In this document: positions 1 through 64,000 of the stretch, piece after piece
Numbering within the stretch: position 1 is the stretch's first letter
Layout: each line of letters starts with the position of its first letter
DNA from: an uncultured Flavobacteriaceae bacterium
Lineage (GTDB): Bacteria > Bacteroidota > Bacteroidia > Flavobacteriales > Flavobacteriaceae
Length of the DNA stretch: 64,000 nt
Assembly: GCA_938029725.1 (NCBI GenBank)
Contig: CALHGE010000014.1
Location: 1 to 64,000 of the forward strand
Direction of reading: 5' to 3'
Program-made: the position numbers and the translations under genes
The notes under the pieces: generated by a model
Told to the model about the DNA's origin: nothing
Seen by the model: the letters and a program-made list of their open reading frames with translations, nothing else
Databases searched by the model: none

Positions 1-295
1 CAGAAGCGTAGACCAGAATGTATCGGTAAACGACTTTCCAAACTTTTTCACTCCCAATTCAGATGGCATCAATGATTTTTGGCAATTTGTTCCACCAACT
101 GAAAATTTTGAATTCACGCTATTAGGGGTAAGTATTTATGACCGTTATGGGCGTTTTCTAAAAATGATAGACCCCAAAAGTCGGGGGTGGAATGGTAATT
201 TCAATGGCAAATTACTTCCAAGTTCTGATTACTGGTTCAAGGCTATTTTCAATAATCAAAAAGAGGTTCTAGGCCACTTCGCATTGAAACGGTAA
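1..295 (+). CDS. C-terminal end of a T9SS cargo protein (type B sorting domain), 5' partial
   Basis: The reading frame is open from base 2 to the stop at 293-295 and gives about 97 residues. It contains FPNFFTPNSDGINDFW, then VSIYDRYGRF and a WNG...LPSSDYWF stretch, ending in FALKR. This order (TPN.DG.ND, then .YDR.G, W.G, YW) is the gliding-motility-associated C-terminal domain that directs Bacteroidota proteins through the type IX secretion system to the cell surface. The body of the protein lies outside the window, so its function cannot be told. It ends 92 bp before uvrB. Confidence 0.85.
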   Translation, partial: RSVDQNVSVNDFPNFFTPNSDGINDFWQFVPPTENFEFTLLGVSIYDRYGRFLKMIDPKSRGWNGNFNGKLLPSSDYWFKAIFNNQKEVLGHFALKR

Positions 296-387
296 AAAAA
301 GTCTACAACGCGTGGCCCTTTATTATTGTTAAAAACTAACTGCCTTCAGACATAAAATATACAGCTTCTCTTTCGTATTTTTAAAGG

Positions 388-2376
388 ATGAAATTTAAGG
401 TAGTATCAGATTTTAAACCCACAGGTGATCAGCCAAAAGCAATCAAGCAATTGGTCGAAGGCTTGGATGGTAAAGAGAAGTACCAAACCCTTTTGGGCGT
501 TACTGGTTCTGGAAAAACATTTACTGTAGCGAACGTCATCGAAGAAGTTCAGCGCCCTACCCTGATTTTAGCTCATAATAAGACCCTGGCTGCTCAATTA
601 TACTCAGAGTTCAAGCAGTTCTTTCCTGAAAATGCAGTAGAATACTTTGTTTCCTACTATGATTACTATCAACCAGAAGCCTTTATACCTAGTTCGGGAC
701 TTTATATCGAAAAAGATCTTTCAATTAATGAGGATATAGAAAAACTCCGTTTAAGTACTACCTCCTCTCTCCTATCAGGCCGAAGAGATGTGATTGTTAT
801 TGCCTCTGTATCCTGCTTATATGGTATTGGCAACCCTGTAGAATTTCAGAAGAATGTAATTAACATCAAAAAAGATCAGGTCATCGCTCGAACTAAGTTT
901 TTGCATCAATTAGTGCAAAGTCTATATTCAAGAACTACTGCAGACTTTCGAAACGGTAACTTCAGAGTTAAAGGTGATGTGGTAGATGTATTTCCTAGCT
1001 ACGCTGATCATGCATATCGCATTCACTTTTTCGGTGATGAAGTTGAAGAAATCGAAGCGTTTGACCCCTTCAATAATACCATAATTGAAGTTTACGAAAA
1101 CTTAAATATCTATCCGGCGAATATGTTTGTTACCTCCCCTGATATTCTTCAGAATGCCATTCATTCGATACAAGACGATTTAGTCAAACAGCTTGATTAT
1201 TTCAAAGATATTGCCAAACCACTAGAAGCAAAACGCTTAGAGGAACGAACCAATTTTGATTTGGAGATGATTCGTGAGTTAGGATACTGTTCAGGAATAG
1301 AAAACTATTCTAGATACCTAGATGGCAGAGAACCAGGTACCCGTCCTTTCTGTCTCTTAGATTACTTTCCTGACGATTACTTGATGGTGATTGATGAAAG
1401 TCACGTTACCATTCCTCAAGTACATGCCATGTACGGTGGCGATCGATCTAGAAAAGTAAATTTAGTAGATTATGGCTTTCGCCTTCCTGCAGCTATGGAC
1501 AATAGACCTCTGAAGTTCGAAGAATTTGAGGCATTACAAACTCAAGTAATCTATGTAAGTGCCACTCCTGCAGATTACGAAATGAAACTAAGTGAAGGTA
1601 TATTTGCAGAACAAATTATTCGCCCGACCGGACTCTTAGACCCAATTATTGAAGTTCGACCTAGTTTAAATCAAATCGATGATCTCGTTGAAGAAATTCA
1701 CAAGCGTGTCGAAAAAGATGAAAGAACTTTAGTGACAACGCTTACAAAACGCATGGCAGAAGAGCTAGCAAAATACCTAACGCGCATAAATGTGCGCTGC
1801 CGATATATTCATAGCGATGTAGACACCTTAGAACGGGTTGAGATTATGCAAGACCTTCGAAAAGGTATTTTTGATGTTTTAATCGGCGTTAATTTATTGA
1901 GAGAAGGACTTGATTTACCTGAAGTTTCACTTGTAGCAATTTTAGATGCTGACAAAGAAGGTTTCTTAAGAAGTAATCGCTCACTAACTCAAACCGTAGG
2001 AAGAGCGGCCAGAAATTTAAATGGTAGAGCTATAATGTATGCGGATAAAATTACAGCAAGCATGCAAAAAACTATGGATCAAACTACCTATAGACGAGAG
2101 AAACAAATCGCCTATAACACAAAACACAACATCATACCGAAAGCACTCAATAAAAGCCTGGATAGCGTACTAGCGAAAAATTCTGTTTCTACTTATCATT
2201 TTAAAAAAGAAGAGATGCGAGCTGCAGAACCGGATATGGATTATTTAACGAAAGATCAAATCGAAAAATTAATTCGTGAGAAACGTAAATCCATGGAAAA
2301 AGCTGCTAAAGAATTAGACTTTATGCATGCAGCGAAATTACGCGATGAAATAAAGCTTTTACAAAATATGGAGTGA
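388..2376 (+). CDS. uvrB: Excinuclease ABC subunit UvrB
   Basis: This is the helicase-like damage-verification subunit of nucleotide excision repair, handed to lesions by UvrA and then recruiting UvrC. At 662 aa it is full length for the family. Visible are Walker A GVTGSGKTFT (about 37-46), the DNA-threading beta-hairpin region YYDYYQPEAF (about 90-99), the DEAD-like box VIDESH, helicase motif VGRAARN and a C-terminal UVR domain (about 626-660) that contacts UvrC. The ATG start gives the usual N-terminus beginning at FKPTGDQP. It is monocistronic here, with a long AT-rich spacer after it. Confidence 0.98.
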   Translation: MKFKVVSDFKPTGDQPKAIKQLVEGLDGKEKYQTLLGVTGSGKTFTVANVIEEVQRPTLILAHNKTLAAQLYSEFKQFFPENAVEYFVSYYDYYQPEAFIPSSGLYIEKDLSINEDIEKLRLSTTSSLLSGRRDVIVIASVSCLYGIGNPVEFQKNVINIKKDQVIARTKFLHQLVQSLYSRTTADFRNGNFRVKGDVVDVFPSYADHAYRIHFFGDEVEEIEAFDPFNNTIIEVYENLNIYPANMFVTSPDILQNAIHSIQDDLVKQLDYFKDIAKPLEAKRLEERTNFDLEMIRELGYCSGIENYSRYLDGREPGTRPFCLLDYFPDDYLMVIDESHVTIPQVHAMYGGDRSRKVNLVDYGFRLPAAMDNRPLKFEEFEALQTQVIYVSATPADYEMKLSEGIFAEQIIRPTGLLDPIIEVRPSLNQIDDLVEEIHKRVEKDERTLVTTLTKRMAEELAKYLTRINVRCRYIHSDVDTLERVEIMQDLRKGIFDVLIGVNLLREGLDLPEVSLVAILDADKEGFLRSNRSLTQTVGRAARNLNGRAIMYADKITASMQKTMDQTTYRREKQIAYNTKHNIIPKALNKSLDSVLAKNSVSTYHFKKEEMRAAEPDMDYLTKDQIEKLIREKRKSMEKAAKELDFMHAAKLRDEIKLLQNME

Positions 2377-2915
2377 AACCCAGTAAAAATCGCAATTTTC
2401 TTTAGTACTACACTCCTATTTCAAATTTCAAAAGCAAAATTAAATCATTTATTAGCTCCACTATGTGGTAATCACATCAAGCTGCTTTTTTAATAAAAAT
2501 TAAAGCAACTTTTACTACTACCTGTTTAAAGCGCACTTTAATTTGAACAAAACAGCACCTAGTACTACCCTGGCCCTGGCTATTTTGCTCTTCTGTTTTG
2601 ACATCCTTGTAATTAATTCAATTTCGCTATCAAAATCGACTAATTCTGAAATAAGCAAAAGTCCTTTTTATGCCTTGTTAGATGATCCTTGCTGATTTAT
2701 TTATTTTTAATCTAATTTCATCTGACAGCAGCACACTGTGTGCTCTACATTGCAATACTTCCTAAAACACAATACAGCTTCTAGTTAAATATCTTAAAAT
2801 TAAAAAGAATAAAAACGCCCCTATTATTTAAAATAGAGACGTTTTTCAACTAACCAACTAAACCAACTTTTGTGAAAGCCTGAAGAAACAGACGGATCAC
2901 AATTTCTATATATTC
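2377..2915. other. Intergenic spacer, 539 bp, no convincing gene
   Basis: This AT-rich stretch lies between uvrB and the converging hsp20 gene. Around 2541-2694 there is an open frame of roughly 50 codons with a hydrophobic stretch (TLALAILLFCFDILVI) ending in LLDDPC, but it has only a TTG as a possible start and a stop shortly upstream. I treat it as chance or a decayed remnant. The right end holds the hsp20 terminator. I see no RNA gene. Confidence 0.5.
2811..2846 (-). terminator. Terminator hairpin downstream of hsp20
   Basis: The arms AAAACG.C.CTATT and AATAG.G.CGTTTT form a long, nearly perfect stem flanked by A and T runs. It lies about 70 bp past the hsp20 stop. The symmetric A/T flanks mean it could also stop rightward transcripts from uvrB. 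Confidence 0.7.
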
Positions 2916-3341
2916 TTAAGACAATTCAATCTGTCTTTTGGGTTTTGGTAATGCTTCTTCTTTTTTAGGAAGCCTAAAACTCAATATTCCATTTTCATAA
3001 ATCGCTTTTATATTTTCTACATCAATGGTATTGGGTAAGGTGAACGCCCTTTTAAAAGGTTTTAATGAAAACTCTCTTCGCGTGTACTTTGACTCCTTCT
3101 TTACTTCCTCATTTTTTACTTCAGTCGAAACTGTGAGGACATCTTCATCAACCTCAATATTAAAATCTTCTTTGATCCTGCCCGGAGCAGAAAGTTGTAA
3201 TTCGATATCCACCTCGTTCTCTTTTATGTTCACAGGTGGAAGATTATGTGCCAGAGTTTCTGCGCCTCCAAACCAATCTGGCTTAAAGATTTCATTCATT
3301 AATGCGGGGAATACTAGATTGTTTCTTTTCGGTATGCTCAT
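2916..3341 (-). CDS. Small heat-shock protein, Hsp20/alpha-crystallin family
   Basis: This is an ATP-independent holdase chaperone that binds unfolding proteins. At 141 aa it is normal size. The alpha-crystallin domain runs from about residue 38 to 130, with A-P-G-R near 53-56 (the usual consensus there is P-G), the conserved ENGILSFRLPK strand near the C-terminus and a short basic tail. The N-terminus (RNNLVFPALMNEIF) is like other Bacteroidota Hsp20s. Upstream lie a perfect palindrome and a tandem TGTCA pair that is also found near grpE, which fits heat-shock control. Confidence 0.93.
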   Translation of the reverse strand: MSIPKRNNLVFPALMNEIFKPDWFGGAETLAHNLPPVNIKENEVDIELQLSAPGRIKEDFNIEVDEDVLTVSTEVKNEEVKKESKYTRREFSLKPFKRAFTLPNTIDVENIKAIYENGILSFRLPKKEEALPKPKRQIELS

Positions 3342-3410
3342 AATATGTATTTTTAAATAGTTTATTTTTTAATTAATCTCATAAAGTCAAAATACATACC
3401 AACCATAATT

Positions 3411-3429
3411 TAGTGACGTTTTGTCACTA
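3411..3429. promoter_or_regulatory. Perfect inverted repeat upstream of hsp20
   Basis: TAGTGAC, five bases, GTCACTA: perfect 7-bp arms, centred about 79 bp upstream of the hsp20 start codon. A short-spaced, non-coding palindrome at this place is most simply an operator. The protein that would bind it is unknown. Confidence 0.5.
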
Positions 3430-3445
3430 TTACTATTCAAATAGC

Positions 3446-3458
3446 TGTCATAATGTCA
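3446..3458 (-). promoter_or_regulatory. TGACA-N3-TGACA element upstream of hsp20
   Basis: Read toward hsp20 this is TGACATTATGACA, two TGACA units 3 bp apart. The grpE promoter has TGACATTTTGACA in the same orientation, identical at 12 of 13 positions. I infer a shared heat-shock control element. Confidence 0.5.
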
Positions 3459-3541
3459 ATATTTTATTAAATTCAGGACCTTTCTGTCGCTTATGCAATG
3501 TTTTTAAGAACAAATTCAATTAAAATCTAAAATATCAACCT

Positions 3542-4675
3542 ATGAAAAATCAGGGTACACTTCTCATTCTGTTTGTTATTCATCTAAATATTGCAGCACA
3601 AAATCAAAGAATTCGGGATTATGGTATTGAAATCGGAGTTCTAAAAACCGGAATACACAATTGCATTACTGATGTTAAGGGCGTTAAAGTCGGACACACG
3701 ACCTTAATCAAAGGAGATAACATCAGAACAGGAGTCACCGCCATCTTGCCTCATGACGGCAATATTTTTCAATCAAAAGTACCTGCAGCTATCTATTTAG
3801 GAAACGGCTTTGGTAAGTTAGCTGGCTACAGCCAGGTAAAGGAATTGGGCACTATCGAAACTCCCATTATTCTAACCAACACCTTGAGCGTACCAGCAGC
3901 TTCAGATGCTCTTATAACTTATACTCTAGCGCAAAAGGAAAATCTCGAGGTACGCTCTGTAAATGCTGTGGTCGGAGAAACAAATGATGGATGGTTAAAC
4001 GATATTAGAGGAAGACACATTAAAGAGCAACACGTCTTGAATGCAATTAATAATGCGAAAGGCGGAGTTGTCAAAGAAGGCAATGTAGGTGCTGGCACAG
4101 GAACAATATGCTTCCAGTATAAAGGAGGAATCGGCACCTCTTCACGTCTTATTCCAAAAATCTATGGAGCATACACGGTAGGCGTCTTAGTTCAAACCAA
4201 TTTTGGAGGCGTATTTGAGTTAAATGGAGCCCCGATAGCAAAAGAACTTGACAACTACCCAAGACAATACACGTATGATGTTGATGGCTCTTGTATGATT
4301 ATTGTAATGACAGACGCTCCACTAAATGCAAGAAACTTAGAACGGATGGCAAAACGGGCGATAATGGGTTTGGCAAAAACAGGCGGCATAGCTTCGAATG
4401 GTAGTGGTGATTATGTGATTGCTGTATCAACTGCAGAAGAGAACCGTGTTTCTCACAAAAACAAATCTTTGTTTGAACAAAAAAAAGTTTTAAAAAATGG
4501 AGCAATGACGCCTCTTTTTCTTGCGACAATTGAAGCCACAGAAGAAGCCATATTAAATTCATTGTTCGCTGCCAATACAATGAAAGGAAGAGCCGGCCAT
4601 CAAGTGCAGGCTATCCCATTAGATAAAATTCTAGAAATAATGAGAAAATATAATAAGCTAATCGAAAAAAAATAG
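3542..4675 (+). CDS. P1/S58 family peptidase (DmpA-like aminopeptidase), exported
   Basis: Related to DmpA L-aminopeptidase/D-esterase and beta-peptidyl aminopeptidases, N-terminal nucleophile hydrolases that mature by self-cleavage. At 377 aa it has a signal peptide (about 1-19, ending in A-A-Q), then GITDVKGVKVGHTT-like family start sequence, the NGFGKLAG loop, and GAGTGTICFQYKGGIGTSSR (about 183-202), where self-cleavage would expose the nucleophilic serine in GTSSR. The signal peptide places it in the periplasm or outside. Substrate is unknown. It stands alone, convergent with the next gene. Confidence 0.9.
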   Translation: MKNQGTLLILFVIHLNIAAQNQRIRDYGIEIGVLKTGIHNCITDVKGVKVGHTTLIKGDNIRTGVTAILPHDGNIFQSKVPAAIYLGNGFGKLAGYSQVKELGTIETPIILTNTLSVPAASDALITYTLAQKENLEVRSVNAVVGETNDGWLNDIRGRHIKEQHVLNAINNAKGGVVKEGNVGAGTGTICFQYKGGIGTSSRLIPKIYGAYTVGVLVQTNFGGVFELNGAPIAKELDNYPRQYTYDVDGSCMIIVMTDAPLNARNLERMAKRAIMGLAKTGGIASNGSGDYVIAVSTAEENRVSHKNKSLFEQKKVLKNGAMTPLFLATIEATEEAILNSLFAANTMKGRAGHQVQAIPLDKILEIMRKYNKLIEKK

Positions 4676-4724
4676 GAATAAAAGTATTCAATTATCCTAG
4701 CTGTACTTCTTAAATATTCCTATG

Positions 4725-5126
4725 CTAATTATGATAAGTCTTAAAAATAGTAATTAACACTTCAGGCGGAACCACATTATTAGGGTACTCGTGCATAATT
4801 GAAAGCACCTGATTAATAGCAGATGGTGGCAACCCCATAGAAAGTCCCATATCATGCAAACGCCTAATCTCAAGCTCTTCTTGAGTACTATCAACATTCA
4901 TCAATAAAAGCAATCTATGAAACTGCAAAATACGCTCCGCCTCTGTCTTAGGAACAATGTGCTCACTCTCTTGGCTAAAAAGTCCGTCGAAAACATTTCG
5001 GTCAACACCTAACTGTTTCGAAACCCCCAGGAGGAATTTATACTCAGGATCTTTAATGAAATCATCAACCCTCGCAAAGGCAATCATTTCAGAAAGAATA
5101 CTTAGCTTTTCTTTAAAGGTATTCAT
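4725..5126 (-). CDS. TerB-like small helical protein
   Basis: A 133-aa soluble, mainly alpha-helical protein with no signal peptide or membrane segment. Pattern and size (GVSKQLGVD..VFDGLF.....P.TEAERILQFHRLLLLM and a final helix VPPEVLITIFKTYHN) match the flavobacterial proteins usually placed in the TerB-fold group. Such short proteins are sometimes labelled excinuclease ABC subunit B; nothing here supports that, as no helicase motif is present. Function unknown. It is convergent with the peptidase and divergent from the DUF1456 gene. Confidence 0.6.
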   Translation of the reverse strand: MNTFKEKLSILSEMIAFARVDDFIKDPEYKFLLGVSKQLGVDRNVFDGLFSQESEHIVPKTEAERILQFHRLLLLMNVDSTQEELEIRRLHDMGLSMGLPPSAINQVLSIMHEYPNNVVPPEVLITIFKTYHN

Positions 5127-5261
5127 AACTAGAGTCTTAGATAGTAAAATCTACTTTAGTATAACTAAAAAAGTAATAGCATCGTATAAATTATCGACAA
5201 ACAACGAGCAAATTACAGGCCACCACAAATTTTGTAATATCTTGCACATAAATTGAAATGT

Positions 5262-5627
5262 ATGACCAATAACGATATTTTCAAGAAACTAAGAGTAGCC
5301 TTAATGTTACGAGATGATGAAATTGTCGAGATTTTAAAACTGGCTGATTTCAAAATTTCTAAAAGTGAATTGGGCGCATTTTTCCGAAAAGAAGAGCATC
5401 CTAACTATATGGAATGCGGCGATCAAGTATTGCGAAATTTTCTAAATGCCCTAGTAATTCATTTGCGTGGAACGAAAGAAAATCCAAAAAACCCAGGGGA
5501 AGTACTTTCACAAAAAAAAGCTATTCACCAAACCGATAAGCCAAAACCAGTCTACAAAGCAATTCAACGTAAAAAACTAAATCAGGATATAGAACCTATA
5601 AAATATAAGAACAAAAAAAAGTCCTAG
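5262..5627 (+). CDS. DUF1456 family protein (YehS-like, single copy of the domain)
   Basis: Residues 2-70 (NNDIFKKLRVAL...FFRKEEHPNYMECGDQVLRNFLNALVIHLRG) carry the DUF1456 pattern. E. coli YehS has two such units; this protein has one, followed by a basic, lysine-rich tail of about 50 residues that suggests nucleic-acid contact (inference). I choose the ATG at 5262, which gives MTNNDIF, over the track's TTG at 5253. The last codons run into the terminator stem. Confidence 0.85.
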   Translation: MTNNDIFKKLRVALMLRDDEIVEILKLADFKISKSELGAFFRKEEHPNYMECGDQVLRNFLNALVIHLRGTKENPKNPGEVLSQKKAIHQTDKPKPVYKAIQRKKLNQDIEPIKYKNKKKS

Positions 5628-5654
5628 TCTCGAATTATTCGAGATAGGACCTTT
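5620..5654 (+). terminator. Terminator overlapping the DUF1456 stop codon
   Basis: AGTCCTA.TCTCGAAT and ATTCGAGA.TAGGACCTTT form a strong stem preceded by an A run. The stop codon lies in the left arm. It can serve both converging genes. Confidence 0.75.
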
Positions 5655-5678
5655 AAATTGCTAGTCATTGACCAACCG

Positions 5679-6023
5679 TTAACTAGCAATACGCACTGAT
5701 ACAGTGTATTTCTTACCTTCTTCATATTCGCTTATAGCGACCTCTTGATAGTTCAATCTACCTTTAATAAATCCCTCCAAATCTTCTTGATCCGTTTCCA
5801 CTGACAATACCACAATTTCTTTATCACTGTTCAACATAAAAAGCACCTGTGCCTCATGGCCTTGGTTAGCTTCATTCAAATTGTTGCTGTTTAAAAATTC
5901 ACCTATTTGCTTAGATAAGTTTTCAGTTTTAGATGGCTCAACATCTTTTTTTAAATCGTTTGCAAAAATACTTCCGGTAGAAAGTAGCAAAGCTGCTACT
6001 AGCATTAAACTAATTTTTCTCAT
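5679..6023 (-). CDS. Small secreted protein of unknown function
   Basis: This 114-aa protein has a clear signal peptide (MRKISLMLVAALLLSTGSIFA, cleavage near residue 21). The mature part is about 90 residues: a helix (ENLSKQIGEFLNSNNL) and then alternating beta-strand sequence (AQVLFMLNSDKEIVVLSVE ... KYTVSVRI). The LFMLNSDKEIVVLSV strand pair recalls the TonB C-terminal fold, but that is only a resemblance. Probably periplasmic. Function unknown. It shares a convergent terminator region with the DUF1456 gene. Confidence 0.75.
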   Translation of the reverse strand: MRKISLMLVAALLLSTGSIFANDLKKDVEPSKTENLSKQIGEFLNSNNLNEANQGHEAQVLFMLNSDKEIVVLSVETDQEDLEGFIKGRLNYQEVAISEYEEGKKYTVSVRIAS

Positions 6024-6457
6024 GACTTGATTGTTTTTTAACCCTGATTCGTTGATTGACGATTTTAGTTCAGGATTTGATTAATACTCAATTAATGAAT
6101 TACTAAAAAGACGCCTCAAAACTACTATTGTTACAGCTGAGATGATTTTTAACATTTTTTTATTAATTCGACTGTGCTCATCTACAGTAGAAAACTATTC
6201 TAAAACAAAAAACTAATACCTTGAAAATCAATAACTTAAAAACTACATTGACTTTGTATTTAATAGCTAAAATTTAGTGAAGAAAAAAAGTAACAAAATC
6301 TACTTCAACAACAACTATCAAAATTATTTAACAGCGTAATACACCAGTTAAGACTTTATTTCGAAAAAAGAAAGGCAACTATTTTAAATAGTTGCCATAG
6401 AAAAAGGGCAATGTTTAAAATAACATTGCCCTTTTTAAAGTATTTAAAATGTATTAT
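6024..6457. other. Intergenic spacer, 434 bp
   Basis: AT-rich spacer between the small secreted protein gene and the 3' end of sucC, both leftward. No open frame or RNA gene stands out. Its right end holds the two tandem hairpins listed separately; the left end should contain the promoter of the secreted protein gene. Confidence 0.5.
6374..6436 (-). terminator. Two tandem perfect hairpins downstream of sucC
   Basis: Reading leftward from sucC: a 15-bp perfect stem (AAAAAGGGCAATGTT / AACATTGCCCTTTTT, 6-base loop, 6401-6436) followed by a 10-bp perfect stem (GGCAACTATT / AATAGTTGCC, 3-base loop, 6374-6396). The first has T runs on both strands, so it is an efficient intrinsic terminator; the second looks like a backup or 3'-end stabiliser. 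Confidence 0.8.
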
Positions 6458-7651
6458 CTAAGCCAAAACTGCCTTCACTTTATCTGCAGCTTCTTGAAAC
6501 TGTACAGCTGAATGAACCTCTAAGCCTGAATTATCGATAATATCTTTTGCAATTTCGGCATTGGTACCCTGTAAACGAACTATAATTGGAACGTTCATAG
6601 CATCACCCATATTCTTATAGGCTTCAACTATACCATTTGCCACACGATCACAACGCACAATACCTCCAAAGATATTTACTAGTATCGCTTTTACTCCTTT
6701 ATCTTTTAAAATGATACGAAAAGCTTCTTCCACTCTTTTTGCATCTGCCGTACCACCAACATCTAAGAAGTTAGCAGGCTCTCCACCCGCCATTTTAATT
6801 AAATCCATCGTTGCCATAGCAAGTCCGGCACCGTTGACCATGCAACCGACGTTTCCATCTAAATCTACATAATTCAAGCCTAATGCACCTGCTTCAACCT
6901 CTATTGGGTTTTCTTCACGCAAATCACGCATTTCTGAATATTGCTTTCTTCTATACAATGCATTGTCGTCAATTGATACTTTAGCATCAACCGCCATGAT
7001 TTTATCATCAGATGTTTTGAGAACTGGATTGATTTCAAACATATTAGAATCACTTTCAACATATGCCTTATACAAAGAAGCAATGAACTTTGTCATCTCT
7101 TTAAAAGCAGTTCCAGATAAGCCTAAATTGAAAGCTATCTTACGCGCTTGAAAAGGAAGCAATCCTGTTGAAGGATCAATTTCTTCTGTAAAAATAAGGT
7201 GTGGCGTACTTTCTGCAACCTCCTCTATATCCATCCCACCTTCGGTAGAATACATAATCATATTTTTTCCTGTACCTCTATTTAATACAACAGATACATA
7301 GAACTCACTGGTTTCACTATCGCCTGGGTAGTATACATCTTCAGCAATTAATACCTGGTGTACTTTTTTACCTTCTGCAGAAGTTTGTGGTGTAATCAAA
7401 TTCATTCCGATCATCTGACCAGCAATCTCTTCAACTTCTTTAAGATTTTTCGCAATTTTAACTCCACCGCCTTTACCTCTACCACCTGCATGAACCTGTG
7501 CTTTTATCACATGCCATCCGGTACCTGTTTCAGCTGTTAATTGTTTAGCAGCATCAACTGCTTCTTTGGCATTATGTGCGACAATACCGCGCTGAATACG
7601 AACGCCAAAACTGGCTAAAATTTCTTTTCCTTGATACTCGTGAAGATTCAT
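6458..7651 (-). CDS. sucC: Succinyl-CoA synthetase beta subunit
   Basis: Beta subunit of the TCA-cycle enzyme that makes ATP or GTP from succinyl-CoA together with SucD. At 397 aa it is full length. N-terminal ATP-grasp domain with KAQVHAGGRGKGGGV (about 50-64) and metal/phosphate residues EINPV.....DAK; C-terminal flavodoxin-like domain with ANFLDVGGTAD and NIFGGIVRCD, the helix facing the alpha-subunit histidine. sucD is not adjacent, as is common in Flavobacteriaceae. A TATTTTTG -7 element lies about 30 bp upstream. Confidence 0.97.
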   Translation of the reverse strand: MNLHEYQGKEILASFGVRIQRGIVAHNAKEAVDAAKQLTAETGTGWHVIKAQVHAGGRGKGGGVKIAKNLKEVEEIAGQMIGMNLITPQTSAEGKKVHQVLIAEDVYYPGDSETSEFYVSVVLNRGTGKNMIMYSTEGGMDIEEVAESTPHLIFTEEIDPSTGLLPFQARKIAFNLGLSGTAFKEMTKFIASLYKAYVESDSNMFEINPVLKTSDDKIMAVDAKVSIDDNALYRRKQYSEMRDLREENPIEVEAGALGLNYVDLDGNVGCMVNGAGLAMATMDLIKMAGGEPANFLDVGGTADAKRVEEAFRIILKDKGVKAILVNIFGGIVRCDRVANGIVEAYKNMGDAMNVPIIVRLQGTNAEIAKDIIDNSGLEVHSAVQFQEAADKVKAVLA

Positions 7652-7679
7652 ATATATAAGGTGTATTTAGATTCAGATA

Positions 7680-7687
7680 CAAAAATA
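7680..7687 (-). promoter_or_regulatory. sucC promoter -7 element
   Basis: On the minus strand TATTTTTG matches TAnnTTTG and leaves a leader of about 20-25 nt before the sucC ATG at 7651. No clear -33 TTG at standard spacing; a heptamer tandem repeat starts 27 bp further upstream. Confidence 0.5.
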
Positions 7688-7713
7688 GGAAACGATTATG
7701 ATTTACACTAAAA

Positions 7714-7753
7714 TAATCAGTAATCAGTAATCAGTAATCAGTAATCAGTAATC
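7714..7753. repeat. Tandem heptanucleotide repeat, (TAATCAG)x5 plus TAATC
   Basis: Five exact copies of the 7-bp unit TAATCAG (7714-7748) followed by a partial unit. It lies between the Lon-like gene and sucC, just upstream of the sucC promoter. Exact short tandem copies change number by replication slippage. Confidence 0.9.
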
Positions 7754-7812
7754 GAAAATCAAATTTTTATAGCACAAACGAGAATACCCGTCTTTTTATT
7801 TTGAGCTTGTCA

Positions 7813-8454
7813 TCACTTTACGGAATAGTCGTCAAAATCTAGTGGGTCAAAATTTTTGAAATCTCCATTTAATTTTATCGTTTGCTTCGTTCGATTTACC
7901 TCTTCCAAAACAGCAATGGTAGTCACCAAATGATTTTTAATAAAGGCTAGACGCTCACTTTCTCTTGAAATTTGCAAGAGTTCATATTCTTGATCAAACG
8001 ACAATCCCATTTTATGAACTAGTACATAACTATGGAATTTATCAACAGGTATTGGAGTGAAAGGCACCGACATCAGGTTATACAAAGCCTCCAAAAGCCC
8101 TAAAACTTCTTTTCTACTGGTATTATCGGCATCATTAATATTATCTAAAAATTCAACATCTCCACCGGAATATAACTTTCCTTCCAATTGATTTTCAAAA
8201 GCATTGACTTTAAAAACTTGTCGCGCAACACAGGTAACATCCATCTCACCTCCTTCATAAGAATTTACAACCTCAACCAACTGCACTTCCGTTCCAAAAA
8301 GTATGCTCTCATGAATATAAACTGGAATACCAAAAGTAACCGCATCCTCACGACAGTCGTTTATCAACTGCTTATAGCGCTCTTCAAAAATATGTAGAGG
8401 AACGGTCTCGCCGGGAAAAAATATAGATTGCAAAGGGAATAAAGGTAATTTCAT
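7813..8454 (-). CDS. Lon N-terminal (substrate-binding, PUA-like) domain protein
   Basis: A stand-alone Lon substrate-binding domain of about 213 aa with no ATPase or protease part. The start MKLPLFPLQSIFFPGETVPLHIFE is the hallmark of the domain (LPLFPL....PG....L.IFE.RY). I choose the ATG at 8454, since the 12 extra residues in the track (TTG or GTG start) would precede this conserved N-terminus. Related free-standing proteins are conserved but their role is unclear, possibly recognition of misfolded proteins. Cytoplasmic. Divergent from lysA. Confidence 0.88.
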   Translation of the reverse strand: MKLPLFPLQSIFFPGETVPLHIFEERYKQLINDCREDAVTFGIPVYIHESILFGTEVQLVEVVNSYEGGEMDVTCVARQVFKVNAFENQLEGKLYSGGDVEFLDNINDADNTSRKEVLGLLEALYNLMSVPFTPIPVDKFHSYVLVHKMGLSFDQEYELLQISRESERLAFIKNHLVTTIAVLEEVNRTKQTIKLNGDFKNFDPLDFDDYSVK

Positions 8455-8520
8455 ATACGAGGAACAATTTGAGTAAAAATACGACACCATAGGCGCAACA
8501 ACAAATGAATTACAAACTTG

Positions 8521-8563
8521 TATTTGTTACAAATATCACAAATTGTTGTATTTATTATATTTG
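8521..8563 (+). promoter_or_regulatory. lysA promoter region: palindrome and -7 element
   Basis: TATTTGTTACAAATA (8521-8535) is a perfect 7-1-7 palindrome. TATATTTG (8556-8563) matches TAnnTTTG and would put the transcript start about 55 bp upstream of the lysA ATG. The palindrome sits where a -33 region or operator would be. Confidence 0.5.
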
Positions 8564-8624
8564 GATCTTTTTTTTTGTCAGGAAACATGAAGAAAGTTAA
8601 ATTTGGTCAAAATTGATCGTAAAA

Positions 8625-9866
8625 ATGAAAAACGCTGATTTACTTAAAATAGCTAGTACCTACGGAGATCCGGTATATGTTTATGACTCCGAAAAAATAG
8701 TTTCTCAGTTCAATAGATTGACAAACGCCTTTAATGGGGTTAAAAAATTGCAACTGAATTATGCAGTCAAGGCACTTTCCAACCTTGCCATTTTAAAACT
8801 AATGAACAGTCTAGGAAGTGGTCTCGATACGGTTTCCATTCAAGAAGTTCAATTGGGTTTGCTGGCAGGATTCAAACCTGAATCAATTATATTCACGCCT
8901 AACGGTGTATCTCTTGAAGAAATTGAAGAGGCTGCACAACTAGGCGTCAGAATCAATATCGACAACCTTTCGATTTTGGAGCAGTTTGGAAGTAAGCATC
9001 CTGACATCCCCGTATGTATTCGCATCAACCCGCATGTTATGGCAGGTGGCAATTCAAATATTTCTGTAGGTCATATCGATTCTAAATTCGGAATAAGCAT
9101 TCACCAGATTCCACATCTGCTTCGTATTGTTGATTTGACAAAAATGAATATCAACGGAATTCATATGCATACAGGAAGTGACATTCTTGATATCGACGTG
9201 TTCCTATATGCTTCGGAAATACTTTTCGAAACCGCTAAAAATTTCTCTAATCTCGACTTTATTGATTTTGGGAGCGGGTTTAAGGTTCCCTACAACGAAG
9301 GAGACATCGAAACCAATATTGAGGAATTAGGCAAAAAACTAAGTACTCGATTCAATGAATTCTGCAAAGAATATGGAAAAGCACTCACCCTAGCTTTCGA
9401 ACCCGGAAAATTTTTGGTTAGTGAAGCGGGTGTGTTTTTAGCTAAAGTAAATGTAGTCAAACAAACCACATCTACCGTATTTGCAAGCATTGATTCAGGG
9501 TTCAACCACTTTATACGCCCAATGCTTTATGGCTCTTCGCATCGCATTATCAATATATCTCACGAGAAAGGAAGGGAACGTTATTACTCCGTTGTAGGAT
9601 ATATTTGCGAGACGGACACTTTCGCAAGCAATCGAAGAATCAATGAAATTTCAGAAGGTGATATTCTATGTTTTAAAAATGCAGGTGCCTATTGTTTTAC
9701 AATGGCTAGTAACTACAATTCAAGATTTCGCCCACCAGAAGTATTATGGCATAACGGAAAAGCTATTCTAATTCGCGAACGGGAAAATTTTGACGATTTA
9801 ATTAAACATCAGCTTGATGTGAAAGACCTGTTCTCTCCTGTCAAGGAGGCCGTAAAGCTTAAATAG
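8625..9866 (+). CDS. lysA: Diaminopimelate decarboxylase
   Basis: PLP enzyme for the last step of lysine synthesis, meso-diaminopimelate to L-lysine and CO2. Alanine-racemase-like barrel: the PLP lysine is in LNYAVKAL (about residue 49), followed by GSGLDTVSIQEV, a HTGS phosphate-binding loop, an EPGKFLV motif and C-terminal NAGAYCFTMASNYNS. I use the ATG at 8625 (MKNADLL) rather than the TTG at 8613. About 413 aa, typical. Not in an operon with other lysine genes. Confidence 0.95.
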   Translation: MKNADLLKIASTYGDPVYVYDSEKIVSQFNRLTNAFNGVKKLQLNYAVKALSNLAILKLMNSLGSGLDTVSIQEVQLGLLAGFKPESIIFTPNGVSLEEIEEAAQLGVRINIDNLSILEQFGSKHPDIPVCIRINPHVMAGGNSNISVGHIDSKFGISIHQIPHLLRIVDLTKMNINGIHMHTGSDILDIDVFLYASEILFETAKNFSNLDFIDFGSGFKVPYNEGDIETNIEELGKKLSTRFNEFCKEYGKALTLAFEPGKFLVSEAGVFLAKVNVVKQTTSTVFASIDSGFNHFIRPMLYGSSHRIINISHEKGRERYYSVVGYICETDTFASNRRINEISEGDILCFKNAGAYCFTMASNYNSRFRPPEVLWHNGKAILIRERENFDDLIKHQLDVKDLFSPVKEAVKLK

Positions 9867-9944
9867 AATACGATTAAAATAAAGGTCGAGGAATTTCGTT
9901 AGTTTTGATATAGTCTTTGGACTAAATCAACAAATTTGCATCTA

Positions 9945-10472
9945 ATGAAGATAATCACCACTGCAGCTATACCTCTTATTCTTTTTCTTTCCTTATTCAC
10001 TAATACGCTTAGTGCTCAAGAAGTAACTTGGCTCACCTGGAGCGAAGCTGCCGAATTAGCAACTACAGATGAAAATCCGAAGAAAATATTTGTAGATGTG
10101 TATACCGATTGGTGCGGTTGGTGCAAGAAAATGGATAAAGACACCTTTCAAAATACTGAAGTAGCGGCGTATATGAAAGCTCATTTCTATATGGTAAAGC
10201 TAGACGGTGAAGGCAAAGAGCCGATTGAATATAAAGGGAAAACGTTCAATTTCGTGCCTTCAGGAAGAAAAGGCTACCACGAATTTGCTGCGGCTTTAAT
10301 GGGTGGCAAAATGAGCTACCCCACCACAATTTTCTTAGACGAAGAAATGAACATGCTTTCGCCAATACCAGGCTATCAAAAACCTGAGCCTTTCTTAAAT
10401 ATCGCTAAATACTTTGGTGATGATATTTATAAAGAAAAAGATTGGAAAGCCTACAGTAAAGCGGGAAAATAA
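9945..10472 (+). CDS. Exported thioredoxin-fold protein with CGWC motif
   Basis: About 175 aa. A signal peptide (about 1-24, ending in L-S-A-Q) is followed by a thioredoxin-like domain: IFVDVYTDWCGWCKKMDKDTF carries the redox pair C-G-W-C, and SYPTTIFLDEE holds the cis-proline. The YKGKTFNFVPSGRKGYHEFA insertion before the cis-Pro is a feature of the thioredoxin_7-like envelope proteins. It probably reduces or exchanges disulfides in the periplasm; partner unknown. The ATG at 9945 is preferred over the TTG at 9936. Confidence 0.88.
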   Translation: MKIITTAAIPLILFLSLFTNTLSAQEVTWLTWSEAAELATTDENPKKIFVDVYTDWCGWCKKMDKDTFQNTEVAAYMKAHFYMVKLDGEGKEPIEYKGKTFNFVPSGRKGYHEFAAALMGGKMSYPTTIFLDEEMNMLSPIPGYQKPEPFLNIAKYFGDDIYKEKDWKAYSKAGK

Positions 10473-10474
10473 AC

Positions 10475-10503
10475 AAAGGCTTCATTTTAAAAATGAAGCC
10501 TTT
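10475..10503 (+). terminator. Terminator after the thioredoxin gene
   Basis: AAAGGCTTCATTTT / AATGAAGCCTTT with a 3-base loop, starting 3 bp after the stop codon and followed by a short T run. It also faces the converging gene at 10561. Confidence 0.85.
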
Positions 10504-10560
10504 GTATTTAAAAAGGGTTTCGTAATTTTTTTAAAACCTTCTGCATAGAAAAACAAATAT

Positions 10561-11316
10561 TTACTCCGTCGATGTAGCTTCTAATACCCTAGCCTTTTTT
10601 GCTTTATTTTGACAGCGATCACACAAATCTGTTATCTTCTTTAACTCCCTAGCGCTAGCTACTTGACCTTCAAATATTTCATTCGTTCGTGCTGAATTTA
10701 TATAGGAACAATCTTGATATAAATGATAACTCTTTCCAGATTTCGTCCAATAGACATTATTTACACCTCCATTTAACAACTCTACCTGTTCTGTCTGCTC
10801 CGCATATTGTTCTTGAGATGGTGGATTAAAGTCAGTACCAGTGATTCCAGCTAGAGCAAGAGCAGCAATCGCAATACTACCTGCAATACCCTTCTGCTTT
10901 CCACTCATATTCTTGTTTGTAAAAATCAAAATAATCAAAGGCAAAAAAGCGATAACACTAATAATTAAGCCTAATTGGTTTTGAATAAAAAATTTGAATT
11001 TATTCTTTTCAGATGCAGGGTCTAATCGATTTGCCTTTTTCCAAAGAATATTACCTATCACGGCAAAAATCAATGCCCCAATAATCAAGCCTATGAGCCA
11101 AGTCATATTTACAGGAACCTCTCTTAGCTTAAAGATTGCAAAAACCTCAATACCAATTGCTACTGCCCAACTGACTATTGAAATAATTCTAAAAGTGGTC
11201 GCCTTTGATTTGTTAGCCGCAATTGGAACAAAAGAACGGCCTGAACTTTCAGCATTCGAAAGGCTATTTTCTTTGCCTACTTTAGTGATTTTTTTTGATG
11301 ATTTTCCATTTTCCAT
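10561..11316 (-). CDS. Four-helix membrane protein with C-terminal Cys-rich motif
   Basis: I do not recognise a named family. The 251-aa protein has a polar, basic N-terminus (about 1-42), four hydrophobic segments (about 45-62, 72-92, 111-132, 143-160), then a soluble C-terminus. The tail VYWTKSGKSYHLYQDCSYINSA...GQVASARELKKITDLCDRCQ resembles the small Ada-like metal-binding module (Y-H...C...C-x-x-C) seen at the end of various bacterial membrane proteins. A zinc site from His, Cys203-region and C-D-R-C is likely but inferred. Role unknown. Confidence 0.65.
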   Translation of the reverse strand: MENGKSSKKITKVGKENSLSNAESSGRSFVPIAANKSKATTFRIISIVSWAVAIGIEVFAIFKLREVPVNMTWLIGLIIGALIFAVIGNILWKKANRLDPASEKNKFKFFIQNQLGLIISVIAFLPLIILIFTNKNMSGKQKGIAGSIAIAALALAGITGTDFNPPSQEQYAEQTEQVELLNGGVNNVYWTKSGKSYHLYQDCSYINSARTNEIFEGQVASARELKKITDLCDRCQNKAKKARVLEATSTE

Positions 11317-11455
11317 TTTAAGGGGATTAAGATGATTATGTAATTCGAAGGTAATAATAAATTACACAACGAACTGATAACCAGTTAAATTGAATTCTTC
11401 TAGAAAGATGAATACAACAAATAGAATACACCCGTAACGACGATTAAGCTAGTAC

Positions 11456-12385
11456 TTACTTCCTGAAAAAGAAAGCAGCCTGATCACCTTGCCCTTCTTT
11501 GTTTAATCTCTTAGCTCGTTTTTTGTATGCTATTTTTTTAAAAAAACCTACCGATTCTTTTTGCGAAAGTGGAATATCTTTTACATACATTTCACTACCT
11601 GAGAACTGAAAATGTGTACTATCATAATCTGTTTTAAAAAAATCAAGATGTGTCATTTCAGCAAGCTTCTGCATGCTTTTCTTGGAATGCAGAAAGAAAT
11701 GCCGCGGTGCATCAAACTGAACCCAATTCGTTTTATAATGTTCCCATGCGAAAGATGAAATGGTAGGAATTCTAATAATACAAACCCCATCAGGAGCTAA
11801 TAACTGAAATACTTTCTGAAGGCTTTCAATAGGGTCATTGATATGTTCAAAAGAGTGATGAAAGCTTATAATATCCCAAGTTCCAGAAATAGTATGAATG
11901 CTTGAATTTTTAATCTTCAAGCCATTGGTATAGGTAATGTCTTTGTCAAGATATGGATCACAGCCTAGGATATTCGTAAAACCAACTTCAGCCAAAGGAT
12001 AAAGAAAACTTTGCCCATTACCACAGCCTACGTCTAAAATTCTAGTATGTTTCTGAACATTTAAGCCTTGGAACAGATCATAATCTCCTTTCCCTGTAAG
12101 GTATCTAGCTATTTTATAAAAAGGATGTGAATGATTTACAAGAGACGCATATTTCAAGCGTCTAATTCTACCCTTAAGACCTTTGAATTTTTTTCCACTA
12201 TATGCCCCAAAACTGTAGTATTGCTCTGGATAGTATCGAGACATATCCTCAGGAATACTGGCTATCTGCAAACAATTACAATCGTTACATAGAAAATAGT
12301 CAAATTCATCACGCAAGCCAAACATCATTTCCTTAGCACTGTATTCTGTATTGTTTTCGGAGTTACCGCAAATTCTACATACCAT
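11456..12385 (-). CDS. Class I SAM-dependent methyltransferase with N-terminal zinc-ribbon
   Basis: At 309 aa, it begins with two cysteine pairs (C-R-I-C at 3-6 and C-N-D-C near 33-36) that fit a small zinc ribbon. The methyltransferase domain has motif I ILDVGCGNGQ (about 116-125) and the FHHSFEHINDP segment typical of Methyltransf_23 enzymes that act in surface polysaccharide or sugar-lipid pathways. No glycan genes are nearby to fix the substrate. It lies 31 bp downstream of guaB on the same strand, so it may be cotranscribed with it. Confidence 0.82.
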   Translation of the reverse strand: MVCRICGNSENNTEYSAKEMMFGLRDEFDYFLCNDCNCLQIASIPEDMSRYYPEQYYSFGAYSGKKFKGLKGRIRRLKYASLVNHSHPFYKIARYLTGKGDYDLFQGLNVQKHTRILDVGCGNGQSFLYPLAEVGFTNILGCDPYLDKDITYTNGLKIKNSSIHTISGTWDIISFHHSFEHINDPIESLQKVFQLLAPDGVCIIRIPTISSFAWEHYKTNWVQFDAPRHFFLHSKKSMQKLAEMTHLDFFKTDYDSTHFQFSGSEMYVKDIPLSQKESVGFFKKIAYKKRAKRLNKEGQGDQAAFFFRK

Positions 12386-12416
12386 TAGACGTTTTATTGA
12401 GTTTAGTATTCAGTAC

Positions 12417-13889
12417 CTATCTACTATAATTCGGTGACTCTTTAGTGATCGTTACATCATGTGGGTGACTCTCATTAATTCCACTAGCGGTTATCTTAAC
12501 GAAGCGCCCCGTATCTTGCAGTGTTGCAATATCTTTAGCACCACAATACCCCATACCTGCCCTTAGTCCACCGACGAATTGGTGAATACTTTCTAGCAAA
12601 TCTCCTTTATAAGGCACACGACCTACAATACCTTCAGGTACTAGTTTCTTAATGTCATCTTCTACATCTTGAAAATAACGATCTTTAGAACCTTGCTTCA
12701 TGGCTTCAACTGACCCCATACCTCGGTATGATTTGAATTTTCGGCCTTCATAAATAATGGTTTCACCAGGTGACTCTGTCGTACCTGCTAATAAAGAACC
12801 CAACATTACGGTATCAGCGCCTGCTGCAATTGCTTTAGGAATATCACCGGTGTAGCGAATACCACCATCTGCAATTACAGGAACGCCGCTGCCTTTGATA
12901 GCTGCCGCAACCTCTAATACTGCAGAAAATTGAGGAAAACCTACACCAGCAACGACTCTAGTAGTACAAATAGAACCTGGTCCAATACCTACTTTTACTG
13001 CATCTGCGCCTGCTTCAACTAAGTATTTAGCCGCTGCACCAGTAGCGATATTACCAACAATAACTTCTAAATCAGGAAACTTTTGTTTTACTGCTTTCAA
13101 TACAGTAACCACCCCTTTGGTATGACCATGTGCGGTATCAATAACTACTGCATCTACTCCTGCGTTCACTAATGCTTCAGCCCTGTCTACGGCATCTCCA
13201 GTAACACCTAATGCTGCCGCAACACGCAGCCTTCCATATTGATCTTTATTCGCGCTAGGCTTCTGTGTAAGCTTGGTAATATCACGAAACGTAATCAAAC
13301 CTACCAACTTATCGTTTTTATCAACTACCGGAAGTTTTTCAATTTTATGTTGTTGTAGAATATCTTCGGCCTCTGCCAATGAGGTTCCTTCAGCAGCCGT
13401 GACCAAATTTTCAGATGTCATTACTTCTGAAATTGGGCGATCATTATTTTTTTCAAAACGTAAATCACGATTTGTTACTATACCAATCAACTTACCTGCA
13501 TCATCCACAATCGGAATACCACCAATACTATGTTCTTTCATATTTGCTTTCGCATCACTAACCTTTGAATTCAAAGGCATAGTAACCGGGTCTAGTATCA
13601 TGCCACTTTCAGCACGTTTTACCTTGCGAACCTTAATCGCTTGCTGTTCAATCGTCATATTCTTGTGCAAAACACCAATACCACCTTCTTGAGCAATGGC
13701 GATTGCCATGCGCGATTCTGTAACGGTATCCATAGCTGCTGAAACGATAGGAACGTTGATGGTAATATTACGTGTGAATTTCGCCTGTATATTGACTTCT
13801 CTAGGAAGTACGTCAGAAAAAGCAGGGACTAAGAGTACGTCGTCATACGTGAGACCTTCTCCAACAATTTTATCAAGATGAGCTTGCAT
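12417..13889 (-). CDS. guaB: IMP dehydrogenase
   Basis: Oxidises IMP to XMP with NAD, the committed step of guanine nucleotide synthesis. 490 aa, full length. Catalytic barrel interrupted by two CBS domains (about 95-210, containing [10 protein letters not shown] and [10 protein letters not shown]). The active-site loop [15 protein letters not shown] holds the catalytic Cys; phosphate site [11 protein letters not shown] and the mobile flap Y-R-G-M-G-S-V follow. A TACTTTTG -7 element lies just upstream. guaA is not in the window. Confidence 0.98.
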
Positions 13890-13905
13890 AGCAATTAAGG
13901 ATTAA

Positions 13906-13920
13906 TTGCATGCAAAAGTA
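13906..13920 (-). promoter_or_regulatory. guaB promoter -7 element and palindrome
   Basis: On the minus strand TACTTTTG (13913-13920) matches TAnnTTTG. It overlaps the perfect palindrome TTGCATGCAA (13906-13915), just upstream of the guaB ATG at 13889. The palindrome could be an operator (inference). Confidence 0.45.
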
Positions 13921-13949
13921 GGTAAAAAAGAAGAAAGAACCCTGCGCTG

Positions 13950-13970
13950 AAAGAACAAAGATGAAAGACC
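13950..13970. repeat. Degenerate 7-bp repeats
   Basis: Three consecutive related heptamers, AAAGAAC AAAGATG AAAGACC, in the short spacer between guaB and the 4-TM gene. They resemble the exact heptamer arrays at 7714 and 51049 in unit length only. Confidence 0.5.
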
Positions 13971-13990
13971 GTTCTAGACAAGGACGGTGT

Positions 13991-14488
13991 CTATCTTTTA
14001 GCAGACAAAAAAATCAATTGATAAAGAACTAAAATTACTGATATACTGAAGGTTGCCGTCATAAGGAACCCCGAAAAGATGATCACATATTTCATCCATA
14101 GCACACCTGTCCAAAGAAAATAGATTCCTCCAAAAGTTAGTACTACCGATAAGAAAGGTTCGACAGTTAAGAAAAGTTTTAATTTTTTGGAAAGTTTCGT
14201 TAGCCATACCAAGCCTCCCAACAGAAAGAAAATAAATGACATAGAAAGAATGTGGGTGTGTACAATGGTTAACATTTCACGGTCACTTTTCTTGAACTTC
14301 ATCACCTCAGCATCTTCATCTTCTTCGTTACCAGTATAATTTTCTACAATTCCGTTAGGTGAAGTTGTGCTGGTTTGAGAAACAAATAGTAAACCCGTAA
14401 AAAAACCAATAGATAGAATGAGAACAAAGGCCCCAATAAAGATTTTTATTTCCTTCGGAAAAGAAGACAATAGCCCATTATACGTCAT
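13991..14488 (-). CDS. Four-TM membrane protein of the FMN/porin operon
   Basis: Not a family I can name. The 165-aa protein has TM1 (about 16-36), an acidic extracytoplasmic loop (about 40-72, G-N-E-E-D-E-D-A-E), then TM2-TM4 (about 80-158). Its only two histidines, H77 and H79 in T-I-V-H-T-H-I, lie at the start of TM2 and might bind a cofactor or quinone (speculative). The start codon overlaps the stop of the FMN protein by one base (TAATG), so the two are translationally coupled. Likely inner-membrane partner of the flavoprotein. Confidence 0.7.
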   Translation of the reverse strand: MTYNGLLSSFPKEIKIFIGAFVLILSIGFFTGLLFVSQTSTTSPNGIVENYTGNEEDEDAEVMKFKKSDREMLTIVHTHILSMSFIFFLLGGLVWLTKLSKKLKLFLTVEPFLSVVLTFGGIYFLWTGVLWMKYVIIFSGFLMTATFSISVILVLYQLIFLSAKR

Positions 14489-15024
14489 TATAAGGCTTCG
14501 TTTGCTTGAAGAATGGCTATCGTCTGAAATAAATCATCCATAGCATTGGTCATTGACCGAACAGAAATTGTTGCACCGGCAATACCATCTATATTTGATT
14601 CATGGTCAACACGGTCGCCACCAGTTTTACCTAAAAATTGTTTTAACCATCTTTTACTGCCTATCTCACCACCATACTCTTCACGGTAAATAAGCACTTT
14701 TGCGTGTTTCACTTTCAAATCAAGGTCTAGAATAACGAGATAGTCAAAATTGGCAGTCTTGCTTGGAGCCTGATCAACAAAAGCATAACCAAGCAGCACA
14801 TCTTCACTGCTAAGCCGATAAAACTTATCTGCCGTAAGTTCGTTTGGCAGCTTTTCTTTTAGAGCTGCAGAGAATACAACAGCTTCCATTTTGAAGTCTT
14901 CAATCTCAAATGCTTTTCCGACTTCTTTTAGAACTCTCTTCTGAACATTCTTAGGAAGACCAAAACCAAATAGCAAGCCTATGGCGAAAGTGAAAATGCC
15001 AATAAATTTGAATTTCTTAAGCAT
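14488..15024 (-). CDS. FMN-binding domain protein (covalently flavinylated), exported
   Basis: About 178 aa. An N-terminal membrane anchor or signal (about 5-24) is followed by an FMN_bind domain like that of NqrC/RnfG. The motif DGIAGAT (146-152) matches the D-x-x-[S/A]-G-A-T consensus in which the threonine (T152) receives FMN by a phosphoester bond from ApbE-type transferases. The domain should face the periplasm. ATG at 15024 is used (the track start is TTG). Coupled to the downstream 4-TM gene and 123 bp from the upstream porin gene. Confidence 0.85.
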   Translation of the reverse strand: MLKKFKFIGIFTFAIGLLFGFGLPKNVQKRVLKEVGKAFEIEDFKMEAVVFSAALKEKLPNELTADKFYRLSSEDVLLGYAFVDQAPSKTANFDYLVILDLDLKVKHAKVLIYREEYGGEIGSKRWLKQFLGKTGGDRVDHESNIDGIAGATISVRSMTNAMDDLFQTIAILQANEAL

Positions 15025-15147
15025 GGGCAAATGTATTAATTTAGAATCAATCTCAATAATAAGCGCCTTATTATTTTACGATTATTACTAATCCCTCTCC
15101 TTTAATTTTTATAAAACTTGACCAGGTACTAAACACTTAACATTTTT

Positions 15148-16332
15148 TTAAAACCAAACTCCGATTCCGAAGTTCAACCTATCTTTTGTATCTGTATCAG
15201 ATGCATTAGAACGGAACTGATAATCACCTTTCACAACTACGCCTGGAGCAATATGATAGGTAAGACCTGTAGTCACATCCGTTCTATCATAAGCCTGATT
15301 GGCAATCAAATCACCTGCGGTATCAGCATGAGTATTGAACTTCTCATAGCGGGTAAAAGCAAATAATTTTTGTTCTTTTGTGCGTGGTAAAAGATTGTAT
15401 GCCCCTTCTACATAAAAGCCTTGCAAAACACTACCTAAATCTCTACCTGTAAGGCTGTTATACTTATCTGTGTCAGAAAGCGAAGCATGAATGAATTGTC
15501 CTCTAGCTGTAAAACGCTCGTAAGCGTAACGGGCATCTAGACCAATCATGCTTATGCCAATATTCGCACCTTCGCGTGTTTCAACCTCATCTTCCGCTTG
15601 TGTTTGACCGAAATACCCTGAAAGGCCTAATCGAAGGCCTGGAATACCATAGTAATCCAATTTAGTAGATAAAGTGGGACTATCAACTGTTGATTGTATT
15701 GCCTTTTGGCGACCACTTCGAAGTCCGTTAGAACCTTTTAAAAACCCAGAAACTCCACCTTCACCATCTGGTGTTGTTGATTTAAATCCGTTAAAAACGT
15801 ATGCTTGATACCCTAAAGAAATATCATTGAATCGCCCGGCCACGCCAATACCGATTTCACGCCAAGTTGTAGGAACAATTACATTATCCATGGCGGGTCG
15901 CTCAGTACCGTTAAAAGTGGTTGGTTCGTGAAATTCATTTATTATTCCCATAGGCACTAACATCAATCCACCTCGCAGACTAATATTACTTCCAACTGCG
16001 TAGTTTACAAAAGCTTGCTCTACAAAAACTTCATTTACATGTTCGAATTCTACCTCCGTAACAAACTGGGTTTTTTCATTAAAACGATATCCAAATAACA
16101 AAACCAATCTTTGAATATCCAACTCCCCATTATCTCCTTCAGGCTGATTGTATAGGATTTCTCCATAAGCTCCTACAGTAACAGCTGAACCATAATTTCC
16201 TGACAACAGACGTTGTGCAGCATTTAACTGTGACTGCGGTATTAAAGTAATCGAATCAGTCTTGGTTTGAGCAAAGCAAAATGATGTGATTAAGAAAAAG
16301 AAAAGGCTTCGTAAAAGTTGTTCTCTTGACAT
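15148..16332 (-). CDS. Outer-membrane porin (OprO/OprP-like)
   Basis: 394 aa with a signal peptide (about 1-21, S-F-C-F-A-Q). The mature part has many alternating aromatic/polar strands, an early VGAYGEILYN strand, an RGGLMLVPMGIINEFHEPTTFNG segment as in phosphate-selective-porin-like proteins, and a C-terminus ending in GVWF, a beta-signal with terminal Phe. It would form a diffusion channel. It is first in the porin-FMN-4TM operon, so it may admit the substrate or electron acceptor of that system. Confidence 0.88.
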   Translation of the reverse strand: MSREQLLRSLFFFLITSFCFAQTKTDSITLIPQSQLNAAQRLLSGNYGSAVTVGAYGEILYNQPEGDNGELDIQRLVLLFGYRFNEKTQFVTEVEFEHVNEVFVEQAFVNYAVGSNISLRGGLMLVPMGIINEFHEPTTFNGTERPAMDNVIVPTTWREIGIGVAGRFNDISLGYQAYVFNGFKSTTPDGEGGVSGFLKGSNGLRSGRQKAIQSTVDSPTLSTKLDYYGIPGLRLGLSGYFGQTQAEDEVETREGANIGISMIGLDARYAYERFTARGQFIHASLSDTDKYNSLTGRDLGSVLQGFYVEGAYNLLPRTKEQKLFAFTRYEKFNTHADTAGDLIANQAYDRTDVTTGLTYHIAPGVVVKGDYQFRSNASDTDTKDRLNFGIGVWF

Positions 16333-16408
16333 TGTTTTTATTTAGACTCGTTATAGATAGTTGGTTTTTCAAAGCGCAAATTTAACATCAAAATTGTATT
16401 ACACAAAC

Positions 16409-16433
16409 TTTATTTATATTAAATCTAAATAAA
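16409..16433. promoter_or_regulatory. Near-perfect palindrome upstream of the porin operon
   Basis: TTTATTTATAT, three bases, ATCTAAATAAA: 10 of 11 arm positions pair. It lies about 77 bp upstream of the porin start, in the divergent spacer. The length and form suit a metalloregulator-type operator, which is inference only. Confidence 0.5.
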
Positions 16434-16538
16434 AACAAAGATTTAAGATTGCTGAAACAAAAACACAATAAGTCATCACAAAACTTCAAATAGAAGTTCA
16501 TTTTCATTATGATCTATGAACATAACAAACATAATTCG

Positions 16539-16565
16539 TCTTATTTTTAATTAATCTAAATAAGA
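16539..16565. promoter_or_regulatory. Second palindrome, near the divergent gene at 16622
   Basis: TCTTATTT, eleven bases, AAATAAGA: perfect 8-bp arms. The inner ATCTAAATAA half matches the right arm of the palindrome at 16409, suggesting the same regulator on both promoters. Confidence 0.45.
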
Positions 16566-16621
16566 ATAGTATTTTTGAACTCTGATCTAAAACATAAATC
16601 TCTCTAAATAATTGATATCTC

Positions 16622-16981
16622 ATGCAAGACATACACCCCATATACCACAACAAATTTGGTGTTTCTTTTCATTGGAAAAGGAATAGCGTAAAAGAAATCA
16701 TGAAAGTGCAAATCGTCTTCAGAGATACAGGCATGTTATTGTCTACCGAAGAACTGACTCAGTTTTCAAAAAACATAAAGTACACCAAGAACAATGAGAG
16801 CCTTTGTAGTGATTGTAAGCAAAATGATTCTTGTAAAGCACTTATAGTTACTTCACCAGCAAAACAAATAACCTTTGCTATGAATGCTAAAGAATTGGCT
16901 GCCGTAGAAGACTTGATAGAAGGCACACTCTTTCAAATGAATTTGGATACCTATTTGGGAGGTATCTGCAACGGCGCTTAG
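16622..16981 (+). CDS. Small conserved cytoplasmic protein (possibly DUF6686-like)
   Basis: 119 aa, no signal peptide. Pattern: YHNKFGVSFHWKR....KVQIVFRDTGMLLSTEELTQF, then a cysteine cluster C-S-D-C-K-Q-N-D-S-C, then TFAMNAKELAAVEDLIEGT. This resembles a short flavobacterial family (I believe DUF6686, unverified). The three cysteines could bind metal. It is divergent from the porin/FMN operon with shared palindromes between, and its stop overlaps the converging HMG-CoA lyase stop by a few bases. Confidence 0.65.
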   Translation: MQDIHPIYHNKFGVSFHWKRNSVKEIMKVQIVFRDTGMLLSTEELTQFSKNIKYTKNNESLCSDCKQNDSCKALIVTSPAKQITFAMNAKELAAVEDLIEGTLFQMNLDTYLGGICNGA

Positions 16982-17844
16982 TGGTATTCTGAAAACAGCT
17001 CGGAGGACTTATTATAGGCAGCTTCAAAAACCAACCAATTTACACCTGAATTTGCTTTCTCAGTGTTGAAATACGAAAGCATCTTTTCGGTAGGCATATT
17101 ACCTGTAAGTTCATCTTTGGCCATAGGGCAACCACCAAAACCTTGAACAGCGCCATCAAATCTGCGACATCCGGCTTTGTAAGCAGCCTCTATTTTTTCA
17201 TGCCATTTGGCAGGTGTTGTATGCAAGTGTGCGCCAAACTCTATCTCAGGGTATTTTGGAATCAGATTTGAAAATAAATAATCTATTACCTCGGGGGTAG
17301 ATGTACCAACCGTATCAGAGAGGGACAAAATTCGAGCGCCCATAGCGGCTAACTTTTCAGTCCACTCCCCTACTACTTCGACGCTCCATGGGTCTCCGTA
17401 AGGATTTCCGAATCCCATTGAAATATAGGTTACCACTTCTTTTCCGGAAGCATCAGCAATATTCAAAATCTCTTGCAAGGTTGCTACAGATTGCTCGATT
17501 GTCTTATGCGTATTCCTCATCTGAAAGTTCTCAGAAATAGAAAAAGGATATCCCAAATAATTAATTTCCTTATGTTCCGAAGCGTTTTGTGCTCCACGAA
17601 CATTCGCTACAATCGCTAATAATTTACTTTCTGTGTCAGACAAATCTAGTTGAGAAAGTACTTCGGCAGTGTCCACCATTTGCGGTATCGCTTTAGGAGA
17701 AACAAAACTACCGAAGTCGATGGTATCGAAACCACAGCCTAAAAGAGATTGAATATAGCGAACCTTATCCTTAGTAGGAATAAAGGTCTTAATACCTTGC
17801 ATGGCATCACGTGGACATTCAATAACTTTAACTTTTGCTGACAT
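16978..17844 (-). CDS. Hydroxymethylglutaryl-CoA lyase
   Basis: Cleaves HMG-CoA to acetoacetate and acetyl-CoA, the end step of leucine breakdown. 288 aa, normal. HMGL-like TIM barrel with ECPRDAMQG near the N-terminus (R-D-x-x-Q family motif), the metal-site H-L-H segment GAHLHTTP, and the signature loop GFGGCPMAKDELTGN with the catalytic cysteine. No other leucine-degradation genes are next to it. Convergent and slightly overlapping with the 16622 gene. Confidence 0.93.
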   Translation of the reverse strand: MSAKVKVIECPRDAMQGIKTFIPTKDKVRYIQSLLGCGFDTIDFGSFVSPKAIPQMVDTAEVLSQLDLSDTESKLLAIVANVRGAQNASEHKEINYLGYPFSISENFQMRNTHKTIEQSVATLQEILNIADASGKEVVTYISMGFGNPYGDPWSVEVVGEWTEKLAAMGARILSLSDTVGTSTPEVIDYLFSNLIPKYPEIEFGAHLHTTPAKWHEKIEAAYKAGCRRFDGAVQGFGGCPMAKDELTGNMPTEKMLSYFNTEKANSGVNWLVFEAAYNKSSELFSEYH

Positions 17845-17874
17845 TTGTTGCTTTACGATATTCCAAAACTACTA

Positions 17875-18501
17875 CTATTTATCAGATAAAAATAGGTAAA
17901 CAGCAATCGCTACAAAAACGATAATCTGCACCCATTTTAAAATGATTCCCACATTTGCATTCTTGGTAATCCGTGCTGAGATCATTCCTGATAAGATGGC
18001 AATAGCACTAAATACAACCGATGAAACCCCTATAAAAATAAATCCTAACACATAAAATTGCAGTACTGTGTTTATAGACTCACTGAATAAAAAACCTGGA
18101 AAAAAAGCCAAAAAGAAAATGGTCACTTTCGGATTCAGGACGTTCATAATAAAACCTTGACGAAAAAGTTCCGCATGGCTTTTCTTGAGCACTACTTCAT
18201 TTGATAGATTCACTTTACTATCACTTCTGTATACTTGAAAAGCCAGATATATCAGATACAAGGCCCCTAAAAGTTTTATAATAAAAAAGAGTTGCTTACT
18301 TTCCTTTATAATTGCAGACACCCCAAAAGCCAATAAGGTAGTGTGCACTAAGCAGCCGGTCATGAGCCCTGCGACTGTCGCCAAGCCATGCTTCTTTCCA
18401 TTCGTAATGCTTTGCATCAGCACATACATATTATCTGGACCCGGAGAAAGGGACAATAGCACGGTAGCTCCAACAAAGGCAAATAAAAGTTCGTAATTCA
18501 A
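17875..18501 (-). CDS. LysE/RhtB family amino-acid exporter
   Basis: 208 aa, six predicted membrane helices. LSPGPDNMYVLMQSITNGKKHGLATVAGLMTGCLVHT is the family's N-terminal signature (LSPGPD/N...G...G...G), and GFIMNVLNPKVTIFFLAFFPGFL is the second conserved segment. It should export an amino acid or a related metabolite by proton exchange; substrate not predictable. The start codon is TTG; no better ATG keeps the first helix. It lies 30 bp upstream of the HMG-CoA lyase gene, same strand. Confidence 0.92.
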   Translation of the reverse strand: MNYELLFAFVGATVLLSLSPGPDNMYVLMQSITNGKKHGLATVAGLMTGCLVHTTLLAFGVSAIIKESKQLFFIIKLLGALYLIYLAFQVYRSDSKVNLSNEVVLKKSHAELFRQGFIMNVLNPKVTIFFLAFFPGFLFSESINTVLQFYVLGFIFIGVSSVVFSAIAILSGMISARITKNANVGIILKWVQIIVFVAIAVYLFLSDK

Positions 18502-18582
18502 GGTGATAATTATTCAGATTAGAAAAATACAAAATACCGTGTTAGAATTTACTTTTTTTATATCTTCCCAAAAACAAAACCG

Positions 18583-19008
18583 ATGAACACTAAAAAATTC
18601 TCCATTATCCTTTTCGTAGCATTAATTTCAACGGTACTCGTTTCTTCTACTTGGAAATATGAGCGAAGTGAAACTAAAGCTCAAACAAACATAACGCAAG
18701 ATAGTTTGCTTCGCCATGTAGTTCTATTTAAGTTTAAGGATGGAACTTCTGCTGAAAACATAAAAGTAGTTGAGGCTGCTTTTAGAGCTCTCCCAGCTAA
18801 AATATCACAAATCGAAGGATATGAATGGGGATTAAATAATAGTCCCGAAGGTTTGGAGAAAGGTTTTACACATTGTTTTTTCCTTACGTTCAAAAGCGAA
18901 GAAGACAGAGCTATTTATTTACCACATCCTGACCACAAAGCTTTTGGAGCTGTTTTAGGACCACATCTAGACGATGTTTTGGTAGTAGACTACTGGGCCT
19001 CAAAATAG
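18583..19008 (+). CDS. Exported Dabb (stress-responsive alpha/beta barrel) domain protein
   Basis: 141 aa. A hydrophobic N-terminal segment (about 6-24) acts as signal or anchor, then a Dabb domain (about 44-139): LLRHVVLFKFKDGTS at its start, CFFLTFKSEEDRAIYLPHPDHKAFG in the middle, VVDYW at the end. Dabb domains form dimeric ferredoxin-like barrels; the biochemical role is generally unknown. Alone on this strand between lysE and pyrD. Confidence 0.9.
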   Translation: MNTKKFSIILFVALISTVLVSSTWKYERSETKAQTNITQDSLLRHVVLFKFKDGTSAENIKVVEAAFRALPAKISQIEGYEWGLNNSPEGLEKGFTHCFFLTFKSEEDRAIYLPHPDHKAFGAVLGPHLDDVLVVDYWASK

Positions 19009-19043
19009 TACTTGATTGTGCTGTTTTACGATCTAAAGTCGTA

Positions 19044-20084
19044 CTAATACGAACTCTTTTGTAAAATAGCTTTATTGATTTCCTTTACTAAAGAAGGTCC
19101 CTCATATATAAAACCAGTGTAGAGCTGAACAAGGTCTGCACCTGCAGCTAATTTCTCTAGAGCATCTTCTGCCGAATGGATACCTCCTACGCCAATAATT
19201 GGAAATGCCTTTCCACTTTTCTCTGCCAAAAATCGAATAACTTCCGTGCTTCTTTTGGTCAAAGGTTTTCCACTTAAGCCACCTTTCTCTTCTGTAGACA
19301 CCAAATCAGATTTTAAGTTATCTCTGGCTATCGTTGTATTGGTCGCGATAACCCCATCAATTTTAGTTTCAGCAACAATTTCAATGATATCAAGCAACTG
19401 CTCGTCTGTTAAGTCTGGGGCAATTTTAAGTAGAATAGGTTTCGCTTCACCTACTGATTTTGATAATTTTAAATTCTCTCTCTTTATTTCATGAAGCAGC
19501 GCCTTAAGTGGCTCTTTATCTTGAAGTGCTCTTAGCCCTGGTGTATTTGGCGAACTTACATTCACCGCAAAATAGTCTACATGAGGAAAAAGAGCATCAA
19601 AACAAATTAAATAATCTTTTACGGCCTCATTGTTCGGGGTTAGCTTATTCTTACCAATGTTACCTCCTACCAAGACCTTATGATCTTTTTTCAATCTTTC
19701 AACGGCATCAAAGACTCCGTTATTATTGAATCCCATTCGATTGATAATCGCTTGATCGGGTTTTAGACGAAATAGTCTTGGTTTTGGGTTTCCTAATTGA
19801 GGTTTTGGTGTAAGGGTTCCTATCTCTACAAATCCGAATCCAAAATTTGAGAACTCATTAAACAATTTCGCGTCTTTATCAAAGCCTGCGGCAAGGCCTA
19901 CCGGGTTCTTAAATTTAAGCCCGAATACCTCTCGCTCTAAACGAGAATCCTCGACAACATAAAGTGCTCTAAAAAGTCTTGACAAACCCATTTTAGATAG
20001 AAAACGAACCGATGAAAAAGCGAAATAATGCGCCCTTTCTGCGCTAAGAAAAAAAAGAAAAGGTCGAACAAGAAACTTATACAT
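19044..20084 (-). CDS. pyrD: Dihydroorotate dehydrogenase (quinone), class 2
   Basis: Oxidises dihydroorotate to orotate and passes electrons to quinone at the inner membrane. 346 aa, as for class 2. N-terminal helical membrane-associating part (about 1-40), FMN barrel with [38 protein letters not shown], and [14 protein letters not shown] holding the catalytic serine typical of class 2. [27 protein letters not shown] binds FMN phosphate. Not clustered with other pyrimidine genes. Confidence 0.97.
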
Positions 20085-20176
20085 GAATTATATAAAACAT
20101 TTTGTCAAATGTACAACGTGTATTCTGCCTAAACCTAAGGGTTCGCCGTATTTTATCAACAGATTTTAGTTGACAA

Positions 20177-20620
20177 TTATTCTGGAGCAACAATACTATC
20201 ATTTAAACGCAGCGGTATTACCTTAATAGGCTCTCGAATAGCCTCGTAACAAAGTTCTAAATACCGATCATATTGTTTCTCATTAAAAGAGGATAGCAGC
20301 ATTTTATCGGCTGCCTTAGAAGCCATCACTATTTTTTCTTGAAAGACAGTATACTTCTTTGAAAGTGTTGTCAATTCTTCTGGTGTACTCTGCGGATGGT
20401 TATCAAAAAGCTTTTGAATTTCATCTTCCATAACTTTTGTTTCTACGCCTAATTCTGCACGTAAAGTTTCCATCTTGCTAATTTGCTGAGCATTCATTTG
20501 AAACACCTTGATAAGGATATCAAAGTTCTTGCCACCAACATCTAAGGTGCAATCTTGAGCAATGCCATTGAGGGAAAATAAAAATAAAATAAAAAACGGA
20601 ACAACTATTTTCGAATACAT
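20177..20620 (-). CDS. Secreted helical protein of unknown function
   Basis: I do not recognise a family. The ATG at 20620 gives MYSKIVV..., a typical signal peptide (about 1-21, ending in I-A-Q-D-C). The mature part of about 125 residues is almost all helical: KVFQMNAQQISKMETLRAEL, EDEIQKLFDN, TTLSKKYTVFQEKIVMASKAADKML. It loosely resembles Spy/CpxP-like periplasmic helical proteins without their motifs. Two cysteines. Divergent from pepT. Confidence 0.7.
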   Translation of the reverse strand: MYSKIVVPFFILFLFSLNGIAQDCTLDVGGKNFDILIKVFQMNAQQISKMETLRAELGVETKVMEDEIQKLFDNHPQSTPEELTTLSKKYTVFQEKIVMASKAADKMLLSSFNEKQYDRYLELCYEAIREPIKVIPLRLNDSIVAPE

Positions 20621-20692
20621 GATTTTGATTTCTAAATTCAAATGTTGGAATGCTTACTGATTAAACAGTATTTTTAGTCAAAAATTATACGA

Positions 20693-21922
20693 ATGCAAGA
20701 TATTATAGATCGCTTTTTGAGTTATGTTCGCATTGATACGCAAAGCGATCCAGATTCTAAGACTACGCCAAGTACAGAAAAACAATGGAATTTAGCTAAT
20801 GAACTAGTCTACGAACTCAAACAGATTGGTATGCAAGACGTTACCATTGACAACAATGCCTATATAATGGCCACATTACCAAGCAATATAGACAAAAAGG
20901 TGCCTACAATCGGTTTTATTTCGCATTTTGACACAAGTCCTGATTATTCAGGAACAGATGTCAACCCACAAATCATTAGAGACTATGACGGTGGAGATAT
21001 CGTTTTGAATGTAGCGCAAAAAATTGTGCTATCGCCTTTCTACTTTGACGATTTACTACAATATAAGGGACAAACTTTGATCACCACAGATGGCACTACA
21101 CTTTTAGGAGCAGATGATAAAGCTGGAATTACAGAGATTATAACTGCCATGGAATACCTCATCAATCATCCAGAAATTAAACATGGAACTATTCGTGTTG
21201 GGTTCACTCCTGATGAAGAAATAGGCAGGGGCGCGCACAAATTTGACGTAGAAAAGTTCGGTGCCAAATGGGCCTACACCATGGATGGGAGCCAAATAGG
21301 CGAATTAGAATATGAGAATTTCAATGCCGCAGGAGCCAAAGTAACTATTTTAGGAAGGAGCGTTCACCCTGGTTATGCAAAGGGTAAAATGGTAAATGCG
21401 CTGAGCATTGCAAATGAATTTATATCCATTCTACCACCAGAAGAAACTCCTCAAAATACGTCTGGAAGAGAAGGTTTTTTCCACCTACACCATATGAAGG
21501 GAGAAATTGAACATGCTGAATTTGAATTAATCATTCGCGATCATGACAGCGAACATTTTGAAAAAAGAAAACAACTACTCCGTGATATTGTAGAAAAGCT
21601 AAACAAGGATCATGGGGCTTGTATTTCGATGGATTTAAATGACCAGTATTATAATATGCGTGAGAAAGTCGAGCCTGTTTTGCATATTGTAGAAATCGCA
21701 AAAGAGGCTATGGAAAGAGTAGGCATAGTACCTATTATAAAACCTATTCGCGGCGGAACAGATGGTTCGCAGCTCAGTTTTATGGGACTACCATGTCCGA
21801 ATATTTTCGCAGGCGGGCATAATTTCCATGGAAAGTATGAATACATACCGGTAGAAAGTATGCAAAAAGCAGTTGAAGTTATTGTGAAAATCTGTGAACT
21901 TGTTGGAGCGAAGGGGCATTAA
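20693..21922 (+). CDS. pepT: Peptidase T (tripeptide aminopeptidase)
   Basis: Cytoplasmic di-zinc aminopeptidase removing the N-terminal residue of tripeptides. 409 aa, standard length. M20 metal ligands are in GFISHFDTS (His), [10 protein letters not shown] (Asp), [14 protein letters not shown] (catalytic Glu-Glu), [13 protein letters not shown] (Asp) and [10 protein letters not shown] near the end (His). A lid/dimerisation domain with [14 protein letters not shown] lies between. Followed 40 bp later by the YdeI-type gene. Confidence 0.97.
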
Positions 21923-21962
21923 TTTAAAAGCATACACTTTCTAATTAACTAATTTTTCTAAA

Positions 21963-22571
21963 ATGGAAAGATCAGAAAAAGTAGAGCGCTATTATAATGA
22001 GGAACATCATTTTTTGGAAGCCATCAGAATACTTCGAAGTCTTGCCTTAAAAACCGGTTTGGAGGAAACCTACAAATGGATGTTTCCTACCTACACCCTC
22101 AGCGGAAAAAATGTACTCTCAATCTGTAGATTCAAAAAGCATTTTGGAGTTTGGTTTTTTAATGGAGCTTTCCTAAAGGATAAAAAACAGGTTTTAGAAA
22201 ACGCTCAAAAGGGCAAAACTCAAGCAATGCGCCATTGGAAGTTCTATGACATTGCCGCTATTGATAACAAAAACGTGCTAAAATATATGCGCGAAGCCAT
22301 TGAAAATGAAAAGAATGAGATGGTTGTAGTACCCTCCAAAAAGAAGGCGATCAAAAAGCCTGTACCTCAGCTACTAAAAGATGCTTTGATTAAAAATACA
22401 AATGCAGCTAAAGCGTTTGAAAAACTATCTTTTTATAGTCAAAACGAATATTCTGAATATATCGAAACCGCAAAACAAGAAAAGACCAAACTATTGCGCC
22501 TTGAGAAAACACTAGCTTTGATAACTGATGGAAAGGGGCTAAACGAGAGGTATAGCCAATATTTGAAATAA
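21963..22571 (+). CDS. YdeI/OmpD-associated family protein (DUF1801 plus OmdA-like tail)
   Basis: 202 aa, soluble. The N-terminal part (about 10-115: LKTGLEETYKWMFPTYTLSGKNVLSICRFKKHFGVWFFNGAFLKD) is a DUF1801 domain. The C-terminal part (VPQLLKDALIKNTNAAKAFEKLSFYSQNEYSEYIETAKQEKTKLLRLEKTL) is the bacteriocin-protection YdeI/OmpD-associated helical domain. The exact function is unknown despite the family name. A strong terminator starts at its stop codon. Confidence 0.87.
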   Translation: MERSEKVERYYNEEHHFLEAIRILRSLALKTGLEETYKWMFPTYTLSGKNVLSICRFKKHFGVWFFNGAFLKDKKQVLENAQKGKTQAMRHWKFYDIAAIDNKNVLKYMREAIENEKNEMVVVPSKKKAIKKPVPQLLKDALIKNTNAAKAFEKLSFYSQNEYSEYIETAKQEKTKLLRLEKTLALITDGKGLNERYSQYLK

Positions 22572-22603
22572 AAAAAGCCTTAATCTTAGATTAAGGCTTT
22601 TTT
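22571..22603 (+). terminator. Terminator between the YdeI-type gene and yajC
   Basis: AAAAAAGCCTTAATC / GATTAAGGCTTTTTT, perfect 15-bp stem with 3-base loop and U-rich tails in both directions. Serves both convergent genes. Confidence 0.9.
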
Positions 22604-22622
22604 GTAACTAGTGTACTTTTAA

Positions 22623-22919
22623 TTATTTCTTCTCGACAGCGGGAGCATTCAATTTCTTGCTCATCTCCATCGAAATAGCAGAACGATCAAATTTCAACTT
22701 ACCAGCCATAGTCTCCACTACACAAGAATTATCTTTTTCGTTTAATTCAAAGACTTTTCCATGAAGACCACTTTTAGTAATGACCCTATCTCCTCTTTTC
22801 AAACTCTCACTGAACTTTTTCTCTTCACGAGCGCGCTTTCGTTGTGGCATTATCATGAAGACAAAAAACACTACAAAAATGGCAATCATAAATGGCCATT
22901 GACCTAATCCTTCCAACAT
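22623..22919 (-). CDS. yajC: Preprotein translocase accessory subunit YajC
   Basis: 98 aa: a single N-terminal membrane helix (about 8-24) followed by MPQRKRAREEKKFSESLKRGDRVITKSGLHGKVFEL, the conserved cytoplasmic YajC pattern. It associates with SecDF-YidC in the inner membrane. It lies 28 bp after the DUF1573 gene and may be in one unit with nusB, an order common in Flavobacteriaceae. Confidence 0.95.
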   Translation of the reverse strand: MLEGLGQWPFMIAIFVVFFVFMIMPQRKRAREEKKFSESLKRGDRVITKSGLHGKVFELNEKDNSCVVETMAGKLKFDRSAISMEMSKKLNAPAVEKK

Positions 22920-22947
22920 AGTTTTATTCCGTTCTAATTAATATAAA

Positions 22948-23421
22948 TTATTTGGTTGGCCCTAGTGGAGCAGCTCCTTTAGGATTAACAAATGCTTTGA
23001 TTCTTAAAATTTCAGAACCTTTTGCCGTATTTGCTTTTACTGTAATAGTTTTTGTTACTTGGTTTTGACCAGAACCGTTAAATTTAACAACCATCTGTCC
23101 AGAAGCGCCAGGTGCTACAGGTGTATTTTTCGGATACTCAGGTACTGTACAGCCACAGCTACTTGTAGCATCTGTGATTATCAAAGGACCATTACCAGTA
23201 TTCGTAAAGGTGAATACCGTTTCTTGCGGCGTACCTTGCTCAATTGTACCAAAATCATGTTCAACTTTTTCAAAGCTAATAACAGGTACTAACTTAGCAG
23301 CTTCGTCTCTCTCTGCTGCAACAGCTACATTTTCAGTATTAATTTTACTAGTGGCGTTTTCTTTACAGGAAACTAAAGCGAAAAGGGATAAAGCCCCTAC
23401 AACTAAAATAATTCTTTTCAT
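22948..23421 (-). CDS. DUF1573 lipoprotein
   Basis: 157 aa. Lipobox-like sequence LFALVSC places the lipidated Cys near residue 19. The mature domain (about 48-150) has the DUF1573 pattern FEKVEHDFGTIEQGTPQETVFTFTNTGNGPLIITDATSSCGCTVPEYPK, an Ig-like (ASPM/SPD-2/hydin-type) beta-sandwich with the S-C-G-C pair. Periplasmic-facing lipoprotein of unknown role; sits between nusB and yajC. Confidence 0.92.
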   Translation of the reverse strand: MKRIILVVGALSLFALVSCKENATSKINTENVAVAAERDEAAKLVPVISFEKVEHDFGTIEQGTPQETVFTFTNTGNGPLIITDATSSCGCTVPEYPKNTPVAPGASGQMVVKFNGSGQNQVTKTITVKANTAKGSEILRIKAFVNPKGAAPLGPTK

Positions 23422-23581
23422 TTTATTGATTTTTTATTGATTTTACAAAAATATATAAATATTATAGATTAACGACAAAATTAACTTCCTAGTCTATTTA
23501 CAAGTGATTATTTTTAATGCGGTTCGTCGATGAGGAACTGAAAACACATTACTTTCCAAAGCACTACTTAGCTATCAAAGC

Positions 23582-24529
23582 CTACAAAAGCCCTCTACCC
23601 ATCTTATTTAATCTTCCTTCCGCTTTGTATTCTTTAACTAGTTTATCTAGAATTCCGTTTATAAAAATACTACTTTTAGGTGTGGAATATTCTTTAGCTA
23701 TCTCCAGAAACTCATTTATAGTAACCTTTTCTGGTATCGATGAAAAGCTCAGTAATTCGCATATGGCCATTTTCAACAAAATAGAATCAATACCTGCTAT
23801 TCGATCCTTATCCCAGTTCGGAGTTTTCCCTTCAATCTCCTTTTCCCATTCGGCATTATTCAAAAGCGTCTTACTAAGCAACTGTTTTGCATAGTGCATA
23901 TCCTCTTCATCCTTCAACAATTCTGGCAAAAAGAATTTTGGCTCATTCGCTTCCTTTACCTTTTTTAATTGTTTTAAAATAAAAGTGTTTACAATAGGAA
24001 TATCATCAACCCAGGTAAGTTTATCATCTTCAAAATAATCATAGATTTTTTCGTTAGGGGCGATAATCTCTTCAAATATCGACTTTATCAATTGCCGATC
24101 TTCCTCATACGTACTTGTAGGTGTTTGCATATAAGCTACATAGCGCTCACTATCGACAATCTCCTTGTAAATCAGTTTTACGTATTCTTCGTTTAAGTAC
24201 CAGTTTTTAAGCTTACGGTGCTCCAACTCGTCTTTTAACAGAGGGTTTTTAGCAATTTGAAGTAAAAGTTTGTTGTTGATAAACTTCTCTTTGTTAGGAA
24301 AGTCATCCGTAGCGTTTTCTAAATATTTTTTTGAAGATAAGGCTACCTGACTAGCCGAAAAATGCTGCACTTCTTTGAGAAGACTTAACATCAACAAGTA
24401 AAGCGTAAACATGTTTTCTATACTATCTTCCAGAAATTTAGATTGTTTTTCTAAAGAGTCATCTTTTGATTGAATCAGCGCATAAATGCATTGCATCACT
24501 TTTACTCTGATATGCCTTCTTGTTAACAT
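23582..24529 (-). CDS. nusB: Transcription antitermination factor NusB, long form
   Basis: 315 aa, more than twice E. coli NusB (139 aa). The C-terminal NusB fold (about 200-305) shows DKDRIAGIDSILLKMAICELLSFSSIPEKVTINEFLEIAKEYSTPKSSIFINGILDKLV, which is diagnostic. The N-terminal 190 residues are a helical extension that starts with the family's own RRHIRVKVMQCIYAL, typical for Bacteroidota. NusB joins NusE on boxA RNA for rRNA antitermination. Transcribed with DUF1573 and yajC from a TATTTTTG-type promoter. Confidence 0.95.
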   Translation of the reverse strand: MLTRRHIRVKVMQCIYALIQSKDDSLEKQSKFLEDSIENMFTLYLLMLSLLKEVQHFSASQVALSSKKYLENATDDFPNKEKFINNKLLLQIAKNPLLKDELEHRKLKNWYLNEEYVKLIYKEIVDSERYVAYMQTPTSTYEEDRQLIKSIFEEIIAPNEKIYDYFEDDKLTWVDDIPIVNTFILKQLKKVKEANEPKFFLPELLKDEEDMHYAKQLLSKTLLNNAEWEKEIEGKTPNWDKDRIAGIDSILLKMAICELLSFSSIPEKVTINEFLEIAKEYSTPKSSIFINGILDKLVKEYKAEGRLNKMGRGLL

Positions 24530-24569
24530 GTTAAAGAACTTTAATTAAAATGAGGTGTTTTTTACAGCG

Positions 24570-24577
24570 CAAAAATA
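24570..24577 (-). promoter_or_regulatory. nusB promoter -7 element
   Basis: Minus-strand TATTTTTG matches TAnnTTTG and leaves about 35-40 nt of leader before the nusB ATG. No -33 TTG at canonical spacing. The rest of the 340-bp divergent spacer holds two 8-bp hairpins (24623-24646; 24669-24698) and the ABC-exporter promoter. Confidence 0.5.
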
Positions 24578-24777
24578 GCAATCTATTTTCAAACCTAGAG
24601 TAATCTAAGCCTTATTATATTCATCGATTTTACATTTTAAATCGATTTTCTAAATTTCACTCCAGCCTTAAAGGTTGATTATACATGCCTAACCTTTACA
24701 TCCTACAAAACAACAGGCATAAAAGGAAAAATTCAACTGAGTTTAGTTTGTTTTTAGCAATAATGAAAAACGGTTTT

Positions 24778-24826
24778 ATGTTATACTTTTTATAACATTT
24801 GGTTTTACAGCAAACCCCTATCTTTG
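24778..24826 (+). promoter_or_regulatory. Promoter of the ABC exporter with abutting palindrome
   Basis: ATGTTATA-CTTTT-TATAACAT (24778-24798) is a perfect 8-bp inverted repeat. Directly after it come TTG (24799-24801), 17 bp, and TATCTTTG (24819-24826), a good Bacteroidota promoter. The palindrome thus sits against the -33 element, a natural operator position. Confidence 0.65.
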
Positions 24827-24869
24827 ACAAAATCAAACAAAAATTTACTACGCATAGCATTCTATTTGC

Positions 24870-26621
24870 ATGAAGGAACTTAAACACCTCAATAAATACT
24901 TTAAAAAATACTGGTTAAAACTTCTCGTTGGAATGATCATAACGGTTTTTGCCCGCGTTTTTCAATTGGTAATGCCCTCCTATGTGAATAAAATTCTCAC
25001 TGCCGTTGAGCGCAGCTTTAAAAATGGCACTCCAAAATCAGAAGTCGAGGGGGAAATACTCACCTATATTCTTATCATCGTAGGAGCAGCATTATTGTCA
25101 GGTTTCTTTACATTTTTAATGCGGCAGACCGTAATTAATGTTTCACGCTACATAGAATACGATTTAAAAAATGAAGTCTTTGACCACTACCAGTTCTTGA
25201 GTCTTAACTTCTACAAACGCAATCGCACGGGTGATTTAATGAATCGTATTAGCGAAGATATTAATCAAGTCCGCATGTATGCCGGACCTGCCATTATGTA
25301 TGGCATACAGACTTTAACGCTTTTTGCATGCCTGATTCCTCTTATGTTTATAAAGGCACCTACATTAGCCGCCTATACCCTATTGCCATTACCTATCTTA
25401 TCAGTACTAATATATCAAATCAGCAAGGTGATTCATAAAAGAAGCACCATAGTCCAAGAGTACTTATCAAGTTTATCTACCTTCACACAAGAGGTTTTCT
25501 CAGGAGTATCTGTCATAAAAGCATACGCATTAGAACCTAAAACAAATCTAGAGCTTCAGCAATTGGCCTTAGAGGGCAAAGAGAAAAGTATGAGTTTAGC
25601 CATAGTTAACGCTTGGTTCTTTCCGCTGATGATTTTATTAATAGGAATCAGTAATATTTTAGTAATTTATGTTGGAGGGAAACAATATTTTGCTGGAGAT
25701 ATAAGTGTGGGTACGATAGCAGAATTCATCCTTTATGTCAACATGCTTACTTGGCCTGTAGCTATTGTAGGATGGCTAACAACAATTGTTCAGCGCGCCG
25801 GGGCATCTCAAGCAAGAATAAATGAATTTTTGGAGCAGCAGCCCGAAATGAAAAACGAGGTAGCTCATGAAACTCCAATTCATGGTAAAATAGTATTTAA
25901 AGATGTTACTTTCACCTATGAGGATACCGAGATTACAGCATTGAAAAATATTTCTTTTGAAATTAATGAAGGTGAAACCGTTGCCATACTCGGAAAAACA
26001 GGTTCTGGAAAATCTACTATTTTAGATTTAGTAGCGCGCTTGTATGAGGTTACTTCGGGTGAAATTTTAATTGATGACGTGCCTCTTAAAAAACTAAACC
26101 TTACAAGTCTTAGAGAGTCTATTGGTGCGGTGCCTCAAGATGCATTTCTGTTTTCAGACTCCATAGAAAACAATATTAAATTCGGAAAGCATAATGCGAC
26201 CAAAGAAGAAGTAATCACTGTTGCTAAAAACGCTGTGGTACACGAGAATATAATGGGCTTTACGAAGCAGTACGATACTGTTTTAGGAGAAAGAGGTATC
26301 ACGCTAAGCGGCGGGCAAAAACAGCGGGTTTCAATAGCGCGGGCTTTGCTAAAAGATCCAAAAATCTATGCTTTTGATGATTGCCTTTCCGCTGTAGATA
26401 CAGAAACGGAAGAGGAAATTTTAAACAACCTAAAAAAGGCTTCCCACAATAGAACTACGCTTATTGTGAGCCATCGTGTTTCTTCTGCTAAAAATGCAGA
26501 TAAGATTCTTGTTCTTGAAGATGGAAAGCTCCTGCAACAAGGCACACATAAAGAACTTAATAGTGTAGAAGGTTATTATAAAGAGCTCTACGAGAACCAG
26601 CTATCAGTGAAAGAAAACTAA
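24870..26621 (+). CDS. ABC exporter, fused permease and ATPase (MsbA/MdlB-like)
   Basis: 583 aa. An N-terminal six-helix type-1 exporter domain (about 1-320) is followed by an ATPase: Walker A GKTGSGKST, Q-loop VPQDAFLF, signature LSGGQKQR, Walker B IYAFDDCLSAVD and H-loop IVSHRVSS. Works as a homodimer or heterodimer in the inner membrane. Lipid, drug or peptide substrates are all possible; the sequence does not decide. Divergent from nusB, with its own promoter and palindrome. Confidence 0.95.
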   Translation: MKELKHLNKYFKKYWLKLLVGMIITVFARVFQLVMPSYVNKILTAVERSFKNGTPKSEVEGEILTYILIIVGAALLSGFFTFLMRQTVINVSRYIEYDLKNEVFDHYQFLSLNFYKRNRTGDLMNRISEDINQVRMYAGPAIMYGIQTLTLFACLIPLMFIKAPTLAAYTLLPLPILSVLIYQISKVIHKRSTIVQEYLSSLSTFTQEVFSGVSVIKAYALEPKTNLELQQLALEGKEKSMSLAIVNAWFFPLMILLIGISNILVIYVGGKQYFAGDISVGTIAEFILYVNMLTWPVAIVGWLTTIVQRAGASQARINEFLEQQPEMKNEVAHETPIHGKIVFKDVTFTYEDTEITALKNISFEINEGETVAILGKTGSGKSTILDLVARLYEVTSGEILIDDVPLKKLNLTSLRESIGAVPQDAFLFSDSIENNIKFGKHNATKEEVITVAKNAVVHENIMGFTKQYDTVLGERGITLSGGQKQRVSIARALLKDPKIYAFDDCLSAVDTETEEEILNNLKKASHNRTTLIVSHRVSSAKNADKILVLEDGKLLQQGTHKELNSVEGYYKELYENQLSVKEN

Positions 26622-26699
26622 TAATTTGTTGCGCGATACGCTTTTTTTTTACATTTTTGGTAGATTATTAATTGAACACTAACTAGACACCACAATACG

Positions 26700-27083
26700 A
26701 TGAGCGAAAGAGATTCGATAGAACAAGAGGAGATACACTCCAAAGTTCTAAGGGCAGGAAGAAGAACTTATTTTTTTGATGTAAGAAGTACTAAAGCTGG
26801 CGATTACTACCTTACCATCACTGAAAGCAAGAAGTTCACCCATGATGATGGTTCATTCCATTACAAGAAACACAAAATCTACCTATACAAAGAAGACTTT
26901 GATGCCTTTAAAGAAAATGTTATTGAAATGATGGATTTCATTATTGACGAGAAAGGTCAAGAAGTTATTTCTGAAAGACATCAGAAAGACTTTAAGAAAG
27001 AGGAAGACGCAGCTCCTACCGAGGAGAGTGAAGAGGTGAAGTCTACTGAGAGTTTTACAGATGTCGACTTCGACGATATATAA
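26700..27083 (+). CDS. DUF3276 / PUR-alpha-like nucleic-acid-binding protein
   Basis: 127 aa. Residues 10-85 (EIHSKVLRAGRRTYFFDVRSTKAGDYYLTITESKKF....SFHYKKHKIYLYKEDFDAFKENVIEMMDFI) form the PUR-like domain found throughout Bacteroidota and in spirochaete BpuR, which binds single-stranded DNA and RNA. An acidic, disordered tail rich in Glu and Asp follows. Probably a small dimeric RNA- or DNA-binding regulator; targets unknown. It lies 78 bp after the ABC exporter and ends at a terminator. Confidence 0.93.
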   Translation: MSERDSIEQEEIHSKVLRAGRRTYFFDVRSTKAGDYYLTITESKKFTHDDGSFHYKKHKIYLYKEDFDAFKENVIEMMDFIIDEKGQEVISERHQKDFKKEEDAAPTEESEEVKSTESFTDVDFDDI

Positions 27084-27100
27084 AATAAGTTACACGAATA

Positions 27101-27136
27101 AAACGGCCCTTCATTCTGAATGGGTCGTTTTTTTTT
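27101..27136 (+). terminator. Terminator after DUF3276
   Basis: AAACG.CC.TTCATTC with GAATGGGTCGTTTTTTTTT: strong stem and a T9 tract, 18 bp past the stop codon. Confidence 0.85.
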
Positions 27137-27186
27137 GGGTACTAATTTACTTAAATTTACTTTGACTAATTAGATTCAAAACTCAT

Positions 27187-29709
27187 ATGAAAAAAATAGT
27201 ACTACTACTCACGGTATTTGTTTCGCTTCAACAGCTTGTAGCTCAAGACAAAATTGACCTCAACTATTACCTACCCCAAGACATCAGCTATGATGAAAGT
27301 ATACCCACGCCTAAAGACATTATTGGCCATGAAGTTGGGGAGTGGCATATAACACATGACAAACTGATGTTTTATATGCAAACACTGGCAAAAGCATCAG
27401 ATCGAATAACGATAGAAAATCGTGGCGCTACCTTTGAAGGCAGACCTGTTTTATTATTGACAGTTACTAGCCCTAAGAACCATCAAAACATCGATCAGAT
27501 TAGAAAAAATCATGTTGCCTTGACAGAAGCGGGAAGCACTACCAATGTTGCTGAAATGCCTATTGTGGTATACCAAGGTTTTTCAATTCACGGAAATGAA
27601 CCTAGTGGCGCAAATGCAGGCTTAGCCTATGCTTACTATTTAGCAGCAGCTCAGGGAGCCGAAATTGAAGAATTATTAAGCAATATGGTAATTTTGATGG
27701 ACCCTTCTTTTAACCCAGACGGACTGCAGCGTTTCGCCTATTGGGCAAACACCAACAAAGCACAAAACCTTGTCGCAGATAATAACGATCGTGAATACCA
27801 TGAAGTTTGGCCTGGAGGCCGAACGAATCATTATTGGTTTGATATGAATCGTGATTGGTTGCCGGTTCAACTTCCTGAGAGTAGAGCGCGCATAGAAAGT
27901 TTTCACAAATGGATGCCAAATATTCTGACAGACCATCATGAAATGGGCACTAATTCCACTTTCTTTTTTCAACCTGGTGTTGCTTCTCGAACCCACCCAT
28001 TGACTCCGAAAATGAATCAACAACTAACCGCAGAAATTGGCACCTATCATGTAAAAGCATTAGACAAAATTGGCTCTTTATATTATTCTGAAGAAAACTA
28101 TGATGATTATTACTATGGAAAAGGATCAACATTTCCTGACGTAAATGGAAGTATTGGAATTCTCTTTGAACAAGGTAGCTCTAGAGGGCATATTCAAGAA
28201 AGTGAAAATGGCTTACTAACTTTCCCATTTACCATTCGAAATCAATTCACTGCTGCACTTTCTACAATCGAAGCGGCGAAGAACATGCGTGTTAAAATTC
28301 TAAACTATCAAAAGGGTTTCTATTCGGACACCAGAAATATGGCCGCTAAAAGCAAAACAAAAGGAATTGTATTTGGAGACAGTAAAGATGCAGCGAAGTC
28401 ATGGCATTTGGCAGAAATCTTGCATCGTCAAAAAATCAAATTCCATGAATTAGCGAATGATGCTACTATAAACGGAAAGGACTACAAAAAAGGAAGCAGT
28501 TATGTGGTTCCTATGAACCAAAAGAATCATCGATTGATTAAAGCAATGTTTGAAAAGCGCACGACTTTTAGCGATAGTCTTTTCTACGATATTTCCGCTT
28601 GGACCTTCCCATTGGCATTTAATGTCGATTATTCAGAATTAAGCTCGTTAAACAATGCAGGCCCTGAAATCAAAAACTTTACACCGTTGACAGGAAGTGT
28701 ACATGCAAAAAGCAGCTATGCGTATCTTTTTGAGTGGAACGAATATTATACCCCCAAAGCCCTAAATGCAATTTTAGAAAAAGGTTTACGAGCCAAGGTT
28801 GCTAAATCACCTTTTAGCTTAGCGGGTAAAAAATATGACTACGGAACAATTATGATTCCTGTTCAAAATCAAGATTTAGATAAAACGGAGTTGCATAACT
28901 TCTTAACAGGTATTGCTAAGGAAAGTAAAATTCAAATCACCTCTGTGAGTACCGGATTAACACAAGGTATCGACTTAGGCAGCAATGAGTTCGACCCTAT
29001 CAAAAAACAAAAGGTAGCAATTTTAGTGGGTAATGGAATCCGTTCTTACGATGCCGGAGAAATTTGGCATTTATTCGACACCCGTTATGACATGACCCTT
29101 ACTAAAATTGATATGAATTACTTCGGTCGCGTTGATTTGAGCGAATACACTGATATTATAGTACCTAGTGCTAGCAAAAGTGTTCAAAACAAACAGAATG
29201 CCGATAAACTTAAAAATTGGGTGAAAGAAGGCGGCACATTGATTGGGTACAGAAATGCCGTAGAATGGTTCAATAAGAGCGAAATGATGAAGTTGAAATT
29301 CAAAAAAGATACGCTCGTTGCTAAGAACATTCCCTTTGATAAAAAAAGAGATTTTCTAGGGGCTCAAGTTACAGGTGGCGCTATTTTTCAAACCAAATTA
29401 GACCGCTCACACCCCATCAACTATGGCTATAAAAATAGTAGCCTAGCTATGTTTAGAAACTCCAACATCTATATAGAGGCAGATAAAAACAGCTACAATA
29501 ATCCAATTCAGTACACTTCAACCCCCCTATTGAGTGGTTATATTTCTGAAGAAAATCAAGAGCTTATCAAAAACACCGTTCCATTTCAAGTAAGGCGCAT
29601 GGGCAAGGGAAGAGTTATTGCTTTTACTGACAATACCCAGTTTCGAGCGTTTTGGTACGGCACAAATAAATTGCTGATGAATGCTATTTTCTTTGGCGAA
29701 ATGATGTGA
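27187..29709 (+). CDS. Exported M14 family zinc carboxypeptidase
   Basis: 840 aa with signal peptide (about 1-19, L-V-A-Q). The M14 domain occupies about 50-370. Zinc ligands are in YQGFSIHGNEPSGANAG (H-x-x-E) and TDHHEMGTNSTFFFQPG (His); the catalytic Glu is likely in GSIGILFEQGSSRG. The remaining 450 residues include a glutamine-amidotransferase-like fold (KVAILVGNGIRSYDAGEIWHLFDTRYDM) as in related Bacteroidota enzymes. Probably degrades peptides in the periplasm or outside. No T9SS tail. Confidence 0.92.
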   Translation: MKKIVLLLTVFVSLQQLVAQDKIDLNYYLPQDISYDESIPTPKDIIGHEVGEWHITHDKLMFYMQTLAKASDRITIENRGATFEGRPVLLLTVTSPKNHQNIDQIRKNHVALTEAGSTTNVAEMPIVVYQGFSIHGNEPSGANAGLAYAYYLAAAQGAEIEELLSNMVILMDPSFNPDGLQRFAYWANTNKAQNLVADNNDREYHEVWPGGRTNHYWFDMNRDWLPVQLPESRARIESFHKWMPNILTDHHEMGTNSTFFFQPGVASRTHPLTPKMNQQLTAEIGTYHVKALDKIGSLYYSEENYDDYYYGKGSTFPDVNGSIGILFEQGSSRGHIQESENGLLTFPFTIRNQFTAALSTIEAAKNMRVKILNYQKGFYSDTRNMAAKSKTKGIVFGDSKDAAKSWHLAEILHRQKIKFHELANDATINGKDYKKGSSYVVPMNQKNHRLIKAMFEKRTTFSDSLFYDISAWTFPLAFNVDYSELSSLNNAGPEIKNFTPLTGSVHAKSSYAYLFEWNEYYTPKALNAILEKGLRAKVAKSPFSLAGKKYDYGTIMIPVQNQDLDKTELHNFLTGIAKESKIQITSVSTGLTQGIDLGSNEFDPIKKQKVAILVGNGIRSYDAGEIWHLFDTRYDMTLTKIDMNYFGRVDLSEYTDIIVPSASKSVQNKQNADKLKNWVKEGGTLIGYRNAVEWFNKSEMMKLKFKKDTLVAKNIPFDKKRDFLGAQVTGGAIFQTKLDRSHPINYGYKNSSLAMFRNSNIYIEADKNSYNNPIQYTSTPLLSGYISEENQELIKNTVPFQVRRMGKGRVIAFTDNTQFRAFWYGTNKLLMNAIFFGEMM

Positions 29710-29726
29710 AATAAAATAGTAGAATC

Positions 29727-29746
29727 CCTTCCCCTTAAGGGGAAGG
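29727..29746 (+). terminator. Terminator-like 20-bp palindrome after the M14 peptidase
   Basis: CCTTCCCCTTAAGGGGAAGG is perfectly self-complementary, 17 bp after the stop, followed by TTTATT. The T tract is short, so termination strength is uncertain. Confidence 0.6.
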
Positions 29747-29807
29747 TTTATTCCTAAACAACTAACCAGCTGCGGAACTTCTCCAACGTAAAAGTCAGCT
29801 TTTAAAG

Positions 29808-30845
29808 CTAATTAAATCTAACAAACATCCAATTAAAGAGCAGCAAACTCAATACGGTACCTAGCCCTACTAAGGGGCTCCATATAAACGCTGTAACGAC
29901 ACCTACCAATCCATAGTACATAGGATAGATAACTAAGGCAAATGCAAAACGAAGTGTTCCCATAAACTCAGCCTCCCACACTTTGGGTTTAGCGAAAGTT
30001 CTCCAAAGCGATACTATAGGGAAATTTACAAACGCAAATACCCCTGTAGCTATACCCGACAAGAAACCGGACTGTTTTTCACTTTCAACCACATTGAAGT
30101 CCCTATTTTCAAGCGCAGCATTGACTTCTTTAGGATTCAAATAGTCAACACGAGCGACATCTAATTTGCTAAGGGTGTCCTCATAAGTTTCTTCATTTTC
30201 AATATGGCTAGTATGTTTTTTTAGGGAATTGAAAACTGCTTCCTTTATGCGATCTACTGACCCTTTTTCATCTCGTGGGTCGTACATCGCTTTCACTGCA
30301 ATTGGCGTATCAAAATACAAGGCCACTTTATCGGGGAATTTGGCAGCGTTTCTGTAATTAAGACCAACAGGAACTATCTGAATATCAGTTTCAGGAGCGG
30401 TATCCAAAGTATTAAAAAGTATTCTCGTAAAACCTTTACTTAAAGGCCTCACCCTACGTTTTAAACTATGGTTTGCCTCTGGAAACATTACGATTGCGTT
30501 GTTGTTTATCAACAACTCAGAGCAACGGTCAAAAACGGCTTGATTGTTTTTCAAAGAAGCTCTACCATCACGAATTCTATAAATTGGGATCATCTGAAAA
30601 CAGTTGAATATCGAATTCAGCGTCTTTCTTTTAAAAACATCAGACCGAGTTAAAAACCAAGGCTTTCGATTACAATCCACTCCTATGAGTAACACATCTA
30701 AAAGAGCATTTTGATGATTGGGTAAAAACAATACAGGTTTATCTTTTGGTATATTCTCAAGCCCAAAGACTTGTATTTTTCCATAGTAGCAGCGAAGATT
30801 TATCTTCATCCATATTTTAACCAAGTTGTAGATGAGGTCTTTCAA
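29808..30845 (-). CDS. Lysophospholipid acyltransferase (PlsC-like) with C-terminal membrane segments
   Basis: 345 aa. The acyltransferase domain (about 20-230) has the catalytic NHQNALLD (N-H-x4-D) box, a RSDVFKR segment, and FPEANHSLKRRVRPLSKGFTRI in place of the EGTRS motif. The last 100 residues carry two or three hydrophobic segments, so it is membrane-bound. It should acylate a lysophosphatidate or related lipid. The start TTG overlaps the stop of the upstream transporter (TTGA), showing coupling; the next ATG (30809) would cut into the first helix. Confidence 0.88.
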   Translation of the reverse strand: MKDLIYNLVKIWMKINLRCYYGKIQVFGLENIPKDKPVLFLPNHQNALLDVLLIGVDCNRKPWFLTRSDVFKRKTLNSIFNCFQMIPIYRIRDGRASLKNNQAVFDRCSELLINNNAIVMFPEANHSLKRRVRPLSKGFTRILFNTLDTAPETDIQIVPVGLNYRNAAKFPDKVALYFDTPIAVKAMYDPRDEKGSVDRIKEAVFNSLKKHTSHIENEETYEDTLSKLDVARVDYLNPKEVNAALENRDFNVVESEKQSGFLSGIATGVFAFVNFPIVSLWRTFAKPKVWEAEFMGTLRFAFALVIYPMYYGLVGVVTAFIWSPLVGLGTVLSLLLFNWMFVRFN

Positions 30846-31762
30846 GAGCGTTTTTCTTTTTTAAAAGGTGTACACCCCCAAAACCCGGCTAATAGGAGTC
30901 CTGATACCAAATGCCAAATGCCCCAAAATGCGGCTAATAAGGCCATTCCTCCTAATCCGTCAAAAAAAGTGAATGTAAGTAAGAGTCCTAGTCCGGAATT
31001 TTGAATACCTGTTTCTATAGTAATGCTACGAATATTTTCTTCCGAAAGGCAGAACAGTTTGGCAAGAGAAAACCCTGTGGTGAACGCAATTAAATTATGT
31101 ATCACAACAATCCAAAAAACATAGAAAACATACTCCATAAAAATTGCTCGGTTATTATATAAAGCAATGCATATTAGCCCAACAAAAAACACTAGAGAAA
31201 GAACTTTTAAAACCTTTGCCATTTGCTTTGCAATTTTTGGAGACAAATGATGCAGGTACATTCCCAAAATCAAAGGCACACCCAAGAGCAAAGCCACCAA
31301 CTTAATCATCTCAATAGGAACTATCGCTACCTCATTTATAATAGTCGCTGTTGGAGCATATAGTGTGCCCCAAAACTGAAGATTCAAGGGTGTCATCACA
31401 ACAGCTAGCAGCGTTGCTATTGCCGTAAGACTAACGGATAGCGCCGTGTTTCCTTTTGAAAGATGGCTAATAAAATTCGATATATTACCGCCAGGGCAGG
31501 CGGCAACCATAAACATACCCAAGGCGATACTTGGAAAAGGTTCAATGGTTATGACCAACAAAAATGTAATTGCAGGAAGCAACAAAAATTGACTAAAAAT
31601 GCCAACCACAATAGGTGTTGGGTTTTTAAATAAACGTTTAAAATCTGCTAGTGAAATTTCAAGCGCAATTCCGAACATTACAAATGCCAACGCAAAGTTC
31701 AAAACCCAGAGCGTTTCTGAATTAAAATTTATTCGGACAGTATCGAGTACAGAATCGGTCAA
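30842..31762 (-). CDS. Bile acid:sodium symporter (BASS) family transporter
   Basis: 306 aa, eight to ten hydrophobic segments. Family features: ALAFVMFGIALEISLADFKRL at the N-terminus and the crossover segment FMVAACPGGNISNFISHLSKGNTALSVSLTAIATLLAV; second repeat ITIETGIQNSGLGLLL. Such transporters move organic anions with sodium; substrate here is unknown. Starts with TTG at 31762 (no suitable ATG before the first helix). Overlaps the acyltransferase gene by 4 bp. Confidence 0.93.
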   Translation of the reverse strand: MTDSVLDTVRINFNSETLWVLNFALAFVMFGIALEISLADFKRLFKNPTPIVVGIFSQFLLLPAITFLLVITIEPFPSIALGMFMVAACPGGNISNFISHLSKGNTALSVSLTAIATLLAVVMTPLNLQFWGTLYAPTATIINEVAIVPIEMIKLVALLLGVPLILGMYLHHLSPKIAKQMAKVLKVLSLVFFVGLICIALYNNRAIFMEYVFYVFWIVVIHNLIAFTTGFSLAKLFCLSEENIRSITIETGIQNSGLGLLLTFTFFDGLGGMALLAAFWGIWHLVSGLLLAGFWGCTPFKKEKRS

Positions 31763-31874
31763 AAATAAAATTGGTGTTGGTTGCTTAATGAATTGGTCAA
31801 GTTAAAAATAGCCTAGCAGATAACAAAGAATCGGACAAATACTTTTAACTTTAAATTTTAAAAATTGTAATGAA

Positions 31875-32441
31875 ATGGCATTAACACCAAGTAATATGTT
31901 GCCTTTAGGCACAAAGGCTCCTGATTTCAACTTGATGAATTCCGTAACTGACCAAACGCTTAACCTTACCGCCATCAAAGGAGAAAAAGGCACAGTGATT
32001 ATGTTCATCTGTAATCATTGTCCGTTTGTGATTCATGTAAACTCTGAAATCGTGAAAATAGCAAACAAATATCAGTCTAAAGGAATCAAATTCATTGCGA
32101 TATCAAGCAATGATGTTGTAGATTACCCACAAGATGCCCCACACCTAATGAAGCAAGTCGCAGCAGAAGCTAGCTATCCTTTTCCGTACTTATATGATGA
32201 GACGCAAGAAGTCGCTAGCGCATATGATGCCGCTTGCACTCCTGATTTTTATGTATTCAATGAAGATTTAAAATTATCATACCGCGGTCAATTAGACGAT
32301 TCTCGACCAGGAAATGGAATTCCATTATCGGGTTCTGATTTGCGAATTGCTCTAGATGCCTTGCTGGACGGAAGCGTACTTAGCGAACTACAAAAACCGA
32401 GTATCGGCTGCAATATTAAATGGAGCCATAATCGTCATTAA
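31875..32441 (+). CDS. Thioredoxin-fold protein with CNHC motif (AhpC/TSA-like)
   Basis: 188 aa without a signal peptide, so cytoplasmic. Starts with LPLGTKAPDFNLMNSVTDQTLNL, as peroxiredoxin-like proteins do. GTVIMFICNHCPFVIHVNSEI carries C-N-H-C; the P-D-F-Y-V-F segment holds the cis-proline region. This subgroup (CNHCPFV) is widespread and generally annotated only as thioredoxin family. Likely a thiol reductant or redox sensor. First of a tight rightward cluster with cupin and GNAT genes. Confidence 0.9.
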   Translation: MALTPSNMLPLGTKAPDFNLMNSVTDQTLNLTAIKGEKGTVIMFICNHCPFVIHVNSEIVKIANKYQSKGIKFIAISSNDVVDYPQDAPHLMKQVAAEASYPFPYLYDETQEVASAYDAACTPDFYVFNEDLKLSYRGQLDDSRPGNGIPLSGSDLRIALDALLDGSVLSELQKPSIGCNIKWSHNRH

Positions 32442-32452
32442 TTTATTTTGAA

Positions 32453-32773
32453 ATGAAAATCAACCCCAAAGAGGCACTTCAAAAAATTTCAAAAGCTGAA
32501 TCACCATTTCTAAGTGTATTTGAACATGGCACACTTTCGGTGGAAATCTATAAACCAAAAAAGGTTGATTTACAAAAGCCACATACGAGAGACGAAGTGT
32601 ATATCATCATTTCAGGCAGTGGAGCATTCATAAATGACGGAATTCGAAGTAAGGTCAAAACGGGAGACTTTCTTTTTGTTCCTACAGGTATTGCACATCG
32701 ATTCGAAAACTTTACCGAAGATTTTTCAACTTGGGTTCTTTTTTATGGCCCCGAAGGTGGCGAAAAAGCATAA
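32453..32773 (+). CDS. Single-domain cupin protein
   Basis: 106 aa. A cupin_2 barrel: motif 1 region KPHTRDEVYIIISGSGAFINDG (H, E metal ligands) and motif 2 GDFLFVPTGIAHRFENFTED (P..H..N). A metal-binding small-molecule protein; substrate unknown. It is 11 bp from the thioredoxin-like gene and 3 bp from the GNAT gene, so these three probably form one transcript. Confidence 0.92.
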   Translation: MKINPKEALQKISKAESPFLSVFEHGTLSVEIYKPKKVDLQKPHTRDEVYIIISGSGAFINDGIRSKVKTGDFLFVPTGIAHRFENFTEDFSTWVLFYGPEGGEKA

Positions 32774-32776
32774 TAT

Positions 32777-33307
32777 ATGATGAAAAATATTGTGCATTTT
32801 GAAGTCCTAACCCCTGAAAGTTATACGAGTTATATTGAAGTTGGAACTGAAGCCTACAACCAACATTATTTACATCTTTGGCCCAATGGAAACTCATCAC
32901 CCTATATTGAAGGTAGTTTCACAAGAGCAGTTCTTAAAAAAGAAGCGGAAGATGACAACACCTTATTATACAGAATTCTTAGCAACAAAAAAGTAGTTGG
33001 AGTTTTAAAAATCACCCTAGCTGCAGCCTATGCTTCTTATGGTAAAAAAGAAGCCTTATATATCGATAAAATTTATATTCTAAACGAATATTCTGGAAAA
33101 GGGATAGGTAAAAAAGTACTCCAATTTGTCACACTTCGTGCAAAAGAAATGCAAAAACAAATTATTTGGTTAGATGCTATGCAGAAAGGCCCTGCTCTAG
33201 CTTTTTACCTCAAAAACGGATTTGAAATCCACGGCAAAAACAAAGTACCGTATACAGAGGTTCTTCAAGAAGAACGTTTGATGTGGGTTATGGTGAAGAA
33301 GCTTTGA
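32777..33307 (+). CDS. GNAT family N-acetyltransferase
   Basis: 176 aa. The acetyl-CoA-binding motif is in LYIDKIYILNEYSGKGIGKKVLQFVTLRAKE (R/Q-x-x-G-x-G/A type: Y-S-G-K-G-I-G-K), followed by IIWLDAMQKGPALAFYLKNGFEIHG, the C-terminal GNAT signature. Acceptor unknown. ATGATG start; either Met works. Last gene of the 31875-33307 cluster. Confidence 0.92.
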   Translation: MMKNIVHFEVLTPESYTSYIEVGTEAYNQHYLHLWPNGNSSPYIEGSFTRAVLKKEAEDDNTLLYRILSNKKVVGVLKITLAAAYASYGKKEALYIDKIYILNEYSGKGIGKKVLQFVTLRAKEMQKQIIWLDAMQKGPALAFYLKNGFEIHGKNKVPYTEVLQEERLMWVMVKKL

Positions 33308-33772
33308 TTTTACTTGTTTGCTTAGAAGATAATTTAAAAATAAGAACCTCAATTACGAGTTAAATTACAGTACTTAATTTTTAGCGCTTTCTAATTTCAT
33401 AAAAGGTGCATTAGGTATAGCTACTTCGTAAGAAGGCGCTATTAATTCTCAGTAGCATCCAAGATATTGACTTCAAGATATTTAGAAATTTTAGTGTTTA
33501 TAAAACTTTCTAAATCAGACGCACATATACTTCGGCATTTAACATTTAAACCGGTACTTCCAAAGTAAAATTCAACTTAAAAAAACGAATTAAATTTCTT
33601 ATTTACACCCCTATTTGTACTCTTATTCTAGCTAAAAATCCGTACCCAAAATATCATACCACAAAGAGTCAATCAAAAAAACCTATTTCCTAAGAATCAA
33701 ATTATAGGCTATTCAACATCAACTACCTTGGCTGTTGGCAATTTAAAATTGATTGCGCTTCATTGCTTGATA
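33308..33772. other. Intergenic spacer, 465 bp, with a possible gene remnant
   Basis: Between the GNAT gene and the converging DinB-type gene. On the minus strand an open frame of about 42 codons ends at 33442 (…SFINTKISKYLEVNILDATEN) but has no ATG and a stop just upstream, so it may be a decayed 3' end. Nothing else stands out. Confidence 0.4.
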
Positions 33773-34315
33773 TCAAATCCAGCCCTCGCGCAATATCACC
33801 CCTTCAATATGTGCAAAATGATGATTGCTATGCCAAGCATATTTTCCAATATTTTCAGCAATTGTAACCGCTGTATTTCCCTCTGGGTGCACATAATATT
33901 TCTGTAAATCATCCTCAGAAAGACCTTTAAGCAAATACACTAATTTCGCGTGTAAAGCTGTGATATACGTAAGTGAAAGTTTAATGGGTGCCGTTCTTGC
34001 GTCAAACAAGTTGCTCCACTCTTTTTCCTCATAAGCCTTAATCAAGGGCTTATCTTCTGTCAAAGCCCATTTAAAGCGCGTATAGCTATTGTGGTGACTA
34101 TCAGCAATGTGATGAATTACTTGCCTAATCGTCCAACCTTCAGTACGATAAGGCGTTTCTAACTGTGCTGCTGAGAGCTTATTAACCAAAACCTCAAGTC
34201 GCGAAGGAAGCTCCTCTAGAACCAGAATCCAGTTCTTTATATGTGTTGATCTAATTTCTTTTGGGCATTCAAAATGGCCTATTGGATATTGAAGTTTTTC
34301 AAGCGGATTCTCCAT
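33773..34315 (-). CDS. YfiT/DinB superfamily metal-dependent protein (bacillithiol-transferase-like)
   Basis: 180 aa from the ATG at 34315 (MENPLEKLQYPIG). The DinB four-helix fold carries three metal histidines: one in GWTIRQVIHHIADSHHN and two in YAWHSNHHFAHI. The PIG.FE.P..I start and the helix LPSRLEVLVNKLSAAQLETPYRTEGWT match B. subtilis YfiT and BstA-type thiol transferases. It may conjugate a low-molecular-weight thiol to electrophiles; bacillithiol use is an inference. The 15 extra residues in the track are unlikely. Confidence 0.9.
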   Translation of the reverse strand: MENPLEKLQYPIGHFECPKEIRSTHIKNWILVLEELPSRLEVLVNKLSAAQLETPYRTEGWTIRQVIHHIADSHHNSYTRFKWALTEDKPLIKAYEEKEWSNLFDARTAPIKLSLTYITALHAKLVYLLKGLSEDDLQKYYVHPEGNTAVTIAENIGKYAWHSNHHFAHIEGVILREGWI

Positions 34316-34466
34316 ATCATAAATGTAAAAAAATAATATCCTTCTCAGCTTTAAGATCAAAAAAAATAAAGGCTAATTTTTAGCCAGCATAAAATAACAA
34401 AAACGCAAGGTTCTATTTACAAATGACTTCACCTTCTATAGTGGCATCTTAGCAGGTCATAATTCT

Positions 34467-34493
34467 AAAACCTTCTGATCTACGAAAGGTTTT
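34467..34493 (+). terminator. Terminator-like hairpin upstream of the LVIVD pair
   Basis: AAAACCTT, 11 bases, AAGGTTTT followed by more T. It lies about 70 bp upstream of the lipoprotein start at 34560 and could be an attenuator or just a boundary. Confidence 0.4.
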
Positions 34494-34559
34494 TTAGTTA
34501 AAAAAGTAGGGTGAAAGAAACTTCCAGTTGTTGTAGAGGTAACAAACAAACACACCAAA

Positions 34560-35072
34560 ATGAACTATCGAAAAATTCTTTTCTCATACCTACTCTGTAT
34601 TACTTTTTCAAGTTGCTGTACAAGCTTTGGAGATTGTAACGATGACTTTATTGATACTGGTTCTCGATACGAGCCTATCTTTTTAAATCGCTTGGATTTT
34701 GAAAAATCAATACAGCTAAAAACTTCGCTTGCTATTGGCACTTCCGGAAAAATATATGTGAAAGACAAGCTTCTTTTTATCAATGAACTTCATAAAGGTT
34801 TTCATGTGTATGATAACAGTGACCCTACAAATCCGAAGGCTATCAATTTTTTAGAAGCACCCGGCTCTACAGACCTTGCTGTGCGTGGAAATATAATTTA
34901 TATCAACCAAGCTACTGATTTGATTGCTATTAACTATAATTCTGAAACAAACACAGCGCTTTTAACCAAACGAATTCCGAATACCTTTCCTCCATTAACT
35001 TCCCCCGATGGCTTTGAAGCATATGCTATTCCTGAAAATACTGTAGTCGTTGATTGGAAACTAAAAAACTAA
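34560..35072 (+). CDS. Lipoprotein with LVIVD-like beta-propeller repeats, N-terminal piece
   Basis: 170 aa. Signal with lipobox-like end ITFSSC near residue 19. Mature sequence has repeat-like blades: GKIYVKDKLLFINELHKGFHVYDNSDPTNPKAINFLEAPGSTDLAVRGNIIYINQATDLIAINY, as in LVIVD (six-bladed-propeller-like) proteins. It ends in NTVVVDWKLKN. Only about two or three blades are present, too few for a propeller. The next gene, 6 bp on, supplies more, so the two lipoproteins may assemble together at the cell surface. Confidence 0.75.
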   Translation: MNYRKILFSYLLCITFSSCCTSFGDCNDDFIDTGSRYEPIFLNRLDFEKSIQLKTSLAIGTSGKIYVKDKLLFINELHKGFHVYDNSDPTNPKAINFLEAPGSTDLAVRGNIIYINQATDLIAINYNSETNTALLTKRIPNTFPPLTSPDGFEAYAIPENTVVVDWKLKN

Positions 35073-35078
35073 AGCACC

Positions 35079-35825
35079 ATGAAGAAATACGTATATATTC
35101 TTATGTTATTCGCAGCCACTGTAGCCTGCGAATCAGATTCAAGTAATAGTGAATCACAAGTAGCGAATTCCGACGGTCAAGGAGGTTCTTTAGCTAGGTT
35201 TACTTTAAAAGGAGATTACCTGTATACAGTAGATAATTTCGGTTTAAATGTTTTTAATGTTGCGAATACCTCAGACCCGATCAAAGTTAATTCTGTACCT
35301 ATCGGATTCAATATTGAAACACTTTTTGGATACAAAGACTATCTATATATTGGCTCACAAAATGGCATGTTTATTTATAGCCTGCAGAACCCTGAGTTTC
35401 CAGACCGCTTAGCAAGTGTTGAACATTTTACCGCTTGCGACCCCGTAATTGCCAATGACACCCATGCCTTTGTAACGCTGCATTCAGAAACTTTTTGCGG
35501 TAATGACATCAATGTATTAGAAATTTATGATGTGAGCAAAATCACTGAACCTGTGCTTTTAAACCGCAGAAATTTAACATTTCCAAGAGGGTTGGGCCTG
35601 TATGGAAATTTCCTTTTTGTTTGTGATGATGAAATTAAAATCTTTGATATCTCAAAGCCTGAAGAATCAAAATTAGTAAGCGCCATCAAACGAAACGCCT
35701 TTGACCTAATCATTCAAAATGATTTATTAATTGCCATAGGTGAATCAGGAGTATATCAATATCGCTTATCAAACAATTCTGAAGAGGGCGTTTCGATTAA
35801 CGCATTGAGTGCAATTGACCTATAG
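35079..35825 (+). CDS. LVIVD repeat lipoprotein
   Basis: 248 aa. The signal ends in A-A-T-V-A-C (Cys near 17), followed by a Ser/Asn-rich linker ending G-Q-G-G-S-L-A-R-F. The rest shows blade repeats: YLYTVDNFGLNVFNVANTSDPIKV, YLYIGSQNGMFIYSLQNPEFPDRL, HAFVTLHSETFCG..LEIYDVSKITEPVLL, FLFVCDDEIKIFDISKPEESKLV. Function of the family is unknown. Directly follows the gene at 34560; ends before a terminator. Confidence 0.87.
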   Translation: MKKYVYILMLFAATVACESDSSNSESQVANSDGQGGSLARFTLKGDYLYTVDNFGLNVFNVANTSDPIKVNSVPIGFNIETLFGYKDYLYIGSQNGMFIYSLQNPEFPDRLASVEHFTACDPVIANDTHAFVTLHSETFCGNDINVLEIYDVSKITEPVLLNRRNLTFPRGLGLYGNFLFVCDDEIKIFDISKPEESKLVSAIKRNAFDLIIQNDLLIAIGESGVYQYRLSNNSEEGVSINALSAIDL

Positions 35826-35850
35826 CATTCTATGAACACCTTTTGTAATT

Positions 35851-35887
35851 AAAAAATGGCCCCGACCTAATTGTCAGAGCCATTTTT
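35851..35887 (+). terminator. Terminator after the LVIVD pair
   Basis: AAAAATGGC..GAC....GTC..GCCATTTTT: stem with an internal mismatch loop and a short T tail, 26 bp after the stop. Confidence 0.75.
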
Positions 35888-35969
35888 CATTTGTAAACCA
35901 TTCAAGCTTTACGCTATATATCTTATCTTGCTATTAATCGTAATAACACAAGTCAAATATTAAATTCCC

Positions 35970-36968
35970 ATGAAATCTTTTACAATAGCTGAAATTAACA
36001 CCTTATTGGACGGTGAACTAGTTGGACATACTACAGAAAACATATGCGGCCCTGAAGAACTTCAAAAAGCACAAACGGGTCACATCACTTTCATTGGAAG
36101 CAGTAAATATATAACGCGCTGGAAAGATTCTAAAGCTTCTGCAGCCATCGTAAACGCAAATTTAGAAGTAGAACCTGGAGAAAACAGAGCCCTCATTAAG
36201 GTGAGAAATGCTGATCTCGCCATGGCCAAAATATTAGAAGTATTTCAACCTGAAGCTCCAGTTTTTGATACCGATGTTCATCCTACCGCTGTGGTTCATA
36301 AAACTGCTAGACTAGGAGAAGGCTGTAAAATTGGAGCAAACTCTTACCTTGGCAAAAATGTAGTTTTAGGAGATGGGGTTATCCTCTATCCTAACGTTAC
36401 TATTTTAGATGACACCACTATTGGTAACGGAAGTATCATCTGGTCTGGAACCGTTATCCGAGAACGTTGTGAAATTGGAAAAGCTTGTATTTTTCATGCT
36501 AACGTAAGCATTGGTGCAGACGGTTTTGGCTATCGTCCTAGCGATGATGGTCGCGGACTGGTGAAAATACCTCAAATAGGCACGGTAATTATTGGTGACG
36601 ATGTTGAGATTGGAGCGAATTCTTGTGTGGACCGCGGAAAATTCAGTGCTACTATTATTGGCGACAATTGTAAAATAGATAATCAAGTACAAATCGCGCA
36701 CAATTGTATTATGGGTAGATCATGTATTATGGCAGGACATAGTGGCTTGGCAGGTTCGGTAACTCTAGGTGATGGGGTAATCATAGGGGGTAGTGCCTCT
36801 ATAAAAGACCATACAACACTTCATTCTGGAGTAACAGTTGGCGCAGGTTCAGGCGTTGTTGGAGATGTTGCCGCCGGAAAAACTGTTCTAGGGTACCCCG
36901 CTCAAGATTCTAGAGAAATGCTAAAACAATGGGTGATGATGCGCAAATTATCCAGACCAAAGAAGTGA
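35970..36968 (+). CDS. lpxD: UDP-3-O-(3-hydroxyacyl)glucosamine N-acyltransferase
   Basis: Third step of lipid A synthesis. 332 aa. The N-terminal LpxD domain (about 1-100, with G-H-I-T-F-I-G-S-S-K-Y) binds uridine; then left-handed parallel beta-helix hexapeptide repeats (about 100-300) with VQIAHNCIMGRSCIMAGHSGLAGSV, which contains the presumed catalytic His; C-terminal helix LKQWVMMRKL. It stands alone, away from lpxA/lpxC-fabZ, so it could be a second copy in this genome. Confidence 0.93.
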   Translation: MKSFTIAEINTLLDGELVGHTTENICGPEELQKAQTGHITFIGSSKYITRWKDSKASAAIVNANLEVEPGENRALIKVRNADLAMAKILEVFQPEAPVFDTDVHPTAVVHKTARLGEGCKIGANSYLGKNVVLGDGVILYPNVTILDDTTIGNGSIIWSGTVIRERCEIGKACIFHANVSIGADGFGYRPSDDGRGLVKIPQIGTVIIGDDVEIGANSCVDRGKFSATIIGDNCKIDNQVQIAHNCIMGRSCIMAGHSGLAGSVTLGDGVIIGGSASIKDHTTLHSGVTVGAGSGVVGDVAAGKTVLGYPAQDSREMLKQWVMMRKLSRPKK

Positions 36969-37081
36969 TTTTATACCTGGCAAAGCGCATTCAGAAATAG
37001 ACACCTAATCAATTCAGAGCCTTAACGTTAGCCTAACTTAAAGATAATATCCGAAAATTAAAACATTTAACAATTAAATAG

Positions 37082-37089
37082 TATCTTTG
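37082..37089 (+). promoter_or_regulatory. Cold-shock gene promoter -7 element
   Basis: TATCTTTG fits TAnnTTTG and gives a leader of only about 20-25 nt before the cold-shock ATG, much shorter than E. coli cspA. Confidence 0.55.
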
Positions 37090-37118
37090 GCCTTTAATAA
37101 TTTTTAATTTTTTATATT

Positions 37119-37313
37119 ATGAGTAAAGGAACAGTTAAATTTTTCAATGATTCAAAAGGTTATGGTTTTATCACTGAAGAAGGTTCGAACGAAGATCATT
37201 TTGTACACATTTCTGGCTTAATCGACGAGGTTCGTGAAGGTGATGCTGTAGAATTTGAACTACAACAAGGTAAAAAAGGATTGAACGCCGTTAATGTGAA
37301 GGTATTAGACTAA
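37119..37313 (+). CDS. Cold-shock domain protein (Csp family)
   Basis: 64 aa, a single OB fold. RNP1 is KGYGFIT and RNP2 is HFVHISGL; starts SKGTVKFFNDSKGYGFI. Binds single-stranded RNA/DNA, acting as RNA chaperone. Compact gene with its own promoter and strong terminator, so monocistronic. Whether it is cold-induced cannot be told from sequence. Confidence 0.96.
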   Translation: MSKGTVKFFNDSKGYGFITEEGSNEDHFVHISGLIDEVREGDAVEFELQQGKKGLNAVNVKVLD

Positions 37314-37340
37314 GATAGGTATTAAACTTTTTTATAATAA

Positions 37341-37372
37341 GGCCGCAACTTTTAGTTGCGGCCTTTTTTTTT
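37341..37372 (+). terminator. Strong terminator after the cold-shock gene
   Basis: GGCCGCAACT / AGTTGCGGCC, perfect 10-bp GC-rich stem, 3-base loop, T9 tract. Confidence 0.93.
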
Positions 37373-37415
37373 GCGCAAAATTCGATCAGTTTACTAAGAT
37401 TACTTTTAAAATAGT

Positions 37416-37458
37416 ATGCTTTAAAGCATTTAGAATACGTTTTATTGAAATAAAACGT
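37416..37458. other. Two adjacent perfect inverted repeats in the csp downstream spacer
   Basis: ATGCTTTAAAGCAT (37416-37429) is a 14-bp palindrome, and ACGTTTTATT-GA-AATAAAACGT (37437-37458) is a perfect 10-bp stem. They lie 55 bp before a tiny membrane-peptide ORF. They might be an operator or leader structure for it. Confidence 0.4.
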
Positions 37459-37511
37459 TGGTTATTATAAGGATAGTAAATTTCCTTAGTATCATCTAAA
37501 AATGTAAAACT

Positions 37512-37610
37512 ATGATTGCCTTCTTTAGTATCCTGTTTATTTTGATTGGTCTTAACATCGCCTTCTTAAGATTTAGGTCGATAGAACTAAAAAAGCAAGA
37601 CTTAGTATAA
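37512..37610 (+). CDS. Tiny single-helix membrane peptide (32 aa)
   Basis: Too short for the ORF track. ATG to TAA encodes MIAFFSILFILIGLNIAFLR and then the basic/polar tail R-S-I-E-L-K-K-Q-D-L-V. One transmembrane helix with the N-terminus outside or at the membrane and a charged C-terminus. The start pattern M-x-x-F-F-[S/T]-I is shared with the peptides at 37680 and 57367, which supports a real family. Function unknown. Confidence 0.5.
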   Translation: MIAFFSILFILIGLNIAFLRFRSIELKKQDLV

Positions 37611-37679
37611 ATAGCAGTAGGGTATTTATACTTTCAATTGTTATAAGGGTCTCTGAATAAGACCCTAAAACTGAACACT

Positions 37680-37760
37680 TTGACAACCTTCTTTAGTATT
37701 CTAGTAGTGATGATACTTGCAAATCTTCTTTTACTGCTTCTCGGTGTCAATGAGCACTAA
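37680..37760 (+). CDS. Tiny single-helix membrane peptide (26 aa, TTG start)
   Basis: TTG to TAA encodes (M)TTFFSILVVMILANLLLLLLGVNEH. Its first residues T-T-F-F-S-I match the neighbour at 37512 and the longer peptide at 57367. A small hairpin (AGGGTC / GACCCT, 37646-37666) precedes it. The TTG start and short length make it less certain than the other two; it could be a decaying copy. Confidence 0.35.
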   Translation: MTTFFSILVVMILANLLLLLLGVNEH

Positions 37761-37782
37761 ATAACTCCAAATAAGCATAAAA

Positions 37783-37814
37783 AAACTCCCTTCCATTTTA
37801 ATGAAAGAGAGTTT
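37783..37814 (-). terminator. Terminator downstream of the dual PPIase gene
   Basis: AAACTC.CTT.CATT / AATGAAAG.GAGTTT around TTA, with A run on the left that becomes the U tract for leftward transcripts. Confidence 0.7.
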
Positions 37815-37838
37815 AGAATTTCGTTGAAATAAATAACT

Positions 37839-38771
37839 CTAATTGATAGCCATTAATTCTACATCGAATATTAGTGTAGCATCTGGTGGAATTACACCTC
37901 CAGCACCTGCACTACCGTACGCTAAGTCAGAAGGGATTACAAAGCGAGCTTTATCTCCTATTTGCAAAAGGGCAATTCCTTCATCCCAACCTTTGATTAC
38001 TTGACCAACCCCTAGCTGAAAGCTAATAGGATCACTTCTTTTGTATGAAGAATCAAAAACCTCTCCACTTAGTAAAGACCCTTCATAATGAACAGATACG
38101 TTACGCCCTGATTCTGCTTTTGCTCCATCGCCTTTTTGAATAATCTTGTAGCGAAGTCCACTAGCTGTTGCTTCAAAACCTGCTGCAACTTTATCTAATT
38201 CTACTGCTTGCTTTGCCTTGTCAGCCGCTAATCTTTCTGATCCAGAACTCTTAAATGTATCAAATGCCTTAGCAGCATCGAAACCTTCAGCTGCTGCACC
38301 TACTCTTACAATTTCAAGACTTGTGATTTCGTCACCTTGAGCAACTGCATCCACGATATCTTGACCAGATTCTACATGACCGAAAACGGTATGCTTATTA
38401 TCTAACCAAGGCGTAGGTATATGTGTAATAAAGAATTGGCTACCGTTTGTTCCTGGTCCAGCATTCGCCATAGAAAGCACTCCGGGTACGCTATGCGTAA
38501 GCTCAGGATGAAATTCATCATCAAACTTATATCCTGCATCTCCGGTTCCTGTGCCTTGCGGGCAACCACCTTGAATCATAAAGTCAGGAATAACTCTATG
38601 AAATTTCAACCCATTGTAATAAGGCTCACCAGCTGCTTTAGCTGTGTTTTGTTGTTTCCCTTCTGCTAAGGCAACAAAGTTACCGACAGTTCCAGGGGTT
38701 TTATCGTGTGTTAATTTCACTACTATTTCTCCTTTCGAAGTATTGAATTTTGCGTAGATTCCTTCTTGCAT
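37839..38771 (-). CDS. Dual peptidyl-prolyl isomerase: cyclophilin-FKBP fusion
   Basis: 310 aa, cytoplasmic (no signal). Residues 1-160 are cyclophilin: FHRVIPDFMIQGGCPQGTGTG, SMANAGPGTNGSQFFI and LDNKHTVFG contain the active-site R, F, M, Q. Residues about 205-310 are FKBP: VSVHYEGSLLSGEVFDSS, GQVIKGWDEGIALL, IPSDLAYG, GGVIPPDATLIFDVEL. The linker is helical and charged. Catalyses proline isomerisation in folding. Single gene with its own terminator. Confidence 0.95.
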   Translation of the reverse strand: MQEGIYAKFNTSKGEIVVKLTHDKTPGTVGNFVALAEGKQQNTAKAAGEPYYNGLKFHRVIPDFMIQGGCPQGTGTGDAGYKFDDEFHPELTHSVPGVLSMANAGPGTNGSQFFITHIPTPWLDNKHTVFGHVESGQDIVDAVAQGDEITSLEIVRVGAAAEGFDAAKAFDTFKSSGSERLAADKAKQAVELDKVAAGFEATASGLRYKIIQKGDGAKAESGRNVSVHYEGSLLSGEVFDSSYKRSDPISFQLGVGQVIKGWDEGIALLQIGDKARFVIPSDLAYGSAGAGGVIPPDATLIFDVELMAIN

Positions 38772-38967
38772 TTTACCAAATTTTTATTGAGCGGCAAAGG
38801 TAAGTAAAAGTTGGGAGTTAGCTATTGATGGTTGGGCGCTCCACAATGGCAGTTTTAAACGTGACTGATTTTTTTATAAACCTTGAATTACTAAAGAAAA
38901 ATTATTTTTAGCTCAGCGCTTTGATGACAACAAAGTTTAGTTGTTCAATACTTAGGTAGTACAGCAA

Positions 38968-40143
38968 TTATTTGTCTCTGTTAGTAGCTGAAAAACTCTT
39001 TGGATATTTTTTTCCATTCAAAAATTTTCCAATAAATGTCGTTCTAACAAAGTAATGGTAGGTTGTAAAACAGATAAAAGTTGTGGTGACTAAAACCGTT
39101 ATGAATTTGACAGTTGATGGTACATTCCAATTGAATAAAAGGCTTGGAATGAATGCTGTTAATGGCAAATGAATTAAGTACACCCAATAGGATGCATCAG
39201 AAATATAGCGCATTCTTGATGAGTGCTTACTTCCGAAGCGGATAAATAAGCCTGTAATTCCAAAAATAAATAACCAAACTGTAAATGATTTTAAAAAGAT
39301 AATATGTTCCTCTCCTAATGTTTTTAAATTAAAAAGATAAAATATGGTGACTATAAAACCTAATACCACACAAAGCCAATCTAAACGCATCATACTATCC
39401 AACAGATGTTTTGACTTAAATAAAAGCCAGCCCACAAGGTAAAAAAAGAAAAAGAAGATAAAGGTGCTGAAGTAAGGTATAAACGACATACCTCCTGTAC
39501 TGGTAGTTCCCATGACTAGATAAACCAAACAAGTCAAACCTGAAAAAACAAACACACGTGCTATTGGTTTTTGAATGACCCAATTAAAAGCCTTTGAAAT
39601 ATTTGCTGAAAAATAGGGCAGTTTCCTAAATCCAAAAGCCAATACTACAGCAGCGGCTGTTGCTAAAATCAGATAGTACAAAAACCATAAATGATATGTT
39701 TTTCTTGGAATAAAAATATCTAGACTGGAAAAATTGACAATGGTCTCAGCAAAAGCATTGTTGCTTTGAGCAAAAATTAATTGTGTAAAACCAAAAGAAA
39801 AGATAATGATTGGCCAAAGCAAAAGAATAAATACGACAAAAGGATATACGAGTCTTGACAACCTATTTTTTATCATTTTTAAAGGAGTTCTAGTATAAAA
39901 TAACATCGCTCCAAAAAAGCCAGCTACCAGAAAAAATAAGGGCATACGAAATCTAGATATTATGTGCTTAATTAAATCATTGGTAATGTGGGTAGCACCG
40001 GTGTCCTTCAATGGCCAACCTTCACCTAAGTCACTGACACCATACGTAAGTGCAGAATGGAATACCAATCCTAGCATCATCATAATTGCTCGTAAGGAAT
40101 CTAAAGAATGTATTCGTTCTATACTGGGCAGTATTTTTGCCAT
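38968..40143 (-). CDS. Membrane acyltransferase family 3 (OpgC/MdoC-like)
   Basis: About 391 aa from the ATG at 40143. Ten hydrophobic segments; HSLDSLRAIMMMLGLVFHSAL is the family N-terminus (R and H involved in acyl transfer), RMPLFFLVAGFFGAML the next conserved segment. The LVYPF and SYWVYLIHLPL segments also fit the OpgC-type subgroup that O-acylates glucans or other envelope sugars. Acceptor unknown, no glycan genes nearby. Confidence 0.9.
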   Translation of the reverse strand: MAKILPSIERIHSLDSLRAIMMMLGLVFHSALTYGVSDLGEGWPLKDTGATHITNDLIKHIISRFRMPLFFLVAGFFGAMLFYTRTPLKMIKNRLSRLVYPFVVFILLLWPIIIFSFGFTQLIFAQSNNAFAETIVNFSSLDIFIPRKTYHLWFLYYLILATAAAVVLAFGFRKLPYFSANISKAFNWVIQKPIARVFVFSGLTCLVYLVMGTTSTGGMSFIPYFSTFIFFFFFYLVGWLLFKSKHLLDSMMRLDWLCVVLGFIVTIFYLFNLKTLGEEHIIFLKSFTVWLFIFGITGLFIRFGSKHSSRMRYISDASYWVYLIHLPLTAFIPSLLFNWNVPSTVKFITVLVTTTFICFTTYHYFVRTTFIGKFLNGKKYPKSFSATNRDK

Positions 40144-40275
40144 ATTATTGCACTCTTTTTTCAACTTGTTGTTTTAGTTTTTCGTACGCCATTAACCTAA
40201 AAAGTTGAAAAAATACGACCAATTTCTAACAAGAAAGCCTTCTATTTTTGTTGATAGCCAGGTAAGACATCATTT

Positions 40276-41658
40276 TTATTTTGAAGAAACAACCCCATAC
40301 TTATCAAACAAATACACCAAACTTGCCATGGCACCGGCACCCAATTCAAGCTCTCTGCGATTGACATGTTCGAAGGTATCATTCTCAGCGTGATGGTGAT
40401 CGAAATAACGCTGCGAGTCTGGGCGCAGGCCTGCGAGCACAATAGCATCATTCTTTAGCGGATTAATATCCGCACCGGCATAACCTTTACTAAACATATG
40501 AACGAAATAGGGTTCGAATAGTTTCGCCCAACTTTGGGCTTGTTTCAGATTTGCTTCTGAAGCATCAAAACTAAATCCCCTTGGAGTAAAACCTCCACTA
40601 TCACTTTCTAATCCGAAAACGTGGTTCTCCTTTTTATCTTTAGCAAGTTCAGCGTACTTTTTACCGCCTCGCAATCCGTTTTCTTCGTTCATAAAAAGAA
40701 CAGCTCTGATGGTTCGCTTTGGCTTGTAACCTGTTTTCTTTAATATGCGAAGTACTTCCATACTTTGGACGCAACCGGCACCGTCGTCATGCGACCCGTC
40801 GCCCAAATCCCAAGAATCTAAATGTCCGCCTACAACCATAATTTCATCAGGGTGCGTACTTCCTTTTATTTCCCCAATAACATTATAAGATTCTACATCT
40901 TCTAAGGTTTTGCAATTCAATTTAAAGAAGAATTGAATGTTCGGGTTCAATTTTAAAGTGGCGCTTAATAAGTCAGCCCCATTTGTACTAATCGCAGCAG
41001 CAGGAACTTTTTCTGCTTCAGTAATATCACCATAATTCATACCTCCGGCATGCGGATAATCATCTTGCCGCAAGTTCATAGACCGAACGATAACACCCAA
41101 TGCTTCATACTTTCCAGCTTCTGCAGCGCCTCTTCCTCTTTGGTCAACAGCACCTGAGTAGGCATCAAAAGTATTCACAGCAGCGGGGTTCATAGGGCGG
41201 TTAAAAAATACAATTTTACCTGATATTTTTTCCTTGCCTAACGTTTTTAGCTCTTCAATACTTTGCACCTCTATTACATTGGCTTTTACTCCCCTTCCAT
41301 AAGTCGGAATTGACCCCCCTAAAGCGCAAATAGGAACATTGGTGGTAACACCAGGATCAGTTTCCATATAGGCAAATTCTGGCGTGCCGCGAACCCATTT
41401 AGGCACCATTACAGGCTGTAACCAAACACGGTCTAAACCGAGTAAATCCATTTGGGCTTTTGTGTAATCTACAGCTTGCTGCGCTTGCACCGACCCTGAA
41501 AGTCTTCCTCCTATTTGGTTGGATAAATAGTTAAGCCAATTATATGCCTCCCCATCTGTTAAAGCGACATCATATATTTGGCGCATTTGCTTTTCATCTT
41601 CTGATTGCGCAAACGCTTGTGCTATTACTAAAAGGAATACTAGGGTTATTTTGTTCAT
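40276..41658 (-). CDS. Exported M28 family metallopeptidase
   Basis: 460 aa, signal peptide about 1-17 (Q-A-F-A-Q). The PA-like insert lies in the middle; zinc ligands: GGHLDSWDLGDGSHDDGAG (His, Asp), FMNEENGLRGG (catalytic Glu-Glu), ESDSGGF (Asp), YFDHHHAENDTFEHV (His). Resembles carboxypeptidase Q-like aminopeptidases. Periplasmic peptide degradation is likely. Its start overlaps the PPK2 stop by one base (TAATG), so they are coupled. Confidence 0.93.
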   Translation of the reverse strand: MNKITLVFLLVIAQAFAQSEDEKQMRQIYDVALTDGEAYNWLNYLSNQIGGRLSGSVQAQQAVDYTKAQMDLLGLDRVWLQPVMVPKWVRGTPEFAYMETDPGVTTNVPICALGGSIPTYGRGVKANVIEVQSIEELKTLGKEKISGKIVFFNRPMNPAAVNTFDAYSGAVDQRGRGAAEAGKYEALGVIVRSMNLRQDDYPHAGGMNYGDITEAEKVPAAAISTNGADLLSATLKLNPNIQFFFKLNCKTLEDVESYNVIGEIKGSTHPDEIMVVGGHLDSWDLGDGSHDDGAGCVQSMEVLRILKKTGYKPKRTIRAVLFMNEENGLRGGKKYAELAKDKKENHVFGLESDSGGFTPRGFSFDASEANLKQAQSWAKLFEPYFVHMFSKGYAGADINPLKNDAIVLAGLRPDSQRYFDHHHAENDTFEHVNRRELELGAGAMASLVYLFDKYGVVSSK

Positions 41659-42539
41659 TATATTTCGTTTTCAAGCTGATTTCTGTAATCCCCTAAATTA
41701 GCTTTTATTTTGGCGCTCAACTCTGGTTCCACGATATCTTTGTATTTCTTTAACGCTTCAAGCATAATAGAAGCAACAATAACCCTTGCCGCTTTTTTAT
41801 TATCTGCAGGAATAACGAACCAAGGCGCATGCGGCTTAGACGTTTTATTGATAGCTTCTTGATAATATTCTTGATATTTTCCCCAAAGCTTACGCTCCTT
41901 TAAATCTCCAGCGGAGAATTTCCAATTTTTCTCTTTTAAGCCTAATCTCCGCAATAGACGTCTTCGCTGTTCGTCTTTAGAAAGATTCAAAAAGAATTTG
42001 AAAATAATTGTTCCGTTTTCAGCCAAGTGCCTTTCGAAATTATTGATTTGCTCAAAACGTTTCTCCCAAAATTCTTCATCAATATCTTCCACATTTTGCA
42101 CTCCAGGAATATGTTCTCCTAAGATATATTCCGGATGAACCCTTGTCACCAAGACATTTTCGTAATGTGTTCGGTTAAAAACGCCAAATTTTCCTTTTGA
42201 AGGAAGCGCTATATAATGACGCCAAAGATAATCGTGCTTTGATTCTAATTCAGTGGGTACTTTGAAACTAGTCACCTCAACACCTTGTACATTAAAATCT
42301 TTAAAAACCTCACGAATCAGACTATCCTTTCCAGAAGTATCCATTCCTTGTAGGCAAACAAGCACACTATATTTGCTACTTGCGTAAAGTGTATTTTGAA
42401 AATCACCCAAGTCTTCACGAACGGATTCCAGTTGTTTTTTTAACTCCTTGTTTGACGAGCCCAAATCTGTCACAGATTTGAAATCTGACAGTTTGATGTT
42501 CTTTTCAACCTTAAACTCACTACTATGTATCATATCCAT
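41658..42539 (-). CDS. ppk2: Polyphosphate kinase 2 family protein
   Basis: Uses polyphosphate to phosphorylate nucleotides (or the reverse). About 293 aa, single-domain PPK2. Walker A is QGMDTSGKDSLIR, Walker B FNRTHYENVLVTRV, lid LLRRLGLKEKNWKFS. Class (AMP- or ADP-specific) is not settled by eye. ATG at 42539 is used; the track start is TTG. Coupled to the downstream peptidase, an odd pairing functionally. Confidence 0.93.
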   Translation of the reverse strand: MDMIHSSEFKVEKNIKLSDFKSVTDLGSSNKELKKQLESVREDLGDFQNTLYASSKYSVLVCLQGMDTSGKDSLIREVFKDFNVQGVEVTSFKVPTELESKHDYLWRHYIALPSKGKFGVFNRTHYENVLVTRVHPEYILGEHIPGVQNVEDIDEEFWEKRFEQINNFERHLAENGTIIFKFFLNLSKDEQRRRLLRRLGLKEKNWKFSAGDLKERKLWGKYQEYYQEAINKTSKPHAPWFVIPADNKKAARVIVASIMLEALKKYKDIVEPELSAKIKANLGDYRNQLENEI

Positions 42540-42737
42540 GGCCAAAAGATAAAATTTTTTATCGATGAAACGTTCGAAATGTTAAAAAAAATGACCGTTT
42601 ATCGGCTATCCAAAGAGGTTCAACCGAAATGCTTGAAATAGGGGGTTTTCCATCGAAAAGAATAGGTGCTAAAGGCAAGCATTTCATAATTTTACTACCA
42701 GTGATATTCCCAAATGTTACCCATTAAAACTTAGGTT

Positions 42738-43433
42738 ATGAAGTTTCTTTATACACTGCTATATGGATCAGCAATTTTACTCCTCTCTTCCTTCGAAACC
42801 AGCGAGGCATGTAACTATGCAGGCTCTAATCTGAATTATGTGAAAGCACGCACTGAAGAGGCCCTTATTAAGAATGATATCAACCAGGCAAGATTCTATG
42901 CGTACAAAGCTATTAAAGTAATTCAGACCTCAACTAATCGCTTTGACAATTGTGGCTGTAAGGATGCAGCAGAAAATATCGAAGAAAGTCTTACCAATTT
43001 AAAAGCAGCAACTAAAGCAACCTCACTCAACGGAACGAGAATATTATTACAAGAAGCACTGCAACAAATTGTTGATGCTCTTGATGCCTTTGAGCAACAT
43101 GAAATGCATGATACGGCGTTTTCTTCAAAGGATTTTGTATTAAATACAGAAGTTGAAACAAAGAATACGTCAGCAGATATTGAATCACAGGAAAACGAAC
43201 TATACAGACGGATTGATATTTCTTTGGAAAGCTATTCGAAATCTATCAACTCCGTAGTTGACTCAGTTGATTGTATAGAGGCACGGGCTTTTGCCAACAA
43301 TATCTTTATAAACTGCGAGCAACAATTATTAAAATCAAACCTTTCTGAAGGTAAAAAATACTACAATCTGCGAACCAAGCAGATAACAGAAAAAGCACTT
43401 TCAAGATTGGGGAATTGCGGCGTTGGAAAATAA
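42738..43433 (+). CDS. Secreted Cys-containing protein with an internal repeat
   Basis: Unrecognised, 231 aa. Signal peptide about 1-24, then C25. Two similar helical parts: C25-N-Y-A...EEALIKNDINQARFYAYKAIK...RFDNCGC (25-74) and C179-I-E-A...EQQLLKSNLSEGKKYYNLRTKQ...RLGNCG (179-228), each bounded by C and N-C-G. A charged linker joins them. The cysteine spacing suggests one disulfide per repeat. Envelope protein of unknown role, on its own strand here. Confidence 0.7.
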   Translation: MKFLYTLLYGSAILLLSSFETSEACNYAGSNLNYVKARTEEALIKNDINQARFYAYKAIKVIQTSTNRFDNCGCKDAAENIEESLTNLKAATKATSLNGTRILLQEALQQIVDALDAFEQHEMHDTAFSSKDFVLNTEVETKNTSADIESQENELYRRIDISLESYSKSINSVVDSVDCIEARAFANNIFINCEQQLLKSNLSEGKKYYNLRTKQITEKALSRLGNCGVGK

Positions 43434-43757
43434 TTTACTGCCAGCATTATTTCAGGTGATAATTGCCAAATATTAAGAATATATTCCATTCCGCAGACCT
43501 ATACTATCCACTGAATAATTGAATAAATATTAACATTCACCAAAGAATTCTTCTGAAATTGAATGTAGCTGATGGCTGTATTTGATCTTTTACCTTCAAT
43601 TTTTACTATCATATAAAAATTTTTGAGAACTCCCTTTTCTCAAACTATCTTGCTGCGCCACTAGTCTTTAGAAGACTTCAAAGCGCAGCAGTACAGAAAT
43701 AAAGGAAATGTTATTTTTCAATACTGCTATAGCGACTTCTGGCGTATTACTGTTTAA
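43434..43757. terminator. Convergent spacer with two hairpins
   Basis: 324 bp between convergent genes. TTTGAGAA / TTCTCAAA (43622-43644) is a perfect 8-bp stem. TGCTGCGC / GCGCAGCA (43651-43690) is a perfect 8-bp outer stem around an inner 6-bp stem AGTCTT / AAGACT. Neither has a strong T tract. They probably end one or both converging transcripts. No gene seen. Confidence 0.45.
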
Positions 43758-44921
43758 TTATTTACTAGCAAACAACTTTACGTCCTCCTCAGTTACTTCA
43801 CTACCTCCTAAAATAATCAGTCGCTCGACAACATTTCGAAGCTCTCTAATGTTACCGGTCCAATCATAGGCTTTTAATAAATTGATGGCTTTATCAGAAA
43901 AGGTTTTCTTTGCCACACCTTGCTCACTGGTGATCTTCTTTGAAAAGTGATTGATAAGTAAAGGAATATCATCACGCCTATCATTCAATGCAGGGACTTT
44001 AATCAAAATCACAGCAAGGCGGTGATATAAATCTTCTCGAAATCTTCCCTCTGAAATTTCCTTTTTCAAATCTTTATTCGTCGCGGCAAGTACGCGAACA
44101 TCTACTTTTATATCCTTATCGGAACCTACTCTAGAAATTTTACTCTCCTGAAGCGCTCGTAATACTTTCGCTTGCGCGGACAAGCTCATATCGCCAATCT
44201 CATCAAGAAAAATAGTTCCTTTATTCGCGGCTTCAAATTTACCTGCTCTATCTTTTACTGCAGATGTAAACGCCCCTTTTACATGCCCAAAAAGCTCACT
44301 TTCAATTAATTCAGATGGAATCGCAGCACAGTTTACCTCAATAAATGGAGCAGCACTTCTCGGACTCTTTTCATGCAACCAATGTGCAACTAATTCTTTT
44401 CCCGTTCCGTTTGAACCAGTAATTAGCACCCGGGCGTCAGTCGGCGCTACTTTTTCAATCATGTCTTGGATAACAGCTAATTCCTTGCTATCACCAATCA
44501 TCTCATAGTTCTTACTGACCTTCTTCTTTAGAATCTTATTTTCTACCACCAATTCTTTACGATCTAAAGCGTTACGTACGGTAGTCAATAATCGATTTAA
44601 ATCTGGCGGCTTGGAGATATAGTCAAAAGCACCAGCACGCATAGTATTCACAGCAGTATCTAAGTCTCCGTGACCTGATATCATTATAAAAGGAATCTCA
44701 GGTTTTATCTTACGAGCAGCTTCGAGAACCTCAACGCCATCCATCTTTGGCATTTTTATATCGCAGAGCACCAAATCGTAGTCATTATTTTTTACAGCTT
44801 CCAGGCCTCTTAATCCATCTTCTGCCTCTTCAAGTTGATACCCATCATTTTCTTCAGACAGTATTTTTACCAATACTCTACGAATTGCAGCTTCATCTTC
44901 AATCACTAATATTTTTGACAT
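43758..44921 (-). CDS. Sigma-54 activator-type response regulator lacking a DNA-binding domain
   Basis: 387 aa. Receiver domain (1-120, phospho-acceptor D54 in LVLCDIKMPKMDG, K104), then AAA+ sigma-54 interaction domain (about 140-375): Walker A ITGSNGTGKE, Walker B GTIFLDEIGD, R-fingers REDLYHRLAV. The loop that touches sigma-54 reads GAFTSA (216-221), not GAFTGA. The protein ends just after the AAA+ lid at EEDVKLFASK, with no Fis-type helix-turn-helix. Last gene in a leftward block after the DUF6268-type barrel. Confidence 0.93.
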   Translation of the reverse strand: MSKILVIEDEAAIRRVLVKILSEENDGYQLEEAEDGLRGLEAVKNNDYDLVLCDIKMPKMDGVEVLEAARKIKPEIPFIMISGHGDLDTAVNTMRAGAFDYISKPPDLNRLLTTVRNALDRKELVVENKILKKKVSKNYEMIGDSKELAVIQDMIEKVAPTDARVLITGSNGTGKELVAHWLHEKSPRSAAPFIEVNCAAIPSELIESELFGHVKGAFTSAVKDRAGKFEAANKGTIFLDEIGDMSLSAQAKVLRALQESKISRVGSDKDIKVDVRVLAATNKDLKKEISEGRFREDLYHRLAVILIKVPALNDRRDDIPLLINHFSKKITSEQGVAKKTFSDKAINLLKAYDWTGNIRELRNVVERLIILGGSEVTEEDVKLFASK

Positions 44922-44966
44922 ATGTACTATGTTTTATTTTAACCCTATAAATGCTAGCATCTTCTT

Positions 44967-45845
44967 TTAGAAAATTCCTATTTTAAATCCTGTTCTAAGA
45001 TAAATATTTCCTTCATCATTTAGCGTAAACGCTCTATTTCTACTGCCATCTCTTATCAGTCCTTCCTGCAAAAGAGAATACCCAAAAAGTGCATACCACG
45101 ACATCTCTTTTGTAAACTTATATTGATAACCTACTGCAGTGACTAAAGCAGATAAGGAAATTGAAGTTCCAACATTATTATCTGGTAAAACAATATCATT
45201 TTGAAGATTCACAAAATAACCATCCAAAAACAATGCCGTTTGTACTACGTGCTTTCCAGAATTACTATAATATTTTAGGTCTTGTCTAGGAATACCAATA
45301 GTATAGGACCAATTCGGATGAAACCTTTTATAGTAATTCAATATAGGTAAGGGAAAAGGCAGACCTGTTGCGCTATTAAAAGACAAACCAAGAATTAACC
45401 GAAACGGCTTCTCAATATCTTTCTTCTCTTTCATTAATACTGCAGATAAATTTACTCTAACATCATTATTTTCGATACCGCCCAAAACAAAATTTGAAGC
45501 TAATCTAGGCTGTACGGCGCCAATAAAACGCCAAGTTTCATTCCATTTAAAGGAATAGCCTAAATTAAAATCTATAATATGAAGACGCTCTAAGGTATTA
45601 TACTCGAAAGGAAGTGGCTGCCCCACCCTAAACTCATATTTATTGTATTCTGCTCCTACTACCAAATAGTTGTGCGCTTTGATTTTAAAAGGGAAATTCA
45701 AGACAGCCCTGTATCGGTTGGTTCGGATTCCAAAATCATTTTCAGGTATCGCCGTATACTCTAAACGAACCAAATCAGGAGTTTGAGCTACCCCAAAACA
45801 CCCCATTAGAAGAAATAACAAACAATAAAAAAAATCTCGCTTCAT
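44967..45845 (-). CDS. Outer-membrane beta-barrel protein (DUF6268-like)
   Basis: 292 aa with signal peptide (about 1-20, G-V-A-Q). The mature protein is mostly alternating strands with aromatic girdles (NYLVVGAEYNKYEFRVG, FNLGYSFKWNETWRFIGAVQPRLASNF) and ends in a strand with terminal Phe (LRTGFKIGIF), the outer-membrane insertion signal. Looks like the DUF6268 barrel family of Bacteroidota. Function unknown. Sits 26 bp after mscS and 45 bp before the regulator. Confidence 0.8.
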   Translation of the reverse strand: MKRDFFYCLLFLLMGCFGVAQTPDLVRLEYTAIPENDFGIRTNRYRAVLNFPFKIKAHNYLVVGAEYNKYEFRVGQPLPFEYNTLERLHIIDFNLGYSFKWNETWRFIGAVQPRLASNFVLGGIENNDVRVNLSAVLMKEKKDIEKPFRLILGLSFNSATGLPFPLPILNYYKRFHPNWSYTIGIPRQDLKYYSNSGKHVVQTALFLDGYFVNLQNDIVLPDNNVGTSISLSALVTAVGYQYKFTKEMSWYALFGYSLLQEGLIRDGSRNRAFTLNDEGNIYLRTGFKIGIF

Positions 45846-45871
45846 AGCAGTTAAACGGCAGTGATCTTGAA

Positions 45872-46735
45872 TTAGTCTTTCGGGGTCAAATTCTTTTGAA
45901 ACAGATGTACATCCCTTTGAGGAAAAGGAATACTTATAGCATTCTGTCTAAATTTTGCGTCAATTTTATAACGCATCTCACTTTTAATTCTAGGGTCGCT
46001 AAAACTGTCCTTAGTGTAGTAATTCAGAGAAAACAGTAAAGCCGAATCTCCAAAATCTTCGAAAAGCACAAAATACTTTGGACTTCTAAGCACACTTTTT
46101 TGTTCATCTGCAACTTCTTCCAATAGCTTAGTAACTAGTTGCACATCGCTTCCATAAGCTACACCAATCTTAATAGATTCTCTAGTCGTCTTGTGATTTT
46201 GAGTGTAATTATAAATACTATCTGTTAAAAACTTATGATTAGGAATCACTAACACCTTGTCATCGCGTGTTAGTGCACGTGTGGTTCGAAGACGTATCTC
46301 AAAAACACGCCCTACTTTTCCTTCCACTTCAATGATATCACTCACATGTAATGATTGGTCTAGAATGATGAGAATACCTGAAATAATATCTTGAAATAGG
46401 TATTGAAGGGCAAAACCAAGGCCTACAAATAGCGCCGCTGAGGCAGTTAATAGTACAGTCAGATTCACACCTGAGGAATGCAAAATGGTAACCACTACTA
46501 GAATATAGAAGAGGTATTTTAAGAACCCAAAGATGCTTATAAACTTGTTTTTATCCTCCTCAGGCAACTTTGCTGTCACCAATCTATGCACTAACTTTAA
46601 AATATAAGTTACTGCAATTATCGCAATTATTATAGTTAAGAATGTACCTATTGTAAGGTGAACCGTATCGCTATCATAAATACGATAGGACAAGAAATTC
46701 TTCATTGCATTTAAAACATTTTCAAGATTCTTCAT
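45872..46735 (-). CDS. Small-conductance mechanosensitive channel (MscS family)
   Basis: 287 aa. Three membrane helices (about 25-45, 65-85, 92-112); TM3/pore region VLLTASAALFVGLGFALQYLFQDIISGILIILDQSLHVSDIIEV is the MscS signature, followed by the VGRVFEIRLRTTRALTRDDKVLVIPNHKFL beta-domain. A heptamer in the inner membrane that releases solutes on hypo-osmotic shock. One base separates it from the ABC permease gene upstream. Confidence 0.95.
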   Translation of the reverse strand: MKNLENVLNAMKNFLSYRIYDSDTVHLTIGTFLTIIIAIIAVTYILKLVHRLVTAKLPEEDKNKFISIFGFLKYLFYILVVVTILHSSGVNLTVLLTASAALFVGLGFALQYLFQDIISGILIILDQSLHVSDIIEVEGKVGRVFEIRLRTTRALTRDDKVLVIPNHKFLTDSIYNYTQNHKTTRESIKIGVAYGSDVQLVTKLLEEVADEQKSVLRSPKYFVLFEDFGDSALLFSLNYYTKDSFSDPRIKSEMRYKIDAKFRQNAISIPFPQRDVHLFQKNLTPKD

Positions 46736-46736
46736 C

Positions 46737-48080
46737 TTAGTATCTTAACCATTTAAAAATTTCTTTATAGCTAGGCTTTTTTCCATACATCAAGATACCT
46801 ATTCTATAAATTTTTGCAGCCAACCAAACAATACCAATAAAGGTAACTATTAAAAGAATAATTGATGTAATTACTTGCCATACGGGCACTCCGCCCTCAC
46901 CAATTCCACCAGGTAATCGCATCAGCATTACAATGGGAGATGTTAAAGGGAATAATGAAAAACCAACTGCTATTGGCCCGTGTGGATTGCTAAAAACAGA
47001 GAAAAAGCCAACATAAATAGCAAGCATTAAAGGTAAGATAATCGGAAATATAAATTGTTGCGTATCTGTTTCATTATCAACAGCGGCGCCAATGGCTGCA
47101 TAAATGGAGCTATAGATTAAATACCCTAAAACGAAATAAATCAAAAAGAATATAATCAGGGTTAGCCAAGGCAACCTATAGAGCTCTTGTGCATATTCCA
47201 TTAGCTTAGAGGGTGATGGAACTGGTGTCGCTAAATTTCCACCCATGACAGATGACATATCAGCACCTTTATTTAAGGTGTCTGGATCTATTCCAAAAAT
47301 GGCAAATGCAGCAAATAGCAACAGACTTGCCGATACAATCCAGATAGCAAATTGAGTAATTCCTGCAAGAGAAGTGCCAATTATCTTACCTAGCATTAAT
47401 TGAAAGGGTTTCACTGATGATATGATTACTTCAATGATTCTACTCGTTTTCTCCTCTATGACACTGCGCATTACGAATCCTCCATAAATGATAATGAACA
47501 TCATAATCAGATATCCAAAGGCGCCGCCTACTGCTGCTTTCAATTCATTTATACCTTTTAAGTTTTGCTCACCCGCAAAAGTAGAAGTACGGATTTCAAA
47601 GCGGTCAGCTATGTTTGCAAAGTCTTGGGTAGAAACGCCCATATTCATTAGCTTTTTTTGTCGCAAACGGTCTTGAAATATATCCTCAATGTCATCAATA
47701 ACCGAAGTGTTTGGAGCATCTTTCGAATAAAAGAAAGAACGTTCAGCCACCATTTCTAAATCGCCTTCTTCAGGAATATGCAACAAACCATAATATCCTA
47801 AATTCGCAGTAGAATCTTTAGCCGCTTGCAAACCAATACCTTCAAAATTCACATACCCCGTGTTCTGGTCAGATAAGAAGTCATTTGTGAAGTGTTCGCT
47901 TTCATTTAGAACAGAAATAATACGCTTTTCATTATCATTCAACTTCGTGAGATACGCAATCAGAACAACCATGCCTACCATTAAAATAGGGCTCAAAAAA
48001 GTCATGATTACGAAAGACTTATTCCGCACCTTTGCCAAATATTCGCGCTTTATGATTAGCGGTAATTTATTCATGAGCAT
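46737..48080 (-). CDS. ABC-2 type permease (NatB-like)
   Basis: 447 aa. First helix about 22-42, a large extracytoplasmic domain (about 45-180), then five or six helices. KLPLIIKREYLAKVRNKSFVIMTFLSPILM and RSVIEEKTSRIIEVIISSVKPFQLMLGKIIG are the NatB/YhaP-type motifs. Likely partner of the ATPase gene that overlaps it by 14 bp; NatAB-type systems export sodium or peptides/drugs. Either the ATG at 48080 or that at 48074 may be the start. Confidence 0.92.
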   Translation of the reverse strand: MLMNKLPLIIKREYLAKVRNKSFVIMTFLSPILMVGMVVLIAYLTKLNDNEKRIISVLNESEHFTNDFLSDQNTGYVNFEGIGLQAAKDSTANLGYYGLLHIPEEGDLEMVAERSFFYSKDAPNTSVIDDIEDIFQDRLRQKKLMNMGVSTQDFANIADRFEIRTSTFAGEQNLKGINELKAAVGGAFGYLIMMFIIIYGGFVMRSVIEEKTSRIIEVIISSVKPFQLMLGKIIGTSLAGITQFAIWIVSASLLLFAAFAIFGIDPDTLNKGADMSSVMGGNLATPVPSPSKLMEYAQELYRLPWLTLIIFFLIYFVLGYLIYSSIYAAIGAAVDNETDTQQFIFPIILPLMLAIYVGFFSVFSNPHGPIAVGFSLFPLTSPIVMLMRLPGGIGEGGVPVWQVITSIILLIVTFIGIVWLAAKIYRIGILMYGKKPSYKEIFKWLRY

Positions 48081-49002
48081 CTTTGTTTTGAACAGTTCTT
48101 ATGAATATCTCATTCGCCGAGGGAATCGTTTCAACAAATTGATTGATGTTTGCCTTACCTGACAAAAAATCTAATACAGCACCAGAATCACTTGAAGGCA
48201 ATTGTACTTTAAAGTCAAGCTGATTCTCTAATGGATTAAAGGCAGAAGAGGTAATCTGAAATTTATCTTTAAGCTCTTGAAGTAAAGTAGCTCCCTTTTC
48301 AACCTCCAACCCTACTTCAAAAATATTATTCTTATATGCTTTTTTGATATCAGATAATTTACCATCTAATATCTTTTCAGATTGATGTATCAGTGCTATG
48401 TGGTCGCAAAGCTCCTCTACAGACTCCATACGGTGGGTGGAAAAAATAATAGATGCTCCCTTATTTCTTAATTCTAATATTTCGTCTTTTATAATATTGG
48501 CATTGATCGGATCAAAACCGCTAAAAGGCTCATCAAAAATCAATAGCTTCGGTTCGTGTAAAACCGTTACTATAAACTGTATTTTTTGGGCCATTCCCTT
48601 TGAAAGTTCTTGTATTTTTTTGTTCCACCAATCACCAATATCTAATCGGTCAAACCAATATTTTAGGCGTTGTTTTGCCTCCGCTTTGCTCAATCCTTTC
48701 AATTGGGCTAGATACAAGGCCTGTTCCCCAACTTTCATACTCTTGTACAAACCTCTTTCTTCAGGCAAATACCCAATATTAGCTATGTGATGTGATTCTA
48801 AAGGCGCTCCATCAAAAAACACTGCTCCTTCATCTGGGAATGTAATTTGATTAATTATACGAATTAAAGTGGTTTTTCCAGCACCATTTGGGCCTAATAG
48901 TCCGTAGATACTGTTTTTGGGGATTTCGAGAGAAACTTTTTTGAGAGCTGTATGTTCGCCGAAGCGTTTGGTAACCTCATTTGTAACCAAAATATTGTTC
49001 AT
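48067..49002 (-). CDS. ABC transporter ATPase (NatA-like)
   Basis: 311 aa from the ATG at 49002 (MNNILVTNEVTKRFG); the track's 12 extra residues come from a non-ATG start. Walker A GLLGPNGAGKTT, Q-loop GYLPEERGLYKSM, signature LSKGMAQKIQF, Walker B LLIFDEPFSGFDP, H-loop IIFSTHRMES. The C-terminal 80 residues form the extra domain usual in NatA/CcmA-like proteins. Forms a transporter with the overlapping permease. Confidence 0.93.
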   Translation of the reverse strand: MNNILVTNEVTKRFGEHTALKKVSLEIPKNSIYGLLGPNGAGKTTLIRIINQITFPDEGAVFFDGAPLESHHIANIGYLPEERGLYKSMKVGEQALYLAQLKGLSKAEAKQRLKYWFDRLDIGDWWNKKIQELSKGMAQKIQFIVTVLHEPKLLIFDEPFSGFDPINANIIKDEILELRNKGASIIFSTHRMESVEELCDHIALIHQSEKILDGKLSDIKKAYKNNIFEVGLEVEKGATLLQELKDKFQITSSAFNPLENQLDFKVQLPSSDSGAVLDFLSGKANINQFVETIPSANEIFIRTVQNKDAHE

Positions 49003-49097
49003 GCAATCAGTTTTATCAAAGATATGTAAATGAGGCAAAAGGCAATTCGCTTTTGAGATGGATTTAACTCAGCGCACAAACATGTGTAAAAGCAAAA

Positions 49098-49172
49098 CCC
49101 ACCCTTAACGAATTAAGGATGGGAAAAAAATTGCTATGAAAAAGAAAATTAGTATTGATTTCCCAATACTAA
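49098..49172 (-). terminator. Two hairpins after dnaJ
   Basis: In order of leftward transcription: TTAGTATTG / CAATACTAA (49149-49172, perfect 9 bp), then CCCA.CCTTAA / TTAAGG.TGGG (49098-49123), followed on the minus strand by TTTTGCTTTT. The second is the likely terminator of the grpE-dnaJ transcript. Confidence 0.7.
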
Positions 49173-49214
49173 TTCAAATATACGTTTTTTATTTAAATGG
49201 CAAATTAATATCCA

Positions 49215-50330
49215 CTATGAGAACATATCTTTTACTTTTTCAAAAAAAGATTTATCAGATTTTTCAGGCTTAGGCTCGAAATTATCGTTGTTCTTCATCC
49301 GCTCAAAGAACTCTTTTTGCTCTTTGTTTAGCTCTTTTGGTGTCCATACATTTACATGTACTAACAAATCACCACTTCCATAGCCATTAAGGCTAGAAAC
49401 ACCTTTACCTCTTAGGCGGAGTATTTTTCCAGATTGAATTCCTGGTTCTAATTTTATGCGGACTTTTCCTCCAACAGAATCAATCTCTTTTGACGTTCCT
49501 AATACGGCATCTGAAATACTTACATATAAATCGTAATGTAAATTATCGCCTTCACGCTTTAAAGTGTCATGATCAATCGTTTCTATGGCAACAAGCAAAT
49601 CTCCTGGAATACCATTTCCTGGAGCTTCATTTCCTTTATTAGGAACTTTCAATTGCATACCCTCTTCAACACCTGCAGGAATGTTTATTGATACCGTTTC
49701 TTCGGTAACTTTTAGTCCTTGACCGTCAGCGTCATTTGGGCGCTTATCAATCATTTGCCCACTACCTCCGCAAGCACTGCATGGTGCCGCCGTTTGCATT
49801 CTACCTAAAATCGTATTCGTGATTTTTGTCACCTGACCTTGCCCATTACAGGCAGCACAAGTTTTATAGGTCACTCCATCTGCTTGCACTTTTCTGCGAA
49901 CTTTTACCTTTTTCTCAACGCCGTTAGCAACTTCCTCGAGTGTTAGCTTTACATGAATTCTTAGGTTACTCCCTTTCACACGACGTTGGCCACCACCACC
50001 ACCGAAACCGCCGAAGCCACCACCACCACCAAAGATATCACCAAACTGACTGAATATATCATCCATATTCATACCGCCGCCGCCAAAGCCGCCGCCGCCG
50101 CGCCCTCCTTCAAAGGCCGAGTGACCAAATTGGTCATAACGTGCTTTTTTGTCACCGTCGCTAAGTACTTCGTAAGCTTCAGCTGCCTTTTTAAAATTCT
50201 CTTCAGCTGCTGAATCTCCGGGGTTTTTATCAGGATGATACTGCACCGCTTTCTTGCGATAGGCCTTTTTTATCTCAGCTGCGTTCGCATTCTTGGTAAT
50301 CCCTAAAATTTCGTAATAATCTTGCTTCAT
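49215..50330 (-). CDS. dnaJ: Chaperone DnaJ with a reduced zinc domain
   Basis: 371 aa, co-chaperone of DnaK. J-domain (1-70) with HPD at 32-34; very Gly-rich G/F region (about 75-115); the Cys domain follows. Canonical DnaJ has four CxxCxGxG repeats; here only two remain, C158-A-A-C161-N-G-Q-G and C184-S-A-C187-G-G-S-G. The places of the first and fourth repeats read VQADGVTY and NDADGQGL without cysteines. So zinc centre I is missing and centre II kept. C-terminal substrate domains are normal. 9 bp after grpE. Confidence 0.96.
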   Translation of the reverse strand: MKQDYYEILGITKNANAAEIKKAYRKKAVQYHPDKNPGDSAAEENFKKAAEAYEVLSDGDKKARYDQFGHSAFEGGRGGGGFGGGGMNMDDIFSQFGDIFGGGGGFGGFGGGGGQRRVKGSNLRIHVKLTLEEVANGVEKKVKVRRKVQADGVTYKTCAACNGQGQVTKITNTILGRMQTAAPCSACGGSGQMIDKRPNDADGQGLKVTEETVSINIPAGVEEGMQLKVPNKGNEAPGNGIPGDLLVAIETIDHDTLKREGDNLHYDLYVSISDAVLGTSKEIDSVGGKVRIKLEPGIQSGKILRLRGKGVSSLNGYGSGDLLVHVNVWTPKELNKEQKEFFERMKNNDNFEPKPEKSDKSFFEKVKDMFS

Positions 50331-50339
50331 GCTTTCTTC

Positions 50340-50900
50340 TTAGTTTCCGACCACCACTTTTGGATGACGGATAATCTTATCACCCAACTTGTATCCTTTT
50401 TCAATCACATCAATGATCTTCCCTTTTAGCTTTTTACTCGGTGCGGGTATTTGCGTAATTGCATCGTGTTTTTCGGCATCAAAGGTATCACCTTGCTTGG
50501 CTTCTACCTCTGTTAAGCCTTTATTTTTAAGGGTTTCTTTAAACTTATTACTAATAAGTTCCACGCCTTTGAACATCTCTTTATCTTCAGATTTAGCAAG
50601 TTCTTTCATGCCTCTGTCAAAATCATCCATTACTGGTAACAAGGAAACAATCACTTCTTGACCGGCGGTCTTAAACAAGTCCATACGCTCTTTGGATGTT
50701 CGTTTTTTATAATTTTCGAACTCCGCAAAAAGACGTAAAAATTTATCCTTTTCCTTCCCTAATTCATCTTGCAATTTTTCTTCAACTGTCTGCTCATCTT
50801 CTTCCTCAAGAATTTCTGCAGCAGCCGTTTCAGCTTCTGTATGATCTTGCGTGTCAGCAATGATATCTTCTAATTCTTCGTTTTTATCTTTTTCACTCAT
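50340..50900 (-). CDS. grpE: Nucleotide exchange factor GrpE
   Basis: 186 aa from the ATG at 50900 (MSEKDKNEELED). Acidic disordered N-terminus (to about 45), long coiled-coil helix (EEKLQDELGKEKDKFLRLFAEFENYKKRTSKER), then the beta domain with FDAEKHDAITQIPAPSKKLKGKIIDVIEKGYKLGDKIIRHPKVVV. Releases ADP from DnaK. Heads the grpE-dnaJ operon and has a TACTTTTG promoter with the TGACA pair shared with hsp20. The track's 22 extra residues are not supported. Confidence 0.96.
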   Translation of the reverse strand: MSEKDKNEELEDIIADTQDHTEAETAAAEILEEEDEQTVEEKLQDELGKEKDKFLRLFAEFENYKKRTSKERMDLFKTAGQEVIVSLLPVMDDFDRGMKELAKSEDKEMFKGVELISNKFKETLKNKGLTEVEAKQGDTFDAEKHDAITQIPAPSKKLKGKIIDVIEKGYKLGDKIIRHPKVVVGN

Positions 50901-50934
50901 TTGATAGTACAATTTATCGTCATTTTTGAGGTGG

Positions 50935-50973
50935 CAAAAGTACTGCCAATTCTTGAAAAATGTCAAAATGTCA
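50935..50973 (-). promoter_or_regulatory. grpE-dnaJ promoter with heat-shock-like element
   Basis: Minus strand: TACTTTTG (50935-50942) fits TAnnTTTG, and a TTG lies 21 bp upstream. That TTG is inside TGACATTTTGACA (50961-50973), the element that also occurs upstream of hsp20 with one base change. The overlap with the -33 suggests a regulator or an alternative sigma factor acts here. Confidence 0.65.
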
Positions 50974-51048
50974 CTAAAAAAGAAGATCCAGTGCTACACA
51001 TGCAGAATTTAGTTGAAAGATTTGAGTAAAAGAGCGGGACAAAAGACT

Positions 51049-51067
51049 AGAGCGAAGAGCGAAGAGA
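51049..51067. repeat. Short heptamer repeat, (AGAGCGA)x2 plus AGAG
   Basis: Two exact 7-bp units and a partial third in the spacer between grpE and the epimerase gene. Confidence 0.6.
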
Positions 51068-51143
51068 CCTAAGTCAAAATCATCCGAATTGTTAAACCAA
51101 CAATTTATGCAATTTAAAACATCATCTAAGGCCCTTGCCCTAG

Positions 51144-52106
51144 CTAAGAAATGTGTTCTTGCTTATTTTTAAGCAAGAATTTTTTTTCTTCGTTTTCTTT
51201 GCCGTAGATATCTTCAAGTGCTTGACAGATATTTTGAAAGTGAAATACAAAACCTTCTTCTTCTATTTTTTTACTGCTTACTCTTTGACTAGCAAATAAA
51301 ATATATGACATCTCACCCAAGAGAATTTTCATAGCAAATTTTGGAACATTGGGCAAGAATAATCGCTTTTGAAGAACCACAGCTATCTCCTTCACCAATT
51401 TCGCATTAGTAATTGGATTTGGGCCTACACCATTATAAACACCATCTAGCTGATGCTCGATTAGGTATAAAAATTGTCTAGCGAGGTCTGTGATATGAAC
51501 CCATGACTGCCATTGCTTACCGCTTCCGAAGGCCGCACCTGCATACTGTTTGATTGGTTTTGCAATTTCAGGTAAAGCACCTCCATTGGCAGACATTACT
51601 AGGCCTATTCTTATTTTGCAAATATTAAAATCAAAGATTTGGAATGCATCCACTTCATTTTCCCATGCTTCAACAACCTCACCGAGAAAACTATCGTCTA
51701 CGTTTTTTTCATCTTCTGTATAGAAATTAGAAAGTGAATCTGGATAAATTCCAATAGCTGAAGCAGAGACAAAAGACGTGATAGCAGAGCTATCGATTTG
51801 CGACACACCTTTTTTGAGCGTACGTAGCGTATCTATTCTGCTTGAAAGCACTATCTTTTTATGATTCGGAGTCCATCTTTTCGAAATACTAGCACCCGCC
51901 AAATTGATAATAGCAGACACACCCTTAAAACAGTTCAAATCAATTTCTTGGGCATCAGGGTTCCAATAAAAACCTTGATAATTACTTTTAGAAACAATCT
52001 TATTTTTATTCGTAGTAAGATAGTTTACACCAATGTTTTGTTCATGGCATAACCGAACAATCTCACTCCCTACTAAACCTGTTGCACCTGTAATCAAAAT
52101 TCGCAT
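51144..52106 (-). CDS. TIGR01777-type NAD-dependent epimerase/dehydratase
   Basis: 320 aa, atypical SDR fold. N-terminal dinucleotide-binding motif ITGATGLVGSEIV (4-16), AIINLAGASISKRWTPNHKK as in the YfcH/TIGR01777 group, SASAIGIYP in the active-site strand, and GVYNGVGPNPITNAK. The C-terminal part has the DUF1731-like segment FLPNVPKFAMKILLGEMSYILFASQRVSSKKIEEEGF. Substrate unknown in the whole group. Monocistronic. Confidence 0.9.
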   Translation of the reverse strand: MRILITGATGLVGSEIVRLCHEQNIGVNYLTTNKNKIVSKSNYQGFYWNPDAQEIDLNCFKGVSAIINLAGASISKRWTPNHKKIVLSSRIDTLRTLKKGVSQIDSSAITSFVSASAIGIYPDSLSNFYTEDEKNVDDSFLGEVVEAWENEVDAFQIFDFNICKIRIGLVMSANGGALPEIAKPIKQYAGAAFGSGKQWQSWVHITDLARQFLYLIEHQLDGVYNGVGPNPITNAKLVKEIAVVLQKRLFLPNVPKFAMKILLGEMSYILFASQRVSSKKIEEEGFVFHFQNICQALEDIYGKENEEKKFLLKNKQEHIS

Positions 52107-52210
52107 GTGACAAAGGTATTGGTTTTTAAAATCGCAAGGCCATTGTTTAATTTCGATTTAACAGTATTCTTTAAGCTTATCACATCTAAGGAAGCGTATA
52201 AATTGTAAGT

Positions 52211-52876
52211 TTAAATGCTTTTCGTAGCGCGAAGCATTTCACGCTTACCTGGTGGGCCCGGCAAACGTTCCACCGCAAAACCAACTGCTTGCATTGCACG
52301 ACGCACACTGCCCTTTGCCGCATATGTGACCAAAACCCCATCCGTTTTCATAGCATCGTACATTTTAGCAAAAATTGTTTCCGTCCAAAGTTCTGGTTGC
52401 ACTCTTGCACCAAAAGCATCAAAATAAACAAGGTTAAACTTATCGGATTCCTCTAAATTTTCAAAATCCTTTTGTTGTTTCTGAAGATGAAAATATTCAC
52501 TTATTTGAACTTCCTTTTCCCAAGGAGACTGGTGCATAGTTTTGAATTCCTCTGAAAAAGCGTCTGCCTTCAGTTCAGAAATATAATTAAGCTGTTCGAG
52601 TTCTTCGGCTGTAATAGGATACTTTTCAATACCCGTATATTGGATGCGTAAATTGAATTTTGGCGCCTCCAACAGGCTAATCAAACAATTGAGCCCAGTA
52701 CCAAAACCTATTTCTAAAATAGATAATTTTCTATCTGTAAAAAGAGAAAGCCCCGATTTAATAAACACATGATAGGCTTCTTGAATAGCACCATGCTTAG
52801 AATGGTACTGCTCGTTCCAATCAACAATATGAATCGTCTTAGAACCGTCTGAAGTAGTGATTATTTTGCGCTCCAC
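52211..52876 (-). CDS. mnmD: tRNA 5-methylaminomethyl-2-thiouridine methyltransferase (MnmD-type)
   Basis: 221 aa, equivalent to the methyltransferase half of MnmC, without the FAD oxidase half. SAM site ILEIGFGTGLNCL (about 49-61), DUF752-type FDAFGARVQPELWT and C-terminal GPPGKREMLRA. Completes mnm5s2U at the wobble base of tRNAs. The start codon is GTG and overlaps the DUF4920 stop (TAGTG), so translation is coupled. Confidence 0.9.
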   Translation of the reverse strand: MERKIITTSDGSKTIHIVDWNEQYHSKHGAIQEAYHVFIKSGLSLFTDRKLSILEIGFGTGLNCLISLLEAPKFNLRIQYTGIEKYPITAEELEQLNYISELKADAFSEEFKTMHQSPWEKEVQISEYFHLQKQQKDFENLEESDKFNLVYFDAFGARVQPELWTETIFAKMYDAMKTDGVLVTYAAKGSVRRAMQAVGFAVERLPGPPGKREMLRATKSI

Positions 52877-53379
52877 TAGTCTTTTAGTAAAACTCCATCA
52901 GCTTCGAAACTTAGGGTCTTTTTAATAGTCGTGATCTTGGCCATCTCAGCTTCAGACTTGCCTCCGTCTTTTGCGAAATGCTTTTGATCCTCCACACTCA
53001 TTTCTTCAACAAAAGCGAAACCATTTACGATGACTTCTTTTCCTTTGATATCCATCGGCATAAAAAAACCATAATCTTTAAAACGCACCATAGTTTCTTC
53101 TCCGTCTTGCAACTCTAATTTCATCCAGCAGCCTTTTGCTTGGCATACATCAGCAACGGTAGCAATAAATTTTGTCTGAAGCGTATCAGTGCGCTTTAAA
53201 GCAGCATACTTTTTAGACATTTCTGCAGCAGAAATCACGTTATTTTCATCAATCTGCAGTCCGAAAGAGGGCAAAGAAGCAGATGAGACTGTAAGTTGCT
53301 CCGTTTCTTGCTGTGAATTTTGAGCTACAAGCACCGTTATTCCGAAGAAAAACGCAAGTAAAATGTTAATTCGTTTCAT
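52876..53379 (-). CDS. DUF4920 secreted protein
   Basis: 167 aa from the ATG at 53379 (MKRINILLAFFFG); signal peptide about 1-20. The mature domain has TVADVCQAKGCWMKLELQDGEETMVRFKDYGFFMPMDIKGKEVIVNGFAFVEE, an OB-like beta fold with C-x-x-x-G-C-W-M as in DUF4920. Exported, role unknown; the Cys pair could bind metal or form a disulfide. Divergent from ilvE, coupled to mnmD: a typical flavobacterial neighbourhood. Confidence 0.88.
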   Translation of the reverse strand: MKRINILLAFFFGITVLVAQNSQQETEQLTVSSASLPSFGLQIDENNVISAAEMSKKYAALKRTDTLQTKFIATVADVCQAKGCWMKLELQDGEETMVRFKDYGFFMPMDIKGKEVIVNGFAFVEEMSVEDQKHFAKDGGKSEAEMAKITTIKKTLSFEADGVLLKD

Positions 53380-53485
53380 AATAATCAATATTTAAAATAC
53401 TTCTGTAAAATTGGGCATTTTAAACCAAAAAATCCTGCTCAATTTGAGATATTTAATTAATTTTATTGCTTAAATAGATTTCAAA

Positions 53486-54553
53486 ATGGAAAGTACCACC
53501 AATAATGCCATCACCATTGAAAAAGCACAAAACTCAAAAATAGCAGAAGTTGATTTTGATAATTTAGCTTTCGGAAGTGTATTCTCAGACCACATGTTAG
53601 TTTGCGATTACCGAAATGGCGCTTGGGAAACTCCAAAAATTATACCCTACGGCCCCATAAGTTTGATGCCTTCGGCTAAGATTTTTCATTATGGACAATC
53701 CATTTTTGAGGGTATGAAAGCCTATAAAGATAATAAAGATGATATTTTTCTTTTTCGACCGGCAGACAATCACAAACGGTTTAATATTTCGGCAAGCAGA
53801 ATGGCTATGCCTGAAGTACCAGTGGAACATTTTATAGAAGGGCTAAAAGCACTCTTAACTTTAGATAAAGCTTGGATTCCGCAAACAGAAGGCAGCGCCA
53901 TGTATATTCGCCCATTCATGTTTGCTTCAGGAGAAGGCTTTCATGCCTCACCAGCAGATGCCTATAAATTTATGGTTTGCTTGGCACCCTCCGGACCTTA
54001 TTTTGCAGGAAAGGTAAAAGTATTGATAGAAGAAAAATATTCACGTTCGGCTAACGGTGGTGTGGGATATGCTAAAACAGGCGGGAATTATGCTGGACAA
54101 TTTCACCCTACTCAATTAGCCAAAGAAAAAGGGTATCACCAAGTCATCTGGACAGATGATCACAATCATGAAAATATAGAGGAAGCTGGTGCCATGAACA
54201 TCTTTGTACGCATCGGAGATACCCTGATAACGGGCCCAACTAGCGATCGCATTCTAAACGGCATTACGCGCAAAAGTGTTTTAGAAATCGCAGCCGCAGA
54301 AGGCATAAAGACAGAAGTAAGAACACTAACTGTAACTGAACTAGTTGCTGCTGCTAAAGCGGGAACCCTAAAAGAAATGTTTGGCACAGGAACAGCTGCC
54401 GTAATTTCACCTATTAGCACCTTCGGCTATAGAGCTACGGATTATCAGTTGCCAGATTTAGAAAACAGCTATGCTGATAGGTTCAAGAAAAGCATTACAG
54501 ATATTCAATACAACCGTTCTGAAGATACTTTTGGATGGCGGGTTAAGTTATAA
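53486..54553 (+). CDS. ilvE: Branched-chain amino-acid aminotransferase
   Basis: 355 aa, fold-type IV PLP enzyme of the larger (eukaryotic-like, ~350 aa) BCAT type. FHYGQSIFEGMKAYK near 70, RPADNHKRFNISASRMAMP, the PLP lysine in GGVGYAKTGGNYA, EEAGAMNIFV and the phosphate loop FGTGTAAVISPI. Interconverts Leu, Ile and Val with their 2-oxo acids using glutamate. Not adjacent to other ilv/leu genes. Confidence 0.97.
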   Translation: MESTTNNAITIEKAQNSKIAEVDFDNLAFGSVFSDHMLVCDYRNGAWETPKIIPYGPISLMPSAKIFHYGQSIFEGMKAYKDNKDDIFLFRPADNHKRFNISASRMAMPEVPVEHFIEGLKALLTLDKAWIPQTEGSAMYIRPFMFASGEGFHASPADAYKFMVCLAPSGPYFAGKVKVLIEEKYSRSANGGVGYAKTGGNYAGQFHPTQLAKEKGYHQVIWTDDHNHENIEEAGAMNIFVRIGDTLITGPTSDRILNGITRKSVLEIAAAEGIKTEVRTLTVTELVAAAKAGTLKEMFGTGTAAVISPISTFGYRATDYQLPDLENSYADRFKKSITDIQYNRSEDTFGWRVKL

Positions 54554-54714
54554 ATTCTTAAGGAAATTTTAAAAACTACCGCTACAACAAAAGAGGGCAA
54601 AAGGTGAAATGTATTGAACTCGAAAATAGAAAATCATACTTAGCTATTATTTAGTAACTTAGAACTATGAAGAAGATAAATAATCATTTATTTTCCTAAT
54701 AATCATAGTCAGTT

Positions 54715-55131
54715 ATGAATCCAATACTTAGAAACCTCTTAGCAGTTATCGTCGGCTGGCTTGGCGGCAGCATTGTAAACATAAGTCTTATCAAAATCGG
54801 CTCTGCTGTCACCCCAATAGAAGGTATCGATTCAAGTGATATGGAAGCCTTTGCAGACCTCATGCCCACTTTAGGTGCTGAACATTTCATTTTTCCATTT
54901 TTCGCTCATGCTTTAGGCACGCTAGTAGGTGCATTTATAGCCGCTTCGATTGCGATAAACCATAAAATGAAATTTGCTTTGGGTATTGGCGCATTATTTC
55001 TTTTGGGAGGTATCTTAATCAACTATATGTTACCAGGTCCAATTTGGTTTGTGCTGGCAGATATTAGTATCGCATACATTCCTATGGCATGGATAGGCGG
55101 TAAATTAGCCTGTAGGCTATCACGTAAATAA
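54715..55131 (+). CDS. Four-TM membrane protein, unknown function
   Basis: 138 aa. Helices about 5-28, 60-80, 86-106, 112-132. The first loop has an acidic patch (G-I-D-S-S-D-M-E-A-F-A-D-L-M); ILRNLLAVIVGWLGGSIVN and FFAHALGTLVGAFIAA are Gly-rich helix-packing segments. Similar small proteins occur in Bacteroidota without assigned role. 9 bp upstream of the amidase gene, so likely cotranscribed. Confidence 0.78.
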   Translation: MNPILRNLLAVIVGWLGGSIVNISLIKIGSAVTPIEGIDSSDMEAFADLMPTLGAEHFIFPFFAHALGTLVGAFIAASIAINHKMKFALGIGALFLLGGILINYMLPGPIWFVLADISIAYIPMAWIGGKLACRLSRK

Positions 55132-55140
55132 TCACCCTAT

Positions 55141-56634
55141 ATGAAAAGACGAAAATTTTTAACGACCTCGACTGCTTTTGCCGTGCTAGTGGCGGCTCCC
55201 TTTTCATATTCTCATTCCGTATTCAAAGGCAACCTGCCCTCCGATATTACGGGGCTAAGTGCTTCCGACCTCTCTTTTGCCATACGAGAAAAACAAATTA
55301 GTTGTGTTGAAGTAATGCAAGCTTACCTCAAGCGAATTCATAAATATAACCCGGTCTACAATGCCATTATTAGTATGGTTGCTGATGATGAATTATTAAA
55401 ACAAGCAAAAGCGGCAGATCAAGCTTTAGCTAAAAACGAATATTGGGGCTGGATGCACGGTATGCCACATGCAATAAAAGATTTAGCACCCGTATCGGGT
55501 CTTCGACACACGAGTGGCTCACCCATTTTCGCAAATAGAATTGCAGAAGAAGATGGCTTTTTAGTAACAAAAATTCGAAATCAAGGTGCCATTTTTATCG
55601 GAAAAACCAATACGCCTGAATTCGGTTTGGGTTCGCAATGCTACAACCCGGTATTTGGAGCTACAGGCAGCGCCTATAATCCTGAACTAACTTCCGGAGG
55701 TAGCAGTGGCGGTGCAGCTTGCAGTTTAGGAACTCACATGTTACCTGTAGCAGATGGTGGCGATATGATGGGCTCTTTACGAAATCCTGGCGCATTTAAT
55801 AATGTGATTGGTTTTAGACCTAGCACTACCGTTGTTATGGAAGACGGCGACAGCAAAGATCGCCTGCTCTGGACTTCAGGCCCGATGGGGCGCGACACCA
55901 GAGATACCATTCGACTATTACAAACCATGGCAATAGATCCGGTTTATGATAATTTAAATCCCATAAAACTCAAAAACATCAAGATTGGCTGGATGGGCAA
56001 CCTTGATAATTACTTGGCAATGGAGCCCGGCATACTAAAATTATGTGAAATCAGCTTAGAGGCACTATCAGATGCAGGTGCATCGGTAGAAGCTATGAAA
56101 GCAAACTTTATCATGTCAGATTTATGGCAGAGTTGGACCACCCTGCGCCATTCAGGGCGTTCAAATATGCTAGAATATTACGAAGACCCTATAAACCACA
56201 AACTGCTCAAACCAGAATTGATTTGGGAGATAGAACAAAGTTTGAGCCTTACCGAGAAAGATGTTGAAAGCGCCAAAGTGATTCGTAATGATTGGAACAG
56301 CGCATTAGACCGCATGTTCGAATCATATGATTTTTTAGTTTTACCAACAGCTCAGGTTTTCCCGTATTCGAAGGAGTTACACTGGCCCAAAGAAGTTAAT
56401 GGAACAACTATGGACACCTATCACCGCTGGATGGAGGTTGTCATATTAGCCAGCCTCGGCGGCATACCTGTGGTAAATGTCCCCGTTGGCTTCGATTCAA
56501 GAGGTAGACCGATGGGCATGCAAGTAATGGGCAAATTTGGAGATGATAAAAAAGTATTGGAGTTCGCCTTGGCCTATGAGCAAATTACGAACCACCTAAG
56601 CAAGCGCCCAACCCTGGTCGGCGTAGCTGATTAA
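55141..56634 (+). CDS. Tat-exported amidase (amidase signature family)
   Basis: 497 aa. N-terminus MKRRKFLTTSTAFAVLVAAP is a twin-arginine signal (R-R-x-F-L). Catalytic triad: K113 in HAIKDLAPV, the cis-Ser in SGGSSGGAA (188-189) and nucleophile S212 in GGDMMGSLRNPG. The usual G-G-S-I-R segment is here G-M-M-G-S-L-R-like, an in-family variant. Hydrolyses an amide in the periplasm; substrate unknown. Its stop abuts the converging MazG-like gene with no spacer. Confidence 0.92.
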   Translation: MKRRKFLTTSTAFAVLVAAPFSYSHSVFKGNLPSDITGLSASDLSFAIREKQISCVEVMQAYLKRIHKYNPVYNAIISMVADDELLKQAKAADQALAKNEYWGWMHGMPHAIKDLAPVSGLRHTSGSPIFANRIAEEDGFLVTKIRNQGAIFIGKTNTPEFGLGSQCYNPVFGATGSAYNPELTSGGSSGGAACSLGTHMLPVADGGDMMGSLRNPGAFNNVIGFRPSTTVVMEDGDSKDRLLWTSGPMGRDTRDTIRLLQTMAIDPVYDNLNPIKLKNIKIGWMGNLDNYLAMEPGILKLCEISLEALSDAGASVEAMKANFIMSDLWQSWTTLRHSGRSNMLEYYEDPINHKLLKPELIWEIEQSLSLTEKDVESAKVIRNDWNSALDRMFESYDFLVLPTAQVFPYSKELHWPKEVNGTTMDTYHRWMEVVILASLGGIPVVNVPVGFDSRGRPMGMQVMGKFGDDKKVLEFALAYEQITNHLSKRPTLVGVAD

Positions 56635-57021
56635 CTATTGCTCCAGAATCTCTTGGATATTCGGCTTGAAATAATCCGGCCCTTTTAAGACCTTGCCATC
56701 TTCTCTATAAATTGGTTTTCCATCAACACCCAACTTACTCATGTTGCTGCGCTGAATTTCATTAAAAACCTCTTCAATTTTATCTTGCATTCCATGTTCG
56801 ATAATAGTACCACACAAAATGTACAACATATCACCTAAAGCATCAGCAACCTCGACCAAATCGCCCTCCTGAGCCGCTTCTAAATACTCTTTATTCTCCT
56901 CATCCATTAAATTAAAACGAAGCAGGTTTTTACTTTCCCCAAGGTCTGCTTTCATGGTTTTTGAATACCCAATTCCAAAGGAAGTATGAAATTCTTTTAC
57001 GGCATTAATCTTGTCTTGCAT
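56635..57021 (-). CDS. MazG-like / phosphoribosyl-ATP-pyrophosphohydrolase-like NTP pyrophosphatase
   Basis: 128 aa, all-alpha NTP-PPase. LMDEENKEYLEAAQEGDLVEVADALGDMLYILCGTIIEHG gives the E-E-x-x-E...E-x-x-D metal ligands. The C-terminal half (NMSKLGVDGKPIYREDGKVLKGPDYFKPNI) is typical of the PRA-PH-like or HAD-neighbour subgroup rather than true HisE. Probably cleans up non-canonical NTPs. Convergent with the amidase with zero spacing. Confidence 0.9.
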   Translation of the reverse strand: MQDKINAVKEFHTSFGIGYSKTMKADLGESKNLLRFNLMDEENKEYLEAAQEGDLVEVADALGDMLYILCGTIIEHGMQDKIEEVFNEIQRSNMSKLGVDGKPIYREDGKVLKGPDYFKPNIQEILEQ

Positions 57022-57063
57022 TGGTAGTTGATTTTACATTAGCTTTGCGTAAAAATAGGGAAT

Positions 57064-57252
57064 ATGTTCAGTACCGGACAATTAATTTTTGCAGGTCTTT
57101 TTGTTGTCGTTTTTACGGCAATTATCGTCTTTGCCTATCAAAAAGACAAAAAACTACACCTGAAAAACTACAAAGGTGTTAAATTTATCGCGGCTACTTT
57201 CCTAATATTCCTAATACTCCTATTCGTTATTAAGTATATGCTCAAAAATTAA
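57064..57252 (+). CDS. Small two-TM membrane protein
   Basis: 62 aa. Helix 1 about 5-25, a positively charged loop (Q-K-D-K-K-L-H-L-K-N-Y-K), helix 2 about 40-58. The positive loop should be cytoplasmic, leaving both ends outside. This form recurs in Flavobacteriaceae. Function unknown. Divergent from the MazG-like gene and first of a string of membrane genes leading to crcB. Confidence 0.72.
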   Translation: MFSTGQLIFAGLFVVVFTAIIVFAYQKDKKLHLKNYKGVKFIAATFLIFLILLFVIKYMLKN

Positions 57253-57366
57253 CAATTATTTTAAGCATACGATAAAACTTACATTTTCGTCAACTATTAG
57301 CCCTTTTCCTACGTATAATATACCAAACAGCGTAATTTTGCGTTATTCACCTATAAGGGGCAACAC

Positions 57367-57528
57367 ATGACAACTTTTTTTACTATCTTTTTTATTATTA
57401 TCACAATAAACGTAGTGCTGGTATTTTTCAATTTTAGCGGCACGAACCAAAAGACTAAGGAATCTACTTCTATTTCTGATATTCATCAAATCGATTTAAT
57501 TTCTTCGAAGTATAAGAAAGCGGTTTAG
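57367..57528 (+). CDS. Small single-helix membrane protein (53 aa)
   Basis: Missed by the ORF track. ATG to TAG encodes MTTFFTIFFIIITINVVLVFFNF followed by S-G-T-N-Q-K-T-K-E-S and a tail ending Y-K-K-A-V. One membrane helix, then a polar 30-residue cytoplasmic tail. I recall similar flavobacterial peptides with an N-terminal M-T-x-F-F-T-I and C-terminal K-K-A-V, but cannot check. Purine-rich AAGGGG lies 8 bases before the ATG, a rare SD-like site here. 17 bp upstream of crcB. Confidence 0.65.
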   Translation: MTTFFTIFFIIITINVVLVFFNFSGTNQKTKESTSISDIHQIDLISSKYKKAV

Positions 57529-57545
57529 TTTTATACCTTTAGGGT

Positions 57546-57917
57546 ATGAAGCAATTGTTACTTGTATTTTTTGGTGGAGGCATTGGTAGCGCTCTTCGTT
57601 TTGTCATCTCCAAACACTTCAACACTTATTTTCAACATTTCTTTCTAGGAACTTTCCTTGTCAACATAATCGGCTGCTTACTCATAGGCATTATTTTAGG
57701 CTTTTCACTTAAAAACGATTATCTAACTCAAAACCAAACCTTATTATTATCAACCGGCTTCTGTGGTGGGTTCACCACGTTTTCAACTTTTGCCTTTGAA
57801 AAACACTCCTTATTGAAAGCAGGAGAACTAATGCACTTTTCTATATACACCATAGCCAGTATTGTAGTTGGAATATTCGCTATTGCTATCGGGCTATGGA
57901 TTTCTAAAATGTTATAA
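57546..57917 (+). CDS. crcB: Fluoride efflux channel CrcB/Fluc
   Basis: 123 aa, four helices. GGGIGSALRFVISK at the start and TGFCGGFTTFSTFAFE (the phenylalanine-box segment) are diagnostic. Works as an antiparallel dimer in the inner membrane to expel fluoride. I see no fluoride riboswitch in front of it, since only 17 bp separate it from the small peptide gene; it may be read with that gene. Confidence 0.95.
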   Translation: MKQLLLVFFGGGIGSALRFVISKHFNTYFQHFFLGTFLVNIIGCLLIGIILGFSLKNDYLTQNQTLLLSTGFCGGFTTFSTFAFEKHSLLKAGELMHFSIYTIASIVVGIFAIAIGLWISKML

Positions 57918-58162
57918 ATATAACAGTCAGCCCCATATTTCTGTTTTTCTGCTAAAAAACATACCCTTCGAAGCTTTTATTAAATAATTCTTAGCAAAAC
58001 AAGCTAAAAACTCGATTTATCTAAAAAATCGAGCGACTTACAGCCTATCAAATACTCAAAAAATCAATTTTATATATAATATTTAATCATACCCTCAAAT
58101 TTATAGGGTCTAAATTACTATTACAATAAAAATAGAATAGCCACCCCTTAAAAATCACAGGG

Positions 58163-58187
58163 TGTTAATATTTTTAACATACATTTG
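58163..58187 (+). promoter_or_regulatory. P-II/Amt promoter with palindrome against the -7 element
   Basis: TGTTAA-TATTT-TTAACA (58163-58179) is a perfect 6-bp inverted repeat immediately followed by TACATTTG (58180-58187), a TAnnTTTG match. A repressor on the palindrome would block the spacer and -7. Further upstream CACCC / GGGTG and ACCCT / AGGGT repeats and the hairpin CTCGATTT / AAATCGAG (58011-58033) also occur in the 293-bp spacer after crcB. Confidence 0.6.
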
Positions 58188-58210
58188 ACGCATCAACTAA
58201 TATAATTATT

Positions 58211-58549
58211 ATGAAACAAATCGAAGCAATTATTAGAAAATCGAAGTTTGACGAGGTCAAGAAGGCTTTGCACGGTATCGAGGTTAATTTTTTCAGTTAC
58301 TGGGATGTAACGGGAGTAGGAAATGAAAAACAAGGACATGTCTATAGAGGTATATCCTACAGCACATCAGACATTCAGCGACGCTATTTATCGATAGTCG
58401 TTTCTGATGAATTTTTAGAAAAGACTGTAAACTGCATTTTAGAGTCAGCCTATACTGGCAATGTAGGAGATGGTAAAGTATTCGTCTCCGAAATTAAAGA
58501 GGCCTATAGAATACGTACCAAGGAAAGCGGTCAAGCCGGAATCAACTAA
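58211..58549 (+). CDS. glnK: P-II family nitrogen regulatory protein
   Basis: 112 aa. Begins MKQIEAIIRKSKFDEVKKAL; T-loop VTGVGNEKQGHVYRGISYSTSDIQRR, with Y50 at the place of the uridylylated Tyr51 of E. coli proteins; TGNVGDGKVFVSEIKEAYRIRTKE is the B/C-loop nucleotide site. Senses 2-oxoglutarate and ATP/ADP and should gate the Amt channel encoded 27 bp downstream. Linkage to amt argues for the GlnK name. Whether Y50 is modified is unknown. Confidence 0.93.
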   Translation: MKQIEAIIRKSKFDEVKKALHGIEVNFFSYWDVTGVGNEKQGHVYRGISYSTSDIQRRYLSIVVSDEFLEKTVNCILESAYTGNVGDGKVFVSEIKEAYRIRTKESGQAGIN

Positions 58550-58576
58550 TAATAACACCACTAAACTTTTAACAAA

Positions 58577-59818
58577 ATGGACGCAGGATTATTTACAGCA
58601 AATAACGTATGGATGATGTTGGCTACCGCACTGGTATTCTTCATGCATACAGGTTTCGCCTTTTTAGAGATTGGCTTAACTAGATCTAAAAATACAATCA
58701 ACATATTATTTAAAAACATATTTATTATTACCTCGGGCTTACTTCTTTATTACGCATGGGGCTTCAATTTGATGTATCCTGGTTTTGAAGAGGGATCTAT
58801 GGGAATTATTCAATTTGATTTCTTCGGAAGCTTTGGAATTGCAGCTCCTGAAAACGGAATGACTCCTGACTATGCTGATGGCGGTTACACGTGGTGGACA
58901 GACTTCTTGTTTCAAGGCATGTTCGCTGCAACGGCAGCAACAATCGTTTCTGGTGCAGTTGCAGAACGTATGAAAATAGGAGCTTTTATGATTTTCACGG
59001 TTATCTATGTTGGGCTTGTTTACCCAATAGTGGGCGCTTGGAAATGGGGTGGTGGTTTCTTAGACTCATGGGGTTTCTATGATTTCGCAGGTTCTACTTT
59101 AGTTCACTCTGTTGGTGGATGGGCTGCTCTAGTTGCAATCTATCTGCTAGGATCGAGAATAGGTAAATTCGGTGAAGACGGCAAACCCAAAGCAATACCT
59201 GGTCACAGTATACCTTTAGCTACAGCTGGTGTATTAATCTTATGGTTAGGTTGGTTCGGCTTTAATGGTGGTTCAGTTTTATCAGCTGACCCTGAATTAA
59301 CTTCTTTAGTATTAGTTACAACATGTTTATCAGCAGCAGCAGGCGGTATCGCTGCAATGGTGCTCTCATACATTATGTATAAGAATCTAGATTTAACCAT
59401 GTTCTTAAACGGAATCTTAGGTGGCCTAGTGGGTATTACTGCCGGAGCAGATTTAATGTCACCAAATGAAGCTATTCTTATTGGTTTGATTGCCGGTGTA
59501 GTCATTGTACTTGGGGTTGCTCTAGTAGACAAATTAAAACTTGATGACCCAGTAGGTGCAGTAGCAGTTCACTTGATATGTGGTATCTGGGGAACTTTAG
59601 CTGTAGGTATTTTCGGCAGCATGGCCGGAGGAGGTCAATTTATGACACAACTATATGGAATTCTAATCATTGGCGCTTTTTGCATAATCACTTCTGGCGT
59701 TATTATAGGTGTGCTAAAAGCCACTATTGGAATTCGAGTTTCAAAAGAAGAAGAAGTTGAGGGTCTTGACCTTCACGAACATGGTATGGATGCATACCCT
59801 GACTTTACGAATGACTAA
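58577..59818 (+). CDS. amt: Ammonium transporter Amt
   Basis: 413 aa, eleven helices. FFMHTGFAFLEIGLTRSKNTINILFKN at the start (family A/F-x-E-x-G-x-x-R/T-K-N), DFAGSTLVHSVGGWAALVAIYLLGSRIGKF with the first pore His, and DDPVGAVAVHLICGIWGTLAVGIFG with the second pore His. A trimeric inner-membrane ammonium channel. The cytoplasmic tail EEEVEGLDLHEHGMDAYPDF is typical. Cotranscribed with P-II; a terminator separates it from the porin gene. Confidence 0.96.
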   Translation: MDAGLFTANNVWMMLATALVFFMHTGFAFLEIGLTRSKNTINILFKNIFIITSGLLLYYAWGFNLMYPGFEEGSMGIIQFDFFGSFGIAAPENGMTPDYADGGYTWWTDFLFQGMFAATAATIVSGAVAERMKIGAFMIFTVIYVGLVYPIVGAWKWGGGFLDSWGFYDFAGSTLVHSVGGWAALVAIYLLGSRIGKFGEDGKPKAIPGHSIPLATAGVLILWLGWFGFNGGSVLSADPELTSLVLVTTCLSAAAGGIAAMVLSYIMYKNLDLTMFLNGILGGLVGITAGADLMSPNEAILIGLIAGVVIVLGVALVDKLKLDDPVGAVAVHLICGIWGTLAVGIFGSMAGGGQFMTQLYGILIIGAFCIITSGVIIGVLKATIGIRVSKEEEVEGLDLHEHGMDAYPDFTND

Positions 59819-59831
59819 TTAAAATAAAGAC

Positions 59832-59862
59832 AAACGGAGCGTTTTGCAGAACGCTCCGTTTT
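59832..59862 (+). terminator. Terminator after amt
   Basis: AAACGGAGCGTT / AACGCTCCGTTTT, 6-base loop and a short T run. Transcription of the porin may need read-through or its own promoter. Confidence 0.85.
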
Positions 59863-59885
59863 ATAATCACTCACTATTTAAACAA

Positions 59886-59934
59886 ATCTGCTGTTTGGCA
59901 GATAACTCAAAATCAGGATCTCCTCTTTTGGAGA
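59886..59934 (+). other. Two stem-loops in the porin 5' leader
   Basis: ATCTGC / GCAGAT (59886-59903) and TCTCC / GGAGA (59919-59934), each with a 6-base loop, the second ending 18 bp before the porin ATG. They may stabilise the mRNA or control translation. Confidence 0.4.
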
Positions 59935-59952
59935 AACTAAAAATTTAAACTT

Positions 59953-60999
59953 ATGAAAATGATTACATATTCAAATTACGGAAAAAAAATAGTCTTATTA
60001 GCGTTCTTAATTTTTACATCAGTAGGAATTTTTGCTCAAGAGGAAGAAGAAGCTACCAAATCACCACTTAGCTTTAGTGGTAGTGTTGATACCTATTACA
60101 GAACTACCTTTGGAGAGGCAGGAGTATCTTCTACATCAAACGGAACTTCTTTTGCTAACCAAACAGGTTTTGCATTAGGTATGGCAAATCTCGTTGGCTC
60201 TTACGAAACTGGTTCTGCTGGCGTTGTGGTTGATTTAGTTTTCGGCCCAAGAGGTACTGAAGCAACTTTTAATAATGATGTTTTAAATGGCATTATCAAT
60301 CAAGCCTATGTGTATTGGAATGTTTCCGAAAAGACTACTTTAACTATAGGTCGTTTCAACACTTTCTTAGGTTATGAAGTTATAGCTCCTCAAGGTAATT
60401 TCAACTATAGTGTTTCACACTTATTCTCTAACGGGCCTTTCTCACATATGGGTATTAAAGCTGATTTTGCTTTATCTGATGACGTCAGCTTAATGCTAGG
60501 CGTTATGAACCCATGGGATACTAATGATATAACCGGTACTGGAGAATATTCCTTTGGAGGCCAATTAGGTTTCTACGGTCAGTACTTAAACCTTTATTAT
60601 GATAGTGGTGAAAATGATGGCTTAGGATTTGAAATTGACTACACCGGTGGAGTGGATCTTTCTGATAGCTTTTTCTTCGGAATTAATGCTGCCTATAACA
60701 CCAATTCATTCACTGATACCGGCTTTTATGGCGCAGCCATCTACCCACAACTAGCGGCTTCTGATGCTTTTTCTATAGGACTTAGAGGAGAATATTTCGT
60801 AGCTACTGCAGAAGGTTTTGAAGACGAACCAGTTACTGCTCTTACCTTAACCGGAAGTTTCACTAAAGACAATTTAATTATCAAACCAGAAATTCGTTTA
60901 GATAGCTGGGGTAATGATAATGAACCAATTTTAGATAATGATGGTAACGCAACAAATAGCCTTTCATCTTTTGCTATTGCAGCAATCTATTCGTTTTAA
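59953..60999 (+). CDS. Outer-membrane porin downstream of amt (beta-barrel porin-2-like)
   Basis: 348 aa with signal peptide (about 1-29, G-I-F-A-Q). SPLSFSGSVDTYYRTTFGE is the opening strand common in OmpL-like (bbp2) porins; then alternating strands with GRFNTFLGYEVIAPQGNFNYSVSHLFSNGPFSHMG, and a C-terminus SFAIAAIYSF ending in Phe, the beta-signal. Next to P-II and amt it likely gives ammonium or another small nitrogen solute access to the periplasm (inference). Own terminator. Confidence 0.87.
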   Translation: MKMITYSNYGKKIVLLAFLIFTSVGIFAQEEEEATKSPLSFSGSVDTYYRTTFGEAGVSSTSNGTSFANQTGFALGMANLVGSYETGSAGVVVDLVFGPRGTEATFNNDVLNGIINQAYVYWNVSEKTTLTIGRFNTFLGYEVIAPQGNFNYSVSHLFSNGPFSHMGIKADFALSDDVSLMLGVMNPWDTNDITGTGEYSFGGQLGFYGQYLNLYYDSGENDGLGFEIDYTGGVDLSDSFFFGINAAYNTNSFTDTGFYGAAIYPQLAASDAFSIGLRGEYFVATAEGFEDEPVTALTLTGSFTKDNLIIKPEIRLDSWGNDNEPILDNDGNATNSLSSFAIAAIYSF

Positions 61000-61039
61000 A
61001 AAAAATTATATTGGTTGATTACATATAGTTAAGTTGAAC

Positions 61040-61073
61040 AAAGTCCTGATATTTATGTCAGGACTTTTTTTTT
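61040..61073 (+). terminator. Terminator after the porin
   Basis: AAAGTCCTGA / TCAGGACTTTTTTTT with an 8-base loop; strong stem and T8. Also faces the converging DUF1684 gene, whose stop begins at 61075. Confidence 0.9.
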
Positions 61074-61074
61074 A

Positions 61075-61731
61075 TTAATACCCTTTATCAAAAGCTTTCA
61101 CGCCCGCTAAAACCCTAGTCTGCAAATCATTTACCTTAGGCACTATTGGGCAAGAATACTTCTTATTATAAGCGCAATACGGATTATAGGCACGATTGAA
61201 ATCGATTGTAATCATATCAGAATCAGGAATAGATAAATCAATATAACGCCCCCCTCCATAGGTTTCTTCGTCATTCGTTAAATCAGTGAATGGAAGAAAT
61301 AAATAGTTTTCATAGCCCCGTTTAAGCATGAGTTCTTTATTTTGATAAAGCTCCAGCTCAAACTTTTTTTTATGTAGCTCAAAATAGACCTTACCGTAAA
61401 CCACTTCAGTAGAGTATTCACCGGTAGTTGTAGGCATTAAAAAAGGTAGAGCTTCAGTCGTTCGAATAAATTTTGCCGCGACAATATAGCTGCTATCGGG
61501 ATTGAAAAAATCAAGACCTTCAAAATTTTTCCTGTATTTATCACTTAAAGGCGAGGTCTCCGGGTTTTTAAATTCTGTATTCTTCGCAGCCTGAAAAGCT
61601 TCTATCTCTTGAAGAGCCACCGTTGAAGCCTTTGCCTTCAAAACCTTATCGTGATAGTTCTTTTTTTGCTGACATCCGAAAGAGATCAACACAAGTATAG
61701 CCAGCGTAAATAAAATGGTCTTATGCTTCAT
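61075..61731 (-). CDS. DUF1684 lipoprotein
   Basis: 218 aa from the ATG at 61731 (MKHKTILFTLAILVLISFGC). Lipobox I-S-F-G-C, Cys near 20. The DUF1684 region includes EIEAFQAAKNTEFKNPETSPL, VYGKVYFELHKKKFELELYQNK, NYLFLPFTDLTNDEETYGGGRYIDLSIPDSDMITIDFNRAYNPYCAYNKKYSCPIVP, where the N-P-Y-C-A-Y...C-P-I-P stretch is the family's hallmark. Role unknown; envelope-anchored. Divergent from the DJ-1-like gene. Confidence 0.9.
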   Translation of the reverse strand: MKHKTILFTLAILVLISFGCQQKKNYHDKVLKAKASTVALQEIEAFQAAKNTEFKNPETSPLSDKYRKNFEGLDFFNPDSSYIVAAKFIRTTEALPFLMPTTTGEYSTEVVYGKVYFELHKKKFELELYQNKELMLKRGYENYLFLPFTDLTNDEETYGGGRYIDLSIPDSDMITIDFNRAYNPYCAYNKKYSCPIVPKVNDLQTRVLAGVKAFDKGY

Positions 61732-61818
61732 TTTTCTAATTAATAGCACAAAAATACAATTTAAAGTTTTTTCCCCTTTGAGTTTCTGTTGTACTTTGTA
61801 AGCTCAAACCATACTTAA

Positions 61819-62562
61819 ATGAAAACTGTTCTTTACGCCACTATCGTACTTCTGCTTGTAGTTTCCTGTAATCAGAGCCAAAAAAAGCAAGGTGCCACTG
61901 CTGTAATAAAAAAGAGAGCCTTACCTGAGCTTGTCGCAAACCGTTACAATGTTGCTTTTTTAATTATGGACGGGACTTTTAATACAGAATTCACAGCGCC
62001 TTTTGATATATTCCAACACACGCAATACAGAAAAAACATAAAGGCTATGAACACTTTTTCAGTAGCTAACACCTTAGAACCCATCACTACATTTGAAGGT
62101 CTTCGCATTCTTCCTGATTTTGACTACACCAAAGATTCGATTCCGAATATTGATATTTTGGTAGTACCTAGCGCCGCGCATCATTTAGATACCGACCTGA
62201 AAGATTCAGTTATGCTAAATTTTGTCAAAAGAGTAGATAAGACTGCCTTGTTTATGACCAGTCATTGCGATGGCGCCTTCGTTTTTGCCAAAGCTGGTGT
62301 TTTAAACCAAGTAGTCTCCACAACATTTCCGAGTGATATTGAAGCCTATCAAAATATGTTTCCAGATTTGGCTGTAAAAGACAGCGTGCTATTTGTTCAT
62401 GACGGAAAATATATCACCTCAGCCGGTGGGGCCAAAAGTTTTGAAGCAGCGTTATACCTCTGTGAAGTATTGTACGGCAAAGAAATCACAGAATCACTAG
62501 CAAGAGGTTTGGTAATTAACTGGAATTTAGAAAGCATACCCAATCTTATTGTAGAACCATAG
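61819..62562 (+). CDS. DJ-1/PfpI-like lipoprotein
   Basis: 247 aa. Lipobox L-L-V-V-S-C, Cys near 17. The DJ-1/PfpI flavodoxin-like domain (about 42-235) has YNVAFLIMDGTFNTEFTAPFDIFQH, DILVVPSAAHH, and MTSHCDGAFVFAKAGVL, with the nucleophile-elbow Cys in S-H-C-D; GKYITSAGGAKSFEAALYL follows. Similar proteins are often the sensor half of AraC regulators or glyoxalase/amidase-like; here it is lipid-anchored and probably periplasmic. Activity unknown. Confidence 0.88.
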   Translation: MKTVLYATIVLLLVVSCNQSQKKQGATAVIKKRALPELVANRYNVAFLIMDGTFNTEFTAPFDIFQHTQYRKNIKAMNTFSVANTLEPITTFEGLRILPDFDYTKDSIPNIDILVVPSAAHHLDTDLKDSVMLNFVKRVDKTALFMTSHCDGAFVFAKAGVLNQVVSTTFPSDIEAYQNMFPDLAVKDSVLFVHDGKYITSAGGAKSFEAALYLCEVLYGKEITESLARGLVINWNLESIPNLIVEP

Positions 62563-62583
62563 AAACCCTATTCTTCTATGGTT
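62555..62583. terminator. Bidirectional terminator overlapping both converging stop codons
   Basis: AACCATAGAA / TTCTATGGTT, perfect 10-bp stem around a 9-base loop, lying across the stop of the DJ-1-like gene and the stop of the leftward gene starting at 63983. The U tracts are weak. Confidence 0.5.
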
Positions 62584-63983
62584 TCATAGCGGGCATCCTT
62601 CAAATATTTGACTACCAATGCATTAAACTCAGGTGTGATTCGCAAAAGTGCTGTGTTTTCTAAACCATATAACACTTCCTTATTACTATATCCAGTTTTT
62701 AAAAGCTCTTCTAAATAGAAGAGCGAAGTACCATAATCTTCAACCTTCGCACTAAGAGAAATTATTTTCAAAAAAGAGCTAACCTCTTTAGAATCTGTAA
62801 TGGTACTAACCATCCATAAAAAAAGCAAGGCTTCTTCATCAAGCGGCTTAGCTTCATTTACAATATCAATATTATCGGCTATTAAAGCATTAACATATCC
62901 TTTTAGACGTCTGCCCATTTGCTTTTCATGTATGGCCTTATCAGCCATTTCATATTTTTCTAGCTCCTCCATTTGATATTTCCACCAACCTAAATTATTG
63001 TAGTTGTAGGCTAATACATCTTCTTCAAGAAAATAAGCGTACTCATCCTTAATAAAATTTTCTTTAAAAATCGCACTATTTTGATTTCTATCGTAAAGTT
63101 TATAAAGTTTTGTTTTTCGCAAAGCTTTTGCCCTGTTTTTAAGCGTATCTATTTTAACGACATCCTTATATATGCTGAGCATATCAAAAATTTGAGCATG
63201 CGCCCGAAGGGGTCTTCCTGAATCCACAAAAGCATTTACTTCATTGAGTTCTCTTTGGTAACTTTGATTTACTAAATCTTCATCTTTTAGCTCAATATCT
63301 CTATTCATAGCCGCCAATGTAAAAATTTCCATGGCCTTGGAAAGGTATTTCGATTCAGGCCAATTATGTCCGCCATCAAAAATTAAAAGCTGATTAGGGA
63401 ATTTCAATTTGTTGAGAATTTTATGACTATTTTTCATAGATAGATAGTTATAATCTTCGTTGCCAACAATTCCAATAAAATGAAACGTATTTTTAGGGCT
63501 CAACACCTCTTCATTGGCAACAGCAGAACCACATGAAATAACCCCCTTTATTTCTTTGATAAATATCGGCACTATAGAAGCTAACCTCGCCCCACTAGAG
63601 AAACCAGCAGTATAGCTCCTATCTTTTTTAATAGGCAAAAGCGAATACACTTTTTTGAACATTCTACTAGTAACTAGAATATTTGTAGAAAGTGTAACAC
63701 TATCCTGAATATTATTAGACGCTGCAAGAATATACCCCTGCTCCTCGGCTGCTTGACGAAACATACTCAATGCTTGTCTGCCTCTGCCTTGTTCATCAAA
63801 TACAAAGACAATGGGCCAACTTTTTGAAATGTCGAAACTGTTAGGAAGATACAAAGCAAAGCTTTCAGAAATAGAGTCATTTACAGGAATGGCATCTATT
63901 ATGGTTCCTTTTTTAAGTGTGATTTGCTGCGCTGTTCCGTAAAAAGCAACTAGCAATAAAAAGAGTAGTAATTTTTTCTTCAT
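62568..63983 (-). CDS. Exported alpha/beta-hydrolase-like protein with helical C-terminal half
   Basis: 471 aa. Signal peptide about 1-19 (Y-G-T-A-Q). The N-terminal half (about 25-215) looks like an esterase/PHB-depolymerase-type hydrolase: SESFALYLPNSFDISKSWPIVFVFDEQGRGR, nucleophile elbow AGFSSGARLAS with S129, and GGHNWPES with the likely catalytic His near 206. The C-terminal half is all helical and TPR-like, without known motif. Substrate unknown; periplasmic. The start lies 17 bp from the window end, so the promoter is not visible. Confidence 0.75.
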   Translation of the reverse strand: MKKKLLLFLLLVAFYGTAQQITLKKGTIIDAIPVNDSISESFALYLPNSFDISKSWPIVFVFDEQGRGRQALSMFRQAAEEQGYILAASNNIQDSVTLSTNILVTSRMFKKVYSLLPIKKDRSYTAGFSSGARLASIVPIFIKEIKGVISCGSAVANEEVLSPKNTFHFIGIVGNEDYNYLSMKNSHKILNKLKFPNQLLIFDGGHNWPESKYLSKAMEIFTLAAMNRDIELKDEDLVNQSYQRELNEVNAFVDSGRPLRAHAQIFDMLSIYKDVVKIDTLKNRAKALRKTKLYKLYDRNQNSAIFKENFIKDEYAYFLEEDVLAYNYNNLGWWKYQMEELEKYEMADKAIHEKQMGRRLKGYVNALIADNIDIVNEAKPLDEEALLFLWMVSTITDSKEVSSFLKIISLSAKVEDYGTSLFYLEELLKTGYSNKEVLYGLENTALLRITPEFNALVVKYLKDARYETIEE

Positions 63984-64000
63984 ATAATAACATATCCATC

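Follow-up and report, generated by a model that had tools for sequence, protein, structure and literature searches.

A promoter-proximal operator at sigma-54-type chaperone promoters of the class Bacteroidia and EBP2 as its putative binding protein

Described heat-shock control systems and the present operator

The link between sigma-54 and flavobacterial chaperone promoters is already known, while the operator described here and the protein likely to bind it appear to be new. In Flavobacterium psychrophilum, the mapped transcription starts of groESL, lon, dnaK, grpE-dnaJ, htpG and clpB lie behind the sigma-54 motif SM4, the sigma-54 chaperone genes fall mostly into one co-expression cluster, and three PF00158 proteins are encoded, none of which is assigned as the activator in the available portion of the report, where the account of SM4 gives neither an upstream operator nor a fixed spacing (PMC9723704). 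Similarly, an in silico sigma-54 survey from 2025 found GroEL, IbpA, GroES, GrpE, DnaJ and DnaK enriched behind Bacteroidota sigma-54 promoters, most in Flavobacteriia; this survey was based on a promoter matrix only, and the terms 'UAS' and 'upstream activat' are absent from its text (PMC12316311). The openly readable literature covered by our search gave no account of the operator, the spacing or the activator.

Similar to PspF (TIGR02974), whose gene is self-repressed, the candidate activator named EBP2 in this study has an N-terminal AAA+ domain and a Fis helix-turn-helix, and no receiver domain. It scores 271.9 against the PspF equivalog TIGR02974, below the cut-off of 443.55, and differs from PspF in an extra linker of ~120 aa with a conserved helix and in the position of its putative operators beside chaperone promoters. 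The Myxococcus xanthus protein HsfA, an NtrC-like regulator of lonD, resembles EBP2 as a sigma-54-type activator of a heat-shock gene, but is of the two-component type, with one known target gene. The HrcA/CIRCE system likewise places an inverted repeat at chaperone promoters, but the CIRCE sequence TTAGCACTC-N9-GAGTGCTAA is not matched by the present operator, TGWCA-N3-TGWCA, and HrcA was found in 0 of 21 genomes, the control search being positive in 7 of 14 known genomes. HrcA/CIRCE was therefore rejected as the control system, which agrees with the preliminary description of this DNA.

Operator and promoter anatomy upstream of hsp20 and grpE

The features of the window, by which we mean the whole 64-kb stretch of DNA analysed, are collected in Table 1. 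The preliminary description had reported two 13-mers in the same orientation, identical at 12 of 13 positions, upstream of hsp20 and grpE, had taken both genes to encode chaperones, and had noted a perfect TAGTGAC-N5-GTCACTA palindrome at hsp20, and each of these observations was reproduced. Its separation of the palindrome from the TGACA pair was given up. Because TGACA and TGTCA are reverse complements which differ at the central A/T, the variants TGACA-N3-TGACA, TGACA-N3-TGTCA and TGTCA-N3-TGACA of the pair represent one symmetric site, TGWCA-N3-TGWCA, and the palindrome and the direct repeat are thus the same operator, with two copies at hsp20 and a single one at grpE. The TAGTGAC said to precede the grpE copy is present, but it overlaps the first TGAC of that copy and is not a separate element. 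In gene sense, the upstream region of hsp20 reads TGACATTATGACA-N19-TGACAAAACGTCA-N11-TTGGTATGTATTTTGAC and that of grpE reads TGACATTTTGACA-N11-TTGGCAGTACTTTTGCC. Among same-genus hsp20 promoters that contain the unit, all 11 place the tandem copies exactly 32 bp apart; in a genome from another family the distance is 31 bp. The listed TTG start of grpE at 50966 lies upstream of the promoter, so that its use is unlikely; the NCBIfam GrpE models matched the product of this gene below their cut-offs.

Table 1. Operators, promoter elements and genes in the window
Feature	Position	Strand	Remarks
hsp20 distal operator copy TGACATTATGACA	3446..3458	-	
hsp20 proximal operator copy TGACAAAACGTCA	3414..3426	-	core of palindrome 3411-3429; one mismatch to TGWCA-N3-TGWCA
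hsp20 sigma-54-type -24/-12 element TTGGTATGTATTTTG	3388..3402	-	11 bp downstream of proximal operator
hsp20, small heat-shock protein, 141 aa	2916..3341	-	Pfam PF00011, HSP20 2.4e-18
grpE-dnaJ operator TGACATTTTGACA	50961..50973	-	perfect in 13/13 genus members
grpE sigma-54-type -24/-12 element TTGGCAGTACTTTTG	50935..50949	-	11 bp downstream of operator
grpE, ATG at 50900	50340..50900	-	Pfam PF01025, GrpE 4.8e-38
dnaJ, second gene of grpE unit	49215..50330	-	Pfam
EBP1, second sigma-54 activator, NtrC-like receiver + AAA+	43758..44921	-	

The preliminary description contained neither a candidate binding protein nor the partner of the operator, a sigma-54-type -24/-12 element at a fixed distance of 11 bp. 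We defined the composite as TGWCA-N3-TGWCA, 11 bp and TTGGYA-N6-TTG. For the gap scan, promoters were picked by gene (grpE, dnaK and hsp20 in 21 genomes) and the operator was scored at gaps 0 to 30. The results showed that TTGGYA-N6-TTG is present within one mismatch in 61 of these gene-chosen promoters, and that there is a single sharp optimum at gap 11, where 7.8 of 10 operator positions were matched in comparison to 1.6 at gap 10 and 1.5 at gap 12; minor peaks at gaps 3 and 19 stem from the half-site period of 8 bp. All 39 distinct promoter sequences share an invariant GG-N10-G; the base after the last G is C in only 8 of the 39, with GA or GT mostly standing in place of the canonical -12 'GC', so that the sigma-54 consensus is relaxed in these promoters. 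RpoN is encoded in 21 of 21 genomes. Counted from the -24/-12 element, the centre of the putative operator is near -45, and not at the remote upstream positions (about -80 to -150) expected of enhancer-binding proteins, typical enhancers being farther from the promoter than the operator found here. As a side observation, the -12 GC (positions 15-16 of the element) has mostly become G[A/T]C in the lineage, and standard sigma-54 matrices may thus under-call such promoters.

The exact TGACA-N3-TGACA pair occurs twice in the window, at hsp20 and grpE only, against an expectation of 0.11 (2 copies arose in 1 of 100 shuffles), and TGWCA-N3-TGWCA gives the same two sites only, with 0.17 expected. Once one mismatch is allowed, the pair shows no enrichment in the window (2 vs. 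3.77 expected), and the exact 13-mer pair has 7 copies genome-wide, some inside unrelated genes and not all at heat-shock genes, for which reasons the bare 13-mer is weak evidence and bare TGACA-N3-TGACA was rejected as the element. In contrast, the 39-bp composite of operator and downstream promoter, at up to 3 mismatches, gave 2 matches in the window vs. 0.10 expected and 0 of 100 shuffles, and it constitutes strong evidence. The concern raised earlier, that the element could be as common elsewhere, would apply to the loose bare 13-mer and not to the composite.

Target genes and spread of the composite

At up to 2 mismatches in 17 genomes, the composite gave 64 matches in comparison to 4 for the pattern read backwards. 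As assigned from the downstream reading frames and gene positions, with the ClpB, Lon and HtpG identities confirmed on examples, 49 matches belong to chaperone or protease genes (grpE 13, dnaK 11, clpB 8, hsp20 7, htpG 4, groES 4, lon 1 and clpC-like 1), 8 to the miaB-EBP2 operon and 7 lie elsewhere (secA 1, others 6). One genome, G018, has no composite at this threshold. In the window's own genome (G000), the matches are at grpE-dnaJ, dnaK, hsp20, clpB and the miaB-EBP2 operon; its htpG site is at gap 12 and its groESL site is degenerate, and groES operators have one good half-site only. When the gap is fixed at 11, htpG of G000 and most groES promoters escape detection, and all of these were read by hand. 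The element proposed to be sought at dnaK, groESL, clpB and htpG of this and related genomes is therefore present, in looser form at groESL and htpG of G000. Around EBP2 in 80 named Flavobacteriaceae loci, matches with up to 3 mismatches were found for 35 of the 52 groES genes recognised there and for 36 of 1146 other frames, 35 of these 36 being further groES or miaB frames. The composite was also observed upstream of secA in G015 (L176) and of a thioredoxin gene in G064 (L227), which are possible extra regulon members.

The phylum survey covered 158 genomes at up to 1 mismatch to the composite, which was found in 28 of 39 genomes of the class Bacteroidia vs. 2 of 119 outside it, with the control pattern found in none (Fisher p about 7e-20, counting genomes as independent of kinship); the remaining 11 class genomes were without it at this threshold. 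Among the 28 loci read in the survey, 26 were at grpE, htpG, dnaK or hsp20, one was at a thioredoxin gene and one at miaB-EBP2, with the identities of the hsp20s, the thioredoxin and one GrpE checked. This class-wide occurrence at chaperone genes supports the earlier suggestion of a heat-shock control element of the lineage. The chaperone gene with the best composite differs by lineage among the class-level genomes (L205 to L230), which suggests turnover of site strength inside a conserved regulon. The two loci outside the class, L231 (G021) and L232 (G049), have the composite upstream of hsp20 genes and miaB operons without the box, and transfer or an older origin are both possible.

The candidate activator EBP2 and competing explanations

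EBP2 is a miaB-linked, PspF-like protein of about 385-435 aa, composed of an AAA+ sigma-54 domain (PF00158, 1.1e-66) with nearly invariant GESGVGKE (Walker) and GAFTGA loop, a lid, the linker with its conserved helix and the C-terminal Fis helix-turn-helix (HTH_8, 1.8e-11). Its AlphaFold model is weak (mean pLDDT 56.6, shallow alignment) and usable for the linker helix and the C-terminal domain only, most of residues 381-420 having pLDDT above 80. A full-length orthologue was found in 24 of 24 class genomes searched, with 53-64% identity outside the window's own genome, and EBP2 forms a monophyletic clade with support 100/99. In most order-level genomes, the gene lies in the cluster miaB-EBP2-lptE-TPR gene-secG-groES-groEL, in which lptE, the TPR gene and secG are presumptive names.

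The operator, or box, also precedes the EBP2 operon, where named Flavobacteriaceae loci carried it exactly in 41 of 73 cases and within 1 mismatch in 63 of 73, with none for the reversed control; the scan probably overlooked some boxes where the assumed start codon lay too far upstream. At this operon, the box is usually about 18 bp before TATCTTTG and covers the sigma-A -33 region, and the -24 GG is absent, which is what autorepression by EBP2 would look like. No single observation carries more weight than a natural rearrangement in G020, in which EBP2 is unlinked from miaB and the box has moved with it: an exact box, TGACATTTTGTCA (0 mismatches), precedes EBP2, and miaB has no box (best 4 mismatches). 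In G134 and G019, EBP2 is the only activator detected and both keep box-bearing chaperone promoters, with a composite of 0 mismatches at htpG in G134. Relatives of EBP2 outside the class had no box at miaB.

We consider it probable that the element serves as operator for a heat-shock regulon dependent on sigma-54 and is putatively bound by EBP2. Throughout the class, the operator stands 11 bp upstream of TTGGYA-N6-TTG at dnaK, grpE-dnaJ, hsp20, clpB, htpG and groESL and sometimes at lon or clpC. The operator, its spacing, gene specificity and spread, its link to the EBP2 gene and the absence of HrcA are, as read here, properties of the genome sequences themselves, while the assignment of the chaperone promoters as probable sigma-54 promoters is supported by published mapping in a relative. 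We infer that EBP2 would bind the box, activate the chaperone genes and repress its own. Bound to TGWCA-N3-TGWCA upstream of the -24/-12 promoter, EBP2 would adjoin the polymerase and, under heat or stress from misfolded proteins, drive formation of the open complex. On the box over the sigma-A -33 region of its own promoter, EBP2 would lead to self-repression, and feedback by a chaperone could plausibly act on the conserved helical linker (about residues 278-328).

The points against this reading are the relaxed -12 'GC', the single good half-site of groES operators, the lack of a composite in G018 and in 11 of 39 class genomes at the thresholds applied, the box-free miaB of EBP2 relatives outside the class, and the rigid promoter-near spacing, which would also suit a repressor or another type of activator. 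A repressor whose operator is the box would block the chaperone promoters in unstressed cells while EBP2 acts elsewhere, and a site held rigidly next to the promoter would be compatible with such occlusion. In the absence of HrcA, the usual repressor, a different protein would have to take this role, and the P. gingivalis response regulator RprY binds the groES, dnaK and clpB promoters and acts as a repressor, although its site is undefined in the available part of that report (PMC3646045). We nevertheless regard a repressor as unlikely, since a sigma-54 promoter depends on an activator, which usually has a binding site, and the box is the only conserved upstream site seen; in addition, the box accompanies the EBP2 gene when relocated, and such an association with the box was observed for no other gene. 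It is very improbable that these are ordinary sigma-A promoters in which TTTTGACA of the box is the -33 TTG and TACTTTTG of grpE the -7 box. In the genus, grpE fits TTG-N21-TAnnTTTG and the miaB-EBP2 operon promoter does have such an arrangement, but dnaK, hsp20, clpB and htpG are without TAnnTTTG at that position, GG-N10-G is invariant, a general signature would not be restricted to chaperone genes, and the starts of the F. psychrophilum orthologues carry the sigma-54 motif in the available portion of the mapping report (PMC9723704). The sigma-A arrangement was thus rejected except for the EBP2 operon itself.

Encoded in the window 4.3 kb downstream of dnaJ, EBP1 is the top-ranking PF00158 match in G000, and in many genomes of the order its gene is found at a distance of 2-6 kb from grpE-dnaJ, but the protein has no detectable DNA-binding domain and was not detected in G019 and G134, which retain box-bearing promoters. 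EBP1 was for these reasons rejected as the operator binder, and we give very little credence to it as the heat-shock activator; we regard it as a conserved gene neighbour that probably does not bind the operator, might have a helper role and is dispensable to the argument for EBP2. If an AT-rich word had simply recurred by chance near both genes, the copies of the bare 13-mer inside unrelated genes would be accommodated, but for the composite this explanation is refuted by the statistics and the class-wide recurrence at chaperone genes, which leave it a negligible probability.

If EBP2 is the protein that acts at the operator, a wider proposal may be put forward tentatively, and we hold it somewhat short of even: the class Bacteroidia would run its core heat-shock response via sigma-54 and one dedicated, vertically inherited, self-repressing EBP2 at a promoter-proximal operator of fixed distance, with chaperone feedback on the linker, as a third architecture beside sigma-32 and HrcA/CIRCE. 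The HrcA system is missing from the Bacteroidia, which include gut Bacteroides as well as flavobacteria of sea and soil. With the geometry of the operator defined and a candidate protein named, the question of the activator at sigma-54 chaperone promoters becomes directly testable, and if true, the proposal would extend the known modes of heat-shock control by a sigma-54 route.
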